From positions 385,238-449,237 of the forward strand of contig NZ_LT593747.1 of NCBI RefSeq assembly GCF_900089075.1: a stretch of DNA of 64,000 bases, written 5' to 3'. Positions within the stretch are counted from its first letter, which is position 1. The number at the start of each line of letters is the position of its first letter. The position numbers and the translations under genes are program-made. Below are positions 1 to 64,000 of this stretch, piece after piece. The notes below the pieces were generated by a model. It made no database searches, was not told the origin of the DNA, and was given only the letters and a program-made list of their open reading frames with translations. This DNA comes from Vaginella massiliensis. Its GTDB lineage: Bacteria > Bacteroidota > Bacteroidia > Flavobacteriales > Weeksellaceae.

Positions 1-166
1 TTTCATCAACTTTATCAATTAATCCCATTCGTAATAATTCATAAAAAGGGTATAATTGAGAAGGTTGATTTTCGTCTCTCAATAAATTTTTAATCTTTTC
101 AAACTTGAGCGATGTTTTTCCTAAAGCATAATTATAGACAAATACATCATATAAAAAACTAATCAT
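1..166 (-). CDS. Third gene of unknown operon, N-terminal part only
   Basis: The reading frame opens with an ATG at 164-166 on the minus strand and stays open to the left edge, so only about 55 residues are visible. The visible protein starts MISFLYDVFVYNYALGKTSL and contains no motif I recognise. It begins 4 bases after the stop codon of the 577-residue gene upstream, so it is almost certainly the next gene of the same transcript. Its function is unknown. The assignment as a real gene rests on the tight spacing and the open frame. Confidence 0.6.
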   Translation of the reverse strand, partial: MISFLYDVFVYNYALGKTSLKFEKIKNLLRDENQPSQLYPFYELLRMGLIDKVDE

Positions 167-170
167 AACT

Positions 171-1904
171 CTAGAAATATTGTTCACTATAATCTTGTAC
201 AGCTCTATTGAATGTAATGTTTTTTAAATCAATAACTTCATTTGTAGGAAACTGAATAAGGTTAATTGATGAAAGATTTGGTAAACATTTCCAGTTTCTA
301 AATGTCGATGGATTTAAATCAAATCCAAAGTCATCAATTTCTTCATCCGTAGGAATTAAAATGATGGTAAGATTAGAAGGCATAATATGTACTCCATCTA
401 CTGTCATTCTAATTCTATTGGTAATATCTAATATTGGTTTACCATAGCATTCGAAGCTGGCAATATTAAAATCCTGCAACACATAAAAATAATGATATTT
501 CTCATCTGTGGAAGCTTGTTTAATAACAGATAATAATCCGTTATCTTTCCATAACTTAAACTTCAACCAATCAGCTTCAGCATGTTGAATTGCAATTTTT
601 GCATCTCCTACATGAGCCAATAAATTAAGTACAAATTCGACGCTTTTCGCAAGCAAGAATCTATTATCCTTTAATAGAATTAATCCATCTTCATATTTAT
701 CTTGATTTGGAAAACGAAAATTAAATTCATCTTTCAATTCATCATAAAAGTCATCCAAATCTGTAAATACTGGAGAACCATTAAGATAAGATACAAATTC
801 AACTGGATTTATATCTTCATCAATAGTAGAACCGTTTGAGAAAATTTGTGGCTGAAGATTCGCCATTATTTTAATGGTAGTAACAATTTCGTCTTTTTTA
901 GATTCTATTATCTGAATTTGGTCTTTTACATCTTGTAATTTTTGTTGTTCATCTTTAACTAATTCTTCATAAGATACTAAATCATTTTTCTTCTCTTTTA
1001 GCAAACTTTCAACAGCAGCTAAACTATCTTCTAAACCCTTCTTAAAATAAGCTTCAAAATCCTCCTTATGCTTATTAATCGAATTTTTCACTACTTCAGC
1101 CCAATCTTTATTTTCCCCCAATTTATATAGTTGTTCAAAAGATAAAGTTAATTGGTTTAAATATTTCTCAGCACGTTTTAAACGGACAGCATCCAATCCA
1201 ATTTGTTTATTATTAATTGATGAAATCTGCGCCCCTACTTTTAAGATTAAATTCAAATCTGCACGATCAATCGCAATCCTATCTTTTAAAAACTCAACCA
1301 ATTGTGCTGGGGTACTACAATCAATCGATTTAATTTTAGTATGTGGTTCTTCAATTAAATACAGATAGTCTAAATCTTCGTCCTCAATTAATTCTTCTAT
1401 ATGATATTCAAAAGCATTAGTTTCTTTCCCTATAACCGGCAATACTTTTTTATTTTCAACCTTAAATGGCCCAAAAATATCTGTACTGTCACACAAATAA
1501 ATTCGTGAAAAATAATCAGGAATTAAATTTCTTGAAAATAAGAATTTAGAAATATTTTCTAAATCTAAATAATCTTCTGCAATATAATCAGTAGGAATAT
1601 CAATAACTGGAACTCCTATTTTATTTACTTTTTTTAAACCAACATATATATTTCTATTTTCAGAAATTTCAAAATTTATCTTAGAAGGAATAATTTCAAT
1701 CAAATCTTTTACTTGAACATTATCTCCATATTCATATATCTTATTTGAATAAATAACTCCTGAAGTATGAAAAATCTCTTGCATTCTATCTGGATCATCA
1801 ATGTATTTATTATCCACTTCAACTCCAATTACTTTACAGTTTCCACCGTTTCCATCGTACGAACGGTCTAATGTTATAGCTATAATTTTATTAATATTGT
1901 CCAT
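171..1904 (-). CDS. Unknown 577-residue protein with central coiled coil
   Basis: I do not recognise the family. No signal peptide or membrane segment is seen, so a cytoplasmic protein is likely. The N-terminal half (about 1-200) is mixed alpha/beta with an acidic stretch (EELIEDEDLDYLYLIEEP) near residue 170-190. Residues about 285-350 are rich in K, E, L and Q with heptad-like spacing (SLLKEKKNDLVSYEELVKDE and following), a likely coiled coil. The C-terminal part is globular. There is no Walker A, nuclease or methylase motif. Its start overlaps the end of the 509-residue gene by 14 bases and the next gene follows after 4 bases, so the three are translationally coupled and probably act together. 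Position next to an integration hotspot suggests a cargo or defence role, but that is inference only. Confidence 0.7.
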   Translation of the reverse strand: MDNINKIIAITLDRSYDGNGGNCKVIGVEVDNKYIDDPDRMQEIFHTSGVIYSNKIYEYGDNVQVKDLIEIIPSKINFEISENRNIYVGLKKVNKIGVPVIDIPTDYIAEDYLDLENISKFLFSRNLIPDYFSRIYLCDSTDIFGPFKVENKKVLPVIGKETNAFEYHIEELIEDEDLDYLYLIEEPHTKIKSIDCSTPAQLVEFLKDRIAIDRADLNLILKVGAQISSINNKQIGLDAVRLKRAEKYLNQLTLSFEQLYKLGENKDWAEVVKNSINKHKEDFEAYFKKGLEDSLAAVESLLKEKKNDLVSYEELVKDEQQKLQDVKDQIQIIESKKDEIVTTIKIMANLQPQIFSNGSTIDEDINPVEFVSYLNGSPVFTDLDDFYDELKDEFNFRFPNQDKYEDGLILLKDNRFLLAKSVEFVLNLLAHVGDAKIAIQHAEADWLKFKLWKDNGLLSVIKQASTDEKYHYFYVLQDFNIASFECYGKPILDITNRIRMTVDGVHIMPSNLTIILIPTDEEIDDFGFDLNPSTFRNWKCLPNLSSINLIQFPTNEVIDLKNITFNRAVQDYSEQYF

Positions 1905-3420
1905 CTTTGTATTGGCTTAGTGCGTTAATTAAAATGTATTTCGAGGTTGATTTGCGTATTTTCCTATTATTGTTCGTTAGTGTTTTCATCCATTGATTAA
2001 TAGAAAATTCATCCTCTTCAGCATTATTAACTGCTTCAATTCCTAGCCCACTCATACTTCCATCAAGCGAATATTCTAAAGCACTTAAATCAAGTTTAAA
2101 ATCGGATTCTAAAATATTATCCATAAGTTTAACTCCGGAAAGAACCTCAAATGAATAGGTAGTATATCTATTTACTTTAATCTGATATTCCCCTGGTGAA
2201 TTTGGTTGATTTTCAATTACACGTTTATTATTACAATACAAACGATACGGAGTACTATCAATAGATACTAATCGAGGAAGTTTTGAAAATAGATATTGTC
2301 TTTTTGAACTAATTTTTGTTCCAATAATTTTTATGGGGTACTCTCGTAATTGATGCTTTATTAAACAATTAGGGATTTGGTCTTTTATCTCAATTTTTAC
2401 ACAATAAAAATTGAATGGAGCCGAACGAAGATTGATCTTTTCTCCGTTTTTATTTAATAATTCATTGTTAATGCTCTGAGATGATGTTATTATAACGAAA
2501 AATGAATTTTCTTCTATATGATTAGATTTGTTAAATTCTGTTGTATAAACTTCATCTTGTTTGAAAATAGCAAGATGATTCTCATCTAATAAATAATTAT
2601 AATTTTCAAAAACATCAAAATCTTCATCATATATCACGACATGATTACTATCTATTTTAGCAATATAATTTTCTGAAGATTTTTTTTGAGGGGAAACACG
2701 AATATTAAAGTTCAACCATTCTAAAGAATTATAGAAATCAAAAACTTGCCTTCTTTTTATTTTTTCTTCATTTTCTTTGAGAGAATTCAAATTATTTGGC
2801 CTTTTTAGCTGGCCATAAAGTCGAGACCTATATTTCTTGAATTCCGATATGAAATTTTCATAATCAATCGTTTCATAATTGGTATAAATATGATTATAAA
2901 AGTTGCGATACTCTTTTAAATCTTCGTAATTCAACACACATTGTGATTCTGGGAATTGCGTATATCTACCAGCATGAGATTTTGGATATGGAAGATCTAA
3001 GAGTATTTCTTTTTGCTCAAAAAAACTTTTAGCATGTAGCCAAATTTTTTCTTGAATATTCAATTTATCATTATACTTTTCCGCAAATAATTGATTTAAT
3101 TTTTTTTTAGAACTTATATCAGTTATAGTTATAAATCGATCCCTAAAATTTGCAGCTGTTACATTGCCGTCATTTTGCATCATAAAAACAGCATGACATT
3201 GCAATGCTAACAAACCAAAGTACTTAGGTATACTATTATCAAATTTTAACAATAATGACCAATCATATTCTTTTATCTCTTTGAAGGTATGAATATATCT
3301 AACATCTTCTATTAAATCTTCAAAATCACTTTTAGGAATAGTCAACGTATTATATTCACCTGGAATTAAACTCTCTATATAATAAGAATATACATTTCGA
3401 TTAAATTGGCGATAATCCAT
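1891..3420 (-). CDS. Unknown 509-residue protein, first gene of the operon
   Basis: I do not recognise the family. The N-terminal half (about 1-220) is predicted helical with a conserved-looking core (PKYFGLLALQCHAVFMMQN and, after it, NFRDRF). The C-terminal half (about 240-440) is rich in beta-type segments and resembles a binding or scaffold domain. There is no signal peptide, membrane segment or recognisable catalytic motif. It overlaps the 577-residue gene downstream by 14 bases and has about 310 bases without a clear gene upstream, so it is the likely first gene of the operon. I see no TAnnTTTG promoter directly in front of the ATG. Codon use is AT-rich compared with the core genes further right, consistent with transferred DNA. 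Confidence 0.7.
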   Translation of the reverse strand: MDYRQFNRNVYSYYIESLIPGEYNTLTIPKSDFEDLIEDVRYIHTFKEIKEYDWSLLLKFDNSIPKYFGLLALQCHAVFMMQNDGNVTAANFRDRFITITDISSKKKLNQLFAEKYNDKLNIQEKIWLHAKSFFEQKEILLDLPYPKSHAGRYTQFPESQCVLNYEDLKEYRNFYNHIYTNYETIDYENFISEFKKYRSRLYGQLKRPNNLNSLKENEEKIKRRQVFDFYNSLEWLNFNIRVSPQKKSSENYIAKIDSNHVVIYDEDFDVFENYNYLLDENHLAIFKQDEVYTTEFNKSNHIEENSFFVIITSSQSINNELLNKNGEKINLRSAPFNFYCVKIEIKDQIPNCLIKHQLREYPIKIIGTKISSKRQYLFSKLPRLVSIDSTPYRLYCNNKRVIENQPNSPGEYQIKVNRYTTYSFEVLSGVKLMDNILESDFKLDLSALEYSLDGSMSGLGIEAVNNAEEDEFSINQWMKTLTNNNRKIRKSTSKYILINALSQYKDGQY

Positions 3421-3735
3421 AGTTAACAGTGTAAATTAAAATACTAGAAAATCATATTTAGATTAGAGCAAGGTGAATTGTCTTTCACATCATGCAAATC
3501 TTCCTCTATCCCTGATATTATTATACGCTTGATAAAATTATATCGATTGGAAAAAAATGTGAAATTAATAAAAGGATAATGATCAGTTTCGACCAGAAGG
3601 GCAGTTGATTTCATCATAGCGAAAGAGTTAAATATCTGCAAATTAATACACTTACAACAATAAATAAAATTTTATACATAGATTTTTCTCTACTCTTAAT
3701 TCAACTTAGCCAAAACCATTGCCCTTAATCCCCCC
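3421..3735. other. Intergenic stretch, possible decayed small gene
   Basis: No convincing gene is seen. On the minus strand a 21-codon frame starting MYKILFIVVSVLICRYLTLS, which looks like a signal or membrane segment, ends at a TGA near 3618 and is followed in another frame by about 60 open codons (3444-3641). This could be a frameshifted remnant of a small exported protein, or chance. It also holds the upstream region of the unknown operon. Confidence 0.3.
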
Positions 3736-4483
3736 CTACCAACACTCCAAAACAGAAATCCCCAATGACTTACCATCACTAAGCCGAATAATCTCATCTT
3801 TTTCCTTCCGATAAAACCTGCAACCCGCTACTGCCAATAAAAATTTACTTCTTTCAGGAATACCAGACAGCTCAAAATGCAATGAACCTACTTCAGAATC
3901 TCTTTCTAATCGGATGGAATTCGCCGGATGCAATACATTATGATGCTCTAAATCGGTTTCCAAAATCGCATAATTCAATTCAATCCCATCTGCATCCTGA
4001 CGCCAACCAATTTTCCCCGGATCTACATCGTAAATATTCAACTGAAAACTTTCAGGATTCACCTCAAAACGAAAAGGCAAAACCAAAGCCAGACGTAAAT
4101 CGGGCGTATATTCAAACTCACGCAATATTTTCTTACCCTCCTGCGTATTGCGCCCTGTGAAGCTCGATGCGCCCCTCGCTTATTCACAACATCTAAATCC
4201 CTTAATTTTAAAAACATAGAAAGTAATTCCCAATGAAAATTGGGATTATCCCAACCATAATAAAAGGGAAAAAGCACCCGTCGAAAAAACTTGCTGACAT
4301 GAGAAGCATGCCCAAATTCTGAATTAAAATCCCGCACAATCTGCATTTTGGGACTCTTCTTAATTGCTTTCTTATTAAACCCACCACCGGCCTCTCGGGC
4401 AACCGGCTCACCGTTCAGATAATAAAAATTAATTCCGCCAATAGGGTAACGACAAGCGGAAAATTTCCAATTTGCTTTGCCAT
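3736..4483 (-). pseudogene. Frameshifted small conserved hypothetical protein
   Basis: Three reading frames join into one sensible protein of about 245 residues. It starts at ATG 4481-4483 (MAKQIGNFPL), changes frame near 4455 to continue GGINFYYLNGEPVAREAGGG, and changes frame again near 4165, at a run of four G, to continue SSFTGRNTQEGKKILREFEY up to a TAG at 3736-3738. The N-terminal pattern (MAKQ.G.FPL..., then GGINFYYLNG, then EFGHAS) is what I recall from small cytoplasmic proteins of unknown function that recur in Bacteroidetes genomes. Two independent frameshifts argue for a true pseudogene, although sequencing error at the G run could explain one of them. Confidence 0.7.
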
Positions 4484-4906
4484 GATAAAATAATTTTTTT
4501 AAATAAACATTAGGGGAAAACCCATCCAGCACTAAGATATAAATTTTTAGAATCCAACTAATACTCAGCCCCCTACGCATTACCGATCTCAAACCTAAAT
4601 TGTAAAACGAATCATAGAATACCATTCCAGAAAAGAGTAAAAACCTATCAAAACCCAAGATAACCCGACAGAGGTTCCAGTCAAATCCCTATTTATACCA
4701 TGCTTATGCCATGCTATCCCCCTATTTATACCATGCTTATACCATGACTATACCATACTATGATAACTCTTTTAAGAGTCTAAAAGAATAATAATTCTGA
4801 AAAAAATTAGATGAAGAAAACATAAAAAGCAATTTAATCCCAATTCTATCAGAGACAAATCCTTGTATAAATTTAATAAATAAAATCCAGAATCCCACCA
4901 ACAATA
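4484..4906. other. Non-coding stretch between pseudogene and element end
   Basis: No gene is supported. The stretch contains the 33-bp-period tandem repeat described separately and a long AT-rich segment reaching the left repeat of the integrated element. Originally this DNA, or the DNA left of an older insertion, would have lain directly downstream of mnmE. Confidence 0.5.
4687..4745. repeat. Short tandem repeat with ACCATG motifs
   Basis: A 26-base unit starting CCCTATTTATACCATGCTTA occurs at 4687-4712 and again at 4720-4745 with one difference (G or A at position 22), giving a 33-base period. The hexamer ACCATG or a one-base variant recurs at about 4697, 4708, 4730, 4741 and 4751. It may be a protein-binding array or a plain tandem duplication in front of the minus-strand pseudogene. 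Confidence 0.6.
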
Positions 4907-4924
4907 CTACTTTCCGATACAAAA
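4907..4924 (-). repeat. Left attachment repeat, copy of mnmE 3' end
   Basis: Read on the minus strand this is TTTTGTATCGGAAAGTAG, which encodes FCIGK-stop. It matches the true mnmE end at 12645-12662 (TTCTGTATCGGGAAGTAA) at 15 of 18 positions. All differences are synonymous or stop-to-stop. Upstream of it the match to mnmE ends, as expected for an attachment core. Confidence 0.75.
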
Positions 4925-4960
4925 AGTAATTAATATTGATTATCAACTATTTACGTTTTT

Positions 4961-4979
4961 GAGGTACAAATAAGGTACA
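4961..4979 (+). repeat. Putative recombinase arm site, left end
   Basis: GAGGTACAAATAAGGTACA contains two AGGTACA copies 12 bases apart. Nearly the same 19 bases (two differences) occur near the other end of the element at 12501-12519, in the same orientation. It lies 36 bases inside the left repeat. Confidence 0.5.
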
Positions 4980-4994
4980 TTACTACATTAAAAA

Positions 4995-5022
4995 GCTCCT
5001 TTCGGGGCAAAATTACAGTTTT
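4995..5022 (-). terminator. Weak terminator-like hairpin at element left end
   Basis: Around 4995-5010 the minus strand reads GCCCCGAAAGGAGC, a short GC-rich hairpin with one wobble pair, followed by TTTTTAATG. It would end the minus-strand transcript of the element genes before the left repeat. Confidence 0.4.
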
Positions 5023-5072
5023 CATTTTGAGTACTTCCAAGACGGTAAATAAGAAACTTTTCGCCTAACATT

Positions 5073-5660
5073 TCAACTTAACATAAGGCGTTCAATTTCG
5101 TGGTATGGTATGCTTTCAGCTTTTTGTATCTGTTCCATTAATCGCAAATACTTTTTGGTGGGCTTTCCTGCATAGGTCTTTTTAAAGTGCTTTTGGCATA
5201 ATTGGCTGTAAAGGTCATCTGTTTTGAAATACGCCCCTAATGTTTTATCCAGTTGCCTGTACTTCTTACTTTGGGTTTGTGTTTGGTACATACAACCGTT
5301 AAAGGCTTCACGGTGTAAAAAGTAACCGCCTATTGAATACAGTTTACGGCAACGCTTCTTTGTTTGTGGGCAAAGGAAATACCAAATAAGCCCCTTACCT
5401 AAATTAGACGGCATAGAAACCAATCTTACTTTGTAGTTTCGAGGTTCATCCCTGTACTTGTAATCCAGTTCAATGTATGGTTGTTCGCTGTGGGTGTTTA
5501 CTCTTATTGAAATACTACCTATCGGGTTTCCGTTACTGCTCCAGTTGAGTGTACCGCTTTTTATCTGTTCAGGGTTGAGGTACTCCCATTCTTTTAGCTT
5601 AGAAATACTTATTTGCAACGCTTCATTGTATAGGGTTGGGAATGTGTGGGGCTTTGGCAT
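5073..5660 (-). CDS. Hypothetical protein of the integrated element
   Basis: A 195-residue cytoplasmic protein that I do not recognise. A central stretch (LIWYFLCPQTKKRCRKLY, about residues 92-108) resembles a knuckle found in small mobile-element proteins in which a CP..x..RC.KLY segment is followed by a second cysteine region; here the second part keeps only one Cys (FNGCMYQTQTQ). The C-terminus is basic and helical. It is the last gene of the element on the minus strand, about 70 bases downstream of the 71-residue gene. Its role in the element is unknown. Confidence 0.7.
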   Translation of the reverse strand: MPKPHTFPTLYNEALQISISKLKEWEYLNPEQIKSGTLNWSSNGNPIGSISIRVNTHSEQPYIELDYKYRDEPRNYKVRLVSMPSNLGKGLIWYFLCPQTKKRCRKLYSIGGYFLHREAFNGCMYQTQTQSKKYRQLDKTLGAYFKTDDLYSQLCQKHFKKTYAGKPTKKYLRLMEQIQKAESIPYHEIERLMLS

Positions 5661-5728
5661 TTGAAATTTATTTTGAAAATGAAACCTAAATCATTAAGCA
5701 ACTTTGCACTATATTGAACTATAACAGT

Positions 5729-5944
5729 TTAATCAAACCAATTATTTTTTTTAGGTTCGCCCAACGTATGTTTTACGCTTTCTGTTTTTGGCAATACATA
5801 CGGCATAAGTTTGCAAAGTATGTTTAGCCGTTGCACGGGGTCAAGTTCTTTAAGTGTTTCAGGCAACTGTTCCAGTTCCTTTTGCATTAAATCTTTAAGG
5901 GTTTCACGTAACCCCGTTGTTAATACTTTTTCTTTTGTGTTCAT
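5729..5944 (-). CDS. Small helical protein of the integrated element
   Basis: A 71-residue, Leu- and Lys-rich helical protein (ELEQLPETLKELDPVQRLNI near the middle). The pattern ELxxLPExLxxLxPxxRLxILxKLxPYVLPK is one I recall from small proteins of Bacteroidetes mobile elements, with no assigned function. It starts 1 base after the stop of the DUF6371 gene, so the two are coupled. It could be a small DNA-binding or adaptor protein. Confidence 0.65.
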   Translation of the reverse strand: MNTKEKVLTTGLRETLKDLMQKELEQLPETLKELDPVQRLNILCKLMPYVLPKTESVKHTLGEPKKNNWFD

Positions 5945-5945
5945 A

Positions 5946-7352
5946 TCAATTAAAATTTGTTATTAATACTTGTTTCAGTTCCTGTAATCTGTTCAGGTAG
6001 GGTAAAAAGGTTCGTTTGCCGTTATTCGCTTTTACGGTGGCAAAGTGGCTTTCAATGAATAGGGAACAATCCGTTATTGTGCTGCACCCGTTCAGCTTTA
6101 CGGGTTGGGTTGGTAGTTCAATACTTGCAAAGTAGTTTTCAAGTTCTGCAATATCATTGCTCCAGTTTTCGGGCTGTTCTCTTATTGGTTCAGGTTGGAA
6201 TACCTCAACTTTTGGCAATGGCTCAACGTGTGAAAAAATAATGTTTTGTTGGTGGGTAACTTTAGTAACTTTAGTAACTTTTTCAGGTTCGGGCTGTGGT
6301 TGTTCCTGAATGTTCCTTTTCCTGAATAGTCGCCAATCCTGTTTTATTAAATAGTCTGCAATGTCTTTACCTTGCTCTTTGTCCTGCTGTGGTGCTAACT
6401 GTTCTAGTAAGTCCGAAAATATAAAACGTGTTCCGGGTAAACGGCTTTCGTATTCTTTGGCTTTTGTTTCCCATTCTTTAAAGGTGTTACCGTCTTTTGA
6501 AAGGTCGGGAAATACATACACAAAACGCCCCTGTAATACTTTCAGCTTGTCAAACGAAAAACTGCTTTTATTGTAAACTGCCAACCAAATAAGGCTTTCA
6601 GGTGTTTCAGGCAAACCAAAATACAACGTACCGTAAACGGCTGTTTTTGGGGCTTCAACTAATGCAACGGGGTTGCTGTGGTACTTGCTTAAAAGGTGTT
6701 CGCCAAATAAACAGGAAATTCGTTTATCCTGTTTTGTGTACGCTACCAACCATTCAGGTAACGGCTTATTGTTTCGGGTGTGATGCTTATCAATTATTGA
6801 GTGTAAAAAGTCCGTGCCTGTGGTGTGGTTCTGTTCGTCAAACTGCTTTACCTGAACGGCTCTTACATTGCCATTTATATCAATAAAAGGAAATGTATTT
6901 GCTCCTGAACGGTAGCCGTTTTGTACCGTACCCAAATGATACAATGAAATAACCTTTTCAATGTCTTGCACTTCAAAAGGAAAGGCAACCCGTGTAAGTA
7001 GGTTTTGAATAAATATATTCTGTTCATATCCTGCACGGGTACGGTTGAATACCTCAACGGGAACAAACGCCCTTTTGGGCTTATTTACGGGCTTATTTAT
7101 TCGTTTTGGTTGCTGTGGTTTCCAGTCTGTTTTATTGCCTTGTTCCTGCTCCCAAATTGCTTTTGCGTACCCGTCCAAATATGGGTTGAGGTGGTACGAA
7201 CATTTACTTTCACGGTCGCAACGTCCGTACTGTTCGGGTAAATAGTCGCCTGTTTCTGTATCAATGTACAGTACAAACGTCTTTTTGTTACAGTCGGGGC
7301 AATGGTGTTTTTTACTGCCTTTTTCTAAAGTGTATCGGTGTTCTGTATTCAT
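5946..7352 (-). CDS. DUF6371 zinc-finger, primase-like element protein
   Basis: A 468-residue protein. The N-terminus has a zinc-finger-like set (HHCPDCNKKT near residues 16-25, then GRCDRESKCSYH near 43-54), as in CHC2-type primase fingers. The middle (about 95-330) matches my memory of DUF6371, a Bacteroidetes domain related to the Toprim part of primases: acidic positions occur in LVEAPKTAVYG and FPDLSKDG. The last 90 residues, after a Pro/Val/Thr-rich linker with KVTKVTKVTH, form a tail with helical segments. It probably takes part in replication of the element with the DUF3987 protein encoded upstream. The 214 bases between them hold the octamer cluster described separately. The assignment to the family is from motif memory, not a search. 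Confidence 0.7.
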   Translation of the reverse strand: MNTEHRYTLEKGSKKHHCPDCNKKTFVLYIDTETGDYLPEQYGRCDRESKCSYHLNPYLDGYAKAIWEQEQGNKTDWKPQQPKRINKPVNKPKRAFVPVEVFNRTRAGYEQNIFIQNLLTRVAFPFEVQDIEKVISLYHLGTVQNGYRSGANTFPFIDINGNVRAVQVKQFDEQNHTTGTDFLHSIIDKHHTRNNKPLPEWLVAYTKQDKRISCLFGEHLLSKYHSNPVALVEAPKTAVYGTLYFGLPETPESLIWLAVYNKSSFSFDKLKVLQGRFVYVFPDLSKDGNTFKEWETKAKEYESRLPGTRFIFSDLLEQLAPQQDKEQGKDIADYLIKQDWRLFRKRNIQEQPQPEPEKVTKVTKVTHQQNIIFSHVEPLPKVEVFQPEPIREQPENWSNDIAELENYFASIELPTQPVKLNGCSTITDCSLFIESHFATVKANNGKRTFLPYLNRLQELKQVLITNFN

Positions 7353-7369
7353 TTTCTAAAATTGTTGTT

Positions 7370-7497
7370 TGGCATAAGTGGCACAAGTGGCACAATTCAA
7401 TAATAACAAGGCTTTCAGGCTGTTTTTAAGTGGCACAAACTTGGCATAAGTGGCACAAACTATTTTTGAAAATGCCAGTTGTGCCAACGTTGTGCCA
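7370..7497. repeat. TGGCAYAA octamer cluster, possible origin
   Basis: Six forward copies of TGGCACAA or TGGCATAA start at 7370, 7379, 7388, 7431, 7442 and 7451, and two inverted copies (TTGTGCCA) start at 7479 and 7490. Spacing is 9 or 11 bases inside each group. Looser copies (ATGCCAC) follow to about 7560. The cluster fills the gap between the two replication-type genes of the element and looks like an iteron array or an initiator-binding region. Confidence 0.6.
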
Positions 7498-7566
7498 ACA
7501 AAATGCCATATCAAACCCTTATGAATAAAGGAAAGTGTCAATAATGCCACAAATGCCACGATATTT

Positions 7567-8970
7567 TTAAAATAACTTTTCATATTCGCCTTGTCTTATC
7601 CATTTGAAAACTTCTTTGTTATTCAAAAACCGCTTAAAAGTCCGTTCAGCCATTCCCATACTTTCAGCAACCTGTACGCCCTCACTTGTTGTAAAAGTGT
7701 CGGGCAACGCTATGTAAAGGGTTTGTTTGTCGGTTGGTAACTTATCTAATGGACTTGCATTTGATACAATAGAATGTACCTTTATAGCTGTTTTTTTGAA
7801 GTAATCAACCAACTTTAAAGCCCCTTGTACGGCTTCCATTCCAATAGCTTGTTTATTGCCCTCATTACAGGCATACCGTACCATTTGAAGTATTAAAGCC
7901 AATCGAACAGCGTACATTTCTATTTTGGCATTTATACCGCTTATAGCTTCATTTTCGTGCTTATTGCTTTGGTCTGTTAGTTCCCTTTGCCATTCAAATA
8001 AAAGTTGTTTTGCTTCGGGTTTAAACCTCAATATTTCGGGCTGTGGGTTGTTGGTTTCGTCCTGAATTATTGAAACGTCCAAAAGGTTTGAAATAATGGT
8101 TTGCCAATTCTCAACTATTTCAGGGTTTAATTCTGTTTCGCTCCAGTATTCTTTTTTCAAATTATCGGGGACAACAAACAGCAACCTATCTAAAAAACCG
8201 TTTTCGGTTCTATTGTCTGCTAATTCATTAAGTACGCCCGGTTGTATTGTTCCGGCAACTGAAATAAAGGGCAACGGTATGTAAGTAGGTTCGCTTGTTT
8301 TTCGGTTTATCCTTATTGGTTTACCGCTCCAAACACTTAACCAAAATTGTTCTTCACTTCCTTTGTTGTATCGGTTGAAATTCTTAAACCAACTTGCTAA
8401 CTCATCTGCATAAACGCCAATACCTCTTTTATTGAATTTATGCACCTCTGTAAGTGCTTCGGGTGTAAAGTCGGTAACTAAATGCTGTTCCCAAATTGGC
8501 TTTACAGGTTCGTTATAACCTTGCTGTTCCCTTTCTTTTTTGGTAAGGGCTGAAATAGTATCATATTCCAGTTTTTCGCTTTGGTATTTCTGAAACTTTA
8601 AATTGTCCCGTTGCTCAATTGGTTTCAATGCAAAACTAATTGGGTGGCTTTTGTTCGTTCCTGCACGTCCAACAATGGAAAGGTATAAAACAGCGTTTTC
8701 CTGCCAACCTTTCATTATTTCAACTCTGTGGGTGTTACCTATGGAAACAGAAACAGCGTACAGTATTGAAGCCCCTATAAAGTCAATAGGAAAATTCAGG
8801 CTTTCATTTGTGGCTGTAATTATTTCCTGTATCGGTTCGGGAAATACCTCAACCGGGAAAGGGTTTTGTTTCGCTTTCTGTTCAGCTTCAACGGTCTTTT
8901 GTAGTTCCTCAACGTGGTTTAAGATAGTAGCCGGGTTGTTGAGGTCATCAAATACGGGGTTTAGTTTCAT
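7567..8970 (-). CDS. DUF3987 helicase-like replication protein
   Basis: A 467-residue protein of the DUF3987 group, ATPase-like proteins common on Bacteroidetes mobile elements and thought to act as replicative helicases. A Walker A-like segment (GRAGTNKSHP) lies near residue 105, an acidic segment that could be Walker B (GIGVYADELASWF) near 190, and an SVAGTIQP strand near 245 that would carry a sensor residue. The C-terminus has a winged-helix-like end (FTTSEGVQVAESMGMAERTF). The stop overlaps nothing downstream; the start overlaps the 105-residue gene by 4 bases (ATGA type). It probably works with the DUF6371 protein on the origin-like cluster directly downstream. Confidence 0.75.
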   Translation of the reverse strand: MKLNPVFDDLNNPATILNHVEELQKTVEAEQKAKQNPFPVEVFPEPIQEIITATNESLNFPIDFIGASILYAVSVSIGNTHRVEIMKGWQENAVLYLSIVGRAGTNKSHPISFALKPIEQRDNLKFQKYQSEKLEYDTISALTKKEREQQGYNEPVKPIWEQHLVTDFTPEALTEVHKFNKRGIGVYADELASWFKNFNRYNKGSEEQFWLSVWSGKPIRINRKTSEPTYIPLPFISVAGTIQPGVLNELADNRTENGFLDRLLFVVPDNLKKEYWSETELNPEIVENWQTIISNLLDVSIIQDETNNPQPEILRFKPEAKQLLFEWQRELTDQSNKHENEAISGINAKIEMYAVRLALILQMVRYACNEGNKQAIGMEAVQGALKLVDYFKKTAIKVHSIVSNASPLDKLPTDKQTLYIALPDTFTTSEGVQVAESMGMAERTFKRFLNNKEVFKWIRQGEYEKLF

Positions 8971-9284
8971 AGCTTAACAGTATTTGAAGGTTCAACAATA
9001 GCCGGGAACAAATCGGGGTTGGTGGTGTAAAACCCTGCACGGTGTTTTGAAATTGGGCAAATGCCTTTCCGTACTATACAAATACGGTTTTCTTTTTCCC
9101 ATTCAGCAACGTAACGGCAAATATTAGCCCTCAAAATGCCTGTTTCAATAGAAACCATTAACATAGTTTTGGGCTGCCTGTAAAGGGCTGCAAATACCCT
9201 TTCCATTTGTGCCTGAAAATGCGTACTTTTGCCTTGTCCTTTATGCGAAAAGACTTTAGGGCTGTTCAGTTGGTTACTTTCCAT
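8967..9284 (-). CDS. Small winged-helix-like element protein
   Basis: A 105-residue protein. The central part (MERVFAALYRQPKTMLMVSI and following, ending with YVAEWEKENRI) has the helix pattern of a small winged-helix DNA-binding domain, with the final strand pair at KGICPISKHRAGFYTTNPDL. It overlaps the HTH gene upstream by 11 bases and the DUF3987 gene downstream by 4, so all three are translated in series. It is likely a regulatory or replication accessory protein. The fold call is by eye. Confidence 0.6.
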   Translation of the reverse strand: MESNQLNSPKVFSHKGQGKSTHFQAQMERVFAALYRQPKTMLMVSIETGILRANICRYVAEWEKENRICIVRKGICPISKHRAGFYTTNPDLFPAIVEPSNTVKL

Positions 9285-9633
9285 TGTTCAGCCCTTTTTT
9301 AGTGTTCAATAAATACGCTTTGGCTTCCTGCTCAATTTCAGCGTTTGACTTTTTACGCCCCTCTTTAAGATAGTCCAGTAATTCAGTACGGGAAAAGTAC
9401 AGGCGTTTGCTTCGCTTCATTACAGGCAATTCGCCTTTACTTACCTTGCTGTAAATGGTGGGTACTGTAAGGTTTAGAAATTGTGCAGCTTCCTGAACGG
9501 TTAAGAGTTGTTCAGGTTGTTCGGTGGTGGGTTGTTCCTGTTTTTCAATTAACAGGCGTTTGAGTTCGCTAACTTCTTTTGTTAGCATTGTTACCGCTTC
9601 GGGTAACTTGTCAAATGTTAAATTTTCAGTCAT
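9274..9633 (-). CDS. Excisionase-type helix-turn-helix protein
   Basis: A 119-residue protein with an N-terminal coiled-coil-like helix (about 8-35) and an HTH_17 or MerR-like excisionase domain (LLTVQEAAQFLNLTVPTIYS at 43-62, then KGELPVMKRSKRLYFSRTEL). Proteins of this type act as recombination directionality factors or as regulators of integrase and replication genes. It heads the coupled set HTH, small winged-helix, DUF3987. About 78 bases separate it from the 291-residue gene, enough for a promoter. Confidence 0.85.
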   Translation of the reverse strand: MTENLTFDKLPEAVTMLTKEVSELKRLLIEKQEQPTTEQPEQLLTVQEAAQFLNLTVPTIYSKVSKGELPVMKRSKRLYFSRTELLDYLKEGRKKSNAEIEQEAKAYLLNTKKGLNNGK

Positions 9634-9711
9634 ATCGAAAGTATTTTTGTTTGTAATACTTTGCGAAATTCTGAAACGGGAATACGGTTAATTTACGGTA
9701 AAAATGCGTGT

Positions 9712-10587
9712 TTACGGATATTGATATTTATTAGCTATTTGCATAAGTTTCTTTACCTCATCATTGTTTCTAACAGCTTCAAAGTTTCTTTTTTTGTCCT
9801 CTGAATATGGGTTAAAAGCACTTCGGTAAAAATCAAATAAGGTTTCAGGGTATGGGCTGCTTTTATGCAATTCTTTAAACAAATACCTAAAGGCTAACTG
9901 AACAAATGTTTTATTGGTGTTTACTACTTTAATAGGTTCTGAAATTTCAGGTACTTTAAAGTCATTTTCAAAATACCAAATTGTCCATTCAATCAGCTTT
10001 TCAAAATCTGTATCGTTCAATATCTGTTTATGTTTTCGGGGGCAATTCCCATTAAAAAACCCAAAGTGCTTTTTAATCTTTTCCGAAAGTTCTGTTTCCT
10101 TTGGTTCAGGTTTTGGCTTTGTACTTTGTTGAGGTGGTAAGGCTTGTATTTCATTAACTAAATCAGAGTAAATTTGCTCTCTTTTCCGTTGTAAGAACTT
10201 TTGGAAATTGATTAACTCGATATTTATTTCCTTTTCCGAAATATTACTATCAATACTTTTCAAGGTTCGTATTAATTTATCGGTAACAGGCTGAAACATT
10301 GTAACGGTATCAAAAAACCAATACTGTTTTTTATAGTTTTCAATAATCTTTAAAGCATTTTCAGTATTGATATTTTCTTTGCTCATTAAACATTTCAATT
10401 CGATGATTTTATTTTCAGGAATAAACGGGTATTCAATTTGAAAATCATTTATCAGTTTTAAAAAAATATCGGGCTTTAACATTAAACTGTAAAGTCCCTT
10501 TTCATGTTCTACAACTGGTTCAGGTTCTATTGTTAAACAGTATTGCAACTGAATAAAAAATAATTCTGCTTTCTTTATAAAATCCAT
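9712..10587 (-). CDS. Hypothetical protein of the integrated element
   Basis: A 291-residue cytoplasmic protein of unknown family. The N-terminal 150 residues are helical. After a Pro/Lys-rich linker (PPQQSTKPKPEPKETE) the C-terminal half (about 165-291) forms a second helical domain including HFGFFNGNCPRKHKQILNDT. No catalytic motif is evident. It starts 21 bases after the stop of the integrase gene and may share its transcript, so a role in recombination control or establishment is possible but not shown. Confidence 0.65.
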   Translation of the reverse strand: MDFIKKAELFFIQLQYCLTIEPEPVVEHEKGLYSLMLKPDIFLKLINDFQIEYPFIPENKIIELKCLMSKENINTENALKIIENYKKQYWFFDTVTMFQPVTDKLIRTLKSIDSNISEKEINIELINFQKFLQRKREQIYSDLVNEIQALPPQQSTKPKPEPKETELSEKIKKHFGFFNGNCPRKHKQILNDTDFEKLIEWTIWYFENDFKVPEISEPIKVVNTNKTFVQLAFRYLFKELHKSSPYPETLFDFYRSAFNPYSEDKKRNFEAVRNNDEVKKLMQIANKYQYP

Positions 10588-10608
10588 TGTCTTTTATGCT
10601 TTAAATGG

Positions 10609-11766
10609 TTACATATCTAATTTAATTTTGTCGGCTGCTTTACGTTTGGTGTCGTCCACAATCTTAGCGTATATCTGCGTGGTTTTTAGGTCTTTATGTC
10701 CTAACATTTTTGAAACGGTGTAAATGTCCGTTCCGTTAAACAGTTGCAAGGTTGCGAACGTGTGGCGAAAACAATGAAAGGTTATATTCTTTGTTATTCC
10801 TGCTGCTCCAATCCATTGAAACAGGTGTTTGTTATGGTAGGCTGAATATTTAAGCCCCTCAAATACGGGTTTATCCTGTGGCATATCCTTTGGGTTTTCT
10901 GTACCCTCTGTAAAGCTGTACGCTTGTTCTGAAATGGGCAATACCTCAACGCCTTTGGTTTTCTTTTGGTTAAAGTTCAGGAAATACCCTTGCCCGTTTA
11001 TGTATTCCAGTTCGCCCCAAGTCATTTTTTGAATATCTGAAAACCTCAACCCGGTAAGGGCTGAAAACAGGGCTGCACGTTTCAATAAAACATCATTGCA
11101 CGGTGTTTTTACAAGTTTATTCAGTTCCTCAATGGTTAAGTATTCCCGTCTTGTTTCGGCTGCCTTAATTGGGCTTATTTTGGCGTTCAGGTCGGTTTGT
11201 AGTATGCCGTCTTTATAGGCTTGTTTCAATGTAGCTTTTACCTTATTGAAATACGAAACGGCTGAATTTTGTGAAAGGGTTGTTTTATCACTCTTTTTAC
11301 TTTTGGTAGTTAGTAGGTATTCTTTGAAGTCCTCTAAAAACTTTTCGTTGAGGTCGGCAAACTTCAATTTACCGTTGGTAAATGCTTCAATGTAATTGAG
11401 TGTTGAAACCCAGTTATCGTGGTTACTTGCTTTACGTTTGTTGGCTAACTTTCTGAAATACTCAATAAAACATTGTTCGCCCAATTCCTTTTTGCGTAAC
11501 TGCACTTTTTCGTATTCGCTGTAAATTTCAGGCTTGTTTAAGAAGTTTTCACGCTTTTGGCGTATGCTTTCGCCTATTTTCAAGGTTTCAGTATTGTGCT
11601 GTTTGTCAATCGGTGTTTTAGGTTTCTCAAAAATGTAAAGCCCTAAAAACTCCCTGCGTGTGGGCTTGCCTGTTTCGGGGTGTGGTATCGGTGGGTAAAA
11701 GTCAAGGTACAGGCTTTTACGCCCCTTGCTTATTTTCTTTTGTCTTAAACTTACTTTTGTTGCCAT
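10609..11766 (-). CDS. Tyrosine recombinase (integrase) of the element
   Basis: A 385-residue phage-type integrase. The N-terminus has the basic arm-binding domain usual in Bacteroidetes elements (about 1-90), then a SAM-like core-binding domain (about 95-190) and the catalytic domain. Catalytic residues are present: Arg in TGLRFSDIQ (about 242), the HxxR box in HCFRHTFATL (about 331), His in MLGHKDLKTT (about 354) and the nucleophilic Tyr in TQIYAKIVD (about 363). It lies about 0.9 kb from the mnmE-side end of the element and is the obvious enzyme for insertion at the mnmE 3' end. The ATG at 11766 sits beside a GCATAAAAGACA leader also found before the next gene. Confidence 0.92.
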   Translation of the reverse strand: MATKVSLRQKKISKGRKSLYLDFYPPIPHPETGKPTRREFLGLYIFEKPKTPIDKQHNTETLKIGESIRQKRENFLNKPEIYSEYEKVQLRKKELGEQCFIEYFRKLANKRKASNHDNWVSTLNYIEAFTNGKLKFADLNEKFLEDFKEYLLTTKSKKSDKTTLSQNSAVSYFNKVKATLKQAYKDGILQTDLNAKISPIKAAETRREYLTIEELNKLVKTPCNDVLLKRAALFSALTGLRFSDIQKMTWGELEYINGQGYFLNFNQKKTKGVEVLPISEQAYSFTEGTENPKDMPQDKPVFEGLKYSAYHNKHLFQWIGAAGITKNITFHCFRHTFATLQLFNGTDIYTVSKMLGHKDLKTTQIYAKIVDDTKRKAADKIKLDM

Positions 11767-11824
11767 TGTCTTTTATGCTTTGTGAAAATAGTGAAAAACG
11801 TGAATGTTTAAAAACAATCTTTTT

Positions 11825-12385
11825 TTATGGGCTAAATAAATTATCTATGTCCGTTTTGGAATAGTAGGTAATCCCGTTTAGTTTCAGTCTTTGAATATTG
11901 TGTTTATTGCCATAATTGTAAATCGTGTTTCGGGAAACCTTGTATTTTTCAATAATTTCACCCATTTGATAACATTGTTCGGGGGTTAATACTTTCGGGG
12001 CTTTTTTTTTAGTTTGTTCAAAAAGTTGTTCTATGTCTTTACGTCTTATTCGGGTTAATTTTTTATTGAGGTTCAAGGCGTGTATTTCGTTCGTTTCAAT
12101 CATTCTGTAAATAGTTTGTTTACTGCACCCAAACAATTTCGCAACCTCTGCAACGGTTAAAAACTCTTTTTCTTTAATGGTGGCAAGGTCAAAGGCTTTT
12201 ATCTTTGGTTTTAGTTTCTGTTTAGTTTCCTGTTCTACTTCTTTTTTTAGCTCCTGCCTTTTTCTCAACTTATAATTTCGTGAAGCGCATTTGTGCGAAC
12301 AAAAACGAGTGGTTCGCTTTTGTGCTTCAAACATTTCAGCACAATGTTCGCATTGCTTCAATATTGTAAAATTTGCCTTACTCAT
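11825..12385 (-). CDS. Zinc-finger and double helix-turn-helix protein
   Basis: A 186-residue protein with three recognisable parts. The N-terminus has a treble-clef-like finger (CEHCAEMFEA at 12-21, then FCSHKCASR). Two HTH_17 or excisionase-type domains follow: FLTVAEVAKLFGCSKQTIYR at about 76-95, and CYQMGEIIEKYKVSRNTIYN at about 139-158 with YYSKTDID after it. It is encoded directly upstream of the integrase in the same orientation and next to the attachment site, so it is a candidate excision or integration control factor of the element. Confidence 0.8.
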   Translation of the reverse strand: MSKANFTILKQCEHCAEMFEAQKRTTRFCSHKCASRNYKLRKRQELKKEVEQETKQKLKPKIKAFDLATIKEKEFLTVAEVAKLFGCSKQTIYRMIETNEIHALNLNKKLTRIRRKDIEQLFEQTKKKAPKVLTPEQCYQMGEIIEKYKVSRNTIYNYGNKHNIQRLKLNGITYYSKTDIDNLFSP

Positions 12386-12461
12386 TTCACCCTTTATTTT
12401 GTACGTTTTTGTATTAAAGTGTTTAAAAGTATATTAAAGTGTTCCACTATTTCGCCTAAAC

Positions 12462-12520
12462 GAGGTACAAAAAAAGCCATTTTACTGACTTTTACCCGAT
12501 GAGGTACAACAAAGGTACAA
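12462..12520 (+). repeat. Putative recombinase arm sites, right end
   Basis: Three AGGTACAA copies in the same orientation lie at 12463-12470, 12502-12509 and 12513-12520. The segment at 12501-12519 matches the left-end site at 4961-4979 at 17 of 19 bases. They lie upstream of the HTH gene, 125 to 183 bases inside the right repeat. Confidence 0.55.
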
Positions 12521-12576
12521 ATTTATACCTAATAAACGCATAAAATCACAAAATAAATAATAACTTAGCATCAAAT

Positions 12577-12600
12577 AAAAAGCCCTATTTAAAAGGCTTA
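12577..12600 (-). terminator. Hairpin downstream of mnmE
   Basis: On the minus strand AAGCCTTTTAAATAGGGCTTTTT forms a short AAGCC/GGCTT stem followed by a T run, about 45 bases after the mnmE stop. It is weak but correctly placed, and lies inside the integrated element. Confidence 0.45.
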
Positions 12601-12644
12601 TCAGTGGTTTTTAGTATGTTTTATAAATGTTTGTTTTGTAGCGA

Positions 12645-12662
12645 TTACTTCCCGATACAGAA
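12645..12662 (-). repeat. Right attachment repeat, 3' end of mnmE
   Basis: These are the last six codons of mnmE, FCIGK-stop, read as TTCTGTATCGGGAAGTAA on the minus strand. They are repeated at 15 of 18 positions at 4907-4924. If the element integrated as SGI1 does, this end of mnmE was supplied or rebuilt by the recombination. Confidence 0.75.
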
Positions 12663-14036
12663 TTTTCCGAAAATTGTTCCCAAAATATCTTGGTCAACAT
12701 CGATTTCGCCAGTGATGGTACCCAAATATTCCAGGGCTTCGCGTATGTCCATCGCCAACAAATCGCCTGGTAAACCTTGTTGCATGCCTTGTCTTATTTT
12801 CTGAATCTGTGCCAATGTTTTTTGCAAAACGTCTAAATGGCGAGAGTTCGAAACAATGGTTTCGTTGGCGTTGTTGAGGAGTTGAACCTGAGCAAACAAC
12901 TGCTCTTTGAGCAAGTCGATGTTGTGTTTTTCTTTGGCAGAAATCTCTAAATGGATCACATCTTTGAACTCGTCTTTTATTGCCTGCGGAATTACTTCTC
13001 TTGTGTTGTCAACATCGATTTTATTGGCGATATTGAAGACGATTTTCCCTTTGGAAACAAGCGCTTCCAGTTGGTTGGCAATTTGGTTATCTGCCATGAT
13101 GTTGGAATCGTACAGGTACAAAACAATGCTGGCTTTGTCTATTTTTTCAAAGGTTTTTTCGATTCCGATTTGTTCTATTTTGTCGCCTGCTTCTCTAATT
13201 CCAGCGGTATCGATGAATCGGAAACCAATTCCGTTGATATACAAGGTTTCTTCTATGGTGTCGCGGGTGGTGCCTTCGACATCCGATACGATGGCTCTTT
13301 CTTCGTTGAGCAACGCATTGAGCAGAGTAGATTTCCCTGCATTAGGAGCTCCCACAATGGCAACTGGAACGCCGTTTTTTATCACATTTCCATAAGCAAA
13401 CGAGTCGGCCAATTTTTTCAAGATATTTTGTAAATCGTTCAACAATTCGTTGAATTGGTCACGGTTGGCAAACTCGACATCCTCTTCAGAAAAATCCAAC
13501 TCCAATTCTATGAGTGCAGCAAAATTTACCATCTGTTCGCGCAACTCTTTGATCTGAGTCGAGAATCCGCCACGCATTTGTTTCATGGCGATTTCGTGCG
13601 ACGCTTTCGAGTCAGAGGCGATGAGGTCGGCTACGGCTTCGGCTTGTGTGAGGTCCATTTTACCGTTCCAAAAAGCCCTGAACGTATATTCGCCCGGATT
13701 GGCATTTCGTATTCCATTCTTATTCAAAACCTCTAAAACTTTTTGCTGAATATAGACCGAACCATGCGTAGAAATCTCGACTACATCTTCGCCAGTGTAG
13801 GAGTGAGGTCCTTTGAAAACGGTGAACAAAGCCTCGTCTATATAGGTATCGGCATCCAAGACATAGCCCAAATGTACCGTGTGCGAATCGACTTCGGTCA
13901 GTTGTTTCGATCCAAATTTTGACCGAAAAAGGGCGTTTACTTTTTCGATGGCTTGGGGTCCAGAAATACGTATTACGGCTATTGCGCCCATTCCGTTGGC
14001 GGTGGCTAAAGCGCAGATGGTATCATTAGAAATCAT
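12645..14036 (-). CDS. mnmE: tRNA modification GTPase MnmE
   Basis: MnmE, with MnmG, makes the carboxymethylaminomethyl group on wobble uridine 34 of several tRNAs. The N-terminal formyl-tetrahydrofolate-binding domain starts at TICALATANGMGAIAVIRIS. The GTPase domain has GAPNAGKS (G1), DTAGIRE (G3) and NKID (G4), and the C-terminal helical domain ends with the conserved FCIGK, including the catalytic Cys. The length (463 residues) is normal. I chose the ATG at 14036 (MISNDTI) because a promoter -7 element lies at 14061-14068, which would leave a longer TTG-started version untranscribed. The 3' end of the gene is the integration site of the adjacent element but the protein is intact. Confidence 0.97.
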   Translation of the reverse strand: MISNDTICALATANGMGAIAVIRISGPQAIEKVNALFRSKFGSKQLTEVDSHTVHLGYVLDADTYIDEALFTVFKGPHSYTGEDVVEISTHGSVYIQQKVLEVLNKNGIRNANPGEYTFRAFWNGKMDLTQAEAVADLIASDSKASHEIAMKQMRGGFSTQIKELREQMVNFAALIELELDFSEEDVEFANRDQFNELLNDLQNILKKLADSFAYGNVIKNGVPVAIVGAPNAGKSTLLNALLNEERAIVSDVEGTTRDTIEETLYINGIGFRFIDTAGIREAGDKIEQIGIEKTFEKIDKASIVLYLYDSNIMADNQIANQLEALVSKGKIVFNIANKIDVDNTREVIPQAIKDEFKDVIHLEISAKEKHNIDLLKEQLFAQVQLLNNANETIVSNSRHLDVLQKTLAQIQKIRQGMQQGLPGDLLAMDIREALEYLGTITGEIDVDQDILGTIFGKFCIGK

Positions 14037-14060
14037 ATCGAAAGTTTGGAGTTTGTATGA

Positions 14061-14093
14061 CAAATTTACACATTTTTTGCCGTGCGAGCCAAA
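14061..14093 (-). promoter_or_regulatory. mnmE promoter
   Basis: TAAATTTG at 14061-14068 fits the Bacteroidetes -7 consensus TAnnTTTG, with TTTG at 14090-14093 as the -33 element and a 21-base spacer. The predicted start of transcription lies about 20 bases before the mnmE ATG. Confidence 0.65.
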
Positions 14094-14261
14094 GGAAAAC
14101 GACTAGCACGAATTAAGGTATGATGAAGAATATTTTTTTTAAAAATTTAGAAATAGCTGTGATGTTTTTTTTAAAAAAAATTAGGAATGTTGAAAGAGAG
14201 GAGTGGTATAAAGGAGAAACTCAGCATCAAACTTTTCAGAGTTTCTTTGATTGAATACATT

Positions 14262-14290
14262 AAAAAAATCCCCGAAAACTCAGGGATTAA
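14262..14290 (-). terminator. Terminator of ndh
   Basis: On the minus strand AATCCC pairs with GGGATT around a TGAGTTTTCG loop, followed by TTTTTTTAA. It is about 25 bases beyond the ndh stop. Confidence 0.7.
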
Positions 14291-14315
14291 TTATTGGAAG
14301 TTTTGGTTTCTGTTT

Positions 14316-15656
14316 TTAGTTTACCTTTTCGATTTCGCCCGTTTCTTTATTTTTGGTAAACTTGCGGTATAGCTTAATGTTCATTTTGTAATCTTTTTTC
14401 GTTGGACGATAAATGATACGAAGCGTAGTGTCGTTGGTAAAATAAGATTGCGCCCAATTGAAAAAGATAAAGAATTTGTTTTTCACGCTCAGAATCAGCA
14501 TCAGGTGTAAAAACATCCAAACAAACCATGCCAATCGACCTTGGAACGAAAATTTTGGCAAATCGACCACGGCTCTATTTTTCCCAACCGTTGCCATCGA
14601 TCCTGGATCTTTATACTCGAAAGGCGTCATTTGTTCGGGCTGAATACCTTTGGCGTATTTTTTAAAATTATCGGCAAGATTCAAAGCTTGATTAATCGCT
14701 ACGTTTGCCAATTGCGGATGACCATTCGGGTAATTGGGCGTTTCCATGTAGGCAATGTCACCAATTGCAAACACATTTTCGAGTCCTATTACACGATTCA
14801 GCCGATCGACTGGAATGCGATTGCCGCGTTGCAATTGTTCTTTCTCGAGCACGCCTGTGGGTACATTTCCTGTAACGCCGGCAGCCCAAATGAGGTTACG
14901 CGTTCTGATTTTGCGTCCGTCCAACAACTCTATGGTATGCCCATCGAAGTGAGTTACCCGAGCATTGGTCCAGACATTTACGCCCATTTCTTCTAAAAAT
15001 TGTTTAGATTTCACCTGAGACTCTTTCGACATTGGCCCCAGTAATTCATTCCCGCCTTCGATCAAATACACATTTACTCTAGAGAAATCCATATCGGGGA
15101 AATCTTTGGGCAAAACATGCGTTTTGAGTTCGATAATCGAACCAGCGAGTTCTACACCAGTTGGACCGCCACCCACGACTACGATATTCAGAATTTCTTC
15201 TAATTCATCTGGCGTAGAAGAGTAGGCACTCTCGAAATTGGTCAATAATCTATTCTGAATGGTGATGGCTTCGTAGGTAGATTTCATCGGGAAAGCATTT
15301 TCCTCGATCTGTTCGTTGCCAAAGAAATTGGTAGTACAACCGGTGGCAATTACCAAATAGTCGTATTCGAATTGTCCAATGGTGGTTTCGACGATGTTTT
15401 GATCTTTCAAGATGTTGAGCACTTTTGCCAAACGCACCGATACATTTTTACTTTTCTGAAAAATTTTTCGCAGTGGAAAAGAAATACTAGAGGGTTCTAT
15501 CCTGGCAGTTGCCACTTGATAAAACAAGGGTTGAAATTGGTGAAAATTATACCGATCGATGATCGTAACCGAGTAATTTGGGTGATTGTTGAGTTTTCGT
15601 GCCAAGCGTACTCCCGCAAATCCAGCCCCAATGATTACAATTTTTTTTCTTTCCAT
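14316..15656 (-). CDS. ndh: Type II NADH:quinone oxidoreductase
   Basis: A 446-residue NDH-2: a non-proton-pumping membrane-associated FAD enzyme that passes electrons from NADH to quinone. The FAD-binding Rossmann motif GAGFAGVRLARKL is at the N-terminus, the NADH-binding motif VVVGGGPTGVELAG near 163, and the second FAD motif NVFAIGDIAYME near 310. The quinone-site signature AVNQAL-like (VAINQALNLADN) is near 340, and a hydrophobic C-terminal segment (FVWMFLHLMLILSV) attaches the protein to the membrane. I start at ATG 15656 (MERKKIVI); three codons upstream there is only a TTG. It is transcribed divergently from the old yellow enzyme gene. Confidence 0.93.
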   Translation of the reverse strand: MERKKIVIIGAGFAGVRLARKLNNHPNYSVTIIDRYNFHQFQPLFYQVATARIEPSSISFPLRKIFQKSKNVSVRLAKVLNILKDQNIVETTIGQFEYDYLVIATGCTTNFFGNEQIEENAFPMKSTYEAITIQNRLLTNFESAYSSTPDELEEILNIVVVGGGPTGVELAGSIIELKTHVLPKDFPDMDFSRVNVYLIEGGNELLGPMSKESQVKSKQFLEEMGVNVWTNARVTHFDGHTIELLDGRKIRTRNLIWAAGVTGNVPTGVLEKEQLQRGNRIPVDRLNRVIGLENVFAIGDIAYMETPNYPNGHPQLANVAINQALNLADNFKKYAKGIQPEQMTPFEYKDPGSMATVGKNRAVVDLPKFSFQGRLAWFVWMFLHLMLILSVKNKFFIFFNWAQSYFTNDTTLRIIYRPTKKDYKMNIKLYRKFTKNKETGEIEKVN

Positions 15657-15762
15657 TACACTCAAAAATTTAGTTGTAAAATTAGAAATTTTCTATGGGC
15701 TTAAAAAATTTGATGGCGATGATTATTAAATATGAAATGATGCAGAGTTTTTAGAATATGTC

Positions 15763-15770
15763 TAATTTTG
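15763..15770 (+). promoter_or_regulatory. Promoter -7 element of the oxidoreductase operon
   Basis: TAATTTTG fits TAnnTTTG and lies 13 to 22 bases before the two candidate ATG starts. No clear TTG is found at the expected -33 position. Confidence 0.45.
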
Positions 15771-15791
15771 TGTTCTAATTCTATGCAAGAC

Positions 15792-16871
15792 ATGGCAACA
15801 TTATTCGAAACTTTTGAAATCAATCCTCACCTCATTCTCAAAAACCGAATCGTTATTCCGCCGATGTGTCAATATTCGGCAAAAGATGGATTTGCCAACA
15901 ATTGGCATTTGGTTCATTTGGGAGCAAGGGCAGTGGGTGGTGCAGCTGCCATCATACAAGAAGCAACCGCGGTTTCTCCAGAGGGTCGAATTTCTTATGG
16001 TGATTTAGGTATTTGGAAAGACGAACATATTGCTGCATTGAAGCCGATTACCGAATTCCTCCGCAGCCAAAACTGTGTACCAGGCATTCAACTCGCTCAT
16101 GCAGGGCGCAAAGCCAGTACCGAAATTCCTTGGAAGGGCAGGAAACAGCTACGACCCGACGAAAAAAATGGATGGCAAACCGTGTCGTCTTCTTCCTTGG
16201 CATTTCAAGAAGGTGAAGTTCCGCCTTTGGCGCTCACCATTGCACAAATACAAGAAGTCATCAACGATTTTGCAGAAGCTACTCGCAGAGCGGTTTTGGC
16301 AGGATACGAAATCATCGAAATTCATGCTGCGCACGGTTACCTGATTCATCAATTTTTATCGCCGCTCATCAACCAGAGAGAAGATCCCTATGGCGGTTCG
16401 TTCGACAATCGAATTCGGCTGTTGCTCGAAATTGTAGATGCAGTAAAACAATATTTAACCACTCAATCGCTTTGGGTGAGGATTTCTGCTACCGATTGGG
16501 CTGAAGATGGTTGGGATTTGGAGCAGTCGATTGCGCTGTGCCACAAGTTGAAAGAAGCAGGCGTTGAAGTGATGGATATTTCGAGTGGAGGAGCAGTGGT
16601 ACATCAAGAAATAAAAGAAGAAAAAAATTATCAAGTACCTTTTGCTAAAAAAATCAAAGCACAAACTGGGATGATTACCGCAACGGTCGGATTGATTTTT
16701 GAGCCAGAACAAGCCGAAGAAATCATCAAAAACCAAGAAGCTGATCTTGTGATGATTGGTCGTGAATCGTTGCGAGATGCCGAATTTGCGTTGAATGCAG
16801 CCAAAAAATTGGGTGTCGATATCAATTGGCCGAATCAATACCTGCGAGCTAAAACCAATCGTTTTTTATGA
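15792..16871 (+). CDS. Old yellow enzyme family NADH:flavin oxidoreductase
   Basis: A 359-residue FMN enzyme of the YqjM/NamA-like branch, which reduces activated C=C bonds of enones, quinones and other electrophiles with NAD(P)H. Family signs: LKNRIVIPPMCQYSA near the N-terminus (the Cys of the YqjM branch), the GIQLAHAGRKAS loop, the substrate-binding HxxH in EIHAAHGYLIHQFLSP, then RDEDPYGG-like REDPYGGSFDNR, and the phosphate-binding end VMIGRESLRDA. I start at ATG 15792 (MATLFETF); the ATG at 15783 is also possible, while a TTG further up falls in the -7 element. The stop overlaps the next start (ATGA), so this is the first gene of a four-gene detoxification-type operon. Confidence 0.92.
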   Translation: MATLFETFEINPHLILKNRIVIPPMCQYSAKDGFANNWHLVHLGARAVGGAAAIIQEATAVSPEGRISYGDLGIWKDEHIAALKPITEFLRSQNCVPGIQLAHAGRKASTEIPWKGRKQLRPDEKNGWQTVSSSSLAFQEGEVPPLALTIAQIQEVINDFAEATRRAVLAGYEIIEIHAAHGYLIHQFLSPLINQREDPYGGSFDNRIRLLLEIVDAVKQYLTTQSLWVRISATDWAEDGWDLEQSIALCHKLKEAGVEVMDISSGGAVVHQEIKEEKNYQVPFAKKIKAQTGMITATVGLIFEPEQAEEIIKNQEADLVMIGRESLRDAEFALNAAKKLGVDINWPNQYLRAKTNRFL

Positions 16872-17257
16872 TGAAACTAAAAGCAATTCATCATCTGGCG
16901 ATTATCGTATCGGATTGGGAAAAAGCACTGCATTTTTACTGTGACCTTTTAGGTTTCAAGATTGTCCAAAAACATTTTCGTGCAGATCGCAATTCGTATA
17001 AAATCGACCTGAGTTTGAACGATCGCTACCTCATCGAGCTGTTTACATTCGACAATCCACCGGCGAGACTCACCCAACCCGAAGCGACTGGTTTGCGTCA
17101 TTTGGCATTTGAAGTAGAAGATATTATAAGTTATTATAACTATTTAAAAACCAATGGAGTAAAATTGGAAGAAATTCGGATCGATCCCTATACTGAAAAA
17201 CGTTTTTTCTTCGGTTTCGACCCCGATAATTTACCTTTAGAATTTTACGAATCTTAA
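16868..17257 (+). CDS. VOC family protein (glyoxalase-like, YaeR/GloA2 type)
   Basis: A 129-residue single-domain VOC metalloprotein. It begins AIHHLAIIVSDWEKALHFYC, with the first metal His, and continues with RYLIELFTF (Glu ligand) and GLRHLAFEVED (His ligand), ending with NLPLEFYES (Glu ligand). This spacing matches the YaeR/SMU1112c subgroup of unknown substrate rather than true glyoxalase I. It starts in a 4-base ATGA overlap with the old yellow enzyme gene and is followed after 3 bases by the MFS gene, so it shares their transcript. Together they suggest handling of a reactive carbonyl compound. Confidence 0.88.
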   Translation: MMKLKAIHHLAIIVSDWEKALHFYCDLLGFKIVQKHFRADRNSYKIDLSLNDRYLIELFTFDNPPARLTQPEATGLRHLAFEVEDIISYYNYLKTNGVKLEEIRIDPYTEKRFFFGFDPDNLPLEFYES

Positions 17258-17260
17258 AGT

Positions 17261-18418
17261 ATGAACAAAAGCATTTTGGCATTGGCCATCGGAGCCTTGG
17301 GTATCGGCATGACCGAATTTACCATGATGGGCGTTTTAGAAAATTTTGCAAACGATTTGGCGATATCCATTCCGCAGGCAGGGCATTTTATTTCGATTTA
17401 TGCATTGGGCGTTTTCATTGGTGCGCCTGTTTTGGTTATGTTGACATCGAAACATCCTCCCAAAAAAGTCTTGATGTTTTTCATGATGTTGTTCTTTGTT
17501 TTTAATTTGATGTTTACCATTGCGCCTAATTATATCAGCTTGTATATTGCCCGTTTTTTTTCGGGCTTACCACACGGCGCTTATTTTGGGGTCGGCACTG
17601 TGGTAGCAGCTTATCTGGCACCCAAAGGCAAAGAAGCTTCTTATATCTCATATATGTTTGCCGGACTCAGTTTTGCCAATCTTGCTGGTGTACCCTTGGG
17701 AACTTTTATTGCCCAATTATCCAGTTGGCGAATATCTTTCGGGCTGATTGCGCTCATTGGTCTTTTGGCTATCTTGGCTATCCATTTTTGGGTTCCGACC
17801 ATTGTGGTGGATAAAAACGTTTCGCTGAAATCTCAATTATCATTTTTCAAAACTTGGAAAGCTTGGACTTTGATTGTGATGATCTCCATTGGAACAGCAG
17901 GCCTGTTTGCTTGGATCAGTTATATCTCACCTTTGGTAACAAAAGTAGGCCGATTGCCCGAATCACAATTGCCAATCATCATGATTTTGGTCGGTTTGGG
18001 AATGTTCATCGGGAATCTTGTCGGTGGTAAATTATCAGACCGCATTTCGCCCAACAAGGCGGCTATTACGAGTTTTACTCTTATGTGCATCATTCTAATA
18101 ATCAATTACTTCATGGCTGGAATTGGTGTTATGAATTATGTCTTATCCTTTCTCACAGGACTCATTGCGTTTACGGTTGGCTCTCCAATCCAAATGATGT
18201 TGATCAACAATGCAAAAGGCGCCGAAACCCTCGCAGCATCTGCTGGACAAGCGAGTTTCAACCTCGGAAATGCCTTGGGAGCTTACCTCGGAGGTTTGCC
18301 TATCATTTTTGGGTATGGGTATCAATCGCCACTTGTGGTAGGAGCGATTATGGCGATAAGTGGAGCGTTAATAGCAGTGATTTTTTATAAACTAAATAAC
18401 AAAACAAATCATGTTTAA
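17261..18418 (+). CDS. MFS transporter, AraJ-like DHA1 family
   Basis: A 385-residue inner-membrane transporter with about 12 hydrophobic segments. The opening ALAIGALGIGMTEFTMMGVL is the helix-1 signature (GxxxFxxMG type) of the AraJ/YdhP/NepI branch of drug:H+ antiporters, and ARFFSGLPHGAYFGVG is the helix-4 motif C-like region. It probably exports a small molecule or toxic product. It lies 3 bases after the VOC gene and overlaps the aldo/keto reductase by 8 bases, so all are co-translated. Substrate unknown. Confidence 0.9.
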   Translation: MNKSILALAIGALGIGMTEFTMMGVLENFANDLAISIPQAGHFISIYALGVFIGAPVLVMLTSKHPPKKVLMFFMMLFFVFNLMFTIAPNYISLYIARFFSGLPHGAYFGVGTVVAAYLAPKGKEASYISYMFAGLSFANLAGVPLGTFIAQLSSWRISFGLIALIGLLAILAIHFWVPTIVVDKNVSLKSQLSFFKTWKAWTLIVMISIGTAGLFAWISYISPLVTKVGRLPESQLPIIMILVGLGMFIGNLVGGKLSDRISPNKAAITSFTLMCIILIINYFMAGIGVMNYVLSFLTGLIAFTVGSPIQMMLINNAKGAETLAASAGQASFNLGNALGAYLGGLPIIFGYGYQSPLVVGAIMAISGALIAVIFYKLNNKTNHV

Positions 18419-19370
18419 GAAAAAAATAGGAGAGACCAATCTCACAACAGCACCCATAATCTTCGGCGGAAATGTGTTCGGCTGGACTTTAGACGAGAAA
18501 CAATCATTTGCAATACTCGATGAGTTTTTTGCGTTAGGATTTAATGCAATCGATACGGCAAACAATTACTCGTATTGGGTAGAAGGAAATGCAGGGACAG
18601 AATCTGAGGCGATTATTGGAAAATGGTTGAAAACGAGAGGAAATCGTGAGCAACTTGTGCTGGCAACAAAAGTTGGAGGACGAAATCTTATCCAAGACAA
18701 ACCCAACACCACGAAAGAGCACATCGTCAAAGAGATAGAAGATTCTTTGAGACGACTTCAGACCGATTATATCGACTTGTATCAGACGCACTACGACGAT
18801 GAAAACACAGCTGTAGAAGAAACATTATCGGCTTATGATCATTTGATAAAAGAAGGCAAAGTTCGTTACATTGGAGCTTCGAATATCACAGCCGTTCGAT
18901 TGCAAGAGAGTTTGGACAAATCAGAAAAATTCAATCTGCCACGCTACAACACTTTACAACCAGAATACAACCTTTACGACCACGAAAAATTTGAAGAATT
19001 TCTGCTTCCAGTGTGTGAAAATCATAACATTGCAGTGATTCCTTATTATTCTTTGGCAAGTGGATTTTTGACTGGTAAATATGCCAGTGAAGAAGATTTA
19101 AATAAGAGTGTTCGAGGAAAAGACATCAAGAAATACCTTACACCCAAAGGTAAAGAGATTTTAGAAGCCTTGCATTTGATGAGCGAAAAACATCAGGTAT
19201 CCAATGCTGCAATTGCACTAAATTGGTTGATGAACCAAAAAATGGTGGTTGCTCCCATAGCTTCGGCTACAAAAAGCAGTCACTTGCAAAGTTTTGTAGA
19301 GGCAACAAAGATACAATTATCGAATGAAGATTTGATGTTGCTTACCAATGCTGCCTCACATCATCGTTGA
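18411..19370 (+). CDS. Aldo/keto reductase
   Basis: A 319-residue NADPH-dependent aldo/keto reductase, a TIM-barrel enzyme. The catalytic tetrad is visible: Asp in NAIDTANNYS, Tyr in the same segment, Lys in LVLATKVGG and His in DLYQTHYDDE. The cofactor region is IPYYSLASGFLTGKY and the C-terminal VAPIASATKSSHLQSF. It most resembles the general YghZ/Tas/aryl-alcohol branch. As last gene of the operon it would complete reduction of carbonyls together with the old yellow enzyme. About 120 bases follow before brnQ. Confidence 0.92.
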   Translation: MFKKKIGETNLTTAPIIFGGNVFGWTLDEKQSFAILDEFFALGFNAIDTANNYSYWVEGNAGTESEAIIGKWLKTRGNREQLVLATKVGGRNLIQDKPNTTKEHIVKEIEDSLRRLQTDYIDLYQTHYDDENTAVEETLSAYDHLIKEGKVRYIGASNITAVRLQESLDKSEKFNLPRYNTLQPEYNLYDHEKFEEFLLPVCENHNIAVIPYYSLASGFLTGKYASEEDLNKSVRGKDIKKYLTPKGKEILEALHLMSEKHQVSNAAIALNWLMNQKMVVAPIASATKSSHLQSFVEATKIQLSNEDLMLLTNAASHHR

Positions 19371-19491
19371 TATTTTAGGTATAATGAGGTAGGATTTGAA
19401 GTTTTGTATAAAAAACTCAGAATTTCTCTCCTTTTATATATTGCAGATTAAATAAAATTATTGCATTTTTAGACACAATTAATGCACATAT

Positions 19492-20796
19492 ATGAAAAAA
19501 AATAAACTACTTCCTATGTTCACCTTAGGCTTTGCGCTTTTTGCAATGTTTTTTGGAGCTGGGAATTTAATTTTACCACCTTTCATCGGGTTGGAAGCAG
19601 GCAGTTTTTGGGTTTACGCCATTATAGGTTTTGGAATTACAGGTATTTTAGGACCGTTTTTAGGGTTGTTGTCCATCATCAAAACAGGTGAGTCGTTTAC
19701 AGATTTAGGAAACAAGGTTCATCCTTATTTTTCGATAATTTTAGGCTCGGCCATCATGTTGTGTATTGGGCCTTTGATTGCTGTACCCCGCACAGGTTCA
19801 CTCACTTACGAAATGGCATTGTTGAAGTTTTTTCCTACGATGAAACCTTTCATAGGTTCGTCTATTTTTTTCACAATCACGCTTTTGTTGTGTTTGTCGA
19901 AATCCAAAGTTGTAGACATCATCGGCAATGTTCTCACACCAGTATTGCTCGTAATTTTAGGCTATCTCATTATCACTGGCATTCTCAATCCGCCCAATAC
20001 TCAACTTCATTCCAATGCAGATGCAAACGCTATTTTTACTTTTAGTTTTATAGAAGGCTATCAAACGTTGGATGTGTTGGCTTCTGTGATTTTTGCCGGA
20101 ATCATCATTGCTGCCATCAAATCCAAAGGCTTCGAAACGCCCAAAGAACGCACGACAACAGCCCTATACGCAGGCATTATTGCCATTGTTTCACTTTTCT
20201 TTGTATACGGTGGTCTGATCTATTTAGGGGCAACTTCTGGCTACGAAAGCGAAGAAATTTCTAGACCGGTATTGCTCAACCATATAGCGCATACCCTATT
20301 GGGGAGTTCTTCGTCTTTTTTGCTTTCGATTTGTATTGCCTTGGCGTGTCTTACCACTGCAATTGCTCTTACTGGCGCTGTTGCTGGATTTTTCGAACAG
20401 ATCACGAAAGGTAAAATTCCGTATAAAGTTGGGGTTTTTGGCTGCACAATTTTGGCTTTTGTTTTATCGATACAATCGGTTGACGAGATTATTGCTTTTG
20501 CGGTTCCGATTTTATTATTCGTTTATCCCATCATTTTCATCCTTATTCTCATCGAGGTTTTTGTAGGAAAGTTTATCAGAACCAAAGCGCCTTATTTTGC
20601 TGCAATCTTGGTCACGACGCTTATTACAACTTTAGGTTTATTAGAAAATGTAGGCTTGTCTAACGAATTTTTCATCCGTCTGAGAAATGCTTTACCATTA
20701 CGAAAATACGAGCTCGAATGGTTGATTCCTTCTGCTGTGACTTTGATTATTTTTATGATGTTAGAAAGGTTGAAATCAAAAAAAATAAAGCATTAA
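19492..20796 (+). CDS. brnQ: Branched-chain amino acid transporter BrnQ
   Basis: A 434-residue LIVCS-family sodium- or proton-coupled importer of leucine, isoleucine and valine. The family opening is clear: LGFALFAMFFGAGNLILPPF, followed by GVxxTGxxGPxLGL-type helix 2 and PRTGSLTYEMA. About 12 membrane segments run to the C-terminal basic tail KKIKH. It stands alone: about 120 bases separate it from the aldo/keto reductase gene and 97 from hemW. No clear promoter motif is seen in front of it. Confidence 0.95.
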   Translation: MKKNKLLPMFTLGFALFAMFFGAGNLILPPFIGLEAGSFWVYAIIGFGITGILGPFLGLLSIIKTGESFTDLGNKVHPYFSIILGSAIMLCIGPLIAVPRTGSLTYEMALLKFFPTMKPFIGSSIFFTITLLLCLSKSKVVDIIGNVLTPVLLVILGYLIITGILNPPNTQLHSNADANAIFTFSFIEGYQTLDVLASVIFAGIIIAAIKSKGFETPKERTTTALYAGIIAIVSLFFVYGGLIYLGATSGYESEEISRPVLLNHIAHTLLGSSSSFLLSICIALACLTTAIALTGAVAGFFEQITKGKIPYKVGVFGCTILAFVLSIQSVDEIIAFAVPILLFVYPIIFILILIEVFVGKFIRTKAPYFAAILVTTLITTLGLLENVGLSNEFFIRLRNALPLRKYELEWLIPSAVTLIIFMMLERLKSKKIKH

Positions 20797-20845
20797 ATTA
20801 AAAAAAAACTGTCAACTTCGAAAGTGATATTTTATTTTTTAAAAA

Positions 20846-20876
20846 TTGGTTGATGAAGCTTTAGCTTCTAATTTTG
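20846..20876 (+). promoter_or_regulatory. hemW promoter
   Basis: TAATTTTG at 20869-20876 with TTG at 20846-20848 and a 20-base spacer. Transcription would start about 12 bases before the TTG start codon of hemW. Confidence 0.6.
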
Positions 20877-20893
20877 CAGATTAAAATCTAATT

Positions 20894-22018
20894 TTGAGCG
20901 GACTATATTTTCATATTCCTTTTTGTAAGCAGCGGTGTTCTTACTGCGATTTTCATTTTTCGACCAATCGAAAATATCAAAATCAAATGATCGATGCCAT
21001 TTGCAAAGAAATTGTTTTGCGAAAAGCCGAGATTTCATCGCCAATCGAAACCATCTATTTTGGTGGCGGAACGCCAAGTTTGCTCACACAAGCGCAGCTT
21101 CAATCCATTTTCGAAGTGTTGCAAAACGAATTTGACCTTTCACCATTGCAAGAAGTCACGCTGGAAGCCAATCCAGACGATTTGCATACCGCATTCATCC
21201 GTCAGCTCAAAAATTCACCAATCAACCGCTTTAGTATCGGAATTCAATCTTTTTTTGACGAAGATTTAGCGTACATGAATCGAGCTCACAAAGCAAACGA
21301 AGCGCTGAATGCAATAAAAAAAGTGCAAGACGCAGGGTTCGAAAACATTACCATCGATCTCATTTATGGTGCGCCAACGACAACCGATGAGATGTGGCAG
21401 CAAAATCTAGACTTCGCCATTGACTTAGGGATTCCACATATTTCTTCGTATGCGCTTACGGTTGAGCCGAAGACGGCGTTAGAATATCGAATCCGAAACA
21501 GATTGAGTTTGGCAATCGATGAAGAGCAACAAAACCGACAATTCTCGATGCTGCAGAAAACACTGAAAGAAAATGCGTATGAACATTACGAAATTTCAAA
21601 CTTTGCCAAAGCTGGATTCCAAGCCTTGCACAATGGCAATTATTGGAAAGGAAAACCTTATTTTGGGTTTGGACCTTCGGCTCATAGTTTTGATGGTAAA
21701 TGTAGAAAATGGAATATTGCAAATAACGCCAAGTATATGAAAACTATTGCAACAGAATCTTTGCCTAATAAAGTTGAACTGCTGAGTGAAGTAGAACGGT
21801 ATAATGAATACATTATGATATCATTAAGAACCAATAGAGGGATAGATGAAGATTTTGTGTATGCTAATTTTCCAGCTTATATTGTAGAAGAATACAATAA
21901 AGAAAAAACTAAATTGTTGAACGAAAAAATAATTGTTCAGCAAGCTCAATTTGTAAGAATTCTGGAAGAAAATAGATTTTACACCGACGGAATAGCGGCG
22001 AGCTTATTTTACGTTTAA
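20894..22018 (+). CDS. hemW: Radical SAM haem chaperone HemW
   Basis: HemW, formerly called coproporphyrinogen III oxidase-like, is a radical SAM protein that binds and transfers haem. The motif CKQRCSYCDFHF (CxxxCxxC) lies at residues 10-16, directly after the typical LYFHIPF opening. Further family segments are YFGGGTPSLL, LEANPDDL, RFSIGIQSF and YEISNFAK, then HNGNYWKGKPYFGFGPSAHS. The length (374) is normal. Start choice: no ATG exists before the iron-sulfur motif, and the TTG at 20894 gives exactly the family N-terminus, so a TTG start is very likely. murI follows 21 bases later. Confidence 0.93.
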   Translation: MSGLYFHIPFCKQRCSYCDFHFSTNRKYQNQMIDAICKEIVLRKAEISSPIETIYFGGGTPSLLTQAQLQSIFEVLQNEFDLSPLQEVTLEANPDDLHTAFIRQLKNSPINRFSIGIQSFFDEDLAYMNRAHKANEALNAIKKVQDAGFENITIDLIYGAPTTTDEMWQQNLDFAIDLGIPHISSYALTVEPKTALEYRIRNRLSLAIDEEQQNRQFSMLQKTLKENAYEHYEISNFAKAGFQALHNGNYWKGKPYFGFGPSAHSFDGKCRKWNIANNAKYMKTIATESLPNKVELLSEVERYNEYIMISLRTNRGIDEDFVYANFPAYIVEEYNKEKTKLLNEKIIVQQAQFVRILEENRFYTDGIAASLFYV

Positions 22019-22026
22019 AAATTGTT

Positions 22027-22034
22027 TATTTTTG
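22027..22034 (+). promoter_or_regulatory. Possible murI -7 element
   Basis: TATTTTTG fits TAnnTTTG and ends only 5 bases before the murI ATG, so a transcript from it would be almost leaderless. Read-through from hemW is the alternative. Confidence 0.35.
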
Positions 22035-22039
22035 TACCC

Positions 22040-22858
22040 ATGTATGATAATCGCCCCATTGGTGTTTTTGATTCTGGAGTTGGCGGATTGAATTTTGCCA
22101 AAGAAATAAAACGTCTTTTACCGCAAGAAAGTTTAATCTATTTCGGAGATACGAAGCATTTACCGTACGGTGAAAAATCTCCTAATACCATAAAAAATTA
22201 TGTCAAAAGAATTACCGCATTTCTGAAAAAAGAGAATTGTAAAGCAATCTTAATAGCTTGTAATTCTGCGACAGCCAATGCGTTAGACGAGATCAAAGAA
22301 GTGGCAGGTGACGATATTTTAGTGGTCGATGTAATCAAACCGGTAGCAGAAAAAGTGGCCTTCGAATTGAGAAGTAAAATCGGGGTGATTGCGACCAAAG
22401 CGACTGTAGGATCTAACTTTTACAAAAAATCGATTCGCAAATACAACAAACACATCCAGGTCGTAGAATTCGCAACCCCATTGCTGGTTCCGGTAATCGA
22501 AGAAGGATTTTGCAATACCCCAATTTCGAGGTCTATTCTCGAAGCTTATCTGAAAAATAAAAAACTCGAAGGTATCGATTCGTTGATTTTGGGTTGTACA
22601 CATTATCCGTTGTTGGAGAAAGAGATAGAACAAGTATTTGAAGGGAAAGTTCAAATCATCGATTCGCCGCTGATCGTGGTGAATTATCTTTATCACCAGT
22701 TGCAACAGCGACAATTATTAGCACAAAACGAAGCGCCTACTTACGCCTTTTATTTATCAGATTATACCGAAAACTTCAATAGAATTTCGAAACGCTTTTT
22801 TGGAAATAAAATAGCGTTGATCGAGAAAAATTTAGACAACATTTTGGAAGCTTTATAA
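22040..22858 (+). CDS. murI: Glutamate racemase MurI
   Basis: Converts L- to D-glutamate for peptidoglycan. The two catalytic cysteines are in ILIACNSATAN (about residue 70) and LILGCTHYPLL (about 183), and the N-terminal substrate loop is IGVFDSGVGGLNF. Length 272 is normal. The ATG at 22040 (MYDNRPIG) is chosen over a TTG six codons upstream because family proteins begin just before PIGVFDSG. It follows hemW closely and is followed by about 70 bases with a fresh promoter for rocD. Confidence 0.95.
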   Translation: MYDNRPIGVFDSGVGGLNFAKEIKRLLPQESLIYFGDTKHLPYGEKSPNTIKNYVKRITAFLKKENCKAILIACNSATANALDEIKEVAGDDILVVDVIKPVAEKVAFELRSKIGVIATKATVGSNFYKKSIRKYNKHIQVVEFATPLLVPVIEEGFCNTPISRSILEAYLKNKKLEGIDSLILGCTHYPLLEKEIEQVFEGKVQIIDSPLIVVNYLYHQLQQRQLLAQNEAPTYAFYLSDYTENFNRISKRFFGNKIALIEKNLDNILEAL

Positions 22859-22897
22859 ATAATATTACTTTTTTTTTTAAATCGACGATTGTATTTG

Positions 22898-22905
22898 TAT
22901 TTTTG
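22898..22905 (+). promoter_or_regulatory. rocD -7 element
   Basis: TATTTTTG fits TAnnTTTG and lies 26 bases before the rocD ATG. A second, imperfect TGTATTTG is directly in front. No -33 TTG is evident. Confidence 0.45.
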
Positions 22906-22931
22906 AAACCAAAACATTTTATACACATCAA

Positions 22932-24167
22932 ATGAATACATTTACCTCTCAAGAACTGATTGATTTAGAAGAAAAATACGGTGCTCATAATTACCATCCG
23001 ATTCCGGTAGTTTTGGATAAAGGAAAAGAGGCTAAAGTTTGGGATATCGAAGGTAAAGAATATTTTGATTTTTTATCGGCTTATTCAGCTGTCAATCAAG
23101 GGCATTGCCATCCAAGGATTGTCAATAAAGCAAAAGAGCAATTAGAAAAATTGACCTTAACCTCTCGTGCTTTTTATAACTCAGAATTAGGAAAATACGA
23201 ACAATACGTTACGCAATTATTCGGTTTCGACAAACTATTGCCTATGAACTCTGGAGCAGAAGCGGTAGAAACTGCCCTAAAGATTGCTCGAAAATGGGGA
23301 TACGAAGTAAAACAAATTCCGAATGACGAAGCCATAATTGTAGTCTGCGACGGCAATTTTCATGGTAGAACAACCACCATTATTTCGTTTTCTAATGATG
23401 AAGAAGCGAGAAAAAACTTCAACCCTTATACCAAAGGATTTATTTCGGTAGAATACGGTAACCATGATGCTTTGGCAGAAGTATTTGCTACGCATGGTGA
23501 CAAAATTTGTGGATTTTTGGTAGAACCAATTCAAGGAGAAGCAGGTGTTTATGTGCCACCAGCAGGATACCTCAAGGCATGCGAAACCCTTTGTAAAGAG
23601 CATAATGTCTTGTTTATTGCAGACGAAATCCAAACGGGAATTGCGCGTACAGGTAAAATGCTTGCTATTGATTATGAAGAAGTAGAAGCATCGATGTTGA
23701 TTCTAGGGAAAGCCTTGTCGGGTGGCGTATATCCTGTATCGGCAGTATTGGCAAATGATGACGTAATGAATGTAATAAAACCAGGGCAACACGGATCGAC
23801 CTACGGCGGAAATCCATTGGCTTGTGCCATTGCGCAAGAAGCATTGCAAGTAGTACTTGATGAAAATTTAGCAGAAAAAGCATTCGAATTGGGGAATTTC
23901 TTTCGAGATGAGATGCAAAAAATGGTTGACGAGTTTGCGTTATTCAAAGCCATTAGAGGAAAAGGATTACTCAATGCCTTGTTGATAAACGATACTCCAG
24001 AAAGTGAAACTGCATGGAATTTCTGTGTAGCATTAGCCAAAAATGGTTTGTTGGCAAAACCAACACATGGCAATATCATTCGTTTTGCACCACCGTTGGT
24101 CATTACAAAAGATCAACTAATCGAGTGTATTGAAATCATCAGAAAGACAGCTCAAAATTTTAAATAA
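22932..24167 (+). CDS. rocD: Ornithine aminotransferase
   Basis: A 411-residue PLP enzyme of the class III aminotransferases that converts ornithine and 2-oxoglutarate to glutamate semialdehyde and glutamate. Signs: GAHNYHPIPVVL and SAYSAVNQGHCHP at the N-terminus (typical of ornithine aminotransferase rather than acetylornithine aminotransferase), MNSGAEAVETALK, the Asp of IADEIQTGIARTGK, the Schiff-base Lys in LILGKALSGGVYPVSAV, and HGSTYGGNPLACAIA. Full length. It appears to be monocistronic, with about 90 bases before the next gene. Confidence 0.96.
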   Translation: MNTFTSQELIDLEEKYGAHNYHPIPVVLDKGKEAKVWDIEGKEYFDFLSAYSAVNQGHCHPRIVNKAKEQLEKLTLTSRAFYNSELGKYEQYVTQLFGFDKLLPMNSGAEAVETALKIARKWGYEVKQIPNDEAIIVVCDGNFHGRTTTIISFSNDEEARKNFNPYTKGFISVEYGNHDALAEVFATHGDKICGFLVEPIQGEAGVYVPPAGYLKACETLCKEHNVLFIADEIQTGIARTGKMLAIDYEEVEASMLILGKALSGGVYPVSAVLANDDVMNVIKPGQHGSTYGGNPLACAIAQEALQVVLDENLAEKAFELGNFFRDEMQKMVDEFALFKAIRGKGLLNALLINDTPESETAWNFCVALAKNGLLAKPTHGNIIRFAPPLVITKDQLIECIEIIRKTAQNFK

Positions 24168-24257
24168 TAGAAACTCAATAAATTAAGGTACAAAATTTGC
24201 ACTGGTCCTAGTCATGAAAATTTTTATGAACGATAACTATCTAAAAAAACAAGAAAT

Positions 24258-25220
24258 ATGAAAAAATATATTACACTTTTCAGTTTAGTATTCCTATTTG
24301 TTTTTGTAATAGATGGTCATGCTCAAACTCCTACAAATCTTGCTCAGTCACATCAAATTCAGAAAAATGTAGATAATCTAATTACGCTCGATGGTAATTG
24401 GGTTATCAAAAAGGAGAAAAATACGTTCTATGTTTACGGGAGTTCCATTACCAATCATAGTCTAAAACCTTCATCATACCTCAAATTAACTCTTTATTTG
24501 CTATCGGAAGAAGAGTTGAACAATTCCAATTTCGGTAAAAAAAATAAGATTGGAGATTTGAATGTGGGGAGAATAGGTGGTAATGGATCAAAAATTCAGA
24601 ATGTCTATATTCAGTTTGAGGAGAATCTTTTAAAAAAGTTTGAGAGTGGAACGTATTATCCTGTCCTAAAATTGAATAGTAATTTAGCAGACATTAAGAT
24701 ATTGAATGCCATAGATTTGAATGATGGTAAAATTGAAGAGAAAAAAATGTTAGCAACAACACATCCTTCTGACAGAGTAAATGAAACAACTGCAACTCAA
24801 GAAATCAACAAAGTTGAGTTTGCGCCAATAGAATATAGACCGTTTTACCTGACCGTTGTTAAATTGGAAGGACAATTGCAACTGAATATCGATTATAAAA
24901 ATTTTATGGTAAATTTAGGTGGTGAAGAAGCTCTCTTAAAAAATATCTCATCATCATCTTCAAAACCTATACGTTTGAGACTGTCTTTAGTCGAGAATTA
25001 TTTACCAGGTGTAGCTGCAAAAGGCTACAATGTGGCCGAATTTGAAGTGGACCCTTTAGAAGCTGGAACGGCTCTGACTAATTTTACCTTTAAATCGAGC
25101 CTTCAGAATCTAGTTCCAAAAGGTTCTTACAACCCAATTATTCAGGTCGTAGAAAAAGAAAATAATCATTATATTTTTAACTCAATCTATATTTTTGACA
25201 AAAAACTTGAAATAAACTAA
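24258..25220 (+). CDS. Secreted protein of unknown function, two repeats
   Basis: A 320-residue protein with a Sec signal peptide (MKKYITLFSLVFLFVFVIDG, cleavage likely after HAQ). I do not recognise the family. The mature part seems to hold two copies of a beta-rich unit: about 55-150 (NHSLKPSSYLKLTLYLLSEE up to GTYYPVLKLN) and about 210-320 (SSSSKPIRLRLSLVEN up to KGSYNPIIQVVEKEN), each with a KP..LxLxLxL segment and a final G(S/T)Y.P strand. A third, decayed copy lies downstream at 25291-25593. It may be a surface or periplasmic binding protein. Its neighbours give no pathway clue. Confidence 0.75.
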   Translation: MKKYITLFSLVFLFVFVIDGHAQTPTNLAQSHQIQKNVDNLITLDGNWVIKKEKNTFYVYGSSITNHSLKPSSYLKLTLYLLSEEELNNSNFGKKNKIGDLNVGRIGGNGSKIQNVYIQFEENLLKKFESGTYYPVLKLNSNLADIKILNAIDLNDGKIEEKKMLATTHPSDRVNETTATQEINKVEFAPIEYRPFYLTVVKLEGQLQLNIDYKNFMVNLGGEEALLKNISSSSSKPIRLRLSLVENYLPGVAAKGYNVAEFEVDPLEAGTALTNFTFKSSLQNLVPKGSYNPIIQVVEKENNHYIFNSIYIFDKKLEIN

Positions 25221-25290
25221 TTGAAAACAAAAAATAAACTTAAACCTAGGTGATTTTGTAAAAAGTATTATTTATTTTATTAATGAGTAA

Positions 25291-25593
25291 CAGAATAAGA
25301 TTGTAAACCATGATTCGAAGCCTACGAACGAACTGAAAATTTCGTTGTATTATATAACCCAATTGTATGATGGAGAGTCTGAATTCTAAGGTTTTGAGAT
25401 TTTTAATGTTGCTTTTGATCCTATAAAATCAAGATCATATATTAGTGAACCAGTCATAAAATCAAATTATTTTAACAAAGTACCACAAGAATCTTATTAT
25501 TTGGTATTGATGTTGACAGAAAAAGATGCCGCTGATGGTTTTTTTAAAATGAAATCTTTTAGATTATTCGAAAATCAATTCAATTTTGATTAA
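25291..25593 (+). pseudogene. Decayed paralogue of the upstream secreted protein
   Basis: One frame can be read from 25291 to the TAA at 25591-25593 with a single internal TAA at 25387. It reads IVNHDSKPTNELKISLYY..., then DGESEF, stop, GFEIFNVAFDPIKSRSYI... and NKVPQESYYLVLMLTEKD. This follows the repeat pattern of the intact protein just upstream (KP..L.L.L, then VDP, then VP.GSY, then EK). The N-terminus and signal peptide are missing, so this is a 3' remnant of a tandem duplicate. Confidence 0.6.
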
Positions 25594-25727
25594 AAAACCA
25601 TTAGTTACTAATTCTCGAGCGTTAATGAATTTCATTAACGCTTTTTATTTCATCTATTATCTAAAATAAACGATCAAGAAGAAGGATAATCCTTACCTTA
25701 GATGAAACTAATTTCGGAGATAAAAAT
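25594..25727 (+). terminator. Short intergenic stretch with terminator-like hairpin
   Basis: Around 25615-25645 the inverted repeat GCGTTAATGAA/TTCATTAACGC is followed by TTTTTATTT. It can end transcripts from the left before the NYN gene. Confidence 0.6.
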
Positions 25728-26507
25728 ATGAGTGAAAAAAAATTTAATATAGCCATTTTGATAGATGGCGATAATGCCCAAGCCAAATTGTTGAAAGAAA
25801 CAATTGAAGAAGTTTCTAAATACGGGAAAGCCACCATCCGCAGAATTTATGGAGATTGGACATCCAATAGCATGAATTCTTGGAAATCGTTGATCAATCA
25901 ACATTCGATCAATCCAATTCAAAAATTTTCTTATACCACTGGAAAAAATTCAACCGATGGTGCGCTGATTATCGATGCAATGGATATTTTGCACAGCAAA
26001 AATGCCGATGGATTTTGCATTGTTTCTAGCGACAGCGATTACACTGGTTTGGCAAAGCGCATTCGAGAAGAGGGCTTATTTGTTATGGGAATAGGTGAGA
26101 AGAAAACGCCAGAATCGTTTGTAAAATCGTGTGATATTTTCACCTTTACCGAAAATATTTCTCCAAAACCAGAGAAGAAAAAAGAACCTGAAATAAAGGT
26201 GAAAAGCAAATCAACGACTTCATCAACGAGAAGAATCAAAGTTGCGCCAATCACTACAAAAAAGACAAGCTTCTTATCGGATAGGGATCACGAAACCATC
26301 GAAAAAGCTTTTGATATCTCGACCGGAGAAAGCGAAATTGCACATATCTCAACCGTGGGAGCAAACATTCGAAAGATAGATCCGAGTTTCGATACCCGAA
26401 CTTATAATTTTGGGTCGTTGACCAAATTATTCGAAAACTTGGAGGAATACGAAGTGATTCGAAACGAGGTCGGTTCGTTGAATCATCCTTTGGTAAAACG
26501 AAAATAG
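25728..26507 (+). CDS. NYN domain protein with C-terminal OST-HTH/LOTUS domain
   Basis: A 259-residue protein. The N-terminal NYN (PIN-like, LabA/YacP type) domain has the acidic residues expected of a metal-dependent RNase: IAILIDGDNAQ (about 9-19), STDGALIIDAMDIL (about 75-88) and FCIVSSDSDYTGLAKRIREE (about 97-116). A charged Lys/Ser linker follows (about 146-180). The C-terminal 80 residues (SDRDHETIEKAFDISTG and following, ending EVIRNEVGSLNHPL) fit an OST-HTH/LOTUS RNA-binding domain. A role in RNA processing is likely. It stands alone between the pseudogene and the riboswitch region. Confidence 0.85.
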   Translation: MSEKKFNIAILIDGDNAQAKLLKETIEEVSKYGKATIRRIYGDWTSNSMNSWKSLINQHSINPIQKFSYTTGKNSTDGALIIDAMDILHSKNADGFCIVSSDSDYTGLAKRIREEGLFVMGIGEKKTPESFVKSCDIFTFTENISPKPEKKKEPEIKVKSKSTTSSTRRIKVAPITTKKTSFLSDRDHETIEKAFDISTGESEIAHISTVGANIRKIDPSFDTRTYNFGSLTKLFENLEEYEVIRNEVGSLNHPLVKRK

Positions 26508-26642
26508 CAAGCTTAATTAATTGATTAATTAGCTGAAAATAAAATTATTAATAAATTCAACCAAAGCAGAACTTTTTTTTAAAAACATTTAAGCTTTCTT
26601 CCTAAAATAGGCATCTATAAGGTCTTTGCCAGAAAACAAATT

Positions 26643-26757
26643 GATTCGAAAATAAAAAAATGTATATTTGCCTGTTCGAAAATGGAATTGGGTGTAAATC
26701 CTAAACTGTCGCGCAACTGTGAAGAACCAAGTTCTAAGTCAGGTCTTTTTTCGAATC
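26643..26757 (+). promoter_or_regulatory. Cobalamin-riboswitch-like element
   Basis: The core GGGTGTAAATCC, then CTGTCGCGCAACTGTGAA, then a small GAAC-CAA-GTTC hairpin and AAGTCAGG follow the conserved order of the cobalamin aptamer (GGTGnAAnTCC, CnGnCCCGCnACTGT, AGTCAG). The whole is enclosed by GATTCGAAAA at 26643-26652 and TTTTCGAATC at 26748-26757, a perfect 10-bp outer stem; a nested TTCGAAAA at 26675-26682 could pair instead. The 5' part (P2-P3) is much shorter than usual, so it is a compact or truncated version. It lies 87 bases before the thioesterase gene. Confidence 0.7.
26663..26670 (+). promoter_or_regulatory. Possible -7 element inside the riboswitch region
   Basis: TATATTTG fits TAnnTTTG. 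If used, transcription would start near 26676, at the inner TTCGAAAA strand, giving a minimal aptamer closed by that strand and 26748-26755. Confidence 0.4.
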
Positions 26758-26844
26758 ATTTAGACAATGCTTTCGCGGTTAAAGTAATTACTATTATTCT
26801 ACGAAAGTATAGTTTATTCCGTTTAAAAATTAAAAAAATAAACT

Positions 26845-27258
26845 ATGCAAGATCAAGTACTTGAAGACAAAATGATTCTTCACAAAGAGAGAATCGAGAA
26901 TTCTAAAACAGTGATTTTCAGAGCTGTTTTCCCTGGTGATACCAATCACCACAACACCATGTTTGGGGGTAATGTGTTGAGTCTTATGGACGAAGTTTCA
27001 TTTCTTACGGCGACTCGTTTTGCCAAAAAACCTATCGTTACGGTAAGTAGCAACAAAATCAATTTTACGCATCCGATCCCAAGTGGCACCATCATCAAAC
27101 TACAAGGAGAGGTAGTGAAAATAGGCAATACCAGCGTCGATGTGAAGGTTGATTTGTGGGTAGAAAGTATGTATCAAGAAGGAGTGCAACATGCTATAAG
27201 CGGAACTTTTACTCTGGTTGCCATCAACGAGAATAAAAAACCTGTTCCAATTATTTAA
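26845..27258 (+). CDS. Acyl-CoA thioesterase, hotdog fold
   Basis: A 137-residue hotdog-fold thioesterase of the BACH/YciA type, which hydrolyses acyl-CoA to acid and CoA. Diagnostic segments are PGDTNHHNTMFGGNVLSLMDEVSFLTA (the NHxxxxFGG..L..MDE pattern, in which the Asp is catalytic), VTVSSNKINFTHPIPSGTII and the final VAINENKKPVPI. The start at 26845 has an A-rich Bacteroidetes leader; an internal Met at 26872 is an alternative. It is the first gene downstream of the cobalamin-riboswitch-like element, an unusual target. The carbonic-anhydrase-like gene follows 42 bases later. Confidence 0.92.
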   Translation: MQDQVLEDKMILHKERIENSKTVIFRAVFPGDTNHHNTMFGGNVLSLMDEVSFLTATRFAKKPIVTVSSNKINFTHPIPSGTIIKLQGEVVKIGNTSVDVKVDLWVESMYQEGVQHAISGTFTLVAINENKKPVPII

Positions 27259-27288
27259 TTTTTTGATGCTAAACCATTTTATAGGTCT

Positions 27289-27296
27289 TAAATTTG
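27289..27296 (+). promoter_or_regulatory. Possible -7 element of the LCIB-type gene
   Basis: TAAATTTG fits TAnnTTTG; TTG at 27263-27265 gives a 23-base spacer. It ends only 4 bases before the ATG, so the transcript would be leaderless. Confidence 0.4.
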
Positions 27297-27300
27297 TCTC

Positions 27301-28044
27301 ATGTTAAAACGAGATAAATTAAAAATTGTTCGTAAATGGTATTCCAACGCCAAGACGACCATTGACAACATCAACAAAGTAATCGATTTTTTTGAAGATG
27401 AATTGCTGGTGGAGACCAATACGGTAATGTTTGCCGATAGCATTTGTAGCGACGATGTCAACAGTATTCAATTCCCGATTCGTGCCAAAGAATTCTTAGG
27501 ACCCTTTAAATTGGGCGGACTTAGTGGTTTTCCTTTTGCAGGACTCAGTGGGATGAAGGCTTTCTCGAGCCACGTGCCCGAAAATGGGGCAGCATTCATA
27601 TATTATGGTCCTCATATTGGGATTACCAAAGAAGGTGTTTTGGGCGAAATCAATCGGCACGGACAATTCTACAACACCAGCTGTTGTGGTGCTTCTATAG
27701 GTGCTTTGCAAAATTTGAAGGCTCATAAAATCGAGAAGGATTATTATGATGATTTAGATTATCAAATCAATACGATCGAGCAGATTATTTTACCAGAAGA
27801 GGAAAGAATTTTTCGAGCAGAAAATTCAATTTTCGAGGCAACCGAGGTGATTTACGAAGCCATTGACAAACGAATAAATGAACTGGTCGCAAACACGCAA
27901 TTCAATTGTCGGTACATTGTGCTCAACGGAGGTGTAATGGTGAATAGCGATGCCGATATGGGATCTTTTACCTCCAACAAGCGATTCGATATCATCAATG
28001 TAGAAACTGGCGAAAGATCGAGTTCTTTGGATTTTCTTAATTAA
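27301..28044 (+). CDS. LCIB-type (theta) carbonic anhydrase-like protein
   Basis: A 247-residue protein that I place in the LCIB/LCIC family, known from algae and diatoms and also found in bacteria, with a beta-carbonic-anhydrase-like zinc site. The family core GLSGFPFAGLSGMKAF (about 73-88) is followed by IYYGPHIGI and SCCGASIGA. The expected zinc ligands are Cys49 (ADSICSDD), His105 (GPHIG) and Cys128 or Cys129 (SCCGA); Asp51/Asp52 and Arg61 fit the catalytic pair. No transit or signal peptide. It would hydrate CO2 reversibly in the cytoplasm, though some family members lack activity. It may be co-transcribed with the thioesterase. Confidence 0.75.
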   Translation: MLKRDKLKIVRKWYSNAKTTIDNINKVIDFFEDELLVETNTVMFADSICSDDVNSIQFPIRAKEFLGPFKLGGLSGFPFAGLSGMKAFSSHVPENGAAFIYYGPHIGITKEGVLGEINRHGQFYNTSCCGASIGALQNLKAHKIEKDYYDDLDYQINTIEQIILPEEERIFRAENSIFEATEVIYEAIDKRINELVANTQFNCRYIVLNGGVMVNSDADMGSFTSNKRFDIINVETGERSSSLDFLN

Positions 28045-28155
28045 AATTTACATTTTTAGCCCGAATCTTTTTTTATCCTCATTATCAGAAAGGTTTGAAT
28101 CTGATTGATTTGGGTTAGGGCTAAAAATGCTATACGGGTAATAAAGTTAGAATTT
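28045..28155. other. Convergent intergenic gap
   Basis: No strong feature. The motif TTAGCCC near 28071 and GGGCTAA near 28119 form a long-range inverted pair that may help end both convergent transcripts. Confidence 0.3.
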
Positions 28156-29502
28156 TTACTTTTTATTCTTCCGTGCTTTTTGCTTTTGTTGACCTCTATT
28201 TTTAGGCTTGGTTTTCGCTGGTTTTCGTTTAGAGGGACCACCCCAATTTACCTTTTTGTTCTTATCTTTTTTCTCATGGAAAGCATCGCCTCTTTCTTGA
28301 ATTTTGATTTGGATCGGATTTTTCATTTTGACAACCTCTTTCTCAAATGCTAATTTGATCGGATTGATTTTAACATCCGCAGGAAAATCATTTTCTTCAA
28401 TCTTTTTGTCCATCAGATTTTCTATTTCCACAATCAACGGCTGTTCTTTTTCGCTCATATAAGCGATTGCTTTTCCAGTTTTGTCGGCTCTTCCGGTTCG
28501 TCCGATTCGGTGGATGTATTGTTCTGGAATTTCTGGAATTTCGAAATTGATAACATGACTCACATCGGGGAAATCCAAACCTCTTGCCATGATATCGGTG
28601 GTGATAATTCCACGGTAATCTCCATCTCTGAAGCGTTCCATTTCTCGCAACCTGAAGTTTTGTGACTTGTTGGAATGGATGACACCAAATTCAGATTCAA
28701 ATGATTCTTCTAACCGATTGAAAATAAGATCTGCATGTTTTTTGTTGTTCGAAAAAATCAGAACTTTTTCCAAAGAATCATCCGTTTTTAGCTGATGGAT
28801 CAAAAGATTCAATTTGGTATTAAAGTTTTCGACCTGAATTTTTGTTTGATCGATTTTCTCTAATGGAGTTCCAGATTTTGCTAAAGATATTTCGATCGGC
28901 GACTTGAAGTATTCATTCAGCATTTCGTCGACCAAATCGGTCATGGTTGCCGAAAATAAAATGTTTTGTCGTCTCTCGTTCATCATGGTAAACAAATGCG
29001 TGAGTTGCGGTCGAAATCCTAAACTCAACATTTCATCAAACTCATCGACTACCAATTTTTTCATCTCTTTGAAAGACAAAACATTGTCGATTGCCAAATC
29101 CAAAACTCGACCAGGTGTACCGACCAAAATATCAAGACCTTCGTAGACCAAAACTTTTTGCGTATTGATGTTTACGCCACCATAAATCCCAAGAACACGT
29201 ACATTCATATACGTGGTTAACTGCTCTAGAAAATCGCAAACTTGCACGACCAATTCGCGAGTCGGAACCAAAATTACAATCTTGGGCTGATCGGTTTTCG
29301 AAAATGCATATTGCTTGAGCAATGGTAGGAGGTAGGCAAGCGTTTTTCCTGTACCTGTCTGCGCAATTCCCATGACATCTCTTCCGGACATAATGGGCGA
29401 AAAGGATTTTTGCTGAATGGGTGTCGGATTTAGCAACTTCAAATCTTCTATAGCCTTGCTAAGCTGTTTCGGCAAATCGAATTGATCGAATGTGTTCTCC
29501 AT
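28156..29502 (-). CDS. DEAD-box RNA helicase
   Basis: A 448-residue ATP-dependent RNA helicase. Motifs in order: Q motif (FDQFDLPKQL, PTPIQQ), I (AQTGTGKT), Ia (PTRELVVQ), motif II as DEFD in VVDEFDEMLSLGF, III (SAT), IV-V (ARGLDFPDV) and VI (HRIGRTGR). Motif II reads DEFD rather than DEAD, a variant I know from other flavobacterial helicases. A basic Lys/Arg/Pro-rich tail of about 40 residues (KVNWGGPSKRKPAKTKPKNR) is suited for RNA binding, as in RhlE-type proteins. Likely roles are ribosome assembly or cold adaptation. Confidence 0.93.
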   Translation of the reverse strand: MENTFDQFDLPKQLSKAIEDLKLLNPTPIQQKSFSPIMSGRDVMGIAQTGTGKTLAYLLPLLKQYAFSKTDQPKIVILVPTRELVVQVCDFLEQLTTYMNVRVLGIYGGVNINTQKVLVYEGLDILVGTPGRVLDLAIDNVLSFKEMKKLVVDEFDEMLSLGFRPQLTHLFTMMNERRQNILFSATMTDLVDEMLNEYFKSPIEISLAKSGTPLEKIDQTKIQVENFNTKLNLLIHQLKTDDSLEKVLIFSNNKKHADLIFNRLEESFESEFGVIHSNKSQNFRLREMERFRDGDYRGIITTDIMARGLDFPDVSHVINFEIPEIPEQYIHRIGRTGRADKTGKAIAYMSEKEQPLIVEIENLMDKKIEENDFPADVKINPIKLAFEKEVVKMKNPIQIKIQERGDAFHEKKDKNKKVNWGGPSKRKPAKTKPKNRGQQKQKARKNKK

Positions 29503-29631
29503 TTGGCAAAGATAAAGGTTTAATACTGTAAATCATCCAATTTATCGATGAGAAGTCAAGAAATTTAACCTTTAAAATAGTCGGACAGCCGTTTATTTGC
29601 AAACTCAACTTTATTTTTATACTTTAGTTTG

Positions 29632-30138
29632 ATGACACTTTTCAAAATCATAAAAAACTTATCTTTTCGTAAAACTCAGCGTTTGTTTTTGGCGATGTTG
29701 TCCAAGCCTTTATTTTTGATTCCGACCGTATTGGCTACGGTAGAATCTATTATTTATTCTGAATTGTATTTTGATGAAAATCATAGCGGTAGAGGAGTTG
29801 CTAATGCTTTTCGACACGCGTCTTGGACAGTGTTGATTGCCAAAAATGTAGAATGCCTCACCACGAAACAGAAAGCGATGGATTGGGCAGAATCGATCAC
29901 CAATTTGCACGAAGAAGTTTTTTATAACACCAATGATTTCGATCGTTTGATGGATTTGCACAACAACGAAATCGGAAGAAAATTTTATATTGAACATTCT
30001 AAAGAAGAAAAACTGCCAAAGCGAAAATTGATGAAGAAATTAGTAGAAAAGAGTCAACACGCTATTGGTCTGGAAACTGCTTCAGAAATATCTTCGAATA
30101 TTGATGAGTTGGTTTTCCTTAAAAATTGGAACAAATAA
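29632..30138 (+). CDS. DUF6973 domain protein
   Basis: A 168-residue protein of the DUF6973 type. The signature GRGVANAFRHASWTVLIAK, then DWAESITNLHEE, then DRLMDLHNNEIGRKFY gives conserved His and Asn positions that could form an active site, although no function is established in my knowledge. The first 35 residues contain a hydrophobic stretch (FLAMLSKPLFLIPTVLATVE) that may be a membrane anchor. I start at the ATG at 29632; a TTG precedes it directly. It converges on the subtilase gene with a shared terminator. Confidence 0.8.
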   Translation: MTLFKIIKNLSFRKTQRLFLAMLSKPLFLIPTVLATVESIIYSELYFDENHSGRGVANAFRHASWTVLIAKNVECLTTKQKAMDWAESITNLHEEVFYNTNDFDRLMDLHNNEIGRKFYIEHSKEEKLPKRKLMKKLVEKSQHAIGLETASEISSNIDELVFLKNWNK

Positions 30139-30165
30139 AAAAGACCAGTTTTTGACTGGTCTTTT
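30139..30165. terminator. Bidirectional terminator
   Basis: AAAAGACCAGT pairs with ACTGGTCTTTT around a TTTTG loop, between the convergent DUF6973 and subtilase genes, with A and T runs on both sides. Confidence 0.85.
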
Positions 30166-30186
30166 AGCGTTATTCTTTTTTTTGAA

Positions 30187-31791
30187 TTATTTTCTACCTG
30201 CATATTTTTTTTCGGCCAATTGTACCGCTTTGTAAGCATCTACAACACCACCCGTCACAGAATAATCTGTCAATTGATCGTTTTTGTTGACCGATTGCAA
30301 AATAATTTCTTTTACTTCTTTTACGCTGAGTTTAGGATAATGTGCCCAAACCAAGGCCGCAACACCAGCAACAACTGGCGATGCCATCGATGTTCCACTG
30401 TTCGATTGGTATTTGCCTTCGCGAGTAGGTACCGCAGAATAAATATCAGACCCAGGAGCAAAAACGTCTACCGATTTTTTACCATAGTTCGAGAAGCTTG
30501 ATTTCAGAACTAGAGGATCAACCGTGCTAGCGCCTACGGTAATGACATTGTGGGCTATCACTTCGCCTTTATCGTTGAAAATAGTTGGGAAATTATTTTC
30601 TTCATCGACATTCAAGTTTTCGTTACCTGCAGCTTTTACCAAAAGCACGCCTTTAGACTCTGCATATTTGAATGCGTCCCAAACCAATTCTTTTTCTGGA
30701 GAATAGGCCTTACCAAAAGACATGTTCAGAATTTTTGCACCGTTGTCTACCGCGTAGCGAATGGCATTTGCAACGTCTTTGTCGCGTTCGTCACCATTTG
30801 GCACCGTGCGCACACTCATTATTTTAGCATATCCATCTCCAGCAATACCGTCGATCCCAATATGGTTGTTGCGTTTTGCGGCAATGATACCCGCTACATG
30901 CGTACCGTGATTCGAGTCTGGTCCGTCTACATCTGCATTACCGTATAAATGCTCGGTTTTATTTGCATAATTATCGCCAACAACCGCACGGAAATCATCT
31001 TTCAGATTCAAATGGTAGTTGATTTTATCTGAATAATATTTCACCCCTTCTTCGAGGTCTTTCAATATATCATTCGAAAAGTCTTTCAGCTTGCGATTGT
31101 TCCACACCTCTTCACTTACCATACCAAAAACCAATAAAGCATCTTGATAGGGTTCGAAAGTTTTTCTGTTTTTTTGTAGGTTTTCTTGTGTAAGAATAAT
31201 GTCGCCGTGTTTAGCTGCCAATGTTTGCAGTGGTTCTTTAATACGATTGAGTATTTCTTCAAATTGTGCAGTATAGAGTTTGGCTTCTGCTAATTCGGTT
31301 TCGTACTTTTGTTTGAGTTCTTTGTATAAATTATATTTTTCAGGAAATTTTTTCTGATTTGATTCTGCGTTTTCACCCGTAAATAGTGGAATCAATTCTC
31401 TATAAATTCTCACGAATTCTAATGTATCCCCATCTACATTTCCATTAGCACCACCAATGAAATTCCAACCATGAATATCATCCACATACCCATTTTTGTC
31501 ATCATCTTTACCATTACCAGCTTTTTCTTTTTGGTTGGTGTAGATATTGTCTTGGAGGTCTTCATGCGTCACTTCTATTCCAGAATCTAAAACTGCAACA
31601 GTAATGTTGCTTGGTTTTCTTTTTTTTGCTTTCAGAAAGTCTAAGGCTTTTTGGGTATTTACCCCATAGACACCTGTGTCTTCCAAACTTAGATGTTGCC
31701 AAGACTTCAGATCTACCTTTTCGTCTACTTGTGAATATGCAGCGGTAGATAACATCAGAGCCAGTCCGAGACTGAATACTATTTTTTTCAT
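30187..31791 (-). CDS. S8 family serine protease (subtilase), secreted
   Basis: A 534-residue secreted protease with a Sec signal peptide (MKKIVFSLGLALMLSTAAYS, cleavage near SQ). The catalytic triad is Asp in TVAVLDSGIEVTH (about 69), His in NHGTHVAGIIA (about 292) and Ser in SGTSMASPVVAG (about 462). A charged helical insertion of about 150 residues (about 120-280) lies between the Asp and His motifs, as in other flavobacterial S8 proteins. There is no C-terminal sorting domain, so it is periplasmic or outer-membrane-bound rather than T9SS-secreted. The amidase gene lies upstream in the same direction, 74 bases away. Confidence 0.93.
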   Translation of the reverse strand: MKKIVFSLGLALMLSTAAYSQVDEKVDLKSWQHLSLEDTGVYGVNTQKALDFLKAKKRKPSNITVAVLDSGIEVTHEDLQDNIYTNQKEKAGNGKDDDKNGYVDDIHGWNFIGGANGNVDGDTLEFVRIYRELIPLFTGENAESNQKKFPEKYNLYKELKQKYETELAEAKLYTAQFEEILNRIKEPLQTLAAKHGDIILTQENLQKNRKTFEPYQDALLVFGMVSEEVWNNRKLKDFSNDILKDLEEGVKYYSDKINYHLNLKDDFRAVVGDNYANKTEHLYGNADVDGPDSNHGTHVAGIIAAKRNNHIGIDGIAGDGYAKIMSVRTVPNGDERDKDVANAIRYAVDNGAKILNMSFGKAYSPEKELVWDAFKYAESKGVLLVKAAGNENLNVDEENNFPTIFNDKGEVIAHNVITVGASTVDPLVLKSSFSNYGKKSVDVFAPGSDIYSAVPTREGKYQSNSGTSMASPVVAGVAALVWAHYPKLSVKEVKEIILQSVNKNDQLTDYSVTGGVVDAYKAVQLAEKKYAGRK

Positions 31792-31865
31792 AAATTAAAT
31801 TCTAAGATTTTTCAATTTGTTGCAAATGCTGTGCAAATTGTTACAAAAAATTGATTTATTAACTT

Positions 31866-32786
31866 TTATTTAGAATATTTTTTATTCAAAGCCTGTAAAA
31901 TTGCCCAAGTTTCAGCATCAAGTAGCCCATCATATTTCTCAGGTCTGAAGTGGTATTGAAATGCCTGAATTACTTTTTTGGTCTGATCGTCCCAAAATCC
32001 GGTTACCGAAATGTTGTAGCCGTATTTATTGAGGTCTCGTTGCACCTGTTGGATAAAGGCAAACGAATTGATATCGTATGGGTATTGATACAAAAACATT
32101 TCTTTGTCATAATCTTCATACCACGCACCCACATTGTATTCTTTGTACAATCTTTTCCATGGGAATGTTGGTCCTGGATCATGTTTTCTTCCTGGGGCAA
32201 CGTCAGAATGACCGACTACATTGGTGGGCTCTATTTTGTATCGTTCTACGATATCTTTACACAGTTGTGCAACTTTCTTGAATTGGTGTTCTGGATAATA
32301 TCTGAAATCAATACCACCCAATTTATTATCATTCGACTGGTTTACTATTTCTATTCCAATAGAAGAAAAGTTGATATTGTCGAGTGTTTTCCATTTGCTC
32401 ACACCCGCGTGCCAAGAGCGTTTCGTTTCATCTACTATACCATATATTTCATCATCATAGCCATCTCCAACGATATAATGTGCGCTCACTTCTTTTTGGG
32501 TAAGCACACGTAGCGAAGTCGCTTCATCTAAAGAGGTATAATGTAAAACTAGGTGCCGAATTCGTTCGTCATGTCCATAAGCTGGATAATAATTGGTGTT
32601 GATTTTATAATGATCTAGTTTAGCAAAACGAGCGATTTCAGGTTTTTCTGTTTTTTGATTAATGAAAATAGTATCACGGATTACTTTGGTTATGGTATTC
32701 GTCTTCGTTTTCACTGTTTTTGTTCCACAAGATGACAGCAACATCATCCCCGCAACACTTGCCAATAGCAATTGTTTCATATTCAT
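31866..32786 (-). CDS. N-acetylmuramoyl-L-alanine amidase, lipoprotein
   Basis: A 306-residue cell-wall amidase. The lipobox LLSSCGTK makes it a lipoprotein (Cys20). The Amidase_2 (AmpD-like) domain covers about 60-220: zinc His in RHLVLHYTSLDEAT, KEVSAHYIVGDG, then NVVGHSDVAPGRKHDPGPTFPW, which carries the second zinc His and the Asp and His of the DPGPxFPW site. A C-terminal peptidoglycan-binding repeat covers about 245-300 (VQRDLNKYGYNISVTGFWDD). It likely trims or recycles peptidoglycan at the outer membrane. A second ATG two codons in (MKQLLL) is equally possible as start. Confidence 0.93.
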   Translation of the reverse strand: MNMKQLLLASVAGMMLLSSCGTKTVKTKTNTITKVIRDTIFINQKTEKPEIARFAKLDHYKINTNYYPAYGHDERIRHLVLHYTSLDEATSLRVLTQKEVSAHYIVGDGYDDEIYGIVDETKRSWHAGVSKWKTLDNINFSSIGIEIVNQSNDNKLGGIDFRYYPEHQFKKVAQLCKDIVERYKIEPTNVVGHSDVAPGRKHDPGPTFPWKRLYKEYNVGAWYEDYDKEMFLYQYPYDINSFAFIQQVQRDLNKYGYNISVTGFWDDQTKKVIQAFQYHFRPEKYDGLLDAETWAILQALNKKYSK

Positions 32787-32858
32787 ATTCTTATAGTATT
32801 ACGTTAATTCTGAGACACCAAAAGTAAAGTATTTTTTTTATAATATTTCTTAAAAGAC

Positions 32859-32889
32859 TTGTAAAGAATGAAATCTCCCTTTATATTTG
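32859..32889 (+). promoter_or_regulatory. Promoter of the tRNA cluster
   Basis: TATATTTG at 32882-32889 (TAnnTTTG) with TTG at 32859-32861 and a 20-base spacer, 34 bases before the first tRNA. Confidence 0.7.
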
Positions 32890-32922
32890 CAACCGCTTTT
32901 GAGATGAACATTTCAAAGTATA

Positions 32923-33006
32923 GGAGAGGTGCCAGAGTGGTAATGGAGCAGATTGCTAATCTGTCATCGGGAAACCGATGCCAGGGTTCGAGTCCCTGTC
33001 TCTCCG
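32923..33006 (+). tRNA. tRNA-Ser (GCT), copy 1
   Basis: Acceptor GGAGAGG pairs with TCTCTCC, discriminator G; anticodon loop TTGCTAA gives GCT; a long variable arm (CATCGGGAAACCGATG) is typical of serine tRNA. CCA is not encoded. Confidence 0.95.
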
Positions 33007-33048
33007 CAGTAGTTCTTTATTTTTTTGTAACGTTTTTTCTATAAAATA

Positions 33049-33123
33049 CGGGGTGTAGCGTAGCCCGGTCATCGCGCCTGGTTTGGGACCAGGAGGTCGC
33101 AGGTTCGAATCCTGCCACCCCGA
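33049..33123 (+). tRNA. tRNA-Pro (TGG), copy 1
   Basis: Acceptor CGGGGTG pairs with CACCCCG, discriminator A; anticodon loop TTTGGGA gives TGG. The T arm is GCAGGTTCGAATCCTGC. Confidence 0.95.
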
Positions 33124-33147
33124 CTTTTTTATTAGAAAATTTGGATT

Positions 33148-33221
33148 GGTCGCGTAGCTCAGTTGGATAGAGCATCTGCCTTCTAAGCAGACGGTCAGGG
33201 GTTCGAATCCCTTCGCGATCA
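33148..33221 (+). tRNA. tRNA-Arg (TCT), copy 1
   Basis: Acceptor GGTCGCG pairs with CGCGATC, discriminator A; anticodon loop CTTCTAA gives TCT. The T arm is GGGGTTCGAATCCC. Confidence 0.95.
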
Positions 33222-33250
33222 CAAGATAGATAACGTTATAGTGTAGCATA

Positions 33251-33334
33251 GGAGAGGTGCCAGAGTGGTAATGGAGCAGATTGCTAATCTGTCATCGGGA
33301 AACCGATGCCAGGGTTCGAGTCCCTGTCTCTCCG
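33251..33334 (+). tRNA. tRNA-Ser (GCT), copy 2
   Basis: Identical in sequence to copy 1 at 32923-33006. It follows the first tRNA-Arg and begins the second cluster unit. Confidence 0.95.
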
Positions 33335-33353
33335 CTTTTTTTTTAAAGAATTA

Positions 33354-33428
33354 CGGGGTGTAGCGTAGCCCGGTCATCGCGCCTGGTTTGGGACCAGGAG
33401 GTCGCAGGTTCGAATCCTGCCACCCCGA
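33354..33428 (+). tRNA. tRNA-Pro (TGG), copy 2
   Basis: Identical to copy 1 at 33049-33123. The spacer from the preceding tRNA-Ser is 23 bases shorter than in the first unit. Confidence 0.95.
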
Positions 33429-33452
33429 CTTTTTTATTAGAAAATTTGGATT

Positions 33453-33526
33453 GGTCGCGTAGCTCAGTTGGATAGAGCATCTGCCTTCTAAGCAGACGGT
33501 CAGGGGTTCGAATCCCTTCGCGATCA
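33453..33526 (+). tRNA. tRNA-Arg (TCT), copy 2
   Basis: Identical to copy 1 at 33148-33221, with an identical 24-base spacer from the tRNA-Pro in both units. Confidence 0.95.
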
Positions 33527-33537
33527 CAAAAAAAATA

Positions 33538-33562
33538 CCTGATTATGATGAAAATAATCAGG
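33538..33562. terminator. Bidirectional terminator after the tRNA cluster
   Basis: CCTGATTA pairs with TAATCAGG, with an A run before and a T run after. It serves the tRNA transcript on the plus strand and the permease gene on the minus strand. Confidence 0.8.
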
Positions 33563-33592
33563 ATTTTTATTTTTTAGCGTTTCATTTTACGG

Positions 33593-34780
33593 TTATTTCA
33601 CCTGTCTAGCCATCAACCAACTTACAAAACTTCCGATTCCCATTACGGTAAGCATCACAATGAGATAATTTTTTAGGGCAAATTCGAAAGGAAAAGGAAT
33701 CAACGGCCCAGCATACACCAAGGGATAATGTATTTGGATAAAGCCAAGTATCGTTGCTATGATAAGTCCGATAACCATAGCAATGGCGGTAATGATCAAT
33801 CCAGTGTAAAAGAAAATAAGTCTAACGCCAGATCTTGTAAGCCCGAAACTAAACATGGTTTTTATCTCTTCTTTCTTGTCTAGTATAATGATGATGATGG
33901 TTCCTGCTAGATTGAAACAAGCGATGATGATGACTAAGGTGAAAATGAGATAGATGATCAAATTCTCGATGTTCATCACCTTGAGGAAAGCCGAATCTAA
34001 ATCTTTTCGTGTCTGTACCAAATAGGCCGAACCTAAACTTTCGGCCAATGTTTTTTTATAATACGAAAGGTCTTTAGTTCCTTTGGTTTTGACTTCAATT
34101 GCATATGCATCTTCGGGCGATAAATTGAGCAATGTTTGCCCTACGGTTAATGGGCCAAAGATGTATTTATCGTACTGATCGTTCCAAAAAAATACCCCAG
34201 CATTATAAGTTTCCAACGAAACAAACGCATCTTCTTCGCGTTTAAGAATATTGGTGCCCGGTTTTGGCATGATGAGTTTTACAGGGATTTGTCCGTCTAC
34301 AAAAAGTTGCAATCGTGATGCAATGCCCTCAGAAGCGATAATTTCTTTGGGGGCTGCATCATAGTGGAAAACACGACCCGCAAACACAGCAGTATCAATT
34401 CTAGAATTTTTCAGAAATTGCTCATCGACGCTCTTTAGATAGGCAATATCTTCGAAATCTTTGTGTTGGATGTATACTTTCTCTTCGATTACTTTAGCAA
34501 AAGAAACGACATTGGCATTGTTTTTCAACTGTTTTTCGACTTCTTCAATTGCAGGGAGAACCTTGCCTTTTGCCGGACTAATCTTGATTTCTGTATTCAC
34601 ATTGCTGTAGAATTTCAGGTTCATCGTTTCTAAGCCCGAGAACACCGACAAGATAACAAATAATGCTGCGGTAGCGACCAAGATGGCAATCACTGCAATC
34701 GAGGTGATGATGTTCACCGCATTGGTATTAGCGCTCGAAAAAAAATAACGGCGAGCAATGTAAAACGGAATATTTCTCAT
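33593..34780 (-). CDS. FtsX/LolE-type ABC transporter permease
   Basis: A 395-residue inner-membrane protein of the LolC/LolE/MacB permease type. It has the opening IARRYFFSS, one N-terminal membrane helix (ITSIAVIAILVATAALFVILSV), a periplasmic domain of about 220 residues and three C-terminal helices (about 265-300, 320-345, 365-385). Such permeases work with a LolD-like ATPase to release lipoproteins from the inner membrane. The ATPase is not encoded nearby. It starts 6 bases after rbfA and is probably co-transcribed with it. It could also serve another export process. Confidence 0.88.
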   Translation of the reverse strand: MRNIPFYIARRYFFSSANTNAVNIITSIAVIAILVATAALFVILSVFSGLETMNLKFYSNVNTEIKISPAKGKVLPAIEEVEKQLKNNANVVSFAKVIEEKVYIQHKDFEDIAYLKSVDEQFLKNSRIDTAVFAGRVFHYDAAPKEIIASEGIASRLQLFVDGQIPVKLIMPKPGTNILKREEDAFVSLETYNAGVFFWNDQYDKYIFGPLTVGQTLLNLSPEDAYAIEVKTKGTKDLSYYKKTLAESLGSAYLVQTRKDLDSAFLKVMNIENLIIYLIFTLVIIIACFNLAGTIIIIILDKKEEIKTMFSFGLTRSGVRLIFFYTGLIITAIAMVIGLIIATILGFIQIHYPLVYAGPLIPFPFEFALKNYLIVMLTVMGIGSFVSWLMARQVK

Positions 34781-34786
34781 TCGAAA

Positions 34787-35146
34787 TTATAAAATAGGAT
34801 TGTTGCCTTTGCCTTGTAATGCTCGGTCTATCTTATCGATTTCGTCAAGTGTATTGTCCAATTTGAAGATCAACTCTGGCGTAATACGCATTTGTTTCGA
34901 AGCGCCTCTAGATAAAATCCCTCTAAAAGTTGGAGTTTGTGTTATGATTTCTTTCAAAATATCGTCTTTCTTATCATTGGGGAAGATGCTCAGGTAGATT
35001 TTGGCAACACCCAAGTCTGGCGAAACATTCACCTCTGTAACGCTGATCAAATTTCCGGGGTAAAATTCTACCGCCCATTTACGAAAAGCTTCTGCTAATT
35101 CTTCTTGAAATAATTTACCGACTTTCTGTTGTCTATTGCTATCCAA
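34787..35146 (-). CDS. rbfA: Ribosome-binding factor A
   Basis: A 119-residue KH-like protein that binds the 30S subunit and helps 16S rRNA 5'-end maturation. The family opening QQKVGKLFQEELAEAFRKWA is followed by SVTEVNVSPDLGVAKIYLSI and the typical ending RGASKQMRITPELIFKLDNT. Length is normal. The permease gene follows after 6 bases, a pairing that I recall from other Flavobacteriia. Confidence 0.95.
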   Translation of the reverse strand: MDSNRQQKVGKLFQEELAEAFRKWAVEFYPGNLISVTEVNVSPDLGVAKIYLSIFPNDKKDDILKEIITQTPTFRGILSRGASKQMRITPELIFKLDNTLDEIDKIDRALQGKGNNPIL

Positions 35147-35183
35147 AATTTATTTTTTTAAGGTACAAAGGTAGGCATTTATC

Positions 35184-35756
35184 TCAAAAATTGCTCTTTG
35201 TTGCCTTTTCTATTTCAAATCTTTTATTCAGTTTCAAGGTGTATAAGAGGTAAGTCTCCACTTGTTTTTGCTTTTTTACTTCAAGCTGTTTTATTGGAAT
35301 TTTTAATTCGAACGCCTCATCATAGTCAACCAAATATTTCTTTTTGTTCAATTGATAAATTAATCGATACCAAGCATCTATAGGCTGATGAATCAGAATA
35401 TATTTGGGGTAAAGATGCTCCAAATTGGGTTGATAAATGATTGGAATTTCGAGCATTTCTAAATCGATTTTTCCTTTGCAGTAGATTTTTATTTTATTTT
35501 CACAAAAACTTTGCTCATCAACCCAATAAGGATGAAGCAGTTTTATACCATATTCGTCAAAAGAAATCTCTTCAAATTGTATCGATTGCGAATCCAACCA
35601 CACTTCCAAATCTACCGTAGGGGCAAATTGTTTTTTAAGGTCGTCGATGATATAGTTGTATAACTCATGCTTTATCTGAAAAACGTTTTTTTCTTGAGCC
35701 GATAGACAGATAACAAAAAAAGTAGCGAGTAGAGCAAAATATGTTTTAATGTTCAT
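35184..35756 (-). CDS. Exported protein of unknown function
   Basis: A 190-residue protein with a Sec signal peptide (MNIKTYFALLATFFVICLSA, cleavage before QEK). I chose the ATG at 35756 because it directly gives this peptide; a TTG 13 codons upstream would add a charged extension. The mature protein is rich in aromatic and charged residues and contains no known motif. It lies 37 bases upstream of rbfA in the same direction, so it may belong to the same transcript. Confidence 0.65.
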   Translation of the reverse strand: MNIKTYFALLATFFVICLSAQEKNVFQIKHELYNYIIDDLKKQFAPTVDLEVWLDSQSIQFEEISFDEYGIKLLHPYWVDEQSFCENKIKIYCKGKIDLEMLEIPIIYQPNLEHLYPKYILIHQPIDAWYRLIYQLNKKKYLVDYDEAFELKIPIKQLEVKKQKQVETYLLYTLKLNKRFEIEKATKSNF

Positions 35757-35988
35757 CTGATTTTCAATTTGATCATTTTTGGACAAATCACCCAATAATA
35801 AACGTAAATTTGATTAAAAATTAGGTCAAAAATGTTAAATTTTTGATAAAAGTAGAAATTTAACCTTGTCTAAATACTGATTTGAATAAAATGTTTTATA
35901 AATTCGCACCTCAAATAATTTATTCATAAAGTTAGGTTTTACGTTATGTAAACATAACTGAGAGTTTTTATAGTAGTTTAGGTTGGTT
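35757..35988. other. Intergenic stretch
   Basis: No gene is seen. An inverted pair TTACGTTATGTAA and CATAACTGA near 35938-35961 could be a small regulatory hairpin; otherwise the sequence is plain AT-rich. Confidence 0.3.
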
Positions 35989-36014
35989 AATAATCCCCTT
36001 TTTCGGGGATTATT
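35989..36014. terminator. Strong bidirectional terminator
   Basis: AATAATCCCC pairs perfectly with GGGGATTATT around TTTTTC, followed by a T run. On the minus strand it ends the M28 peptidase gene, whose stop is 5 bases away. Confidence 0.85.
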
Positions 36015-36018
36015 TTTT

Positions 36019-37122
36019 TTAGATCCTTTCTACAAAATCGATAAGCAATTGTTTTATTTCGGCAAATTTATCCAAACTCAACGATTTGTAATCGTCTCGA
36101 GGATCGTGATAATAACTTTTGGCACCCAGCGTATAAATGTAAAAACTCTTGATGCCCAATGCATGAAAAAAGCAATGATCCGAATTGCAGGCTTCGCCAC
36201 GAGTTTTAATTTGCGGCACATATTTATTTTCACGATTGATGCTTTGCAAAACCTCCAATTCTTTTGCGTGAATCGTACCATTTACAACTTGTATTCCGTC
36301 TTCTCCAGTACCCAAAATATCGAGATTGATGAGCATTTTTATCCTGTTCAAATCAAACAGCGGGTTTTCTACAAAATACTGTGAGCCAATCAAGCCGGCT
36401 TCTTCTGCAGCGAAAGCTATAAAAACTAGGGTATGTTTTGGTGGTTGCTTGCCAAAATGTTTAGCCAAACCCAAAAGCATGCCTACACCGCTTGCATTGT
36501 CATTCGCGCCAGGGAAAATCACCTGTTGCACCTTACCCAAATGATCGTAATGCGCTGTAATTACGATGAGGCTATCTTTCTCTTTCCCCTCCAAATATCC
36601 AATGATATTTTGCGCTCGAAATTTTGGATTGAAACTCGATTTTACTTCTGTTTTGGTCATTTCGTGATGCAGGTTTTTCCATTTTTCATCGATGATCAAG
36701 GTGGTCGAATCGCTTTGTGAAGTGCTCAGACTTGCTAGTTTTTGAGCGTTATCGTAAATGTATTTTACTTTATTCGTCGCGTTTTCTTTGGGATGAGAAG
36801 CAGAATTTGGATAAACGATATAATCTATTCCGTACAACAATGGTTGATGATTGAATTCTAATGTTGCCTCTTCGATGTAATTGATCGGAAACTCGAACTC
36901 CTGAAAATAATTTTGGTCGAAAGATTTCAATTTCATTTTACCAAATTTCTTTGCAAGAAAAAAAGCGGCTTTTTGCATGCCATTGTCTACATATCCGCGA
37001 CCAGAAAAATTTTTCGAAGTTAAAGTTTTGATGGCTCGTTTTTCGAAATTGATATTTTGAGCCGACACAACACCTTTTCCGAAAAAGAAAAGCAGCAGCA
37101 GAAGATTGAGAAAATATTTCAT
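36019..37122 (-). CDS. M28 family zinc peptidase, secreted
   Basis: A 367-residue aminopeptidase-like protein with a Sec signal peptide (MKYFLNLLLLLFFFGKGVVS, cleavage after AQ). The zinc ligands of clan MH are visible: His in ITAHYDHLG (about 191), Asp in GANDNASGVGMLL (about 205), Glu-Glu in AFAAEEAGLIGS (about 240), Asp in INLDILGTG and a final His in SDHCFFHALG (about 317). It probably releases N-terminal amino acids from peptides in the periplasm. It is divergent from the thiolase gene. Confidence 0.93.
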   Translation of the reverse strand: MKYFLNLLLLLFFFGKGVVSAQNINFEKRAIKTLTSKNFSGRGYVDNGMQKAAFFLAKKFGKMKLKSFDQNYFQEFEFPINYIEEATLEFNHQPLLYGIDYIVYPNSASHPKENATNKVKYIYDNAQKLASLSTSQSDSTTLIIDEKWKNLHHEMTKTEVKSSFNPKFRAQNIIGYLEGKEKDSLIVITAHYDHLGKVQQVIFPGANDNASGVGMLLGLAKHFGKQPPKHTLVFIAFAAEEAGLIGSQYFVENPLFDLNRIKMLINLDILGTGEDGIQVVNGTIHAKELEVLQSINRENKYVPQIKTRGEACNSDHCFFHALGIKSFYIYTLGAKSYYHDPRDDYKSLSLDKFAEIKQLLIDFVERI

Positions 37123-37224
37123 TGAATTTCTGAATTAAACACAAACAAATTTGATTAAAAAAAGCCAATAAATTATCCTATATTGCAGGTCAATAATTTA
37201 AAATTCAGAAAAAAACACATCAAA

Positions 37225-38403
37225 ATGAAAGAAGTAGTGATCGTTTCAGCTGCGAGAACGCCAATGGGTTCTTTTTTAGGAAGTTTGTCGAGCGTACCAG
37301 CAACCACTTTGGGTTCTATCGCCATCAAAGGAGCATTGGATAAAGTAAATTTAGACCCTTCGTTGGTAGACGAAGTTTATATGGGAAATGTTTTGCAAGC
37401 GGGCGAAGGGCAAGCACCAGCAAGACAGGCCATGATAAAAGCAGGAATACCAAATTCGGCTCCGGCAACCACTGTAAACAAAGTATGCGCTTCTGGATTG
37501 AAAGCGATAATGTTGGCAGCGCAAGCGATTCGCTTGGGCGATGCAGAAGTTGTAGTCGCGGGAGGTATGGAAAACATGTCGATGGTACCTTTTTACTCAC
37601 CAAACACCCGCACTGGAAATAAATATGGTAATACCACTTTATTGGACGGAATTGTAACCGATGGTTTGCAAGACGCCTACAACAAAGAAATGATGGGAAC
37701 ATGTGGCGATGCCTGTGCAGAAAAACACAACATATCGCGCGAGATGCAAGATGAATTTGCCATCAACTCATATAAAAAATCAGCGGCGGCATGGGAAGCT
37801 GGAAAGTTTGATAATGAGGTGGTTCCAGTAGAAATTCCACAACGCAGAGGCGAACCAGTAGTCGTAAAAGAAGACGAAGAATACAAAAATGTACGTTTCG
37901 ACAAAGTACCAGAATTACGCCCTGTATTCTCGAAAGACGGAACAGTGACGGCAGCGAATGCCTCAACCATCAATGATGGTGCTTCTGCATTGGTTTTGAT
38001 GTCTGCCGAAAAAGCCAACGAATTAGGTTTGAAACCATTGGCAAAAGTAGTTGCCTATGCCGATGCGGCGCACGAGCCAGAATGGTTTACCACTGCACCA
38101 GCAAAAGCGGTAGAGAAATTACTTGCAAAAGCAGGCACGAGCGCAGCAGATGTAGATTTTTGGGAGTTCAACGAAGCTTTTTCTGTTGTCGGAATTGTAA
38201 ACGCACAATTGTTAAATATAGATTCGTCTAAAATTAACGTGAATGGTGGAGCAGTTTCTCTTGGACATCCACTAGGAAATTCGGGGTCTAGAATTGTGGT
38301 AACCTTGTTGAATGTTTTAGCGCAAAACAATGGTAAAGTAGGCGTTGCAGCAATTTGTAACGGAGGAGGAGGAGCCTCTGCTTTGATGATCGAACGAATT
38401 TAA
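37225..38403 (+). CDS. Acetyl-CoA C-acetyltransferase (thiolase)
   Basis: A 392-residue thiolase that condenses two acetyl-CoA or cleaves 3-ketoacyl-CoA. Active-site Cys is in NKVCASGLKAIM (about 87), His in GGAVSLGHPLGNSG (about 348) and the second Cys in AAICNGGGGASAL (about 378). I start at ATG 37225 (MKEVVIVSAARTP), the usual family start, rather than the in-frame TTG at 37183. It could supply acetoacetyl-CoA for the scoA-scoB CoA-transferase encoded further right. A terminator follows. Confidence 0.95.
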   Translation: MKEVVIVSAARTPMGSFLGSLSSVPATTLGSIAIKGALDKVNLDPSLVDEVYMGNVLQAGEGQAPARQAMIKAGIPNSAPATTVNKVCASGLKAIMLAAQAIRLGDAEVVVAGGMENMSMVPFYSPNTRTGNKYGNTTLLDGIVTDGLQDAYNKEMMGTCGDACAEKHNISREMQDEFAINSYKKSAAAWEAGKFDNEVVPVEIPQRRGEPVVVKEDEEYKNVRFDKVPELRPVFSKDGTVTAANASTINDGASALVLMSAEKANELGLKPLAKVVAYADAAHEPEWFTTAPAKAVEKLLAKAGTSAADVDFWEFNEAFSVVGIVNAQLLNIDSSKINVNGGAVSLGHPLGNSGSRIVVTLLNVLAQNNGKVGVAAICNGGGGASALMIERI

Positions 38404-38422
38404 TTTCAATAGAATATAAAAG

Positions 38423-38448
38423 AGCATTTTCAAGATGATGAAAATGCT
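38423..38448 (+). terminator. Terminator of the thiolase gene
   Basis: AGCATTTTCA pairs with TGAAAATGCT around AGATGA, followed by TTTTTTG. Confidence 0.85.
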
Positions 38449-38493
38449 TTTTTGTTTCAACAAATTTCTGAACTTAGTTTAGATAAAACCTTT

Positions 38494-38501
38494 TATCTTT
38501 G
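38494..38501 (+). promoter_or_regulatory. accA -7 element
   Basis: TATCTTTG fits TAnnTTTG, 34 bases before the accA ATG. A -33 TTG is not evident. Confidence 0.45.
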
Positions 38502-38535
38502 TAAGATTAGAATGCTAAAATGCTAATAAGTCATT

Positions 38536-39489
38536 ATGGAATACTTAGAATTTGAACAACCTATAAAAGATTTGATGGATCAACTTCAAAGTTGCCAAGT
38601 TGTGGGAGCAGAAAGTGGTGTGAACATCAAACAAGCGTGTGTAGAAATAGAGATTGCGATAGAACAAAAGAAAAAAGAAATCTATGGGAATCTCACTCCG
38701 TGGCAACGAGTGCAATTGTCTCGTCATCCGTCAAGACCTTATACCTTAGATTATATCTACGGAATCACCAATAATAATTTTGTCGAAATACATGGTGATC
38801 GAAACTATGCAGACGACAAAGCAATGGTGGGCGGTATGGGAAAAATAGGAGATCAGACCTATATGTTTATCGGACAACAAAAAGGAAAAAACACCAAAGA
38901 AAGACAATACCGCAGATTTGGTATGGCAAATCCAGAAGGCTACCGCAAGGCTTTACGGTTGATGAAGTTGGCAGAGAAATTCAATATTCCGATTGTAACG
39001 TTTATCGATACTCCAGGTGCTTATCCAGGATTAGAAGCCGAAGAACGTGGACAGGGTGAAGCCATTGCCCGCAACATCTACGAAATGCTAAAAATTACCG
39101 TACCCATCATCACTATTGTAATTGGTGAAGGTGCAAGTGGTGGTGCATTAGGAATTGGCGTCGGGAATAAGGTATTCATGTTAGAAAATACTTGGTATTC
39201 TGTCATTTCACCAGAAAACTGTTCGACTATTTTGTGGCGATCTTGGGACTATAAAGAACAAGCAGCCGCTCAAATGAAATTGACGGGACCAGATATGCTA
39301 GAGTTAGGATTGATCGAAGACATCATCAAAGAACCATTGGGAGGAGCGCACTACGACCCGAAAACCACTTACGATACGGTACGTGAAAAAATTGTTTCGA
39401 CCTACAATGAGCTTAAAAAACTTTCGACAGAAAAATTAACGAAACAACGCCAAGACCGATTTATTGCTTTTGGGGAGTACAGCGAATAA
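38536..39489 (+). CDS. accA: Acetyl-CoA carboxylase carboxyltransferase subunit alpha
   Basis: A 317-residue subunit of acetyl-CoA carboxylase; with AccD it transfers the carboxyl group from biotin to acetyl-CoA, forming malonyl-CoA for fatty acid synthesis. Family segments: [77 protein letters not shown] and [15 protein letters not shown]. Complete length. It is followed by a terminator, so it is a single-gene transcript. Confidence 0.97.
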
Positions 39490-39528
39490 GTTGTTAACAT
39501 TCAATCAACAAAACAATCTTTATAAATT

Positions 39529-39561
39529 ACGAGATAATTAACCATGATTATCTCGTTTTTT
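39529..39561 (+). terminator. Terminator of accA
   Basis: ACGAGATAAT pairs perfectly with ATTATCTCGT around an 8-base loop, followed by six T. Confidence 0.85.
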
Positions 39562-39564
39562 AGT

Positions 39565-39572
39565 TAATTTTG
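39565..39572 (+). promoter_or_regulatory. Possible dnaB -7 element
   Basis: TAATTTTG fits TAnnTTTG and lies 7 bases before the dnaB ATG, so the leader would be very short. No -33 TTG is apparent. Confidence 0.4.
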
Positions 39573-39579
39573 GTCATCT

Positions 39580-41160
39580 ATGGAACAACTAAATCAAGAA
39601 CATAAAACAATTTCTAAAGCAGCAAATATCATCGGTCTAGAAAAGGCAAAACTACCACCACAGGCAGTTGAGTTGGAGCAAGCCGTTTTGGGTGCCATGA
39701 TGATTGATAAAAAAGGTTTGGATGAAATCATCGACATTTTGTCACCAGAAGTTTTCTACAGACCAGAACATCAAGCGATCTATGCCACGATTCAGAAATT
39801 GTTTAATGATTCGCAACCGATAGATTTGTTGACCGTTTCTAATGAATTGAAAATCAACGGAAAATTAGATCTTATAGGTGGGGATTATTATTTGATACAA
39901 CTCACCCAAAAGGTCTCTTCTGCAGCCCACGTCGAATATTATGCCCGTGCGATTCAAGAAAATTACATCAAACGTAAATTAATCGAAATTTCATCAGAAG
40001 TGATCCAAAAATCTTATGACGACACTTCAGATGTGTTTGATTTATTGGATTTTACCGAAAGTAAATTATTCGAAATTACTGAAGGCGGTATAAAAAGAAG
40101 TTATGTCGAAGCACGTTCGTTGGTACACGAAGCGATCGATAAAATCAAAGTCATGTCGACCAAAGAAGGGATGAGTGGTTTACCCTCTGGATTTACCGAA
40201 ATCGATAAAATTACTTCGGGGTGGCAAGAATCAGATTTGATTATTCTTGCTGCACGTCCTGGTATGGGGAAAACGGCTTTTATTCTCTCGATGGCAAAAA
40301 ACATGACGGTAGATTTAAAAATTCCAGTGGCTGTATTTTCTCTGGAGATGTCATCGGTACAGTTGATTACCCGTATGATTTCTGGTGAAACAGGTATTTC
40401 TGGTGAAAAATTGAGAAAAGCACAATTGGCAGATTACGAATGGAAACAGCTTTTTACCAAGGTAAAAGGATTAGAAGAAGCTCCACTGTATATCGACGAT
40501 ACACCTGCACTCTCGATATTCGATTTGCGAGCCAAAGCGAGACGGCTGGTTTCGCAACACGGTGTAAAAATGATTTTGATCGATTATCTACAATTGATGA
40601 CGGCAGGAGGGAAGGCAAATGGTAATCGTGAGCAAGAAATTTCGATGATTTCACGATCTTTGAAAGCCATTGCAAAAGAATTGAATATCCCTGTAATTGC
40701 TCTATCTCAGTTGTCACGTTCTGTAGAAACGCGCGGTGGGAGCAAAAGACCTTTGTTGTCTGACTTGCGCGAATCTGGAGCTATTGAGCAAGATGCCGAT
40801 ATTGTTTCGTTTATCTACCGACCAGAATATTACAAATTAGACGTTTGGGATGATGATGATGCAAGCCCTTGCGCTGGTCAAGCAGAATTTATCATTGCAA
40901 AACATAGAAATGGTGCTTTGGAGAATGTGCGTTTGCGTTTCATCAACGAGCAAGCAAAATTCACCGATCTCGATCGGTCTAGTTTTTCTGACGAAGTTAC
41001 CATACAGAGCTCGATGAATAAGACAAAAGAATTTGGAGCAGATAGTGATTTTACTTTCGATAGTGCCATCAATTTACCAACTGGTAATCCGCTAGATTCG
41101 TTTTCTGGTTTAGACGATTTCAAGACTACCGACGAGCAAGATGATCAATTTCCGTTTTAA
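39580..41160 (+). CDS. dnaB: Replicative DNA helicase DnaB
   Basis: A 526-residue hexameric helicase that unwinds DNA at the replication fork. The N-terminal primase-interaction domain starts at PPQAVELEQAVLGAMMID; the RecA-like domain has Walker A AARPGMGKTAF (about 227), Walker B-like MILIDYLQLM (about 335), the H4 motif ALSQLSRSVETR and the arginine-finger region LRESGAIEQDADIV. A flavobacterial C-terminal tail of about 70 residues, acidic and ending DDQFPF, may act like the SSB-type tip in protein contacts. No intein is present. Confidence 0.96.
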   Translation: MEQLNQEHKTISKAANIIGLEKAKLPPQAVELEQAVLGAMMIDKKGLDEIIDILSPEVFYRPEHQAIYATIQKLFNDSQPIDLLTVSNELKINGKLDLIGGDYYLIQLTQKVSSAAHVEYYARAIQENYIKRKLIEISSEVIQKSYDDTSDVFDLLDFTESKLFEITEGGIKRSYVEARSLVHEAIDKIKVMSTKEGMSGLPSGFTEIDKITSGWQESDLIILAARPGMGKTAFILSMAKNMTVDLKIPVAVFSLEMSSVQLITRMISGETGISGEKLRKAQLADYEWKQLFTKVKGLEEAPLYIDDTPALSIFDLRAKARRLVSQHGVKMILIDYLQLMTAGGKANGNREQEISMISRSLKAIAKELNIPVIALSQLSRSVETRGGSKRPLLSDLRESGAIEQDADIVSFIYRPEYYKLDVWDDDDASPCAGQAEFIIAKHRNGALENVRLRFINEQAKFTDLDRSSFSDEVTIQSSMNKTKEFGADSDFTFDSAINLPTGNPLDSFSGLDDFKTTDEQDDQFPF

Positions 41161-41182
41161 AGATTTGATAAGATTAATAATA

Positions 41183-41212
41183 AAAAAACTCCAAGATTTC
41201 TTGGAGTTTTTT
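41183..41212. terminator. Bidirectional terminator between dnaB and M36 gene
   Basis: AAAAAACTCCAAG pairs with CTTGGAGTTTTTT around ATTT. It serves both convergent genes. Confidence 0.88.
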
Positions 41213-41233
41213 GTGGTTTAAACGATTAGCAAA

Positions 41234-43849
41234 TTATTTTTTGATCAATTTCTTTGTCACAATCTCTTTGCCTGTGTCTATTTTCAAAATATAAACACCC
41301 GCGTCTAGTTTAGAAGTGTCCAATTGCGTTCTGCTAGCGGCAACTTTTAGGGTTTGAGTTGCAACTTTTCGACCGGTAACATCTAGCACTTCAACATGGA
41401 TAGTTGGGCCGAAAGTAGTATCAGAAATGTAAACAACGTCTTTTACCGGATTTGGGAAAATTTGTAAATCGGTTGAGCTAATTTTCGCTGTTGATAATTC
41501 ACAATTCAGAACATCTGCTGGTGGCATATCGAATGCTGCAGTACCATCGGTTCTAGAGTTTGCGCTTCCTTGGTTTGCACTGTACCCTAATCCACGTCGA
41601 GCAAATGCAGACCAAATCTCACATTTGTTTTCGCCATTGTTGTTCGCTTCGTCTGCTGCCAAAATTGCATCGCGACCATCGACAAATCCTGGGTTACACG
41701 GTTGCATTTTCAATCCATCCATTACCAATTGCAAGGCAATATTATTTCCAGCAGTTCCATTGTAAATATCTGGTGAAAAACCATATTTATCAATCAGATC
41801 CCAGGTGAAATCCCACAACATGGTTGCCCAAACATACCCCGTACGGTGCGGAGAATCGGCATTACCATAATTTTTGATATAGGCATAAGTAGAAGGGTTT
41901 ACCGACATATCGGTAGAATATTTTGTTGGTCTTATTCCGCCACCTTGTGTGGTTTGATTGATTGCAAAAGTTCCAATTCCTCTAGCTTTGGATCTGGTGT
42001 CGCCTGGTTGCATAGTCAATATCAAAGCGAAATAATCGCTCCATCCTTCTCCCATCTGTTCCAAGTTAATCAGACAAGAACTGCTCGAGAGTGGTCCCGT
42101 AAGACGGGTAGAAATTCCATGTCCATACTCATGCGCAATGATTCCGTTATCTAATGAACCATCTATATACGGTGTGTCTGATTCGTTTAATCTACCGCTA
42201 ACAGTAGTTCCGCCCGATAAAGTGCTGATGAAACTTGCTCCATCGTTTTGTTTTACCATCACCGATGGAATAGTAATCGTACTATCGGTACCGCCCATCA
42301 CGATTGGATCTCCTGCAGCATTATTCACCATGATTACAGCTTTTGCTCCTGCGTTTTGTGCGTTTTTCACTTTTGTCACAAAATCACAATTTCCGCGTTG
42401 GATAACGGCAATATTGCCTGCAATATCTGTTGCGTTCGATAAGGTTGTACAGCCTTCATATGTGCTGCTGTCTGAAGTTGTTCTTGCGATAACAAAGTTT
42501 CCACTAACTGTTTGATCTAACGAAGGGCCAAAACTAGCTTTCACACCTTGGTAATTACCTGCGATAGCAGACGGCGAAGTCACCGATACCAAATATTCTA
42601 CATAAGACGCTGGCGGATTCCATAAAAACATGGCCATTCTCGCCAAATATCCATCCGGATAAGTTGCAAATGTAGCATTGTTCAGTACACCTTCGTTGTA
42701 TCGGGTTTGTGCTAAAGCTATGACCTCATCGTTCTCGGCACCTCCTCTTTCAAAGTTTCTTTTCTGGAAATTTCCATTCACTTCATCAAATCCGTAATTA
42801 TACATGATGTCGTGCATCATATTGTTCATATAGAACAAATTGGTTGTTGCAGCATCTTTTGATTTGAAAGGATGTGAATTATGATTATAATCAAAATTAA
42901 ACTCATAATTATCATTTCCTTTTACTTTACCGTCTAAGGTCACCGAATAGGCACTGTACGAATTGTAGCCAACAGACGAATGATCGTGCGAGGCACGTAC
43001 ATTGTTACCATAAGTCGAGGGTTCTAAGGTTCCAGCATATTTGTGCCAACCCTCTGGCGAAGCGGTGGTATTGGCAATTGCCGAATAGCTGTTGATACTC
43101 GAGCTTCCCGCGTTTGGCGCTTCTATTGGCAAGGCAAAAACTTTGTATTTTGGGTCTGAGCTGTCCATGGCAAATTCTGCCGTCAACCAACTGTAGTCTT
43201 GGCTATTTTGATCTTCTTCGAAATTGGCAAAGGTGTGTGGATGAAAATCACACGATAGGGTAACGCTGTGCTCGTGTAAAACTTTCCCAGTATTTACATC
43301 AACCAAAACCATATGCCCATCATTCGATTTTTCGGTTTTTACTTGTACCATAAATTCCTTTACCAAGTGATAAACCTGATCGGTATGCAAGTAATAATAG
43401 ATTTTAGAATCGAACTCGTCGTATACGTAAACGCCTTGGTTTTTAATGGTTTCGTCTTTCTTAATTACATAAGTACTCAGATTGAAATATTGTCCGACTT
43501 TGTCCAATAAATCTGCAGTGCTCAATTGATTTTTCTGACTTGCGAATTGGTTCGATTGCAAGTTCAGGCTTTCTTTACCAGCAAAATGCAAGACATTATT
43601 TTCTTTGAATGTAAAATTTCCATAGGCATTGTAAATCGGAATTCCCTCATATTCGAATTGTACGAATACTCGTTCTGATTTGTTTTTTGCGTTCGGAATT
43701 GTCTCTACAATAGAAAAGTCTAAATTTGATACTGTAGAGGTGAATTGATTTTGATTTAAAAATTGTTGGATCTGTGTTTTATAATCTTGTGCAAATGTTG
43801 GAACACTCAATAAAACGACAGATGATAAAAGTAAAAATTTCTTCTTCAT
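41234..43849 (-). CDS. M36 fungalysin-type metalloprotease with T9SS signal
   Basis: An 871-residue secreted protease. Order: signal peptide (MKKKFLLLSSVVLLSVPTFA), an FTP propeptide domain (about 40-190), the M36 catalytic domain interrupted by a PA domain (about 440-560, CTTLSNATDIAGNIAVIQRG), zinc motif HEYGHGIS (about 574) with the third ligand in LEQMGEGWSDYFAL, then a C-terminal Por secretion tail (about 795-871: LQIFPNPVKDVVYI up to ELDAGVYILKI-like and the basic end KKLIKK). The tail directs export by the type IX secretion system and anchoring at the cell surface. It likely digests extracellular protein. The gene stands alone between two terminators. Confidence 0.95.
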   Translation of the reverse strand: MKKKFLLLSSVVLLSVPTFAQDYKTQIQQFLNQNQFTSTVSNLDFSIVETIPNAKNKSERVFVQFEYEGIPIYNAYGNFTFKENNVLHFAGKESLNLQSNQFASQKNQLSTADLLDKVGQYFNLSTYVIKKDETIKNQGVYVYDEFDSKIYYYLHTDQVYHLVKEFMVQVKTEKSNDGHMVLVDVNTGKVLHEHSVTLSCDFHPHTFANFEEDQNSQDYSWLTAEFAMDSSDPKYKVFALPIEAPNAGSSSINSYSAIANTTASPEGWHKYAGTLEPSTYGNNVRASHDHSSVGYNSYSAYSVTLDGKVKGNDNYEFNFDYNHNSHPFKSKDAATTNLFYMNNMMHDIMYNYGFDEVNGNFQKRNFERGGAENDEVIALAQTRYNEGVLNNATFATYPDGYLARMAMFLWNPPASYVEYLVSVTSPSAIAGNYQGVKASFGPSLDQTVSGNFVIARTTSDSSTYEGCTTLSNATDIAGNIAVIQRGNCDFVTKVKNAQNAGAKAVIMVNNAAGDPIVMGGTDSTITIPSVMVKQNDGASFISTLSGGTTVSGRLNESDTPYIDGSLDNGIIAHEYGHGISTRLTGPLSSSSCLINLEQMGEGWSDYFALILTMQPGDTRSKARGIGTFAINQTTQGGGIRPTKYSTDMSVNPSTYAYIKNYGNADSPHRTGYVWATMLWDFTWDLIDKYGFSPDIYNGTAGNNIALQLVMDGLKMQPCNPGFVDGRDAILAADEANNNGENKCEIWSAFARRGLGYSANQGSANSRTDGTAAFDMPPADVLNCELSTAKISSTDLQIFPNPVKDVVYISDTTFGPTIHVEVLDVTGRKVATQTLKVAASRTQLDTSKLDAGVYILKIDTGKEIVTKKLIKK

Positions 43850-43910
43850 GTGTCTAATTTTGGTAAAAGTAAACTTTTCGGTAACATTTACCCAATTTTA
43901 ATCATAAAAA

Positions 43911-43930
43911 AAACCTTCGAATGAAGGTTT
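43911..43930. terminator. Terminator of dnaJ
   Basis: AAACCTTC pairs with GAAGGTTT around GAAT, flanked by A and T runs, 4 bases beyond the dnaJ stop. Confidence 0.8.
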
Positions 43931-43934
43931 TATA

Positions 43935-45050
43935 TTAATTGAACATTTCTTTTACACGATCGAAAAAAGATTTGTTTTGTTTACTTGGGTCGGGCGAGAA
44001 GTGTTTGTCGTCTCTCATTTTTTCGAAAAATTCTTCTTGTTCTTTCGAAATTTTTTCTGGTGTCCAAAGGTTTACATGTACAAATAGATCACCTTTACCA
44101 TAACCGTTAAGGTCTGGTACTCCTTGACCTTTGAGGCGTAAAACTTTACCAGATTGCGTTCCTTTGTCAATCTTTATTTTTACTTTTCCGTTGACGGTTG
44201 GTATTTCTTTAGACCCTCCTAAAACCGCATCGGGTATAGAGATGTACAAATCATAATGTAGATTGTTGCCATCTCGTTTCAAGAGATTGTGCTCTATCTC
44301 TTCTACCAAAACAATCAAATCTCCTGGAATTCCGTCAAATGGAGCGTCGTTTCCTTTTCCTCTTACTTGGAGCTGGATTCCGTCGCGTGCTCCAGCTGGA
44401 ATTTTAAGGTCGATTGTTTCTTCTACTTTTATCAAACCTTGATTGTTTGCTCCAGGTGGGATATGGTCTGCAACTTTACCTATGCCGTGGCAAGTGCTAC
44501 AAGTTGTTGCCGATTGCATCTGCCCAAATGGCGTATTCATCACGCGAACTTGTTGTCCTGTACCGTTACAAGTCGGACAAGTCTTAGAGGTTGTGCCTTC
44601 GGCTTGTTTTAGGCGTTTTACTTTTATTTTCTTATCCACACCATTGACCATTTCTTCTAGCGTAAGTTTTACCCGAATGCGAAGGTCTGTCCCTTTCACA
44701 CGGCGAGGTCCACGCGATTGACTGCCACCGCCAAAACCACCAAATCCGCCACCGAAGATATCGCCAAAATGCGAGAAAATATCTTCCATGTTCATTCCGC
44801 CACTGCCTCCAAATCCGCCGTTGTCGCCAACTCCGGCATGACCGTACTGATCGTATCTTGCACGTTTGTTTTCGTCGCTCAATACTTCGTAGGCTTCTGC
44901 AGCTTCTTTGAATTTTTCTTCGGCTTCTGTGTCTCCCGGATTTTTATCTGGATGATACTTCAACGCCATTTTGCGGTAGGCTTTTTTGATCTGATCTGCC
45001 GATGCCGATTTATCTACTCCTAATATTTCGTAATAATCTCTTTTAGACAT
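43935..45050 (-). CDS. dnaJ: Chaperone DnaJ
   Basis: A 371-residue type I Hsp40 co-chaperone that delivers substrates to DnaK and stimulates its ATPase. J domain with the HPD motif in [10 protein letters not shown] (about 33), a Gly/Phe-rich stretch ([20 protein letters not shown] and following, about 73-110), a zinc domain with CPTCNGTG and CSTCHGIG visible, and the C-terminal substrate domain. Only two CxxCxGxG repeats are evident (about 158 and 182) where classical DnaJ has four. It follows grpE by 14 bases in one operon. dnaK is not in the window. Confidence 0.96.
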
Positions 45051-45064
45051 AATTTTTTTTTAGA

Positions 45065-45613
45065 TTACATTCCTACTACCACTTTGGCATATCGAATTAC
45101 CACATCGCTCAACAAATATCCTGTTTCTATTACATCTACAATTTTGCCTTTCAGTTCTTCTGTTGGTGCAGGAATTTGGGTAACGGCTTCGTGAAAATCG
45201 GTGTCGAAATCATCTCCAGCATTTACTTCGATTGGTTTTAGTCCTTTTTGGCGTAGCGTATCGAGCAATTTGGTCTGAATCAATTCAACTCCTTTGTAAA
45301 TGGCTTCGTCTGTACCAGATTCTATGGTAGGCAATGCACGCTGAAAATCGTCGAGCACAGGCAATAATGCCAAAATGACTTCTTTGTTGGCAGTTTTGAA
45401 TAGTTCGATTCGTTCTTTATTTGTTCTTTTTTTGTAATTATCAAACTCTGCGAACAAGCGTAAATATTGATCTTTTTCTTTTTGTATTTGTTCTTTAATT
45501 AGATCAAGTTCTTTGTTATCAGTAGTTTCCTCTACATTTTCTTGTGAAATATTTCCTTGATTCACTTCTTCGTTATGATCTAATTCGTTATTTATATTTT
45601 GTTCTGACATCAT
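45065..45613 (-). CDS. grpE: Nucleotide exchange factor GrpE
   Basis: A 182-residue GrpE that releases ADP from DnaK. The N-terminal 50 residues are acidic and Asn/Glu-rich, followed by the long dimerising helix (LIKEQIQKEKDQYLRLFAEF and FDNYKKRTNKER) and the C-terminal beta domain (FDTDFHEAVTQIP, then GYLLSDVVIRYAKVVVG). It starts MM, so the second Met at 45610 is also possible. It is encoded with dnaJ. No CIRCE-type inverted repeat is seen upstream, so heat regulation would differ from HrcA systems. Confidence 0.96.
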   Translation of the reverse strand: MMSEQNINNELDHNEEVNQGNISQENVEETTDNKELDLIKEQIQKEKDQYLRLFAEFDNYKKRTNKERIELFKTANKEVILALLPVLDDFQRALPTIESGTDEAIYKGVELIQTKLLDTLRQKGLKPIEVNAGDDFDTDFHEAVTQIPAPTEELKGKIVDVIETGYLLSDVVIRYAKVVVGM

Positions 45614-45690
45614 GCTTTGTTTTTGTTCGTGGTCTTAATTTTCAAATAGTTTGCCAACTGTTTTTTTATGTCTTATTGTCATAAAAAAAA

Positions 45691-45713
45691 ACATCCTTCG
45701 ATTTGAAGGATGT
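45691..45713. terminator. Terminator of the TonB receptor gene
   Basis: ACATCCTTC pairs with GAAGGATGT around GATTT, with A-run and T-run flanks, between the receptor gene and grpE. Confidence 0.75.
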
Positions 45714-45739
45714 CAGAAAATTTGTTTTTCTAATTATTT

Positions 45740-48169
45740 TTAAAATTTAAAATTAATCTTTGCATTGAAAAACCTACCCGTCAATCGGTTGGGAACCGAA
45801 TAGACTTGGGTGGTGTTTACGTCTCGAACCCAAGTATTGCTGATTTCGTTTCGAATATCGAAAATGTTGAACACATCCAATCCGACCGATACTTCTTTGA
45901 AGTTTCGCCAGAAATCTGTTTTAGGCTTTAGATCCTTTTCGTTGATGAATTCTTTGACAAATCCAATATCTACTCGCTTGTAATCGTTCAGAAATTCTTG
46001 ATATTGGTATGGATCTGCGTATTGAGGCGAACCCATTGGTAGACCAGAAGCGTACACAAAATTTACATTCACCTTAAACGACGGGAACATCGGCATATAG
46101 TCTTGAAAAAATGCTGTTGCTCTGAAGCGTGGATCGGTCGGCAGGGAGATATTTCCGCGATTGTCGATATTTTGATAAGCGCGAGCATAAGAAACCGAAA
46201 ACCATGAATCTACCCCTGGCACAAATTCACCAAATAAGCGCGCATCAATTCCGTAAGCATATCCTTCCGAATTGTTGTTGGCTTGGTAGCGAACTCTTAC
46301 ATTGTCTACGTAATATGGATTGAGGTTGTTCAAAAGTTTATAATACACCTCTGTCGTCAATTTGAATGGTCGATCCATCATCCTGAATTCATAATCGCTT
46401 CCTAAAATAAAGTGAATCGATTGTTGCGCTTTCACTTTGTCGTTCAACGTGCCGTCTAATCTTCGTATTTCACGATAAAAAGGCGGTTGATAATAAATAC
46501 CCGAAGCGAAACGGAACAGGATGTCGGCATCCCAATCTGGTTTTATGGCGATTTGTGCTCTCGGACTGATGTTGAATTCTTCGTTATAATCCCAATAAGT
46601 TGCACGCAAACCGGCATTGATCATCACTTTGGAACGATTCCAAAAGAATTTCGAGCTGTATTGTGCATAACCAGAAAATCGATTAGTCTTCAAAAAGTTT
46701 CTGGCGTTTACGGCATAATGCAAATCTAAACTATTGGTCTGGTTCGGAATCGAATAGCCTACAGAATCCAAAACTTGCCATTCGCTCAACTGATCGCGCA
46801 CATCTTCTTGTTGGTATTTTATACCCCATTCGATGTCGTTGTTGACATTCAATTTGTATTTTCCTTTGTGTTGTATTCCGTAGACCAATATATCGAAATT
46901 GTTTCGTGCATGATCGATTTGCGACCCTACATCGTAGGTTTGCGTTGCATTACCATTTTGATCAACTTCCGAAATAAGATAGGCTCCATGAATATCAAAA
47001 TATTCTTGCTCTTTGGAATGAAAACCAAAAAAATCAACCGCTAGATCCAACTTCTCGTTGGCTTTATAATTGAATTGTAGATTTCCGGTTTCGGTTTGGA
47101 ATTGATCATCTTCGCGTCCGTCGTAGAAAACCGTCAGCAACAAAGGATTGGTCAACGATCCAAAATAGGTTTCCCGCGTGTTGGGTTCCATTTCGTAAGT
47201 AGATTTGGTAAGCGTTCCCAAGAAATTTACATTCCATTTATCATTGATTTGATAATTCAAAAAAGTTTGAACATCGAAATATTTCGGATTGAAATCGGTA
47301 TCGCCATCCAGTGTATTCAGAATCAAATTACGGTTTTGGTAACGACCACCAACTATTGCAGAAAATTTTCTGTCGTTTGTGCCGTGTCCCAAAGTAAGAC
47401 TTCCGCCCATCATATTGGCCTCGAATTGCCCTTCGAAACGATGCGGACGCTTGTAATAAATATCCAAAACCGACGACATTTTATCGCCATATTTTGCTTC
47501 CCAACCTCCTGCAGAGAAATTTACGCTTTGGGTCATGGTTGGATTCACAAATCCCAAACCTTCTTGTTCGCCAGCCCGAATCAATTGTGGGCGATAAACC
47601 TCCATCCCGTTTACATAGATTAGATTTTCGTCGTAATTACCACCACGAACCATGTATTGCGAACTCAATTCGGTATTGGATGAGACATACGGTAGCGTTT
47701 TCAACAAATCGGTAACACCCCCTGTAAGGCTTGGTCCTGCAGCCATTTGGGCAGGATTGAGCGCTATACTTTGCAAAGCAACGGGTCGTCGTTGAAAGCT
47801 GACTTCTGCAACTTGTAATTCTATTCTTTTGTTCGGATCTTCAACCAAACGAACGATCAGTTCTCGGGTTGCATGATCTGCCAATTTCAGGCGTTGTGTA
47901 AAGGGTAGTCTACCTTCTTGTGTAATAGTTACGAACACCTCTTCGTTGGAAGGGATTTCGATGATAAAGTTCCCTTCGTTATCAGAGTAGACTTCTTTGT
48001 CACCCACTGTAACAACCACATCTTCCAAGGGAAAGTGATTTTCGTCTATAATTTTTCCTTTTACATTTGCAGTTTGGGCGTAGAGCAATCCTGATAATAA
48101 AAATACACCAAGCGAACTAATCGTTCTTAGTGATTTGAGCTGTGTAAGTTGCAATATTGTTTTTTTCAT
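45740..48169 (-). CDS. TonB-dependent receptor with carboxypeptidase-regulatory-like domain
   Basis: An 809-residue outer-membrane receptor. The signal peptide ends at LLYAQ (about 32); residues about 35-115 form a CarboxypepD-regulatory-like beta domain (VKGKIIDENHFPLEDVVVTV); the plug domain follows (ALNPAQMAAGPSLTGGVTDL, then YMVRGGNYDENLIYVNGMEV), and the rest is the 22-strand barrel ending in FNAKINFKF with a terminal Phe. There is no SusD partner gene nearby, so it is not a classical polysaccharide-utilisation pair. Its start overlaps the M23 gene by 53 bases in another frame; no later Met would keep the signal peptide. Substrate unknown. Confidence 0.92.
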   Translation of the reverse strand: MKKTILQLTQLKSLRTISSLGVFLLSGLLYAQTANVKGKIIDENHFPLEDVVVTVGDKEVYSDNEGNFIIEIPSNEEVFVTITQEGRLPFTQRLKLADHATRELIVRLVEDPNKRIELQVAEVSFQRRPVALQSIALNPAQMAAGPSLTGGVTDLLKTLPYVSSNTELSSQYMVRGGNYDENLIYVNGMEVYRPQLIRAGEQEGLGFVNPTMTQSVNFSAGGWEAKYGDKMSSVLDIYYKRPHRFEGQFEANMMGGSLTLGHGTNDRKFSAIVGGRYQNRNLILNTLDGDTDFNPKYFDVQTFLNYQINDKWNVNFLGTLTKSTYEMEPNTRETYFGSLTNPLLLTVFYDGREDDQFQTETGNLQFNYKANEKLDLAVDFFGFHSKEQEYFDIHGAYLISEVDQNGNATQTYDVGSQIDHARNNFDILVYGIQHKGKYKLNVNNDIEWGIKYQQEDVRDQLSEWQVLDSVGYSIPNQTNSLDLHYAVNARNFLKTNRFSGYAQYSSKFFWNRSKVMINAGLRATYWDYNEEFNISPRAQIAIKPDWDADILFRFASGIYYQPPFYREIRRLDGTLNDKVKAQQSIHFILGSDYEFRMMDRPFKLTTEVYYKLLNNLNPYYVDNVRVRYQANNNSEGYAYGIDARLFGEFVPGVDSWFSVSYARAYQNIDNRGNISLPTDPRFRATAFFQDYMPMFPSFKVNVNFVYASGLPMGSPQYADPYQYQEFLNDYKRVDIGFVKEFINEKDLKPKTDFWRNFKEVSVGLDVFNIFDIRNEISNTWVRDVNTTQVYSVPNRLTGRFFNAKINFKF

Positions 48170-49811
48170 CCTTCACGGTTAATTCTAATTGGTGCGAACC
48201 ATTTTCGACACCTTCTTTATTCAGATCTATGGTTAGCAAATCTACTTTTTTATCATATTCTGCCAAAATCCATTTCTCATTTATATAGGCTTTATATTCT
48301 TTTATTCCAGATTGTGTGTCTTTTATCTTGAAACGGATAATACCATTTTTCGAAGAAAACACACTTCCGTTTTTTACATTTATCGGGTTGATACTTGGTT
48401 TAGTGACATCTAAATCAATCGAAAACACTCCGAAATCACGCGTTTCTCCAACGAGTTTTCCATTTTTCAATTCGGTTTTGATGTAATCTTTTCTCCAACT
48501 TCCACGTTTCATGTATTCTCTAACAATCATGGCTTTGTCGAGCTGAGCAGTCGGAATGGTATTGCTCGGATCTATTGTAAGCGTATAATAGGAGTGGAGA
48601 GGCATATAATAATCGCCGATATGGTATTTTCCGTTTACTTTTTGGTAGGATAGCGAGGTGTCGTGGTAAAATACACCTTCCGGAAAATAGATTTCAATTT
48701 CATCTTTTGCAAACTCATTGTTTTGGTTCCAGCTCATCCGAGTTTCACCATCGGTTGTTTTGGCTACATCTGGTCTAGCTTTGCCATTCAGACTGAAGGT
48801 TGATGAAGTCGAGTTTCCTGCATAATCGGTGACTACCATTTTTATTTTGTAGGTTTTATCTTCGAGTTTGAGGGTGCCATAATCTTTTAGATTCGAAAAT
48901 AATCTCAAAGGATTTCCTTGTTGCACGTGCGATTGATAAACCCAGCTATTGTTTTTCTGAATATCTTTGAAGTCGCAAACGCTATTGATTGCTCGAGTTT
49001 CGTCAAACGCAAAACGATTTGCGGTAAAGCCATAAATCTGCTCATCGTCTACGAAAATATCGATTTTGTACGTTCCGTTGTTATTCTTAGCGCCGTTGTG
49101 TTTATCATAAGTTTTGATGCCGAAACCTATCCGACCTTCAGCATTCACAATTCCGCCGGGCGCAACACTGCTTCGAGCATTTTTACCATTCACGCTGCCT
49201 TCTATCGGATAGACGTACATTGCGACTATAGAAGGTTTTGAGCTGTCTGGAACGTCAAACCCAAAAAAGAACGGATTGATTGGTTCTTCTGTCTTGGTAT
49301 CGCGAATTTCGAAATGCAAATGCGGACCTCCAGAGCCTCCAGTATTCCCCGAAAACGCAATCAAATCACGCTGCGAAACTTTCAATTCGTTTACTTTCGG
49401 ATAAATTTCGACCGCAAAAGATTCTTTCGCATACTGGTGTTTTCGCACATATGCCGCAATTTCGTCGTTGAAGCGTTGCAAATGTGCATATACCGTTGTA
49501 TAACCATTCGGATGATCGATGTAGAGCGCGTTTCCGTAACCCGTTGGCGAAACGTTGATTCTAGAAATATAACCATCGCCAACTGCAAAAACGTGCAAAC
49601 CTTCTCTTTGTTGAGTTTTGATGTCCAATCCGCTGTGAAAATGATTGGTCCGGAGTTCTCCAAAATTTCCAGAAAGATAATTCGTAATGCCCAATGGATT
49701 GATAAAATCGCCTTTTGGATAAGAATCTACTGGTGGTAGAGCTTGTTTGTTTTGCGAAAATCCAAGCTGTGACAGCATGATCAAACTCAGGACAAAAATT
49801 TTCTTCTGCAT
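48117..49811 (-). CDS. M23 family metallopeptidase, secreted
   Basis: A 564-residue protein with a Sec signal peptide (MQKKIFVLSLIMLSQLGFSQ). The LytM/M23 domain lies near the N-terminus (about 45-185): the first zinc ligands in NHFHSGLDIKTQ, the glycine-rich GGSGGPHLHFEIRDT with the catalytic HLH, and the TGYGNALYIDHPNGYTTVYAHL core. The rest (about 190-564) is made of beta-sandwich regions of unknown role. It probably cleaves peptidoglycan cross-links or acts as an activator of cell-wall enzymes. Its 3' end overlaps the TonB receptor start by 53 bases, which couples the two. Confidence 0.92.
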   Translation of the reverse strand: MQKKIFVLSLIMLSQLGFSQNKQALPPVDSYPKGDFINPLGITNYLSGNFGELRTNHFHSGLDIKTQQREGLHVFAVGDGYISRINVSPTGYGNALYIDHPNGYTTVYAHLQRFNDEIAAYVRKHQYAKESFAVEIYPKVNELKVSQRDLIAFSGNTGGSGGPHLHFEIRDTKTEEPINPFFFGFDVPDSSKPSIVAMYVYPIEGSVNGKNARSSVAPGGIVNAEGRIGFGIKTYDKHNGAKNNNGTYKIDIFVDDEQIYGFTANRFAFDETRAINSVCDFKDIQKNNSWVYQSHVQQGNPLRLFSNLKDYGTLKLEDKTYKIKMVVTDYAGNSTSSTFSLNGKARPDVAKTTDGETRMSWNQNNEFAKDEIEIYFPEGVFYHDTSLSYQKVNGKYHIGDYYMPLHSYYTLTIDPSNTIPTAQLDKAMIVREYMKRGSWRKDYIKTELKNGKLVGETRDFGVFSIDLDVTKPSINPINVKNGSVFSSKNGIIRFKIKDTQSGIKEYKAYINEKWILAEYDKKVDLLTIDLNKEGVENGSHQLELTVKDEKNNIATYTAQITKND

Positions 49812-50088
49812 TTTAGTACACTTATAGATCGAATTCGTTAGTCAACAAATATATAAATATTCAATTTCATTCCTTTATCACGATACCATAATATTTAATA
49901 AACTTTCATTTTTTTTCTTACGATAAAAAACGTCAAGTGTATAAGTTAAATCTCATTTTGAATATAAAAGGATGAAAGTTTAATATAATAAAACAACAAA
50001 GCATCATGAAAATTAAAAACAAAAAAACGTCATAAAGGTTTAAAAACAAGAATCTTATAGAAAATTTTCAGAAACCTTTGGAATATTA
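49812..50088. other. AT-rich divergent intergenic region
   Basis: No gene is seen. It must hold the promoter of the minus-strand M23 gene; I find no good TAnnTTTG on that strand. The middle part is highly A- and T-rich. Confidence 0.4.
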
Positions 50089-50119
50089 TTGTTAAGCTAC
50101 CGAAAAAATATTAAATTTG
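50089..50119 (+). promoter_or_regulatory. Promoter of the coiled-coil/zapA operon
   Basis: TAAATTTG at 50112-50119 with TTG at 50089-50091 and a 20-base spacer, 30 bases before the ATG. Confidence 0.7.
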
Positions 50120-50149
50120 CATTCAAAGCTAGATTAAACTGATCACTCT

Positions 50150-50446
50150 ATGAGCGTTGAAAATTTAGGATTCAAGAAGTTAGAAGCTAAAGTTTTGGCA
50201 ATTTTAGAGCATCATCAAAATATACTAAATGAACGGGATGAATTGCAAAAAGAATTGGCAATTTTGAAAGAGAAGATGAGTGAGATACGTTCACAAAATA
50301 TTGCTTTAATAGATCAAGTCAACCATTTGAAAATGACGAATGCGATGAGCGGAAATCAGGAACACCGTAAAATGATGAAGCTCAAAATGAACAAATTAAT
50401 CAAAGAAGTTGATGCTTGTATTGCACAAATAAAAAATAAAAATTAA
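50150..50446 (+). CDS. Coiled-coil protein encoded upstream of zapA
   Basis: A 98-residue protein, almost entirely coiled coil (LEHHQNILNERDELQKELAI and the following heptads, about 15-65), with a basic C-terminal helix (HRKMMKLKMNKLIKEVDACI). Its stop overlaps the start of zapA by one base (TAATG), so they are translated together. Length, coiled-coil shape and partner suggest a ZapB-like cell-division role, but the sequence is too simple to prove homology. Confidence 0.8.
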   Translation: MSVENLGFKKLEAKVLAILEHHQNILNERDELQKELAILKEKMSEIRSQNIALIDQVNHLKMTNAMSGNQEHRKMMKLKMNKLIKEVDACIAQIKNKN

Positions 50447-50739
50447 TGTCGACGCAGCGAATAAAACTGATCATAGCCAGTAGACACTATCCGCTCACGA
50501 TTGCATCGGAAGATGAGGAATTGGTGCGCAACGCTGCAAAAGAAATTAATGAAACCATTCGATTGTTTGAAGAAAAATACGCCGTAACAGACAAACAAGA
50601 CGTCTTGGCGATGGTTGCGATACAGTATGCGATAAAAGATTTTAAATGGCAACAAAAAGCCGAAGGAGCCGATCAAATTCCAAACAATGAAATTGAAAGA
50701 TTGATTGAGAGAATTGATCACGCTTTGGCAAAAAAATAA
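50446..50739 (+). CDS. zapA: Cell division protein ZapA
   Basis: A 97-residue ZapA, which binds and bundles FtsZ at the division ring. The N-terminal beta part IKLIIASRHYPLTIASEDEE and the helix EELVRNAAKEINETIRLFEE are characteristic, followed by DKQDVLAMVAIQYAIKDFKW. The context supports it: coiled-coil partner upstream, 6S RNA directly downstream and rny after that. Confidence 0.92.
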   Translation: MSTQRIKLIIASRHYPLTIASEDEELVRNAAKEINETIRLFEEKYAVTDKQDVLAMVAIQYAIKDFKWQQKAEGADQIPNNEIERLIERIDHALAKK

Positions 50740-50782
50740 AGAGAAGTTCTCATTGTCTAATAAATAGACAATACATCATATT

Positions 50783-50978
50783 CCTACATTAGTTCTAGCT
50801 ATTTGGTTAACTCAACACTTATATTGTTAATGAGTGAACACCGTCCGGAAAGCGGGCCGCAACCCTCGGGTTCATCGATCACCGATTGATGACAGCGGAT
50901 TATTGACTGGCGGAATAACTCTAATCCTGTTTTTGGGAGTTAACGCAATACACGTCGAACTAATGTAGGTTTTTTTTT
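50783..50978 (+). ncRNA. ssrS: 6S RNA (flavobacterial type)
   Basis: About 187 bases enclosed by a perfect 13-bp stem, CCTACATTAGTTC at 50783-50795 and GAACTAATGTAGG at 50957-50969, followed by nine T. The interior has a GC-rich helix region (CCGTCCGGAAAGCGGGCCGC, GATCACCGATTGAT) and an internal bulge, as in 6S RNA, which mimics an open promoter and binds sigma-factor RNA polymerase. The position directly after zapA matches both E. coli ssrS and the 6S-Flavo family. It is in the same direction as zapA and may be processed from its transcript. Confidence 0.82.
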
Positions 50979-51002
50979 ATATTATTAGTAACATCAATAA
51001 CT

Positions 51003-52574
51003 ATGGACGGATTAACAATTTTAATTGGAATTATTACCCTTCTAGTTGGTGCTGCAATTGGTTATTTTTTATCAAAAAAATCAGTCGATAAAGAAAATCA
51101 ATTATTAATAGATCAAGCGAAAAATCAAGCCGACACTATTATCAAAGAAGCCCAAAAAGAAGGAGAAGACATCAAAAAAGAAATAATTTTTCAGGCAAAA
51201 GAAAAGTTTTTAGAATTGAAATCAAAACACGAAGAAACGGTCAATCAGCGCGAGCGAAAAATCTCTGAACACGAGTTTAAGCTCAAAGAACGCGAAGATC
51301 GTTACAAATCGGATTTGGTTGATTTACAAAAAGCAAAAGACGATTTGAAGTCTGAAGTTGGAAACTTGAAAGCTCGTACCGAAAAATTGAATATCAGACA
51401 AAAAGAAGTCGATACGATGCACAAAAAACAAGTAGAGGTTTTAGAAAAAATATCGAATTTCTCTGCCGATGAAGCCCGCGCAGAACTGATGGAAATTTTG
51501 AAAGATGAAGCCAAAACAAAAGCACAGACACACATCCAAGACATTATGGAAGAAGCAGAGCTCAATGCGAAAAATGAAGCCCGTAAAATTGTCATTCAAG
51601 CTATACAACGCATTGGTACAGAGCAAGCGATAGAAAATGCTGTGTCGGTTTTCAACATCGAATCAGACGAGATCAAAGGACGCATTATTGGACGAGAAGG
51701 GCGGAACATTCGCGCCCTAGAAGCTGCTACAGGTGTAGAAATTATTGTAGATGATACGCCAGAGGCAATCATTCTTTCTTGTTTCGATCCGGTGAGACGA
51801 GAAATTGCACGTTTATCATTGCATCGATTGGTGACCGATGGGCGAATTCATCCAGCTCGTATCGAAGAGGTTGTCGCTAAGACCACCAAACAAATAGAAG
51901 ATGAAATCATCGAGGTTGGTAAAAAAACCGTGATGGATTTGGGTATTCATGGTCTACACAAAGATTTAGTAAAAATCGTTGGACGCATGAAATACCGCTC
52001 TTCTTATGGGCAAAACTTATTGCAACACTCGAGAGAAGTTGCCCATATTGCAGGCACGTTGGCAGCAGAACTCGGGCTCAATGCAAAATTGGCAAAACGT
52101 GCAGGACTATTACACGATATTGGTAAAGTTCCAGAACAAGAATCAGAGTTACCACACGCTATTTTGGGCATGCAATGGGCCGAGAAATATGGTGAGAATG
52201 CCGAAGTGATCAATGCAATTGGGGCTCACCACGACGAAATAGAAATGACTTCGCTTATTTCGCCAATTGTTCAAGTAGCCGATGCCATATCTGGAGCAAG
52301 ACCTGGTGCGAGACGTCAAGTGTTGGAATCCTATATCCAACGTTTGAAGGATTTAGAAAACACTGCATTGAATTTTGATGGAGTAGACAAAGCCTATGCA
52401 ATACAAGCAGGACGTGAATTGCGAGTTTTGGTAGAAAGCGAAAAGGTAGACGATGTCAAAGCAGCCGAATTATCGTTTTTGATTTCTGATAAAATTCAGA
52501 ACGAAATGACCTATCCTGGTCAGGTTCGGGTAACGGTAATTCGCGAGACCAGAGCAGTGAATATCGCACGATAA
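51003..52574 (+). CDS. rny: Ribonuclease Y
   Basis: A 523-residue membrane-anchored endoribonuclease that starts mRNA decay. An N-terminal membrane helix ([20 protein letters not shown], 4-24), a long coiled coil (about 30-200), a KH domain ([20 protein letters not shown], about 222-241) and an HD domain with [17 protein letters not shown] and AIGAHHDE are all present, ending in [14 protein letters not shown]. Length is normal. It begins 25 bases after the 6S RNA terminator T run. Confidence 0.96.
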
Positions 52575-52595
52575 GAAACCTTAGATACCATGTTG

Positions 52596-52624
52596 AAAAC
52601 CGCTCTAAATGAGCGGTTTTTTTA
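52596..52624 (+). terminator. Terminator of rny
   Basis: AAAACCGCTC pairs with GAGCGGTTTT around TAAAT, followed by TTTT. Confidence 0.9.
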
Positions 52625-52869
52625 GCTTTATAATTAAAAGTTATAAAAATGTAAATATTTGATTATCAAAAAAATAATAACTTGTTGATAACCTTTCGAA
52701 TATTTAACCAGTTCCGTTTGTCCAGAATCAAATACTTGTCCTAAATTTGGTGTTGCCGATAAACAATAAGAAAATTCTCAACCAACCGTTAAGCTATTTT
52801 CGATATTGATTTCAGTAAAAAAAAATTGAAAAATTACTTAAAAACAATACTTAATACTCATTGAATACT
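52625..52869 (+). other. Upstream region of nrdBA
   Basis: It holds the nrd promoter and a leader of about 115 bases. I see no NrdR-box pair in it. AACTTGTTGATAACC at 52678-52692 resembles a weak DnaA-type site but is not a good match. Confidence 0.4.
52718..52749 (+). promoter_or_regulatory. nrdBA promoter
   Basis: TAAATTTG at 52742-52749 with TTG at 52718-52720 and a 21-base spacer. Transcription would start near 52755. Confidence 0.65.
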
Positions 52870-53844
52870 ATGTCAATTTTTGATAAGCGAATTAATTATA
52901 AACCATTTGAATATCCAGAAGTTTTAACCTTTACAGAGGCGATAAACAAAGCATTTTGGGTACACAGCGAAGTAGATTTTACGGCAGACACCCAAGATTT
53001 TCACTCTCATCTTACCCCAATAGAACGCACAGCCGTTAAGCACAGTTTGTTGGCAATTGCACAAGTAGAAGTGGCGGTAAAAACGTTTTGGGGTGATATT
53101 TACGACCATTTTCCGAAACCTGAGTTCAATGGCTTGGGCGCTACTTTTGCCGAGTGCGAATTTCGTCATTCAGAAGCCTATTCTAGATTATTAGAAGTAT
53201 TGGGATACAATGATGAGTTTCAAAAATTAATGGAGATTCCCGTGATCAAAGAACGTGTTGAATATTTATCGAGTGTGTTGAAAAACACAAAATCTGCCGA
53301 TAATAAACAATATGTCATCGCCTTGATTTTGTTTACCATTCTGATCGAAAACGTTTCATTGTTCAGTCAGTTCGCCATTATACTCTCTTTCACCCGTTTC
53401 AAAGGTTATATGAAAAACGTTTCGAATATTATCGCTTGGACTTCTGTTGATGAACAAATTCATGCAAATGGCGGAATTTATATCGTGAACAAAATACGCG
53501 AAGAATTCCCAGACTTTTTCGATGCATCAACGGTAGAAGACATCCGAAATGTAGTAAAACATTCGCTCGAGGTAGAAGAGCGCATTCTCGACTGGATTTT
53601 TGTTGATGGAGAGTTGGAAAACATCAAAAAGAAAGACTTACTCAATTTTATGAAATATCGAGTAGACGACAGTCTGGTGAAAATTGGTATCGAAAAAGTA
53701 TTCAATATTTCAGCAGAACAATATCAACCAATGGCATGGTTCGAAGAAGAAGTTTTTGCCAACAGTTTGGACGATTTCTTTGCCAAAAGACCAGTAGATT
53801 ATACCAAACACGACAAAAGTATTACTGCAAACGATTTATTTTAA
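52870..53844 (+). CDS. nrdB: Ribonucleotide reductase subunit beta
   Basis: A 324-residue class I small subunit with the diiron-tyrosyl radical cofactor. Metal ligands and the radical Tyr are visible in AECEFRHSEAYSRLLE (Glu, His, Tyr), LIENVSLFSQF (Glu) and DEQIHANGG (Glu, His). The C-terminal end (KSITANDLF) is the tail that docks onto the large subunit. I start at ATG 52870 (MSIFDKRI); a TTG is three codons before it. There is no N-terminal ATP cone. The gene precedes nrdA by 26 bases in one operon. Confidence 0.95.
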   Translation: MSIFDKRINYKPFEYPEVLTFTEAINKAFWVHSEVDFTADTQDFHSHLTPIERTAVKHSLLAIAQVEVAVKTFWGDIYDHFPKPEFNGLGATFAECEFRHSEAYSRLLEVLGYNDEFQKLMEIPVIKERVEYLSSVLKNTKSADNKQYVIALILFTILIENVSLFSQFAIILSFTRFKGYMKNVSNIIAWTSVDEQIHANGGIYIVNKIREEFPDFFDASTVEDIRNVVKHSLEVEERILDWIFVDGELENIKKKDLLNFMKYRVDDSLVKIGIEKVFNISAEQYQPMAWFEEEVFANSLDDFFAKRPVDYTKHDKSITANDLF

Positions 53845-53870
53845 CAACCCCTATATCTAAATAAAAAACT

Positions 53871-55580
53871 ATGGACACACCACTTCGTACGTTACCAATA
53901 GATGACACAAGCGAAAGCCTATTCGAAGGAAATGCACCAAAACTTTGGTGGAAAAATTCTGAATCTGAACAGATCTTGAACCGTGGATACTTGTTGAAAG
54001 GTGAAACGGTAGAAGGCGCTATTGACCGTATTACAGCAGCAGCAGCTAGACGTCTGTATAAGCCAGAGTTACAAGAGTCATTTAAAGAAATGATTGAAAG
54101 GGGTTGGATGAGTCTGAGTTCGCCAATTTGGGCCAATATGGGAACAGAACGCGGCTTACCTATTTCTTGTTTCAACACACATATCCCCGATAGCATAGAA
54201 GGCATTACGCACAAGTTGGGTGAGGTCATCATGCAAACCAAAATTGGTGGTGGAACTTCTGGATATTTTGGGGAGCTGCGCGAGCGAGGTTCGGCAGTTA
54301 CCGATAACGGAAAAAGTAGTGGAGCAGTAAGCTTCATGAAATTGTTCGATACAGCGATGGATACAATTTCGCAAGGTGGTGTGCGACGTGGAGCTTTCGC
54401 TGCATATTTGGATATCGATCATCCTGATGTTGAAGAGTTTTTACAAATCAAATCCATCGGAAATCCAATCCAAAATTTGTTTACGGGCGTTTGCGTACCC
54501 GATTATTGGATGCAAGAGATGATCGATGGCGATATGGACAAGCGTCAGATTTGGGCAAAAGTCTTAGAATCGCGTCAAGAAAAAGGCTTACCTTATATTT
54601 TCTTCTCCGATAACGTCAACAGAAATAAACCGCAGGTGTACAAAGACCACAATATGCGCATCAACGCAAGTAATCTTTGCTCAGAAATCATGTTGCCATC
54701 GTCGATAGACGAATCCTTTATCTGCTGTTTATCATCAATGAATTTAGAGTTGTACGACGAGTGGAAAGACACCGAAGCTGTGCGATTGGCAATTTTCTTC
54801 TTAGATGCAGTTTTACAAGAATTCATCGAAAAAACCGAAGGAAATTATTATTTATCTGCAGCAAATCGATTTGCAAAACGTCACCGCGCTTTAGGTTTAG
54901 GTGTTTTGGGATGGCATTCTTACCTCCAAAAAAACATGATTCCGTTCGAAGGGATGGAAGCCAAATTGCGTACAACAGAAATTTTCAAACATATCCAAAC
55001 CAAAGCCGATAAAGCATCAGAAGAATTGGCTCGTATTTATGGAGAACCAGAATTGTTGAAAGGCTATGGCCGACGAAATACGACAACGCTGGCTATTGCG
55101 CCAACGACTTCTTCGTCTGCAATTCTCGGACAAACTTCGCCAGGTATAGAACCGTTCTCATCGAACTATTACAAAGCTGGTTTATCGAAAGGGAACTTCA
55201 TGCGCAAAAACAAGTACCTGAAAAAATTGTTAGAAGAAAAAGGCTTAGACAACGAGGATGTTTGGCGTGGCATTATGCTCAACGGTGGCTCGGTACAACA
55301 CATGAGTGAGCTGAACGAAAACGAAAAAGCGGTTTTCAAAACCTTTAAAGAAATTTCTCAATTAGAGATTGTGCAACAAGCAGCAATTCGCCAGAAATTT
55401 GTTGATCAATCACAATCATTGAACCTCAATATTCCAGCCGATTTACCGGTAAAAGACGTCAATCGATTGATGATAGAAGCTTGGCAACTGGGCATCAAAA
55501 CATTGTATTATCAACGTTCGCAATCAGTTGCAAAAGAATTAGTATCAAACTTGGTGAGCTGCTCTAGCTGCGAATCATAG
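53871..55580 (+). CDS. nrdA: Ribonucleotide reductase subunit alpha, no ATP cone
   Basis: A 569-residue catalytic subunit that makes deoxyribonucleotides from NDPs with NrdB. Active-site segments: SCFNTHIPDS (redox Cys), NLCSEIMLPS (Asn, radical Cys and Glu), GLGVLGWHSYLQ, LAIAPTTSSSAILGQTSPGIEP, radical-transfer Tyr pair in KTLYYQRSQS, and the C-terminal thiol pair CSSCES. It lacks the N-terminal ATP-cone domain of about 100 residues that gives dATP inhibition in E. coli-type NrdA. The start MDTPLRTLPI is early in the 10-stranded domain, consistent with a natural cone-less subclass rather than truncation. Confidence 0.95.
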   Translation: MDTPLRTLPIDDTSESLFEGNAPKLWWKNSESEQILNRGYLLKGETVEGAIDRITAAAARRLYKPELQESFKEMIERGWMSLSSPIWANMGTERGLPISCFNTHIPDSIEGITHKLGEVIMQTKIGGGTSGYFGELRERGSAVTDNGKSSGAVSFMKLFDTAMDTISQGGVRRGAFAAYLDIDHPDVEEFLQIKSIGNPIQNLFTGVCVPDYWMQEMIDGDMDKRQIWAKVLESRQEKGLPYIFFSDNVNRNKPQVYKDHNMRINASNLCSEIMLPSSIDESFICCLSSMNLELYDEWKDTEAVRLAIFFLDAVLQEFIEKTEGNYYLSAANRFAKRHRALGLGVLGWHSYLQKNMIPFEGMEAKLRTTEIFKHIQTKADKASEELARIYGEPELLKGYGRRNTTTLAIAPTTSSSAILGQTSPGIEPFSSNYYKAGLSKGNFMRKNKYLKKLLEEKGLDNEDVWRGIMLNGGSVQHMSELNENEKAVFKTFKEISQLEIVQQAAIRQKFVDQSQSLNLNIPADLPVKDVNRLMIEAWQLGIKTLYYQRSQSVAKELVSNLVSCSSCES

Positions 55581-55605
55581 AAAGATAGATTTTAATTAAT
55601 AATTG

Positions 55606-55636
55606 AAAAGCTTTCCTAGCCAGGAAAGCTTTTTTA
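55606..55636. terminator. Bidirectional terminator after nrdA
   Basis: AAAAGCTTTCCT pairs with AGGAAAGCTTTT around AGCC, with a T run. It overlaps the end of the convergent oxidoreductase gene by a few bases. Confidence 0.88.
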
Positions 55637-56668
55637 TTGAAATGCAGCTTTTACTTTTGGTAATATTTTATCGCCATAGATTTCGATCGATTTCATCATT
55701 TGCTTGTGCGACGGACTGCCAACATCTAGATGTGCAGAAAAACGCGTAAGCCCAAATTTTTCAATAATCGAAATAATTTTCTCTATCGACTCTTCGGCGT
55801 CCCCAACAATTAAATGCCCATACGGTTGACGACCAAAATCATAATGGCTACGCTGATAAGGTGGCCAATTTCTCGATTTGCCTATTCGATCCATCTGTGC
55901 ACTATAAAACGGGTAAAACCAATCGGCAATATTTGGAGAATGCTCACCAAAAAATGAATGCATATGAACTCCAATTTGATAGTTCTCTGCTGGATGCCCA
56001 CTGTCATGATACGCCTGATGATACAACTCGACCAAACCCTCGAAATTTTGCCATTCTCCTCCAATAATCGCAAGCATGACGGGAAGTCCTAATTTTCCAG
56101 CTCTTATGATCGATTGTGGTGTACCACCAACCGCAATCCAAATTGGCAACTGCTCTTGTTTTGGTTGTGGATAGATGGACTGATTAACTAATGGTTTTCT
56201 GAATCTGCCAGACCAATTCACGACTTCATGAGTGTTGAGTTGTAATAATAGATCTAATTTTTCAGAAAAAAGTTCGTCATAATCCTTGAGTTCGTAGCCA
56301 AAAAGCGGAAACGATTCGATAAAAGAACCTCTGCCAGCCATAATTTCGGCGCGCCCGTTTGAAAGCAAGTCAACCGTCGCAAAATCTTGGTACAACTTGA
56401 CTGGATCTGTCGAGCTGATTACCGAAACTGCGCTACCCAACTTTATTCTTTTGGTCACAGTAGCCAATGCCGCCAAAATAATTTCGGGCGATGCAACAGC
56501 ATAATCTTCTCGATGATGTTCACCAATTCCAAAGAAATCAATGCCCAATTCGTCCATCAATTTCACCTCTTCAACAATTTCTTGCAAACATTGCTGTGGC
56601 GATTGTATTTTTCCTGTGATGCGGTCTATTTGGAGGTCTCCAAACATCCCAATTCCCATTTCTAGCAT
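55634..56668 (-). CDS. Luciferase-like FMN-dependent oxidoreductase
   Basis: A 344-residue TIM-barrel protein of the bacterial luciferase-like monooxygenase family, using reduced flavin to oxidise an unknown substrate. Signs: ELGIDFFGIGEHHREDYAVASPEIILAA near the N-terminus, the VISSTDPVKLYQDFATVDLLSNGRAEI segment (typical DPVxxxExxATLDxLSxGR pattern) and the insertion WIAVGGTPQSIIRAGKLGLP. Length is normal. No partner flavin reductase is encoded next to it. Confidence 0.9.
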   Translation of the reverse strand: MLEMGIGMFGDLQIDRITGKIQSPQQCLQEIVEEVKLMDELGIDFFGIGEHHREDYAVASPEIILAALATVTKRIKLGSAVSVISSTDPVKLYQDFATVDLLSNGRAEIMAGRGSFIESFPLFGYELKDYDELFSEKLDLLLQLNTHEVVNWSGRFRKPLVNQSIYPQPKQEQLPIWIAVGGTPQSIIRAGKLGLPVMLAIIGGEWQNFEGLVELYHQAYHDSGHPAENYQIGVHMHSFFGEHSPNIADWFYPFYSAQMDRIGKSRNWPPYQRSHYDFGRQPYGHLIVGDAEESIEKIISIIEKFGLTRFSAHLDVGSPSHKQMMKSIEIYGDKILPKVKAAFQ

Positions 56669-56758
56669 AATGAATTATTTTACTCCAAGTTCGGGATAAT
56701 TGATCGATTGTGCATTGATATAGGTTAAGTATTGAAAAAGTCAGATGCAGGCTTGGTT

Positions 56759-57340
56759 TTAGCCATGGATAGCTTCTTTATCACCGTAACTTTTGATGAG
56801 TTCGCCTTCAAACTCGAGCCATTCTTTCCAACGTTTTTCTACATCGACATCGGTGCTGTATTTTCTAGCAAAATTCAAAAATGTGGTGTAATGATTGGCT
56901 TCGGAAACCATCAGATCATAATAAAACTTTTTCAGTTCTTCGTCTTTGATGTTTTGTGACAAAACTCTGAATCTTTCACAACTTCTGGCTTCAATCATAG
57001 CAGCAAACAGCAAACGATCTATAAAAGCCATGTTGCGAGAACCGTCTTTTTTGCAAAATTTCAACAATTGACCAACATAATCATCCTTGCGCTCTCTGCC
57101 CAAAGTATAGCCTCGTTCTTTGATGATGTTGGTAACCATCTGAAAATGTTGCATTTCTTCGATGGCAATCTCGGTCAATTCTTCCACCAATTCTGCGTGT
57201 TCAGAATTATTCGTAATCAAAGTTATGGCGTTGGTCGCTGCTTTTTGCTCGCACCAAGCATGATCTGTTAAAATTTCTTCTAAATTTTGTTCTGCAATAT
57301 TGGCCCAACGGGGATCGGTTAATAATTTTAATCCTAACAT
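56759..57340 (-). CDS. miaE: tRNA-(ms2io6A)-hydroxylase MiaE
   Basis: A 193-residue diiron protein that hydroxylates the isopentenyl group of ms2i6A37 in tRNA. Ferritin-like ligands are visible: DHAWCEQKAATNAI (Glu), EEMQHFQMV (Glu, His), ARSCERFRVL (Glu) and SEANHYTTFLNFAR (Glu, His). I start at ATG 57340 (MLGLKLL), since the longer frame begins with a TTG. It implies that the cell also makes ms2i6A, through miaA and miaB elsewhere. It is divergent from the glycosyltransferase. Confidence 0.92.
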   Translation of the reverse strand: MLGLKLLTDPRWANIAEQNLEEILTDHAWCEQKAATNAITLITNNSEHAELVEELTEIAIEEMQHFQMVTNIIKERGYTLGRERKDDYVGQLLKFCKKDGSRNMAFIDRLLFAAMIEARSCERFRVLSQNIKDEELKKFYYDLMVSEANHYTTFLNFARKYSTDVDVEKRWKEWLEFEGELIKSYGDKEAIHG

Positions 57341-57433
57341 GATTGTGATTTGTAGTGACAAAATTACAAATAAATTGACAAGAAAACTCCAAATTACACC
57401 CTATCCTACCCAGATAAAGCTTATTTTTACCAC

Positions 57434-58651
57434 ATGTCAGTTAGGAAAGTTTTGTTCATCGGTTTGGTCTGGCCAGAACCCAGGTCTTCGGCGGCAGGTT
57501 GGCGAATTCTTCAACTTATCGAATTGTTTCGAGTGATGAACTATCAAATTCATTTTGCGTCTACTGCACAGAAAACACCGTATTCCTATGATTTGGCAAA
57601 AGATGGTGTAATCGAACAATCAATTTTGTTGAATGATGCCAGTTTCGATGATTACATAAAAAAACTGAATCCAGAAATGGTGGTTTTTGATCGCTTCATG
57701 GTCGAAGAGCAATTTGGTTGGCGCGTGAAAGAACAATGTCCGACAACTATTCGAATTTTAGATACAGAGGATTTGCATTTTGTGCGGCGGTCGCGAGAAT
57801 TGGCTTATAAGAAAGATGTTGCGGTAGATTTTAGCAACAGCGATGACTTCAAACGCGAAATGGCAAGTATTTATCGATCAGATTTGTCGTTAATTATATC
57901 GGCTTTCGAGATGGAATTGTTACAAAATGAATTTAAATTAAATGCAAATCAATTGTGTTATTTGCCTTTGTTAGAAAAGCCGAATGAAACCTATTTGCCT
58001 GAATTTGAGAAGCGAAAAGATTTTTGTTTTATCGGAAATTTTATACACGAGCCAAATTATCAAACCGTAATTCTGCTCAAAAAATTGTGGCCGAAAATCC
58101 GTAAAGCTCTTCCGAAAAGCGAATTGCATATTTATGGTGCGTATGCGACGGCTAAAGTGAAGCAATTGCATCAGCCGAAAGATGGATTTTTGATCAACGG
58201 TAGGGCAGAAGATGCCCGAGAAACATTGCAACATTACCGATTATTGCTTGCGCCCATTCCGTTTGGAGCAGGCCTCAAAGGCAAATTCATCGATGCGATG
58301 GCTGTGGGCACGCCCAATATTTGCTCGAGTATCGGGGCAGAAGGAATTGTTCATGATGAGTGGGCTGGAACGGTGACAGATACCGATGAAGAATTTATTG
58401 AAAAAAGTGTAGCCTTGTATCAGGATAAGAAACAATGGCTCGAAAAGCAAAAAATTGGAATTAATATTTTGAGGACTAATTTCGATTTTGACCATTATAA
58501 AAATAAATTTGAAAAGCAGATAGAAGATTTAAGATTAAATATTACTAAATTTAGAAAACAAAATTTTGTGGGAGAAATCCTTTGGTTCGAGAACAATTTG
58601 GCTACAAAATATTTGGCTAAATGGATAGAAGAAAAAAACAAAAAGCCCTAA
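57434..58651 (+). CDS. Glycosyltransferase, GT4-like
   Basis: A 405-residue protein with the two-Rossmann GT-B layout. It opens KVLFIGLVWPEPRSSAAGWR, like group 1 transferases that bind the acceptor here, and the C-terminal half has FCFIGNFIHEPNYQTVILLK, ELHIYGAYA and LLLAPIPFGAGLKGKFIDAM (donor-site Gly-Lys loop), then VGTPNICSSIGAEGI with the Glu of the E-x7-E region. The sugar and acceptor are unknown. It is not next to other cell-surface sugar genes. The small acetyltransferase gene follows 55 bases later. Confidence 0.88.
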   Translation: MSVRKVLFIGLVWPEPRSSAAGWRILQLIELFRVMNYQIHFASTAQKTPYSYDLAKDGVIEQSILLNDASFDDYIKKLNPEMVVFDRFMVEEQFGWRVKEQCPTTIRILDTEDLHFVRRSRELAYKKDVAVDFSNSDDFKREMASIYRSDLSLIISAFEMELLQNEFKLNANQLCYLPLLEKPNETYLPEFEKRKDFCFIGNFIHEPNYQTVILLKKLWPKIRKALPKSELHIYGAYATAKVKQLHQPKDGFLINGRAEDARETLQHYRLLLAPIPFGAGLKGKFIDAMAVGTPNICSSIGAEGIVHDEWAGTVTDTDEEFIEKSVALYQDKKQWLEKQKIGINILRTNFDFDHYKNKFEKQIEDLRLNITKFRKQNFVGEILWFENNLATKYLAKWIEEKNKKP

Positions 58652-58706
58652 CCCGAATCAAAAATTTCGGAACAAAAGCAAGTCAAACTTAAAAATCAAA
58701 ACAACG

Positions 58707-58994
58707 ATGTCAGTATCATTTAAAAAAGAAATCAACGGAAACAAAGGAGAATTCATCGCAATATCGAACGAACAGCAAGTAGGATTTGTAACGTTCTCGG
58801 TTGCGGGTGAAGACAAAATAATCATCGATCATACCGAAGTGCAGAAACAATTCAAAGGTGAAGGGATTGGCGCTCAACTTATCGAATTTGCCGTGAATGA
58901 CGCAAGAAATAACCATTACAAAATTTCGCCCCTTTGTCCTTTTGCAAAAGCTGAGTTTGAAAAACATTCAGAATACCAAGATGTTTTGGCATAG
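58707..58994 (+). CDS. Small GNAT-fold N-acetyltransferase
   Basis: A 95-residue protein of the short YjdJ-like acetyltransferase group (Acetyltransf_CG type), about half the usual GNAT length. The acetyl-CoA loop is VQKQFKGEGIGAQLIEFAV (Q/RxxGxG/A, about residues 46-64), and the ending YKISPLCPFAKAEFEKHSEY with Cys and the final Tyr is typical of the group. Substrate unknown, probably a small molecule or a protein N-terminus. It may be transcribed with the glycosyltransferase. Confidence 0.9.
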   Translation: MSVSFKKEINGNKGEFIAISNEQQVGFVTFSVAGEDKIIIDHTEVQKQFKGEGIGAQLIEFAVNDARNNHYKISPLCPFAKAEFEKHSEYQDVLA

Positions 58995-59062
58995 CGCGAA
59001 AAGAGCGTACAAAGTTTATAAAAAAGTAGTATTTTTAGCTAGAAAATCAAACGACAAAAATA

Positions 59063-59776
59063 ATGATTAATAAAAAAGTAAACTCTGTAGCGGAAGCTTT
59101 AGCTGGTGTAGAAAGCGGAATGACATTGGCGATAGGTGGCTTTGGATTGTCTGGAATACCAGAAAATTTAATTCAGGGATTGGTCGATAAAAAAATCAAC
59201 AATCTTACCTGCATCAGCAACAATGCTGGGGTAGATGATTTTGGATTGGGCCTATTGTTACAACAAAAACAAATCAAAAAAATGATTTCTTCCTATGTTG
59301 GAGAAAATGCAGAATTCGAACGACAAATGTTATCGGGAGAGTTGGAGGTAGAGCTCATACCACAAGGTACTTTGGCAACTCGATTGATGGCCGCTGGTTA
59401 TGGAATGCCTGCAATATTCACACCGGCAGGAGTCGGAACCGAAGTTGCAGAAGGTAAGGAATCTCGCAAATTTACTTTTCATGGAATAGAAAAAGAATAC
59501 CTTTTAGAATATGCCTTCGAGCCAGATTTTGCGATTGTAAAAGCTTGGAAAGGAGACACTGCTGGTAACTTGATTTATAGAGGAACTTCTGGAAACTTCA
59601 ATCATCCAGCTGCCATGTGCGGTAAAATTACGATTGCCGAAGTTGAAGAATTGGTAGAGCCAGGAGAACTCGACCCGAATCAAATTCATACTCCAGGTGT
59701 TTTTGTTCACCGAATTTTACAAGGTGAACGTTATGAAAAACGCATCGAACAGCGTACAACTCGTCCCAAAAAATAA
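59063..59776 (+). CDS. scoA: 3-oxoacid CoA-transferase subunit A
   Basis: A 237-residue alpha subunit of succinyl-CoA:3-ketoacid CoA-transferase, which activates acetoacetate with CoA from succinyl-CoA. Family segments: MTLAIGGFGLSGIPENLI, NNAGVDDFGLGLLL, ELEVELIPQGTLATRLMAAG and TPAGVGTEVAEGKE. The gene precedes scoB by 20 bases; both subunits are needed for activity. With the thiolase encoded at 37 kb it would link acetoacetate to acetyl-CoA. Confidence 0.95.
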   Translation: MINKKVNSVAEALAGVESGMTLAIGGFGLSGIPENLIQGLVDKKINNLTCISNNAGVDDFGLGLLLQQKQIKKMISSYVGENAEFERQMLSGELEVELIPQGTLATRLMAAGYGMPAIFTPAGVGTEVAEGKESRKFTFHGIEKEYLLEYAFEPDFAIVKAWKGDTAGNLIYRGTSGNFNHPAAMCGKITIAEVEELVEPGELDPNQIHTPGVFVHRILQGERYEKRIEQRTTRPKK

Positions 59777-59796
59777 TACCATAAAACCAGAGAAAA

Positions 59797-60456
59797 ATGT
59801 TAGACAAAAACGGTATTGCAAAACGTATTGCAAAAGAAGTAAAAGACGGATATTATGTAAACTTAGGAATTGGAATCCCAACGTTGGTTGCGAACTTTAT
59901 TCCAGATGGTATAGATGTGGTGTTGCAAAGTGAAAATGGACTATTGGGAATGGGACCATTTCCTATAGAAGGAGAAGAAGATGCCGATTATATAAACGCT
60001 GGTAAACAGACCATTACAACATTACCTGGATCTGTATTTTTTGATTCTGCTTTAAGTTTCGGAATGATTAGAGCTCGTAAAATCAACCTGACGATTTTGG
60101 GTGCGATGGAGGTTTCGGAAAATGGCGACATTGCCAATTGGAAAATTCCAGGTAAAATGGTAAAAGGAATGGGTGGAGCAATGGATTTGGTGGCTTCTGC
60201 CGAAAATATAATTGTTGCCATGCAACACGTCAACAAATATGGCGAATCGAAATTGTTACCTGAATGCACCTTGCCATTAACAGGAATTCGATGCGTGAAA
60301 AAAATTGTAACCGAATTGGCTGTGTTGGATGTTTTACCAGAAGGAGGTTTCAAATTATTAGAACGCGCACCAGGTGTTAGCGTAGAAGAAATACAAAAAG
60401 CAACAGCAGGTAAATTGATTGTCGAGGGTGATATTCCCGAGATGAAACTCGATTAG
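59797..60456 (+). CDS. scoB: 3-oxoacid CoA-transferase subunit B
   Basis: A 219-residue beta subunit. The catalytic Glu is in LQSENGLLGMGPFP (about residue 47), and further family segments are YYVNLGIGIPTLVANFIPDG, FDSALSFGMIRARKINLTIL and GAMEVSENGDIANWKIPGKM. Full length. It ends about 100 bases before a terminator, and the tRNA-like fragment marking the next accessory region lies just beyond. Confidence 0.95.
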   Translation: MLDKNGIAKRIAKEVKDGYYVNLGIGIPTLVANFIPDGIDVVLQSENGLLGMGPFPIEGEEDADYINAGKQTITTLPGSVFFDSALSFGMIRARKINLTILGAMEVSENGDIANWKIPGKMVKGMGGAMDLVASAENIIVAMQHVNKYGESKLLPECTLPLTGIRCVKKIVTELAVLDVLPEGGFKLLERAPGVSVEEIQKATAGKLIVEGDIPEMKLD

Positions 60457-60559
60457 AGCAGATCAAACTACATCGTATCTGCAATTGACATTTGCAAATT
60501 ATTGCACGTTGTATGATTCGAATAGAAAGTTTTATGAGACTTTAATAAAAAATAATATT

Positions 60560-60590
60560 CCTTACTTCAAATGAAAGTAAGGGATTTTTT
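60560..60590 (+). terminator. Terminator of scoAB
   Basis: CCTTACTT pairs with AAGTAAGG around CAAATGA, followed by GATTTTTTTT. Confidence 0.85.
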
Positions 60591-60592
60591 TT

Positions 60593-60616
60593 GCGGAGAG
60601 AGGGATTCGAACCCTT
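60593..60616 (-). repeat. tRNA 3'-end fragment, putative attachment site
   Basis: On the minus strand AAGGGTTCGAATCCCTC plus TCTCCGC has the form of a tRNA T arm and 3' acceptor strand. The sequence further 5' has no matching acceptor, D arm or anticodon arm, so only the 3' end is present. This is the usual scar at one end of an element integrated in a tRNA gene. The tRNA identity cannot be told. Confidence 0.55.
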
Positions 60617-60665
60617 GCAATCCTGCTATTGAAAATCAACACGTTAAGTATCGGATTAGTATAAA

Positions 60666-61028
60666 TTATTGTTGTTTTTTGTGCAGTTTTTGTGCAGTTG
60701 GATCAATTGTAAGTCTGCTTTCTATTTCTTTGAATATATCAGAATTTAATTTTTTAAGATCCTGAAAATCCATTTTATCAAGTCCAAAATCTAACTTACT
60801 ATATTTGCCAGTTAATAAATAATTGAGATCGATACCTAATTTTAAATGCAGTAGCTCCAATTTAGAATTAGTTAATTCGCCTAAACCATTCTCAATTCTA
60901 TTATACTGACCTTGTGACATATTAAGGATTAAACTTATTTCTCTTTGCGTCAAATTACGCTTCGTTCGTTCGAATTTTAAACGAATTGCAGTATCATTCA
61001 TTCGTGCTAATATTTTTGAAAACTCCAT
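60666..61028 (-). CDS. XRE family transcriptional regulator
   Basis: A 120-residue protein with an HTH_3 domain: RLKFERTKRNLTQREISLIL (helices 1-2) and MSQGQYNRIENGLGELTNSK (recognition helix and following), about residues 16-70. A helical tail follows. It may start at the ATG at 61028 or at the internal ATG at 61001 (MNDTAIRL). The first choice overlaps the lipoprotein gene upstream by 35 bases, the second by 8. It is the third gene of a minus-strand set with the lipoprotein and the S24-type repressor. Confidence 0.88.
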   Translation of the reverse strand: MEFSKILARMNDTAIRLKFERTKRNLTQREISLILNMSQGQYNRIENGLGELTNSKLELLHLKLGIDLNYLLTGKYSKLDFGLDKMDFQDLKKLNSDIFKEIESRLTIDPTAQKLHKKQQ

Positions 61029-61506
61029 TTGTTATACTTTTGTTCTCAAGCCCGTTAGAACCCCCACTCAATAGTCCTGAAAATCTTCCTGATATTTTTC
61101 TATCTTTAAATTCAGTTACCAAAAATTCTCCATTACATGGATTACAACCCCAATACTCTGAACCTATATTCATTGTAATTGTCAAGTCATTGCCTGAATA
61201 TTTTTTTCCAACTATTAACGGATTCGAATTTCGAACATCTATAAAAAGATCATCGGCAGTTTCTTCAGATTGATTTGGCGATTTACTTATGTTTGAAATA
61301 ATAGTGTTCATGCTATTATATGGAGCATACCATGTCCATCCGATGTAATGATCATGTTTGTAACTAATTACATTATAAAACTTTTGATTATCAAAATCAA
61401 ACTCCAACACAGGTGAGTCTTTTAAGTCTTTATTATGCTTGTAATTGTCAGAAATACATCCAATAAAAGCAAATGACAGTGTTGAAAATAATATTAGTTT
61501 TTTCAT
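60994..61506 (-). CDS. Small lipoprotein of unknown function
   Basis: A 170-residue protein with a lipoprotein signal (MKKLILFSTLSFAFIGCISD, lipobox FIGC, Cys17). The mature part is predicted beta-rich with NDLTITMNIGSEYWGC, NPCNGEFLVTEFKDRKISG and RFSGLLSGG, a pattern seen in exported Bacteroidetes beta-barrel-like or lipocalin-like proteins; Cys pair WGCNPC may hold a disulfide. It overlaps the S24-type repressor gene by one base, an odd neighbour for an exported protein, so it may be a cargo (lysogenic conversion type) gene under repressor-linked expression. Confidence 0.75.
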   Translation of the reverse strand: MKKLILFSTLSFAFIGCISDNYKHNKDLKDSPVLEFDFDNQKFYNVISYKHDHYIGWTWYAPYNSMNTIISNISKSPNQSEETADDLFIDVRNSNPLIVGKKYSGNDLTITMNIGSEYWGCNPCNGEFLVTEFKDRKISGRFSGLLSGGSNGLENKSITNGVFKNISTNE

Positions 61507-62306
61507 TAGTAAAAGTATTTGTTGTTTCTTTTTCGTTTTAAGTCAATAACATAAAACAAAGCTTGCACTTCGTCCAAATTCAAATCAAAGTCTGGCACCA
61601 TTTGATTGTATGAATGACAGGTAATGATTCCATTTTCTACATCATGATTAGAAATATTCTTTAATAATGGATAAGGATTTCTCGTAGTGTATATTACCCA
61701 TTCAGGGAATTCAAATATTTTCAATTTAGAACGCCAATGATCACGCTTCAATTCACGAGTTAACAAAATATCATCAGGCAGGATGGCTGTTAATGGATTG
61801 TCAGAAGTCATACTGTCGTTAATAGTCTTGAAGCAAACATAATTGCCTTGCATTGGCTTGTCAACAATAAATGATTCTACTTCTGGATATGATGTAATGT
61901 ATTCAACATCTTGATAGTAGTCCAAAAAGCTCGCTTGAGCTGCTGCATTTAACATAGGCACAATCATTTGATATTTTCCATTCGGTACAGGAATAAACTG
62001 TACGCCAAAATTATTTGTATAGATTTCATTTTCAGTCACAATAATATCCTTTTGCCATTCAGGTAAATGATTATCAACAGTGACAGCCTGCATGTCTACA
62101 ATTTCATCAGGAGGAAAAACACTATAAAGCTTATCTGCAAAATCTTTTGTCAAAGGAACCTTGCCAGTTGTAATCTGAGAAATATAACTCTGACTTGAAT
62201 CAATCATGTTTCCTAATTCAGTTAGATTCTTGAAGGCTTTTCTTTTTTTTAACTGGCTTATAAACTCTTTGAAAAATTCTAACGAATATATTTTATCAGA
62301 ATTCAT
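61506..62306 (-). CDS. Phage-type repressor with S24-like C-terminal domain
   Basis: A 266-residue protein. N-terminal HTH (about 18-62): NLTELGNMIDSSQSYISQIT, then GKVPLTKDFADKLYSVFP. The C-terminal half (about 110-250) has the LexA/CI-like layout: VPMLNAAAQASFLDYYQD around the linker, and INDSMTSDNPLTAILPDDIL with the nucleophile-type Ser of the D/GDSM motif. It resembles repressors that cleave themselves on DNA damage. It is divergent from the plus-strand toxin fragments, and the AT-rich interval before it should hold its operators. Confidence 0.85.
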   Translation of the reverse strand: MNSDKIYSLEFFKEFISQLKKRKAFKNLTELGNMIDSSQSYISQITTGKVPLTKDFADKLYSVFPPDEIVDMQAVTVDNHLPEWQKDIIVTENEIYTNNFGVQFIPVPNGKYQMIVPMLNAAAQASFLDYYQDVEYITSYPEVESFIVDKPMQGNYVCFKTINDSMTSDNPLTAILPDDILLTRELKRDHWRSKLKIFEFPEWVIYTTRNPYPLLKNISNHDVENGIITCHSYNQMVPDFDLNLDEVQALFYVIDLKRKRNNKYFY

Positions 62307-62424
62307 ATTATTATTTTTTTATTATAATATATTATATACAGTTATAATATTTATTATATTTGCAAATACAATGTACAATAATACACTCGCGATATAATAA
62401 AATATAAGTTAAAAAATAGTTAAA
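62307..62424. promoter_or_regulatory. AT-rich control region of the repressor
   Basis: The stretch TAATATATTATATACAGTTATAATATTTATTATA at 62326-62360 is nearly symmetric AT-rich DNA. A TATATTTG-like TTATATTTGC occurs at 62354-62362 on the plus strand. It is suited to hold operators and divergent promoters, but no clear palindromic operator can be named. Confidence 0.4.
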
Positions 62425-62621
62425 ATGAAGAATCAAGTATTACTTAGTCCCGTTCAGAAGAAAAAATTAAGAAGGGATATAATGATGGTCAGTGATTATA
62501 AAAAACTGTATGTAAGTGTTCCTTCAGCGAATCAACTGAAAACGATAAGGCTTCAATCGATTTGATACAGACAGTTGAAGGTTTGCGCATGGAACTAAAA
62601 GGGATGGAGAAAAAGCTGTAG
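62425..62621 (+). pseudogene. Frameshifted small gene remnant
   Basis: From ATG 62425 a frame runs 46 codons (MKNQVLLSPVQKKKLRRDIM, then MVSDYKKLYVSVPSA) to a TGA at 62563-62565. In another frame SESTENDKASIDLIQTVEGL and RMELKGMEKKL continue to a TAG at 62619-62621. The two look like halves of one small charged helical protein of about 65 residues split by a frameshift near 62525. The function is unknown. It may be chance. Confidence 0.35.
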
Positions 62622-62638
62622 TAGCTTTCTTTGGAGTA

Positions 62639-63064
62639 ATGGCTGCACCTGCGGTATTAGGAGAAGTTGTTGTCTACGGATCTATTAAAGTTGTTGCTGC
62701 AAAAGCGATTGTCAGTACAACTGCACAAATATCTACCTTTGAAAATTTAGAAGACTTTAAAGCTTTTGATGTCGCAGATGTAGCTGCAGATACTTTTCTT
62801 ATTCCAGGGGTATCGGGAGCCGTTGGTGGCGCAATAGATTATAAACCTTTAAAAGGTGGTTTAAATATTAATTCTGATGCTAATACAATTATTGTAAATA
62901 GTGCAACGAGTTTAATTTCAGGAGGTATGGGTTCAAGATTTAATTCGGCTGTATCTCAAATGCCAACTGCAACACAAGCAGCTACTGAAGCAATGATCAG
63001 TTTACCAACTGCAATAATAGAACAACAAGCTAATAAATCATATAATGAATATCGAAATAAATAA
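62639..63064 (+). CDS. Orphan C-terminal piece of a polymorphic toxin (RHS-type)
   Basis: A 141-residue frame starting at ATG 62639 that continues open upstream for about 20 more codons without a start, so it looks like the detached 3' end of a larger gene. The hydrophobic VAAKAIVSTTAQIST stretch followed by DVADVAADTFLIPGVSGAVG and IVNSATSLISGGMGSRFNSA is a type of sequence I recall near the C-termini of RHS and other polymorphic toxins of Bacteroidetes, between the core and the toxin tip. No catalytic motif is seen. It overlaps the next gene by 20 bases. Expression is doubtful. Confidence 0.5.
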   Translation: MAAPAVLGEVVVYGSIKVVAAKAIVSTTAQISTFENLEDFKAFDVADVAADTFLIPGVSGAVGGAIDYKPLKGGLNINSDANTIIVNSATSLISGGMGSRFNSAVSQMPTATQAATEAMISLPTAIIEQQANKSYNEYRNK

Positions 63065-63455
63065 AACTAAATTATTTTTAATAATTATTGTTATTATGTT
63101 TCTAATAGTAAGTTTAATGGGTACTTATTTAAGAAATGATCTTAAAAAAAATTATATATATACCATAGCGACGATTGATGGAGTTTCTATTTTCGGACGT
63201 AGTACCACAAATAGTGTTAATTTTAAGTATTATTATAATAATGAGATGAAAATTAGTAGTTATAGTTTTCCAAATGATAGCACAAGATATTATAAGTCAC
63301 AAATAGGAAAAAGGGTTTTAGTAAAAATGAGTGATAAAGAGTGGTCATATATGTTATATTCAATTAATAAATTATATATTAATAAACCTGTTCCAGATAG
63401 TATAAAAGAAGCTCCATCAGAAGGATGGAAAGAATTACCTACTTGGGCAAAATAA
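63045..63455 (+). CDS. Small membrane protein, candidate immunity protein
   Basis: A 136-residue protein with one N-terminal membrane helix (LFLIIIVIMFLIVSLMGTYL, about 10-29) and a small exported domain of about 100 residues rich in Tyr, Ser and Lys. I do not recognise the family. The motif KRVLVKMSDKEWSY and the end PSEGWKELPTWAK give no function. It overlaps the orphan toxin piece by 20 bases, the position and size of an immunity gene, which is the only basis for that idea. Confidence 0.6.
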   Translation: MNIEINKTKLFLIIIVIMFLIVSLMGTYLRNDLKKNYIYTIATIDGVSIFGRSTTNSVNFKYYYNNEMKISSYSFPNDSTRYYKSQIGKRVLVKMSDKEWSYMLYSINKLYINKPVPDSIKEAPSEGWKELPTWAK

Positions 63456-63505
63456 ATAAATTCACAATACCACAAAAGGCAAATGTTTGTTTGCCTTTTG
63501 TAATT

Positions 63506-63790
63506 TCATAAGGTTGCTACATTTTTCTGAAAGAAATCCTTAAATTTTTTCTTAGTCAGCATAGTTTCAATCATACCAAAAACAATCGTTTTGTCTTTTT
63601 CTTCAAGCTCAGAAATAAGTCAAACCTGTTCGTTTGCAGTTTTATCTTCAAGCGTTATTTCTGTAGGAACTTCATTACCCATGTGTACAATTTGGTCAAT
63701 CGTAATTCCATAAAATTTAGCAAGTTTATCTAACAAATCAACAGCGAGGGATTTACCGATGGCACGAACGCCGGTGATGACTATACGTAC
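63506..63790 (-). pseudogene. Broken XRE family regulator
   Basis: A minus-strand frame reads ITGVRAIGKSLAVDLLDKLA, KFYGITIDQIVHMGNEVPTE and ITLEDKTANEQV, then a TGA at 63620-63622, then LISELEEKDKTIVFGMIETM and LTKKKFKDFFQKNVATL up to the TGA at 63506-63508. The segment DKLAKFYGITIDQIVHMGNE is the typical end of an HTH_3 domain. The DNA-binding N-terminus is missing and the frame carries one internal stop, so it is a remnant. The RHS fragment joins directly upstream. Confidence 0.65.
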
Positions 63791-63824
63791 GAAGAAAACG
63801 ATTTTCGAGAAAAAGTTTTAATAA

Positions 63825-64000
63825 AAGTTTTTAGAAGAAACCGAACGAAGTTCTTTAATACAAGATTTAAACAAAAACATTACCGAAATAAAATACAATC
63901 ACCTAAATTTACCTACAGAAGTTATTTGGAACAGCAACAAAAGGATACATTACGCCTACGATGCAAACGGTGTAAAGTTGAGAAAAATTGTAACCGATGG
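63825..64000 (+). CDS. RHS-repeat protein fragment, runs off the right edge
   Basis: A frame open from just after a stop at 63822-63824 to the window end reads SSLIQDLNKNITEIKYNHLN, LPTEVIWNSNKRIHYAYDAN and GVKLRKIVTDG. This is a clear RHS/YD repeat (ITEIKYNxLNLPxxV..., YxYDAxGxKLRK). It has no ATG at its start and joins abruptly to unrelated DNA, so it is a 5'-truncated piece of an RHS-type toxin gene, perhaps a displaced cassette. It may continue into a full core and toxin tip to the right. Confidence 0.7.

Follow-up and report, generated by a model that had tools for sequence, protein, structure and literature searches.

A predicted B12-responsive adenosylcobalamin riboswitch controlling a hotdog acyl-CoA thioesterase in Vaginella massiliensis and other Bacteroidota

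In this study, a riboswitch leader and the genes behind it were analysed in a stretch of 64,000 nucleotides of Vaginella massiliensis DNA (the window). An adenosylcobalamin (AdoCbl) riboswitch, including its P13 hairpin, lies on the plus strand at 26656–26796, where RF01482 of Rfam is matched over the full model length (E 2.8e-12) with 76.2 bits, the gathering cut-off being 50. RF00174 is also above its cut-off at this leader (35.2 against 31.5 bits). The regulated gene, at 26845–27258 (+), encodes a hotdog acyl-CoA thioesterase of 137 aa (TE), and its 4HBT domain scores 57.1 bits with PF03061 (cut-off 20.6). A gene for an LCIB-type beta-carbonic anhydrase follows at 27301–28044 (+; PF18599, 223.4 bits). 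The original prediction had described a cobalamin-riboswitch-like leader before an acyl-CoA thioesterase and an LCIB-type gene, and had proposed a search with both covariance models; this search bore out the leader, and both reading frames are as described.

The leader contains a single aptamer. Folding of 26671–26760 gave an aptamer core at 26674–26756 (+) closed by P1, in which GUUCGAAAA (26674–26682) pairs with UUUUCGAAU (26748–26756) beside the core. A promoter was predicted from the sequence at 26641–26670 (+), composed of TTG at 26641–26643, a 19-nt spacer and TATATTTG at 26663–26670, which matches the Bacteroidota −7 element TAnnTTTG. Of 62 distinct TE leaders, 37 carried an exact TAnnTTTG at a distance of 25–75 nt 5′ of the aptamer core, with 2.4 expected from dinucleotide shuffles. 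Since this promoter stands at the 5′ edge of the leader, the transcript should begin at around 26674, right where the P1 strand starts. A start inside the aptamer, which according to the original prediction would prevent folding, is not what the promoter indicates. The perfect outer stem of that prediction was right as to complementarity, GATTCGAAAA (26643–26652) being a perfect 10-bp complement of 26748–26757, but was rejected as a stem: it would span the promoter, an element found at the aptamer's 5′ edge in 37 of the 62 leaders. Because the stem would enclose a Bacteroidota promoter, its 5′ strand GATTCGAAAA is probably not transcribed.

A kissing loop between L5 and L13 has been described for the cobalamin riboswitch class (PMC9600662). 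In the window, the L5 loop UCGCG (26709–26713, +) is the predicted partner of the L13 loop CGCGG (26774–26778), which is carried by the P13 hairpin at 26769–26785 (+). These elements were located by leader comparison, folds and L5–L13 complementarity. The L13 segment was complementary to L5 at 4–5 of 5 positions in 58 of the 61 distinct TE leaders compared, and L13 followed the changes of L5 in L100 (UCGUG/CACGA) and L013 (UUGCG/CGCA). By Rfam score, kissing loop and single aptamer, the window leader belongs with the RF01482/RF00174 family, and it is assigned by sequence to the class-I-type AdoCbl riboswitches, a known aptamer class. It differs from this class in its target gene.

A start-codon sequestor, corresponding to the ligand-bound state, was predicted at 26807–26848 (+). 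It consists of a 12-bp helix between 26807–26818 and 26837–26848 that contains the AUG (26845–26847), and a 12-bp helix over the AUG had a P of 0.0018 in 20,000 dinucleotide shuffles. When P13 was formed in a constrained fold, the AUG was paired at 0.996–0.999 and the energy was −13.6 kcal/mol. An antisequestor, corresponding to the ligand-free state, was predicted at 26761–26816 (+), with 26767–26775 paired to 26802–26810 and 26761–26765 to 26812–26816. It takes up the 5′ strand of the sequestor and is the minimum-energy fold of 26760–26880 when the P13 strand is free (−17.4 kcal/mol). The gap of 3.8 kcal/mol between the two modelled states could plausibly be tipped by the ligand and the kissing loop. 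Significance in the two-state shuffle test was no more than moderate (P 0.011 and 0.024).

The same arrangement was followed in related leaders. Among the compact leaders (n = 23, the window included), mean AUG pairing was 0.94 when the P13 strand was withheld and 0.71 when it was free. The start-codon helix covaried in these leaders, as AUGAAC/GUUCAU in six and AUGAAU/AUUCAU in eleven with one G-U intermediate, the counts being leaders and not independent events. A start-codon sequestor general to all TE leaders was tried and rejected, with an individual P below 0.05 in only 4 of 54 leaders. The AUG sequestor was not clear in many long leaders, including those of Chryseobacterium-type genomes and of G001 and G002. 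Since the window and most compact leaders show this sequestor clearly and many long leaders do not, the predicted expression platform is taken to have diverged between lineages.

In the proposed switch, the ligand would dock L5 on L13, P13 would form, and the 12-bp hairpin would bury the AUG (off). In the absence of ligand, the P13 strand would make the antisequestor and free the AUG (on). TE translation would thus be off when B12 is plentiful, and TE would be made when B12 is short. We infer this direction, which agrees with how metE and btuB are known to be regulated. Textbook cobalamin riboswitch platforms act on the ribosome-binding site or on a terminator, whereas the platform predicted in the window occludes the AUG itself. 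A switch working at transcription, by termination or antitermination, would suit the long leaders that have no clear AUG sequestor; it is unlikely given that the 12-bp hairpin of the window covers the AUG, overlaps the antisequestor and has no U run 3′ of it in the window, and that the start-codon pairing covaries in compact relatives. The sequence evidence argues strongly that the AdoCbl riboswitch shuts off TE translation when B12 is plentiful, and this regulatory part is considered very probable.

The LCIB-type gene begins 42 nt after TE on the same strand, a position that would also fit the carbonic anhydrase as the intended target of the switch, for example by providing bicarbonate for propionyl-CoA carboxylase, with TE incidental. 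In the relatives checked, TE never had an LCIB homologue as a neighbour. A promoter-like TAAATTTG lies at 27289–27296, 4 nt 5′ of the LCIB start codon, and suggests a near-leaderless transcript of its own. Against these two findings the LCIB gene is a most improbable target, and it stands outside the conserved unit. Elsewhere in the window, at 32923–33526, a cassette of three tRNA genes is duplicated in tandem, the two copies of each gene having identical scores (32923/33251, 33049/33354 and 33148/33453).

The link between riboswitch and TE was investigated across Bacteroidota. Species genomes searched by TE alone gave 80 named loci, 22 of them Pseudomonas-like. A same-strand upstream cobalamin riboswitch was found at 37 or more (at least 37) of the 58 other loci. 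At 14 named loci the riboswitch lay within about 1.1 kb of TE (by motif search; several also by Rfam), including Empedobacter, Algoriella, Myroides, Flavobacterium suaedae, Taishania, Taibaiella, Pontibacter and Pseudochryseolinea. It stood directly before TE in Empedobacter and Algoriella, both Weeksellaceae, and in Myroides, Taishania and Pontibacter. The order riboswitch–metE–TE occurred at 19 named loci, for example in Pedobacter, Chitinophaga, Echinicola, Dyadobacter, Mucilaginibacter and Sediminibacterium. At the other 4 riboswitch-linked named loci, TE was behind nrdB-nrdA (L120) or with DUF5074 or other genes (L092, L106 and L123). No riboswitch was found near TE in the 14 Pseudomonas loci scanned. 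Within the family, cobalamin riboswitches directly precede TE orthologues in many genera.

Further operon layouts were found in the collected loci, a non-random sample in which some loci were fetched on account of a riboswitch match. With riboswitches verified and partners verified by Pfam, these were nrdB–TE–nrdA (L071, L220 and L221), nrdB–nrdA–TE (L215) and metE–TE (L214). At L100, TE shared an operon with cobT and cobS after a riboswitch-like leader whose aptamer was under the Rfam gathering score. The operon partners of TE in relatives are B12-independent isozymes (metE and class I nrdAB) or B12-salvage genes (cobT/cobS), and also DUF5074; the window TE itself has no isozyme or B12-salvage partner. 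A Por-secretion-tail protein recurred directly 3′ of TE in B12-linked loci (L100 5389–6360, L216 660–1649 and L218 2102–3118), and it may be a secreted factor for B12 acquisition.

The B12-independent enzymes that classically act as replacements are MetE and class I ribonucleotide reductase. Because TE shares riboswitch operons with metE and class I nrdAB, its gene order places it in the low-B12 response, that is, the B12-repressed regulon, of Bacteroidota. TE shares the operons and riboswitches of these genes, which have been grouped as isozymes of B12-dependent enzymes (PMC3766115). Unlike them, TE is not an isozyme of any B12 enzyme, and it would relieve a stalled pathway rather than replace it.

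The original prediction had left room for a riboswitch whose own gene had been lost, with TE 3′ of it by chance. Only one other cobalamin riboswitch was found in the V. massiliensis genome, so reduction is conceivable. The conservation of the TE–riboswitch link across the phylum contradicts this account and makes it very unlikely: riboswitch-linked TE occurs in many genera, families and orders and in several different operon layouts, and the kissing loop and start-codon pairing are kept with compensatory changes. A riboswitch that is apparently decaying by internal deletion was seen just 5′ of TE at L190 (G125), where the promoter and the 3′ start-codon partner UAUUCAUUUC are kept and most of the aptamer is gone. 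Same-genus genomes (G069 and G141) had no riboswitch motif.

The TE protein shares the fold family of the YciA, ACOT7 and ACOT12 hotdog thioesterases (4HBT, PF03061). Its detectable PDB relatives were 2gvh, 2eis, ACOT7, ACOT12 and HI0827. TE scored well under the cut-off of the YciA equivalog NF007970 (58.4 against 162 bits), and differs from these enzymes as a distinct subfamily of 125–140 aa with the signature TNHxxTxFGG...MDE. The relatives act on various acyl-CoAs, and the substrate of TE is not predicted by its sequence. Close homologues with 53–57% identity occur in Pseudomonas without a riboswitch. In the two same-genus genomes G001 and G002, TE was longer at its N terminus by about 50 aa (L061 5171–5701 and L062 4981–5511), and the leader there has an upstream AUG inside a short hairpin, so that a leader peptide is possible.

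To place TE in its metabolic context, the B12 enzymes of the V. massiliensis genome were considered. The proteins with a B12-binding domain were MutB (PF01642), an IcmF-type fused mutase of 1157 aa, and one B12-binding radical-SAM-like protein, the last two being named from sequence features and not by family search. MetH was not detected in this genome. RF01482 alone gave one cobalamin switch, and RF00174 revealed a second, which lies 5′ of genes for a BtuB-like TonB receptor and a lipoprotein with DUF5074 (L209 3806–6675, G000:C8), probably a BtuB–BtuG uptake pair. Because the B12 enzymes found are mainly acyl-CoA mutases and MetH was not found, B12 shortage should hit the acyl-CoA mutases first.

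The occurrence of TE was compared with that of methylmalonyl-CoA mutase. Among family genomes, about 222 of the 274 that have the PF01642 mutase carry a TE orthologue, as do 6 of the 22 that lack it, by a hand tally not corrected for phylogeny. The stricter proposal that TE occurs only alongside methylmalonyl-CoA mutase was rejected on these 6 mutase-free genomes. No riboswitch preceded TE in any of the 8 mutase-free TE-bearing genomes examined (G047, G049, G067, G080, G085, G091, G349 and G365). All 6 class-level genomes outside the family with a B12-linked TE have the mutase (G312, G321, G322, G348, G379 and G384), and the upstream riboswitch was verified in 5 of them. As with the operon layouts above, these loci are a non-random sample, some having been chosen for their riboswitch match. 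Some genomes have a riboswitch-free TE despite the mutase, for example G003, G016, G026, G050, G069, G111, G121, G125 and G141.

The following role is proposed for TE. When B12 is short, methylmalonyl-CoA mutase and the IcmF-type mutase would stall. Propionyl-, methylmalonyl- and isobutyryl-CoA would then accumulate and tie up coenzyme A. TE would hydrolyse these stranded acyl-CoAs, yielding free CoA together with an acid that can be excreted, and would serve as the low-B12 arm for the acyl-CoA mutases, as MetE does for MetH and NrdAB for NrdJ. That TE frees CoA from accumulated mutase substrates is judged rather probable from genomic context. The original prediction had suggested a new target tied to acyl-CoA balance under B12 shortage; the phylum-wide link, the metE and nrdAB operons, and the acyl-CoA mutases of a genome with no detected MetH support it, with the biochemical role inferred.

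TE might belong to the low-B12 regulon for another reason, such as a connection with methionine synthesis or a part in the general turnover of acyl-CoA or lipids. In favour of this, metE is the commonest neighbour of TE (the 19 named loci), hotdog thioesterases are promiscuous, and the TE family also exists without B12 control in Pseudomonas. This reading is possible but the less likely one: direct riboswitch–TE units exist without metE, including that of V. massiliensis, where MetH was undetected and acyl-CoA mutases make up most of the B12-dependent enzymes found, and riboswitch-linked TE occurred in 0 of 8 mutase-free genomes. A B12-off riboswitch on TE, with TE relieving stalled acyl-CoA mutases, is the best overall explanation of the sequence data and is considered likely.

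The targets listed in a survey of cobalamin regulons were isozymes of B12-dependent enzymes, synthesis, and the transport of B12 and cobalt, and the word thioesterase is absent from its main text (PMC3766115). In a transcript map published for Flavobacterium psychrophilum (PMC9723704), one cobalamin riboswitch is mentioned, and it lies ahead of a TonB-dependent transporter. No report of a thioesterase under a cobalamin riboswitch was found in the open-access papers searched. TE is therefore apparently an undescribed conserved target of cobalamin riboswitches, with prior annotation elsewhere, for example in RegPrecise or in subscription papers, being possible.

A conserved TE target suggests a further category of cobalamin riboswitch targets, the removal of stranded substrate. 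On balance, the genomic evidence slightly favours a third low-B12 arm in Bacteroidota, in which a riboswitch-controlled TE would empty acyl-CoA pools and free CoA without replacing the mutase. This gives a direct hypothesis for how bacteria short of B12 cope without a B12-independent methylmalonyl-CoA mutase, and a testable function for a widespread, vaguely annotated thioesterase subfamily. It may also bear on the release of propionate and branched-chain acids by B12-auxotrophic Bacteroidota.
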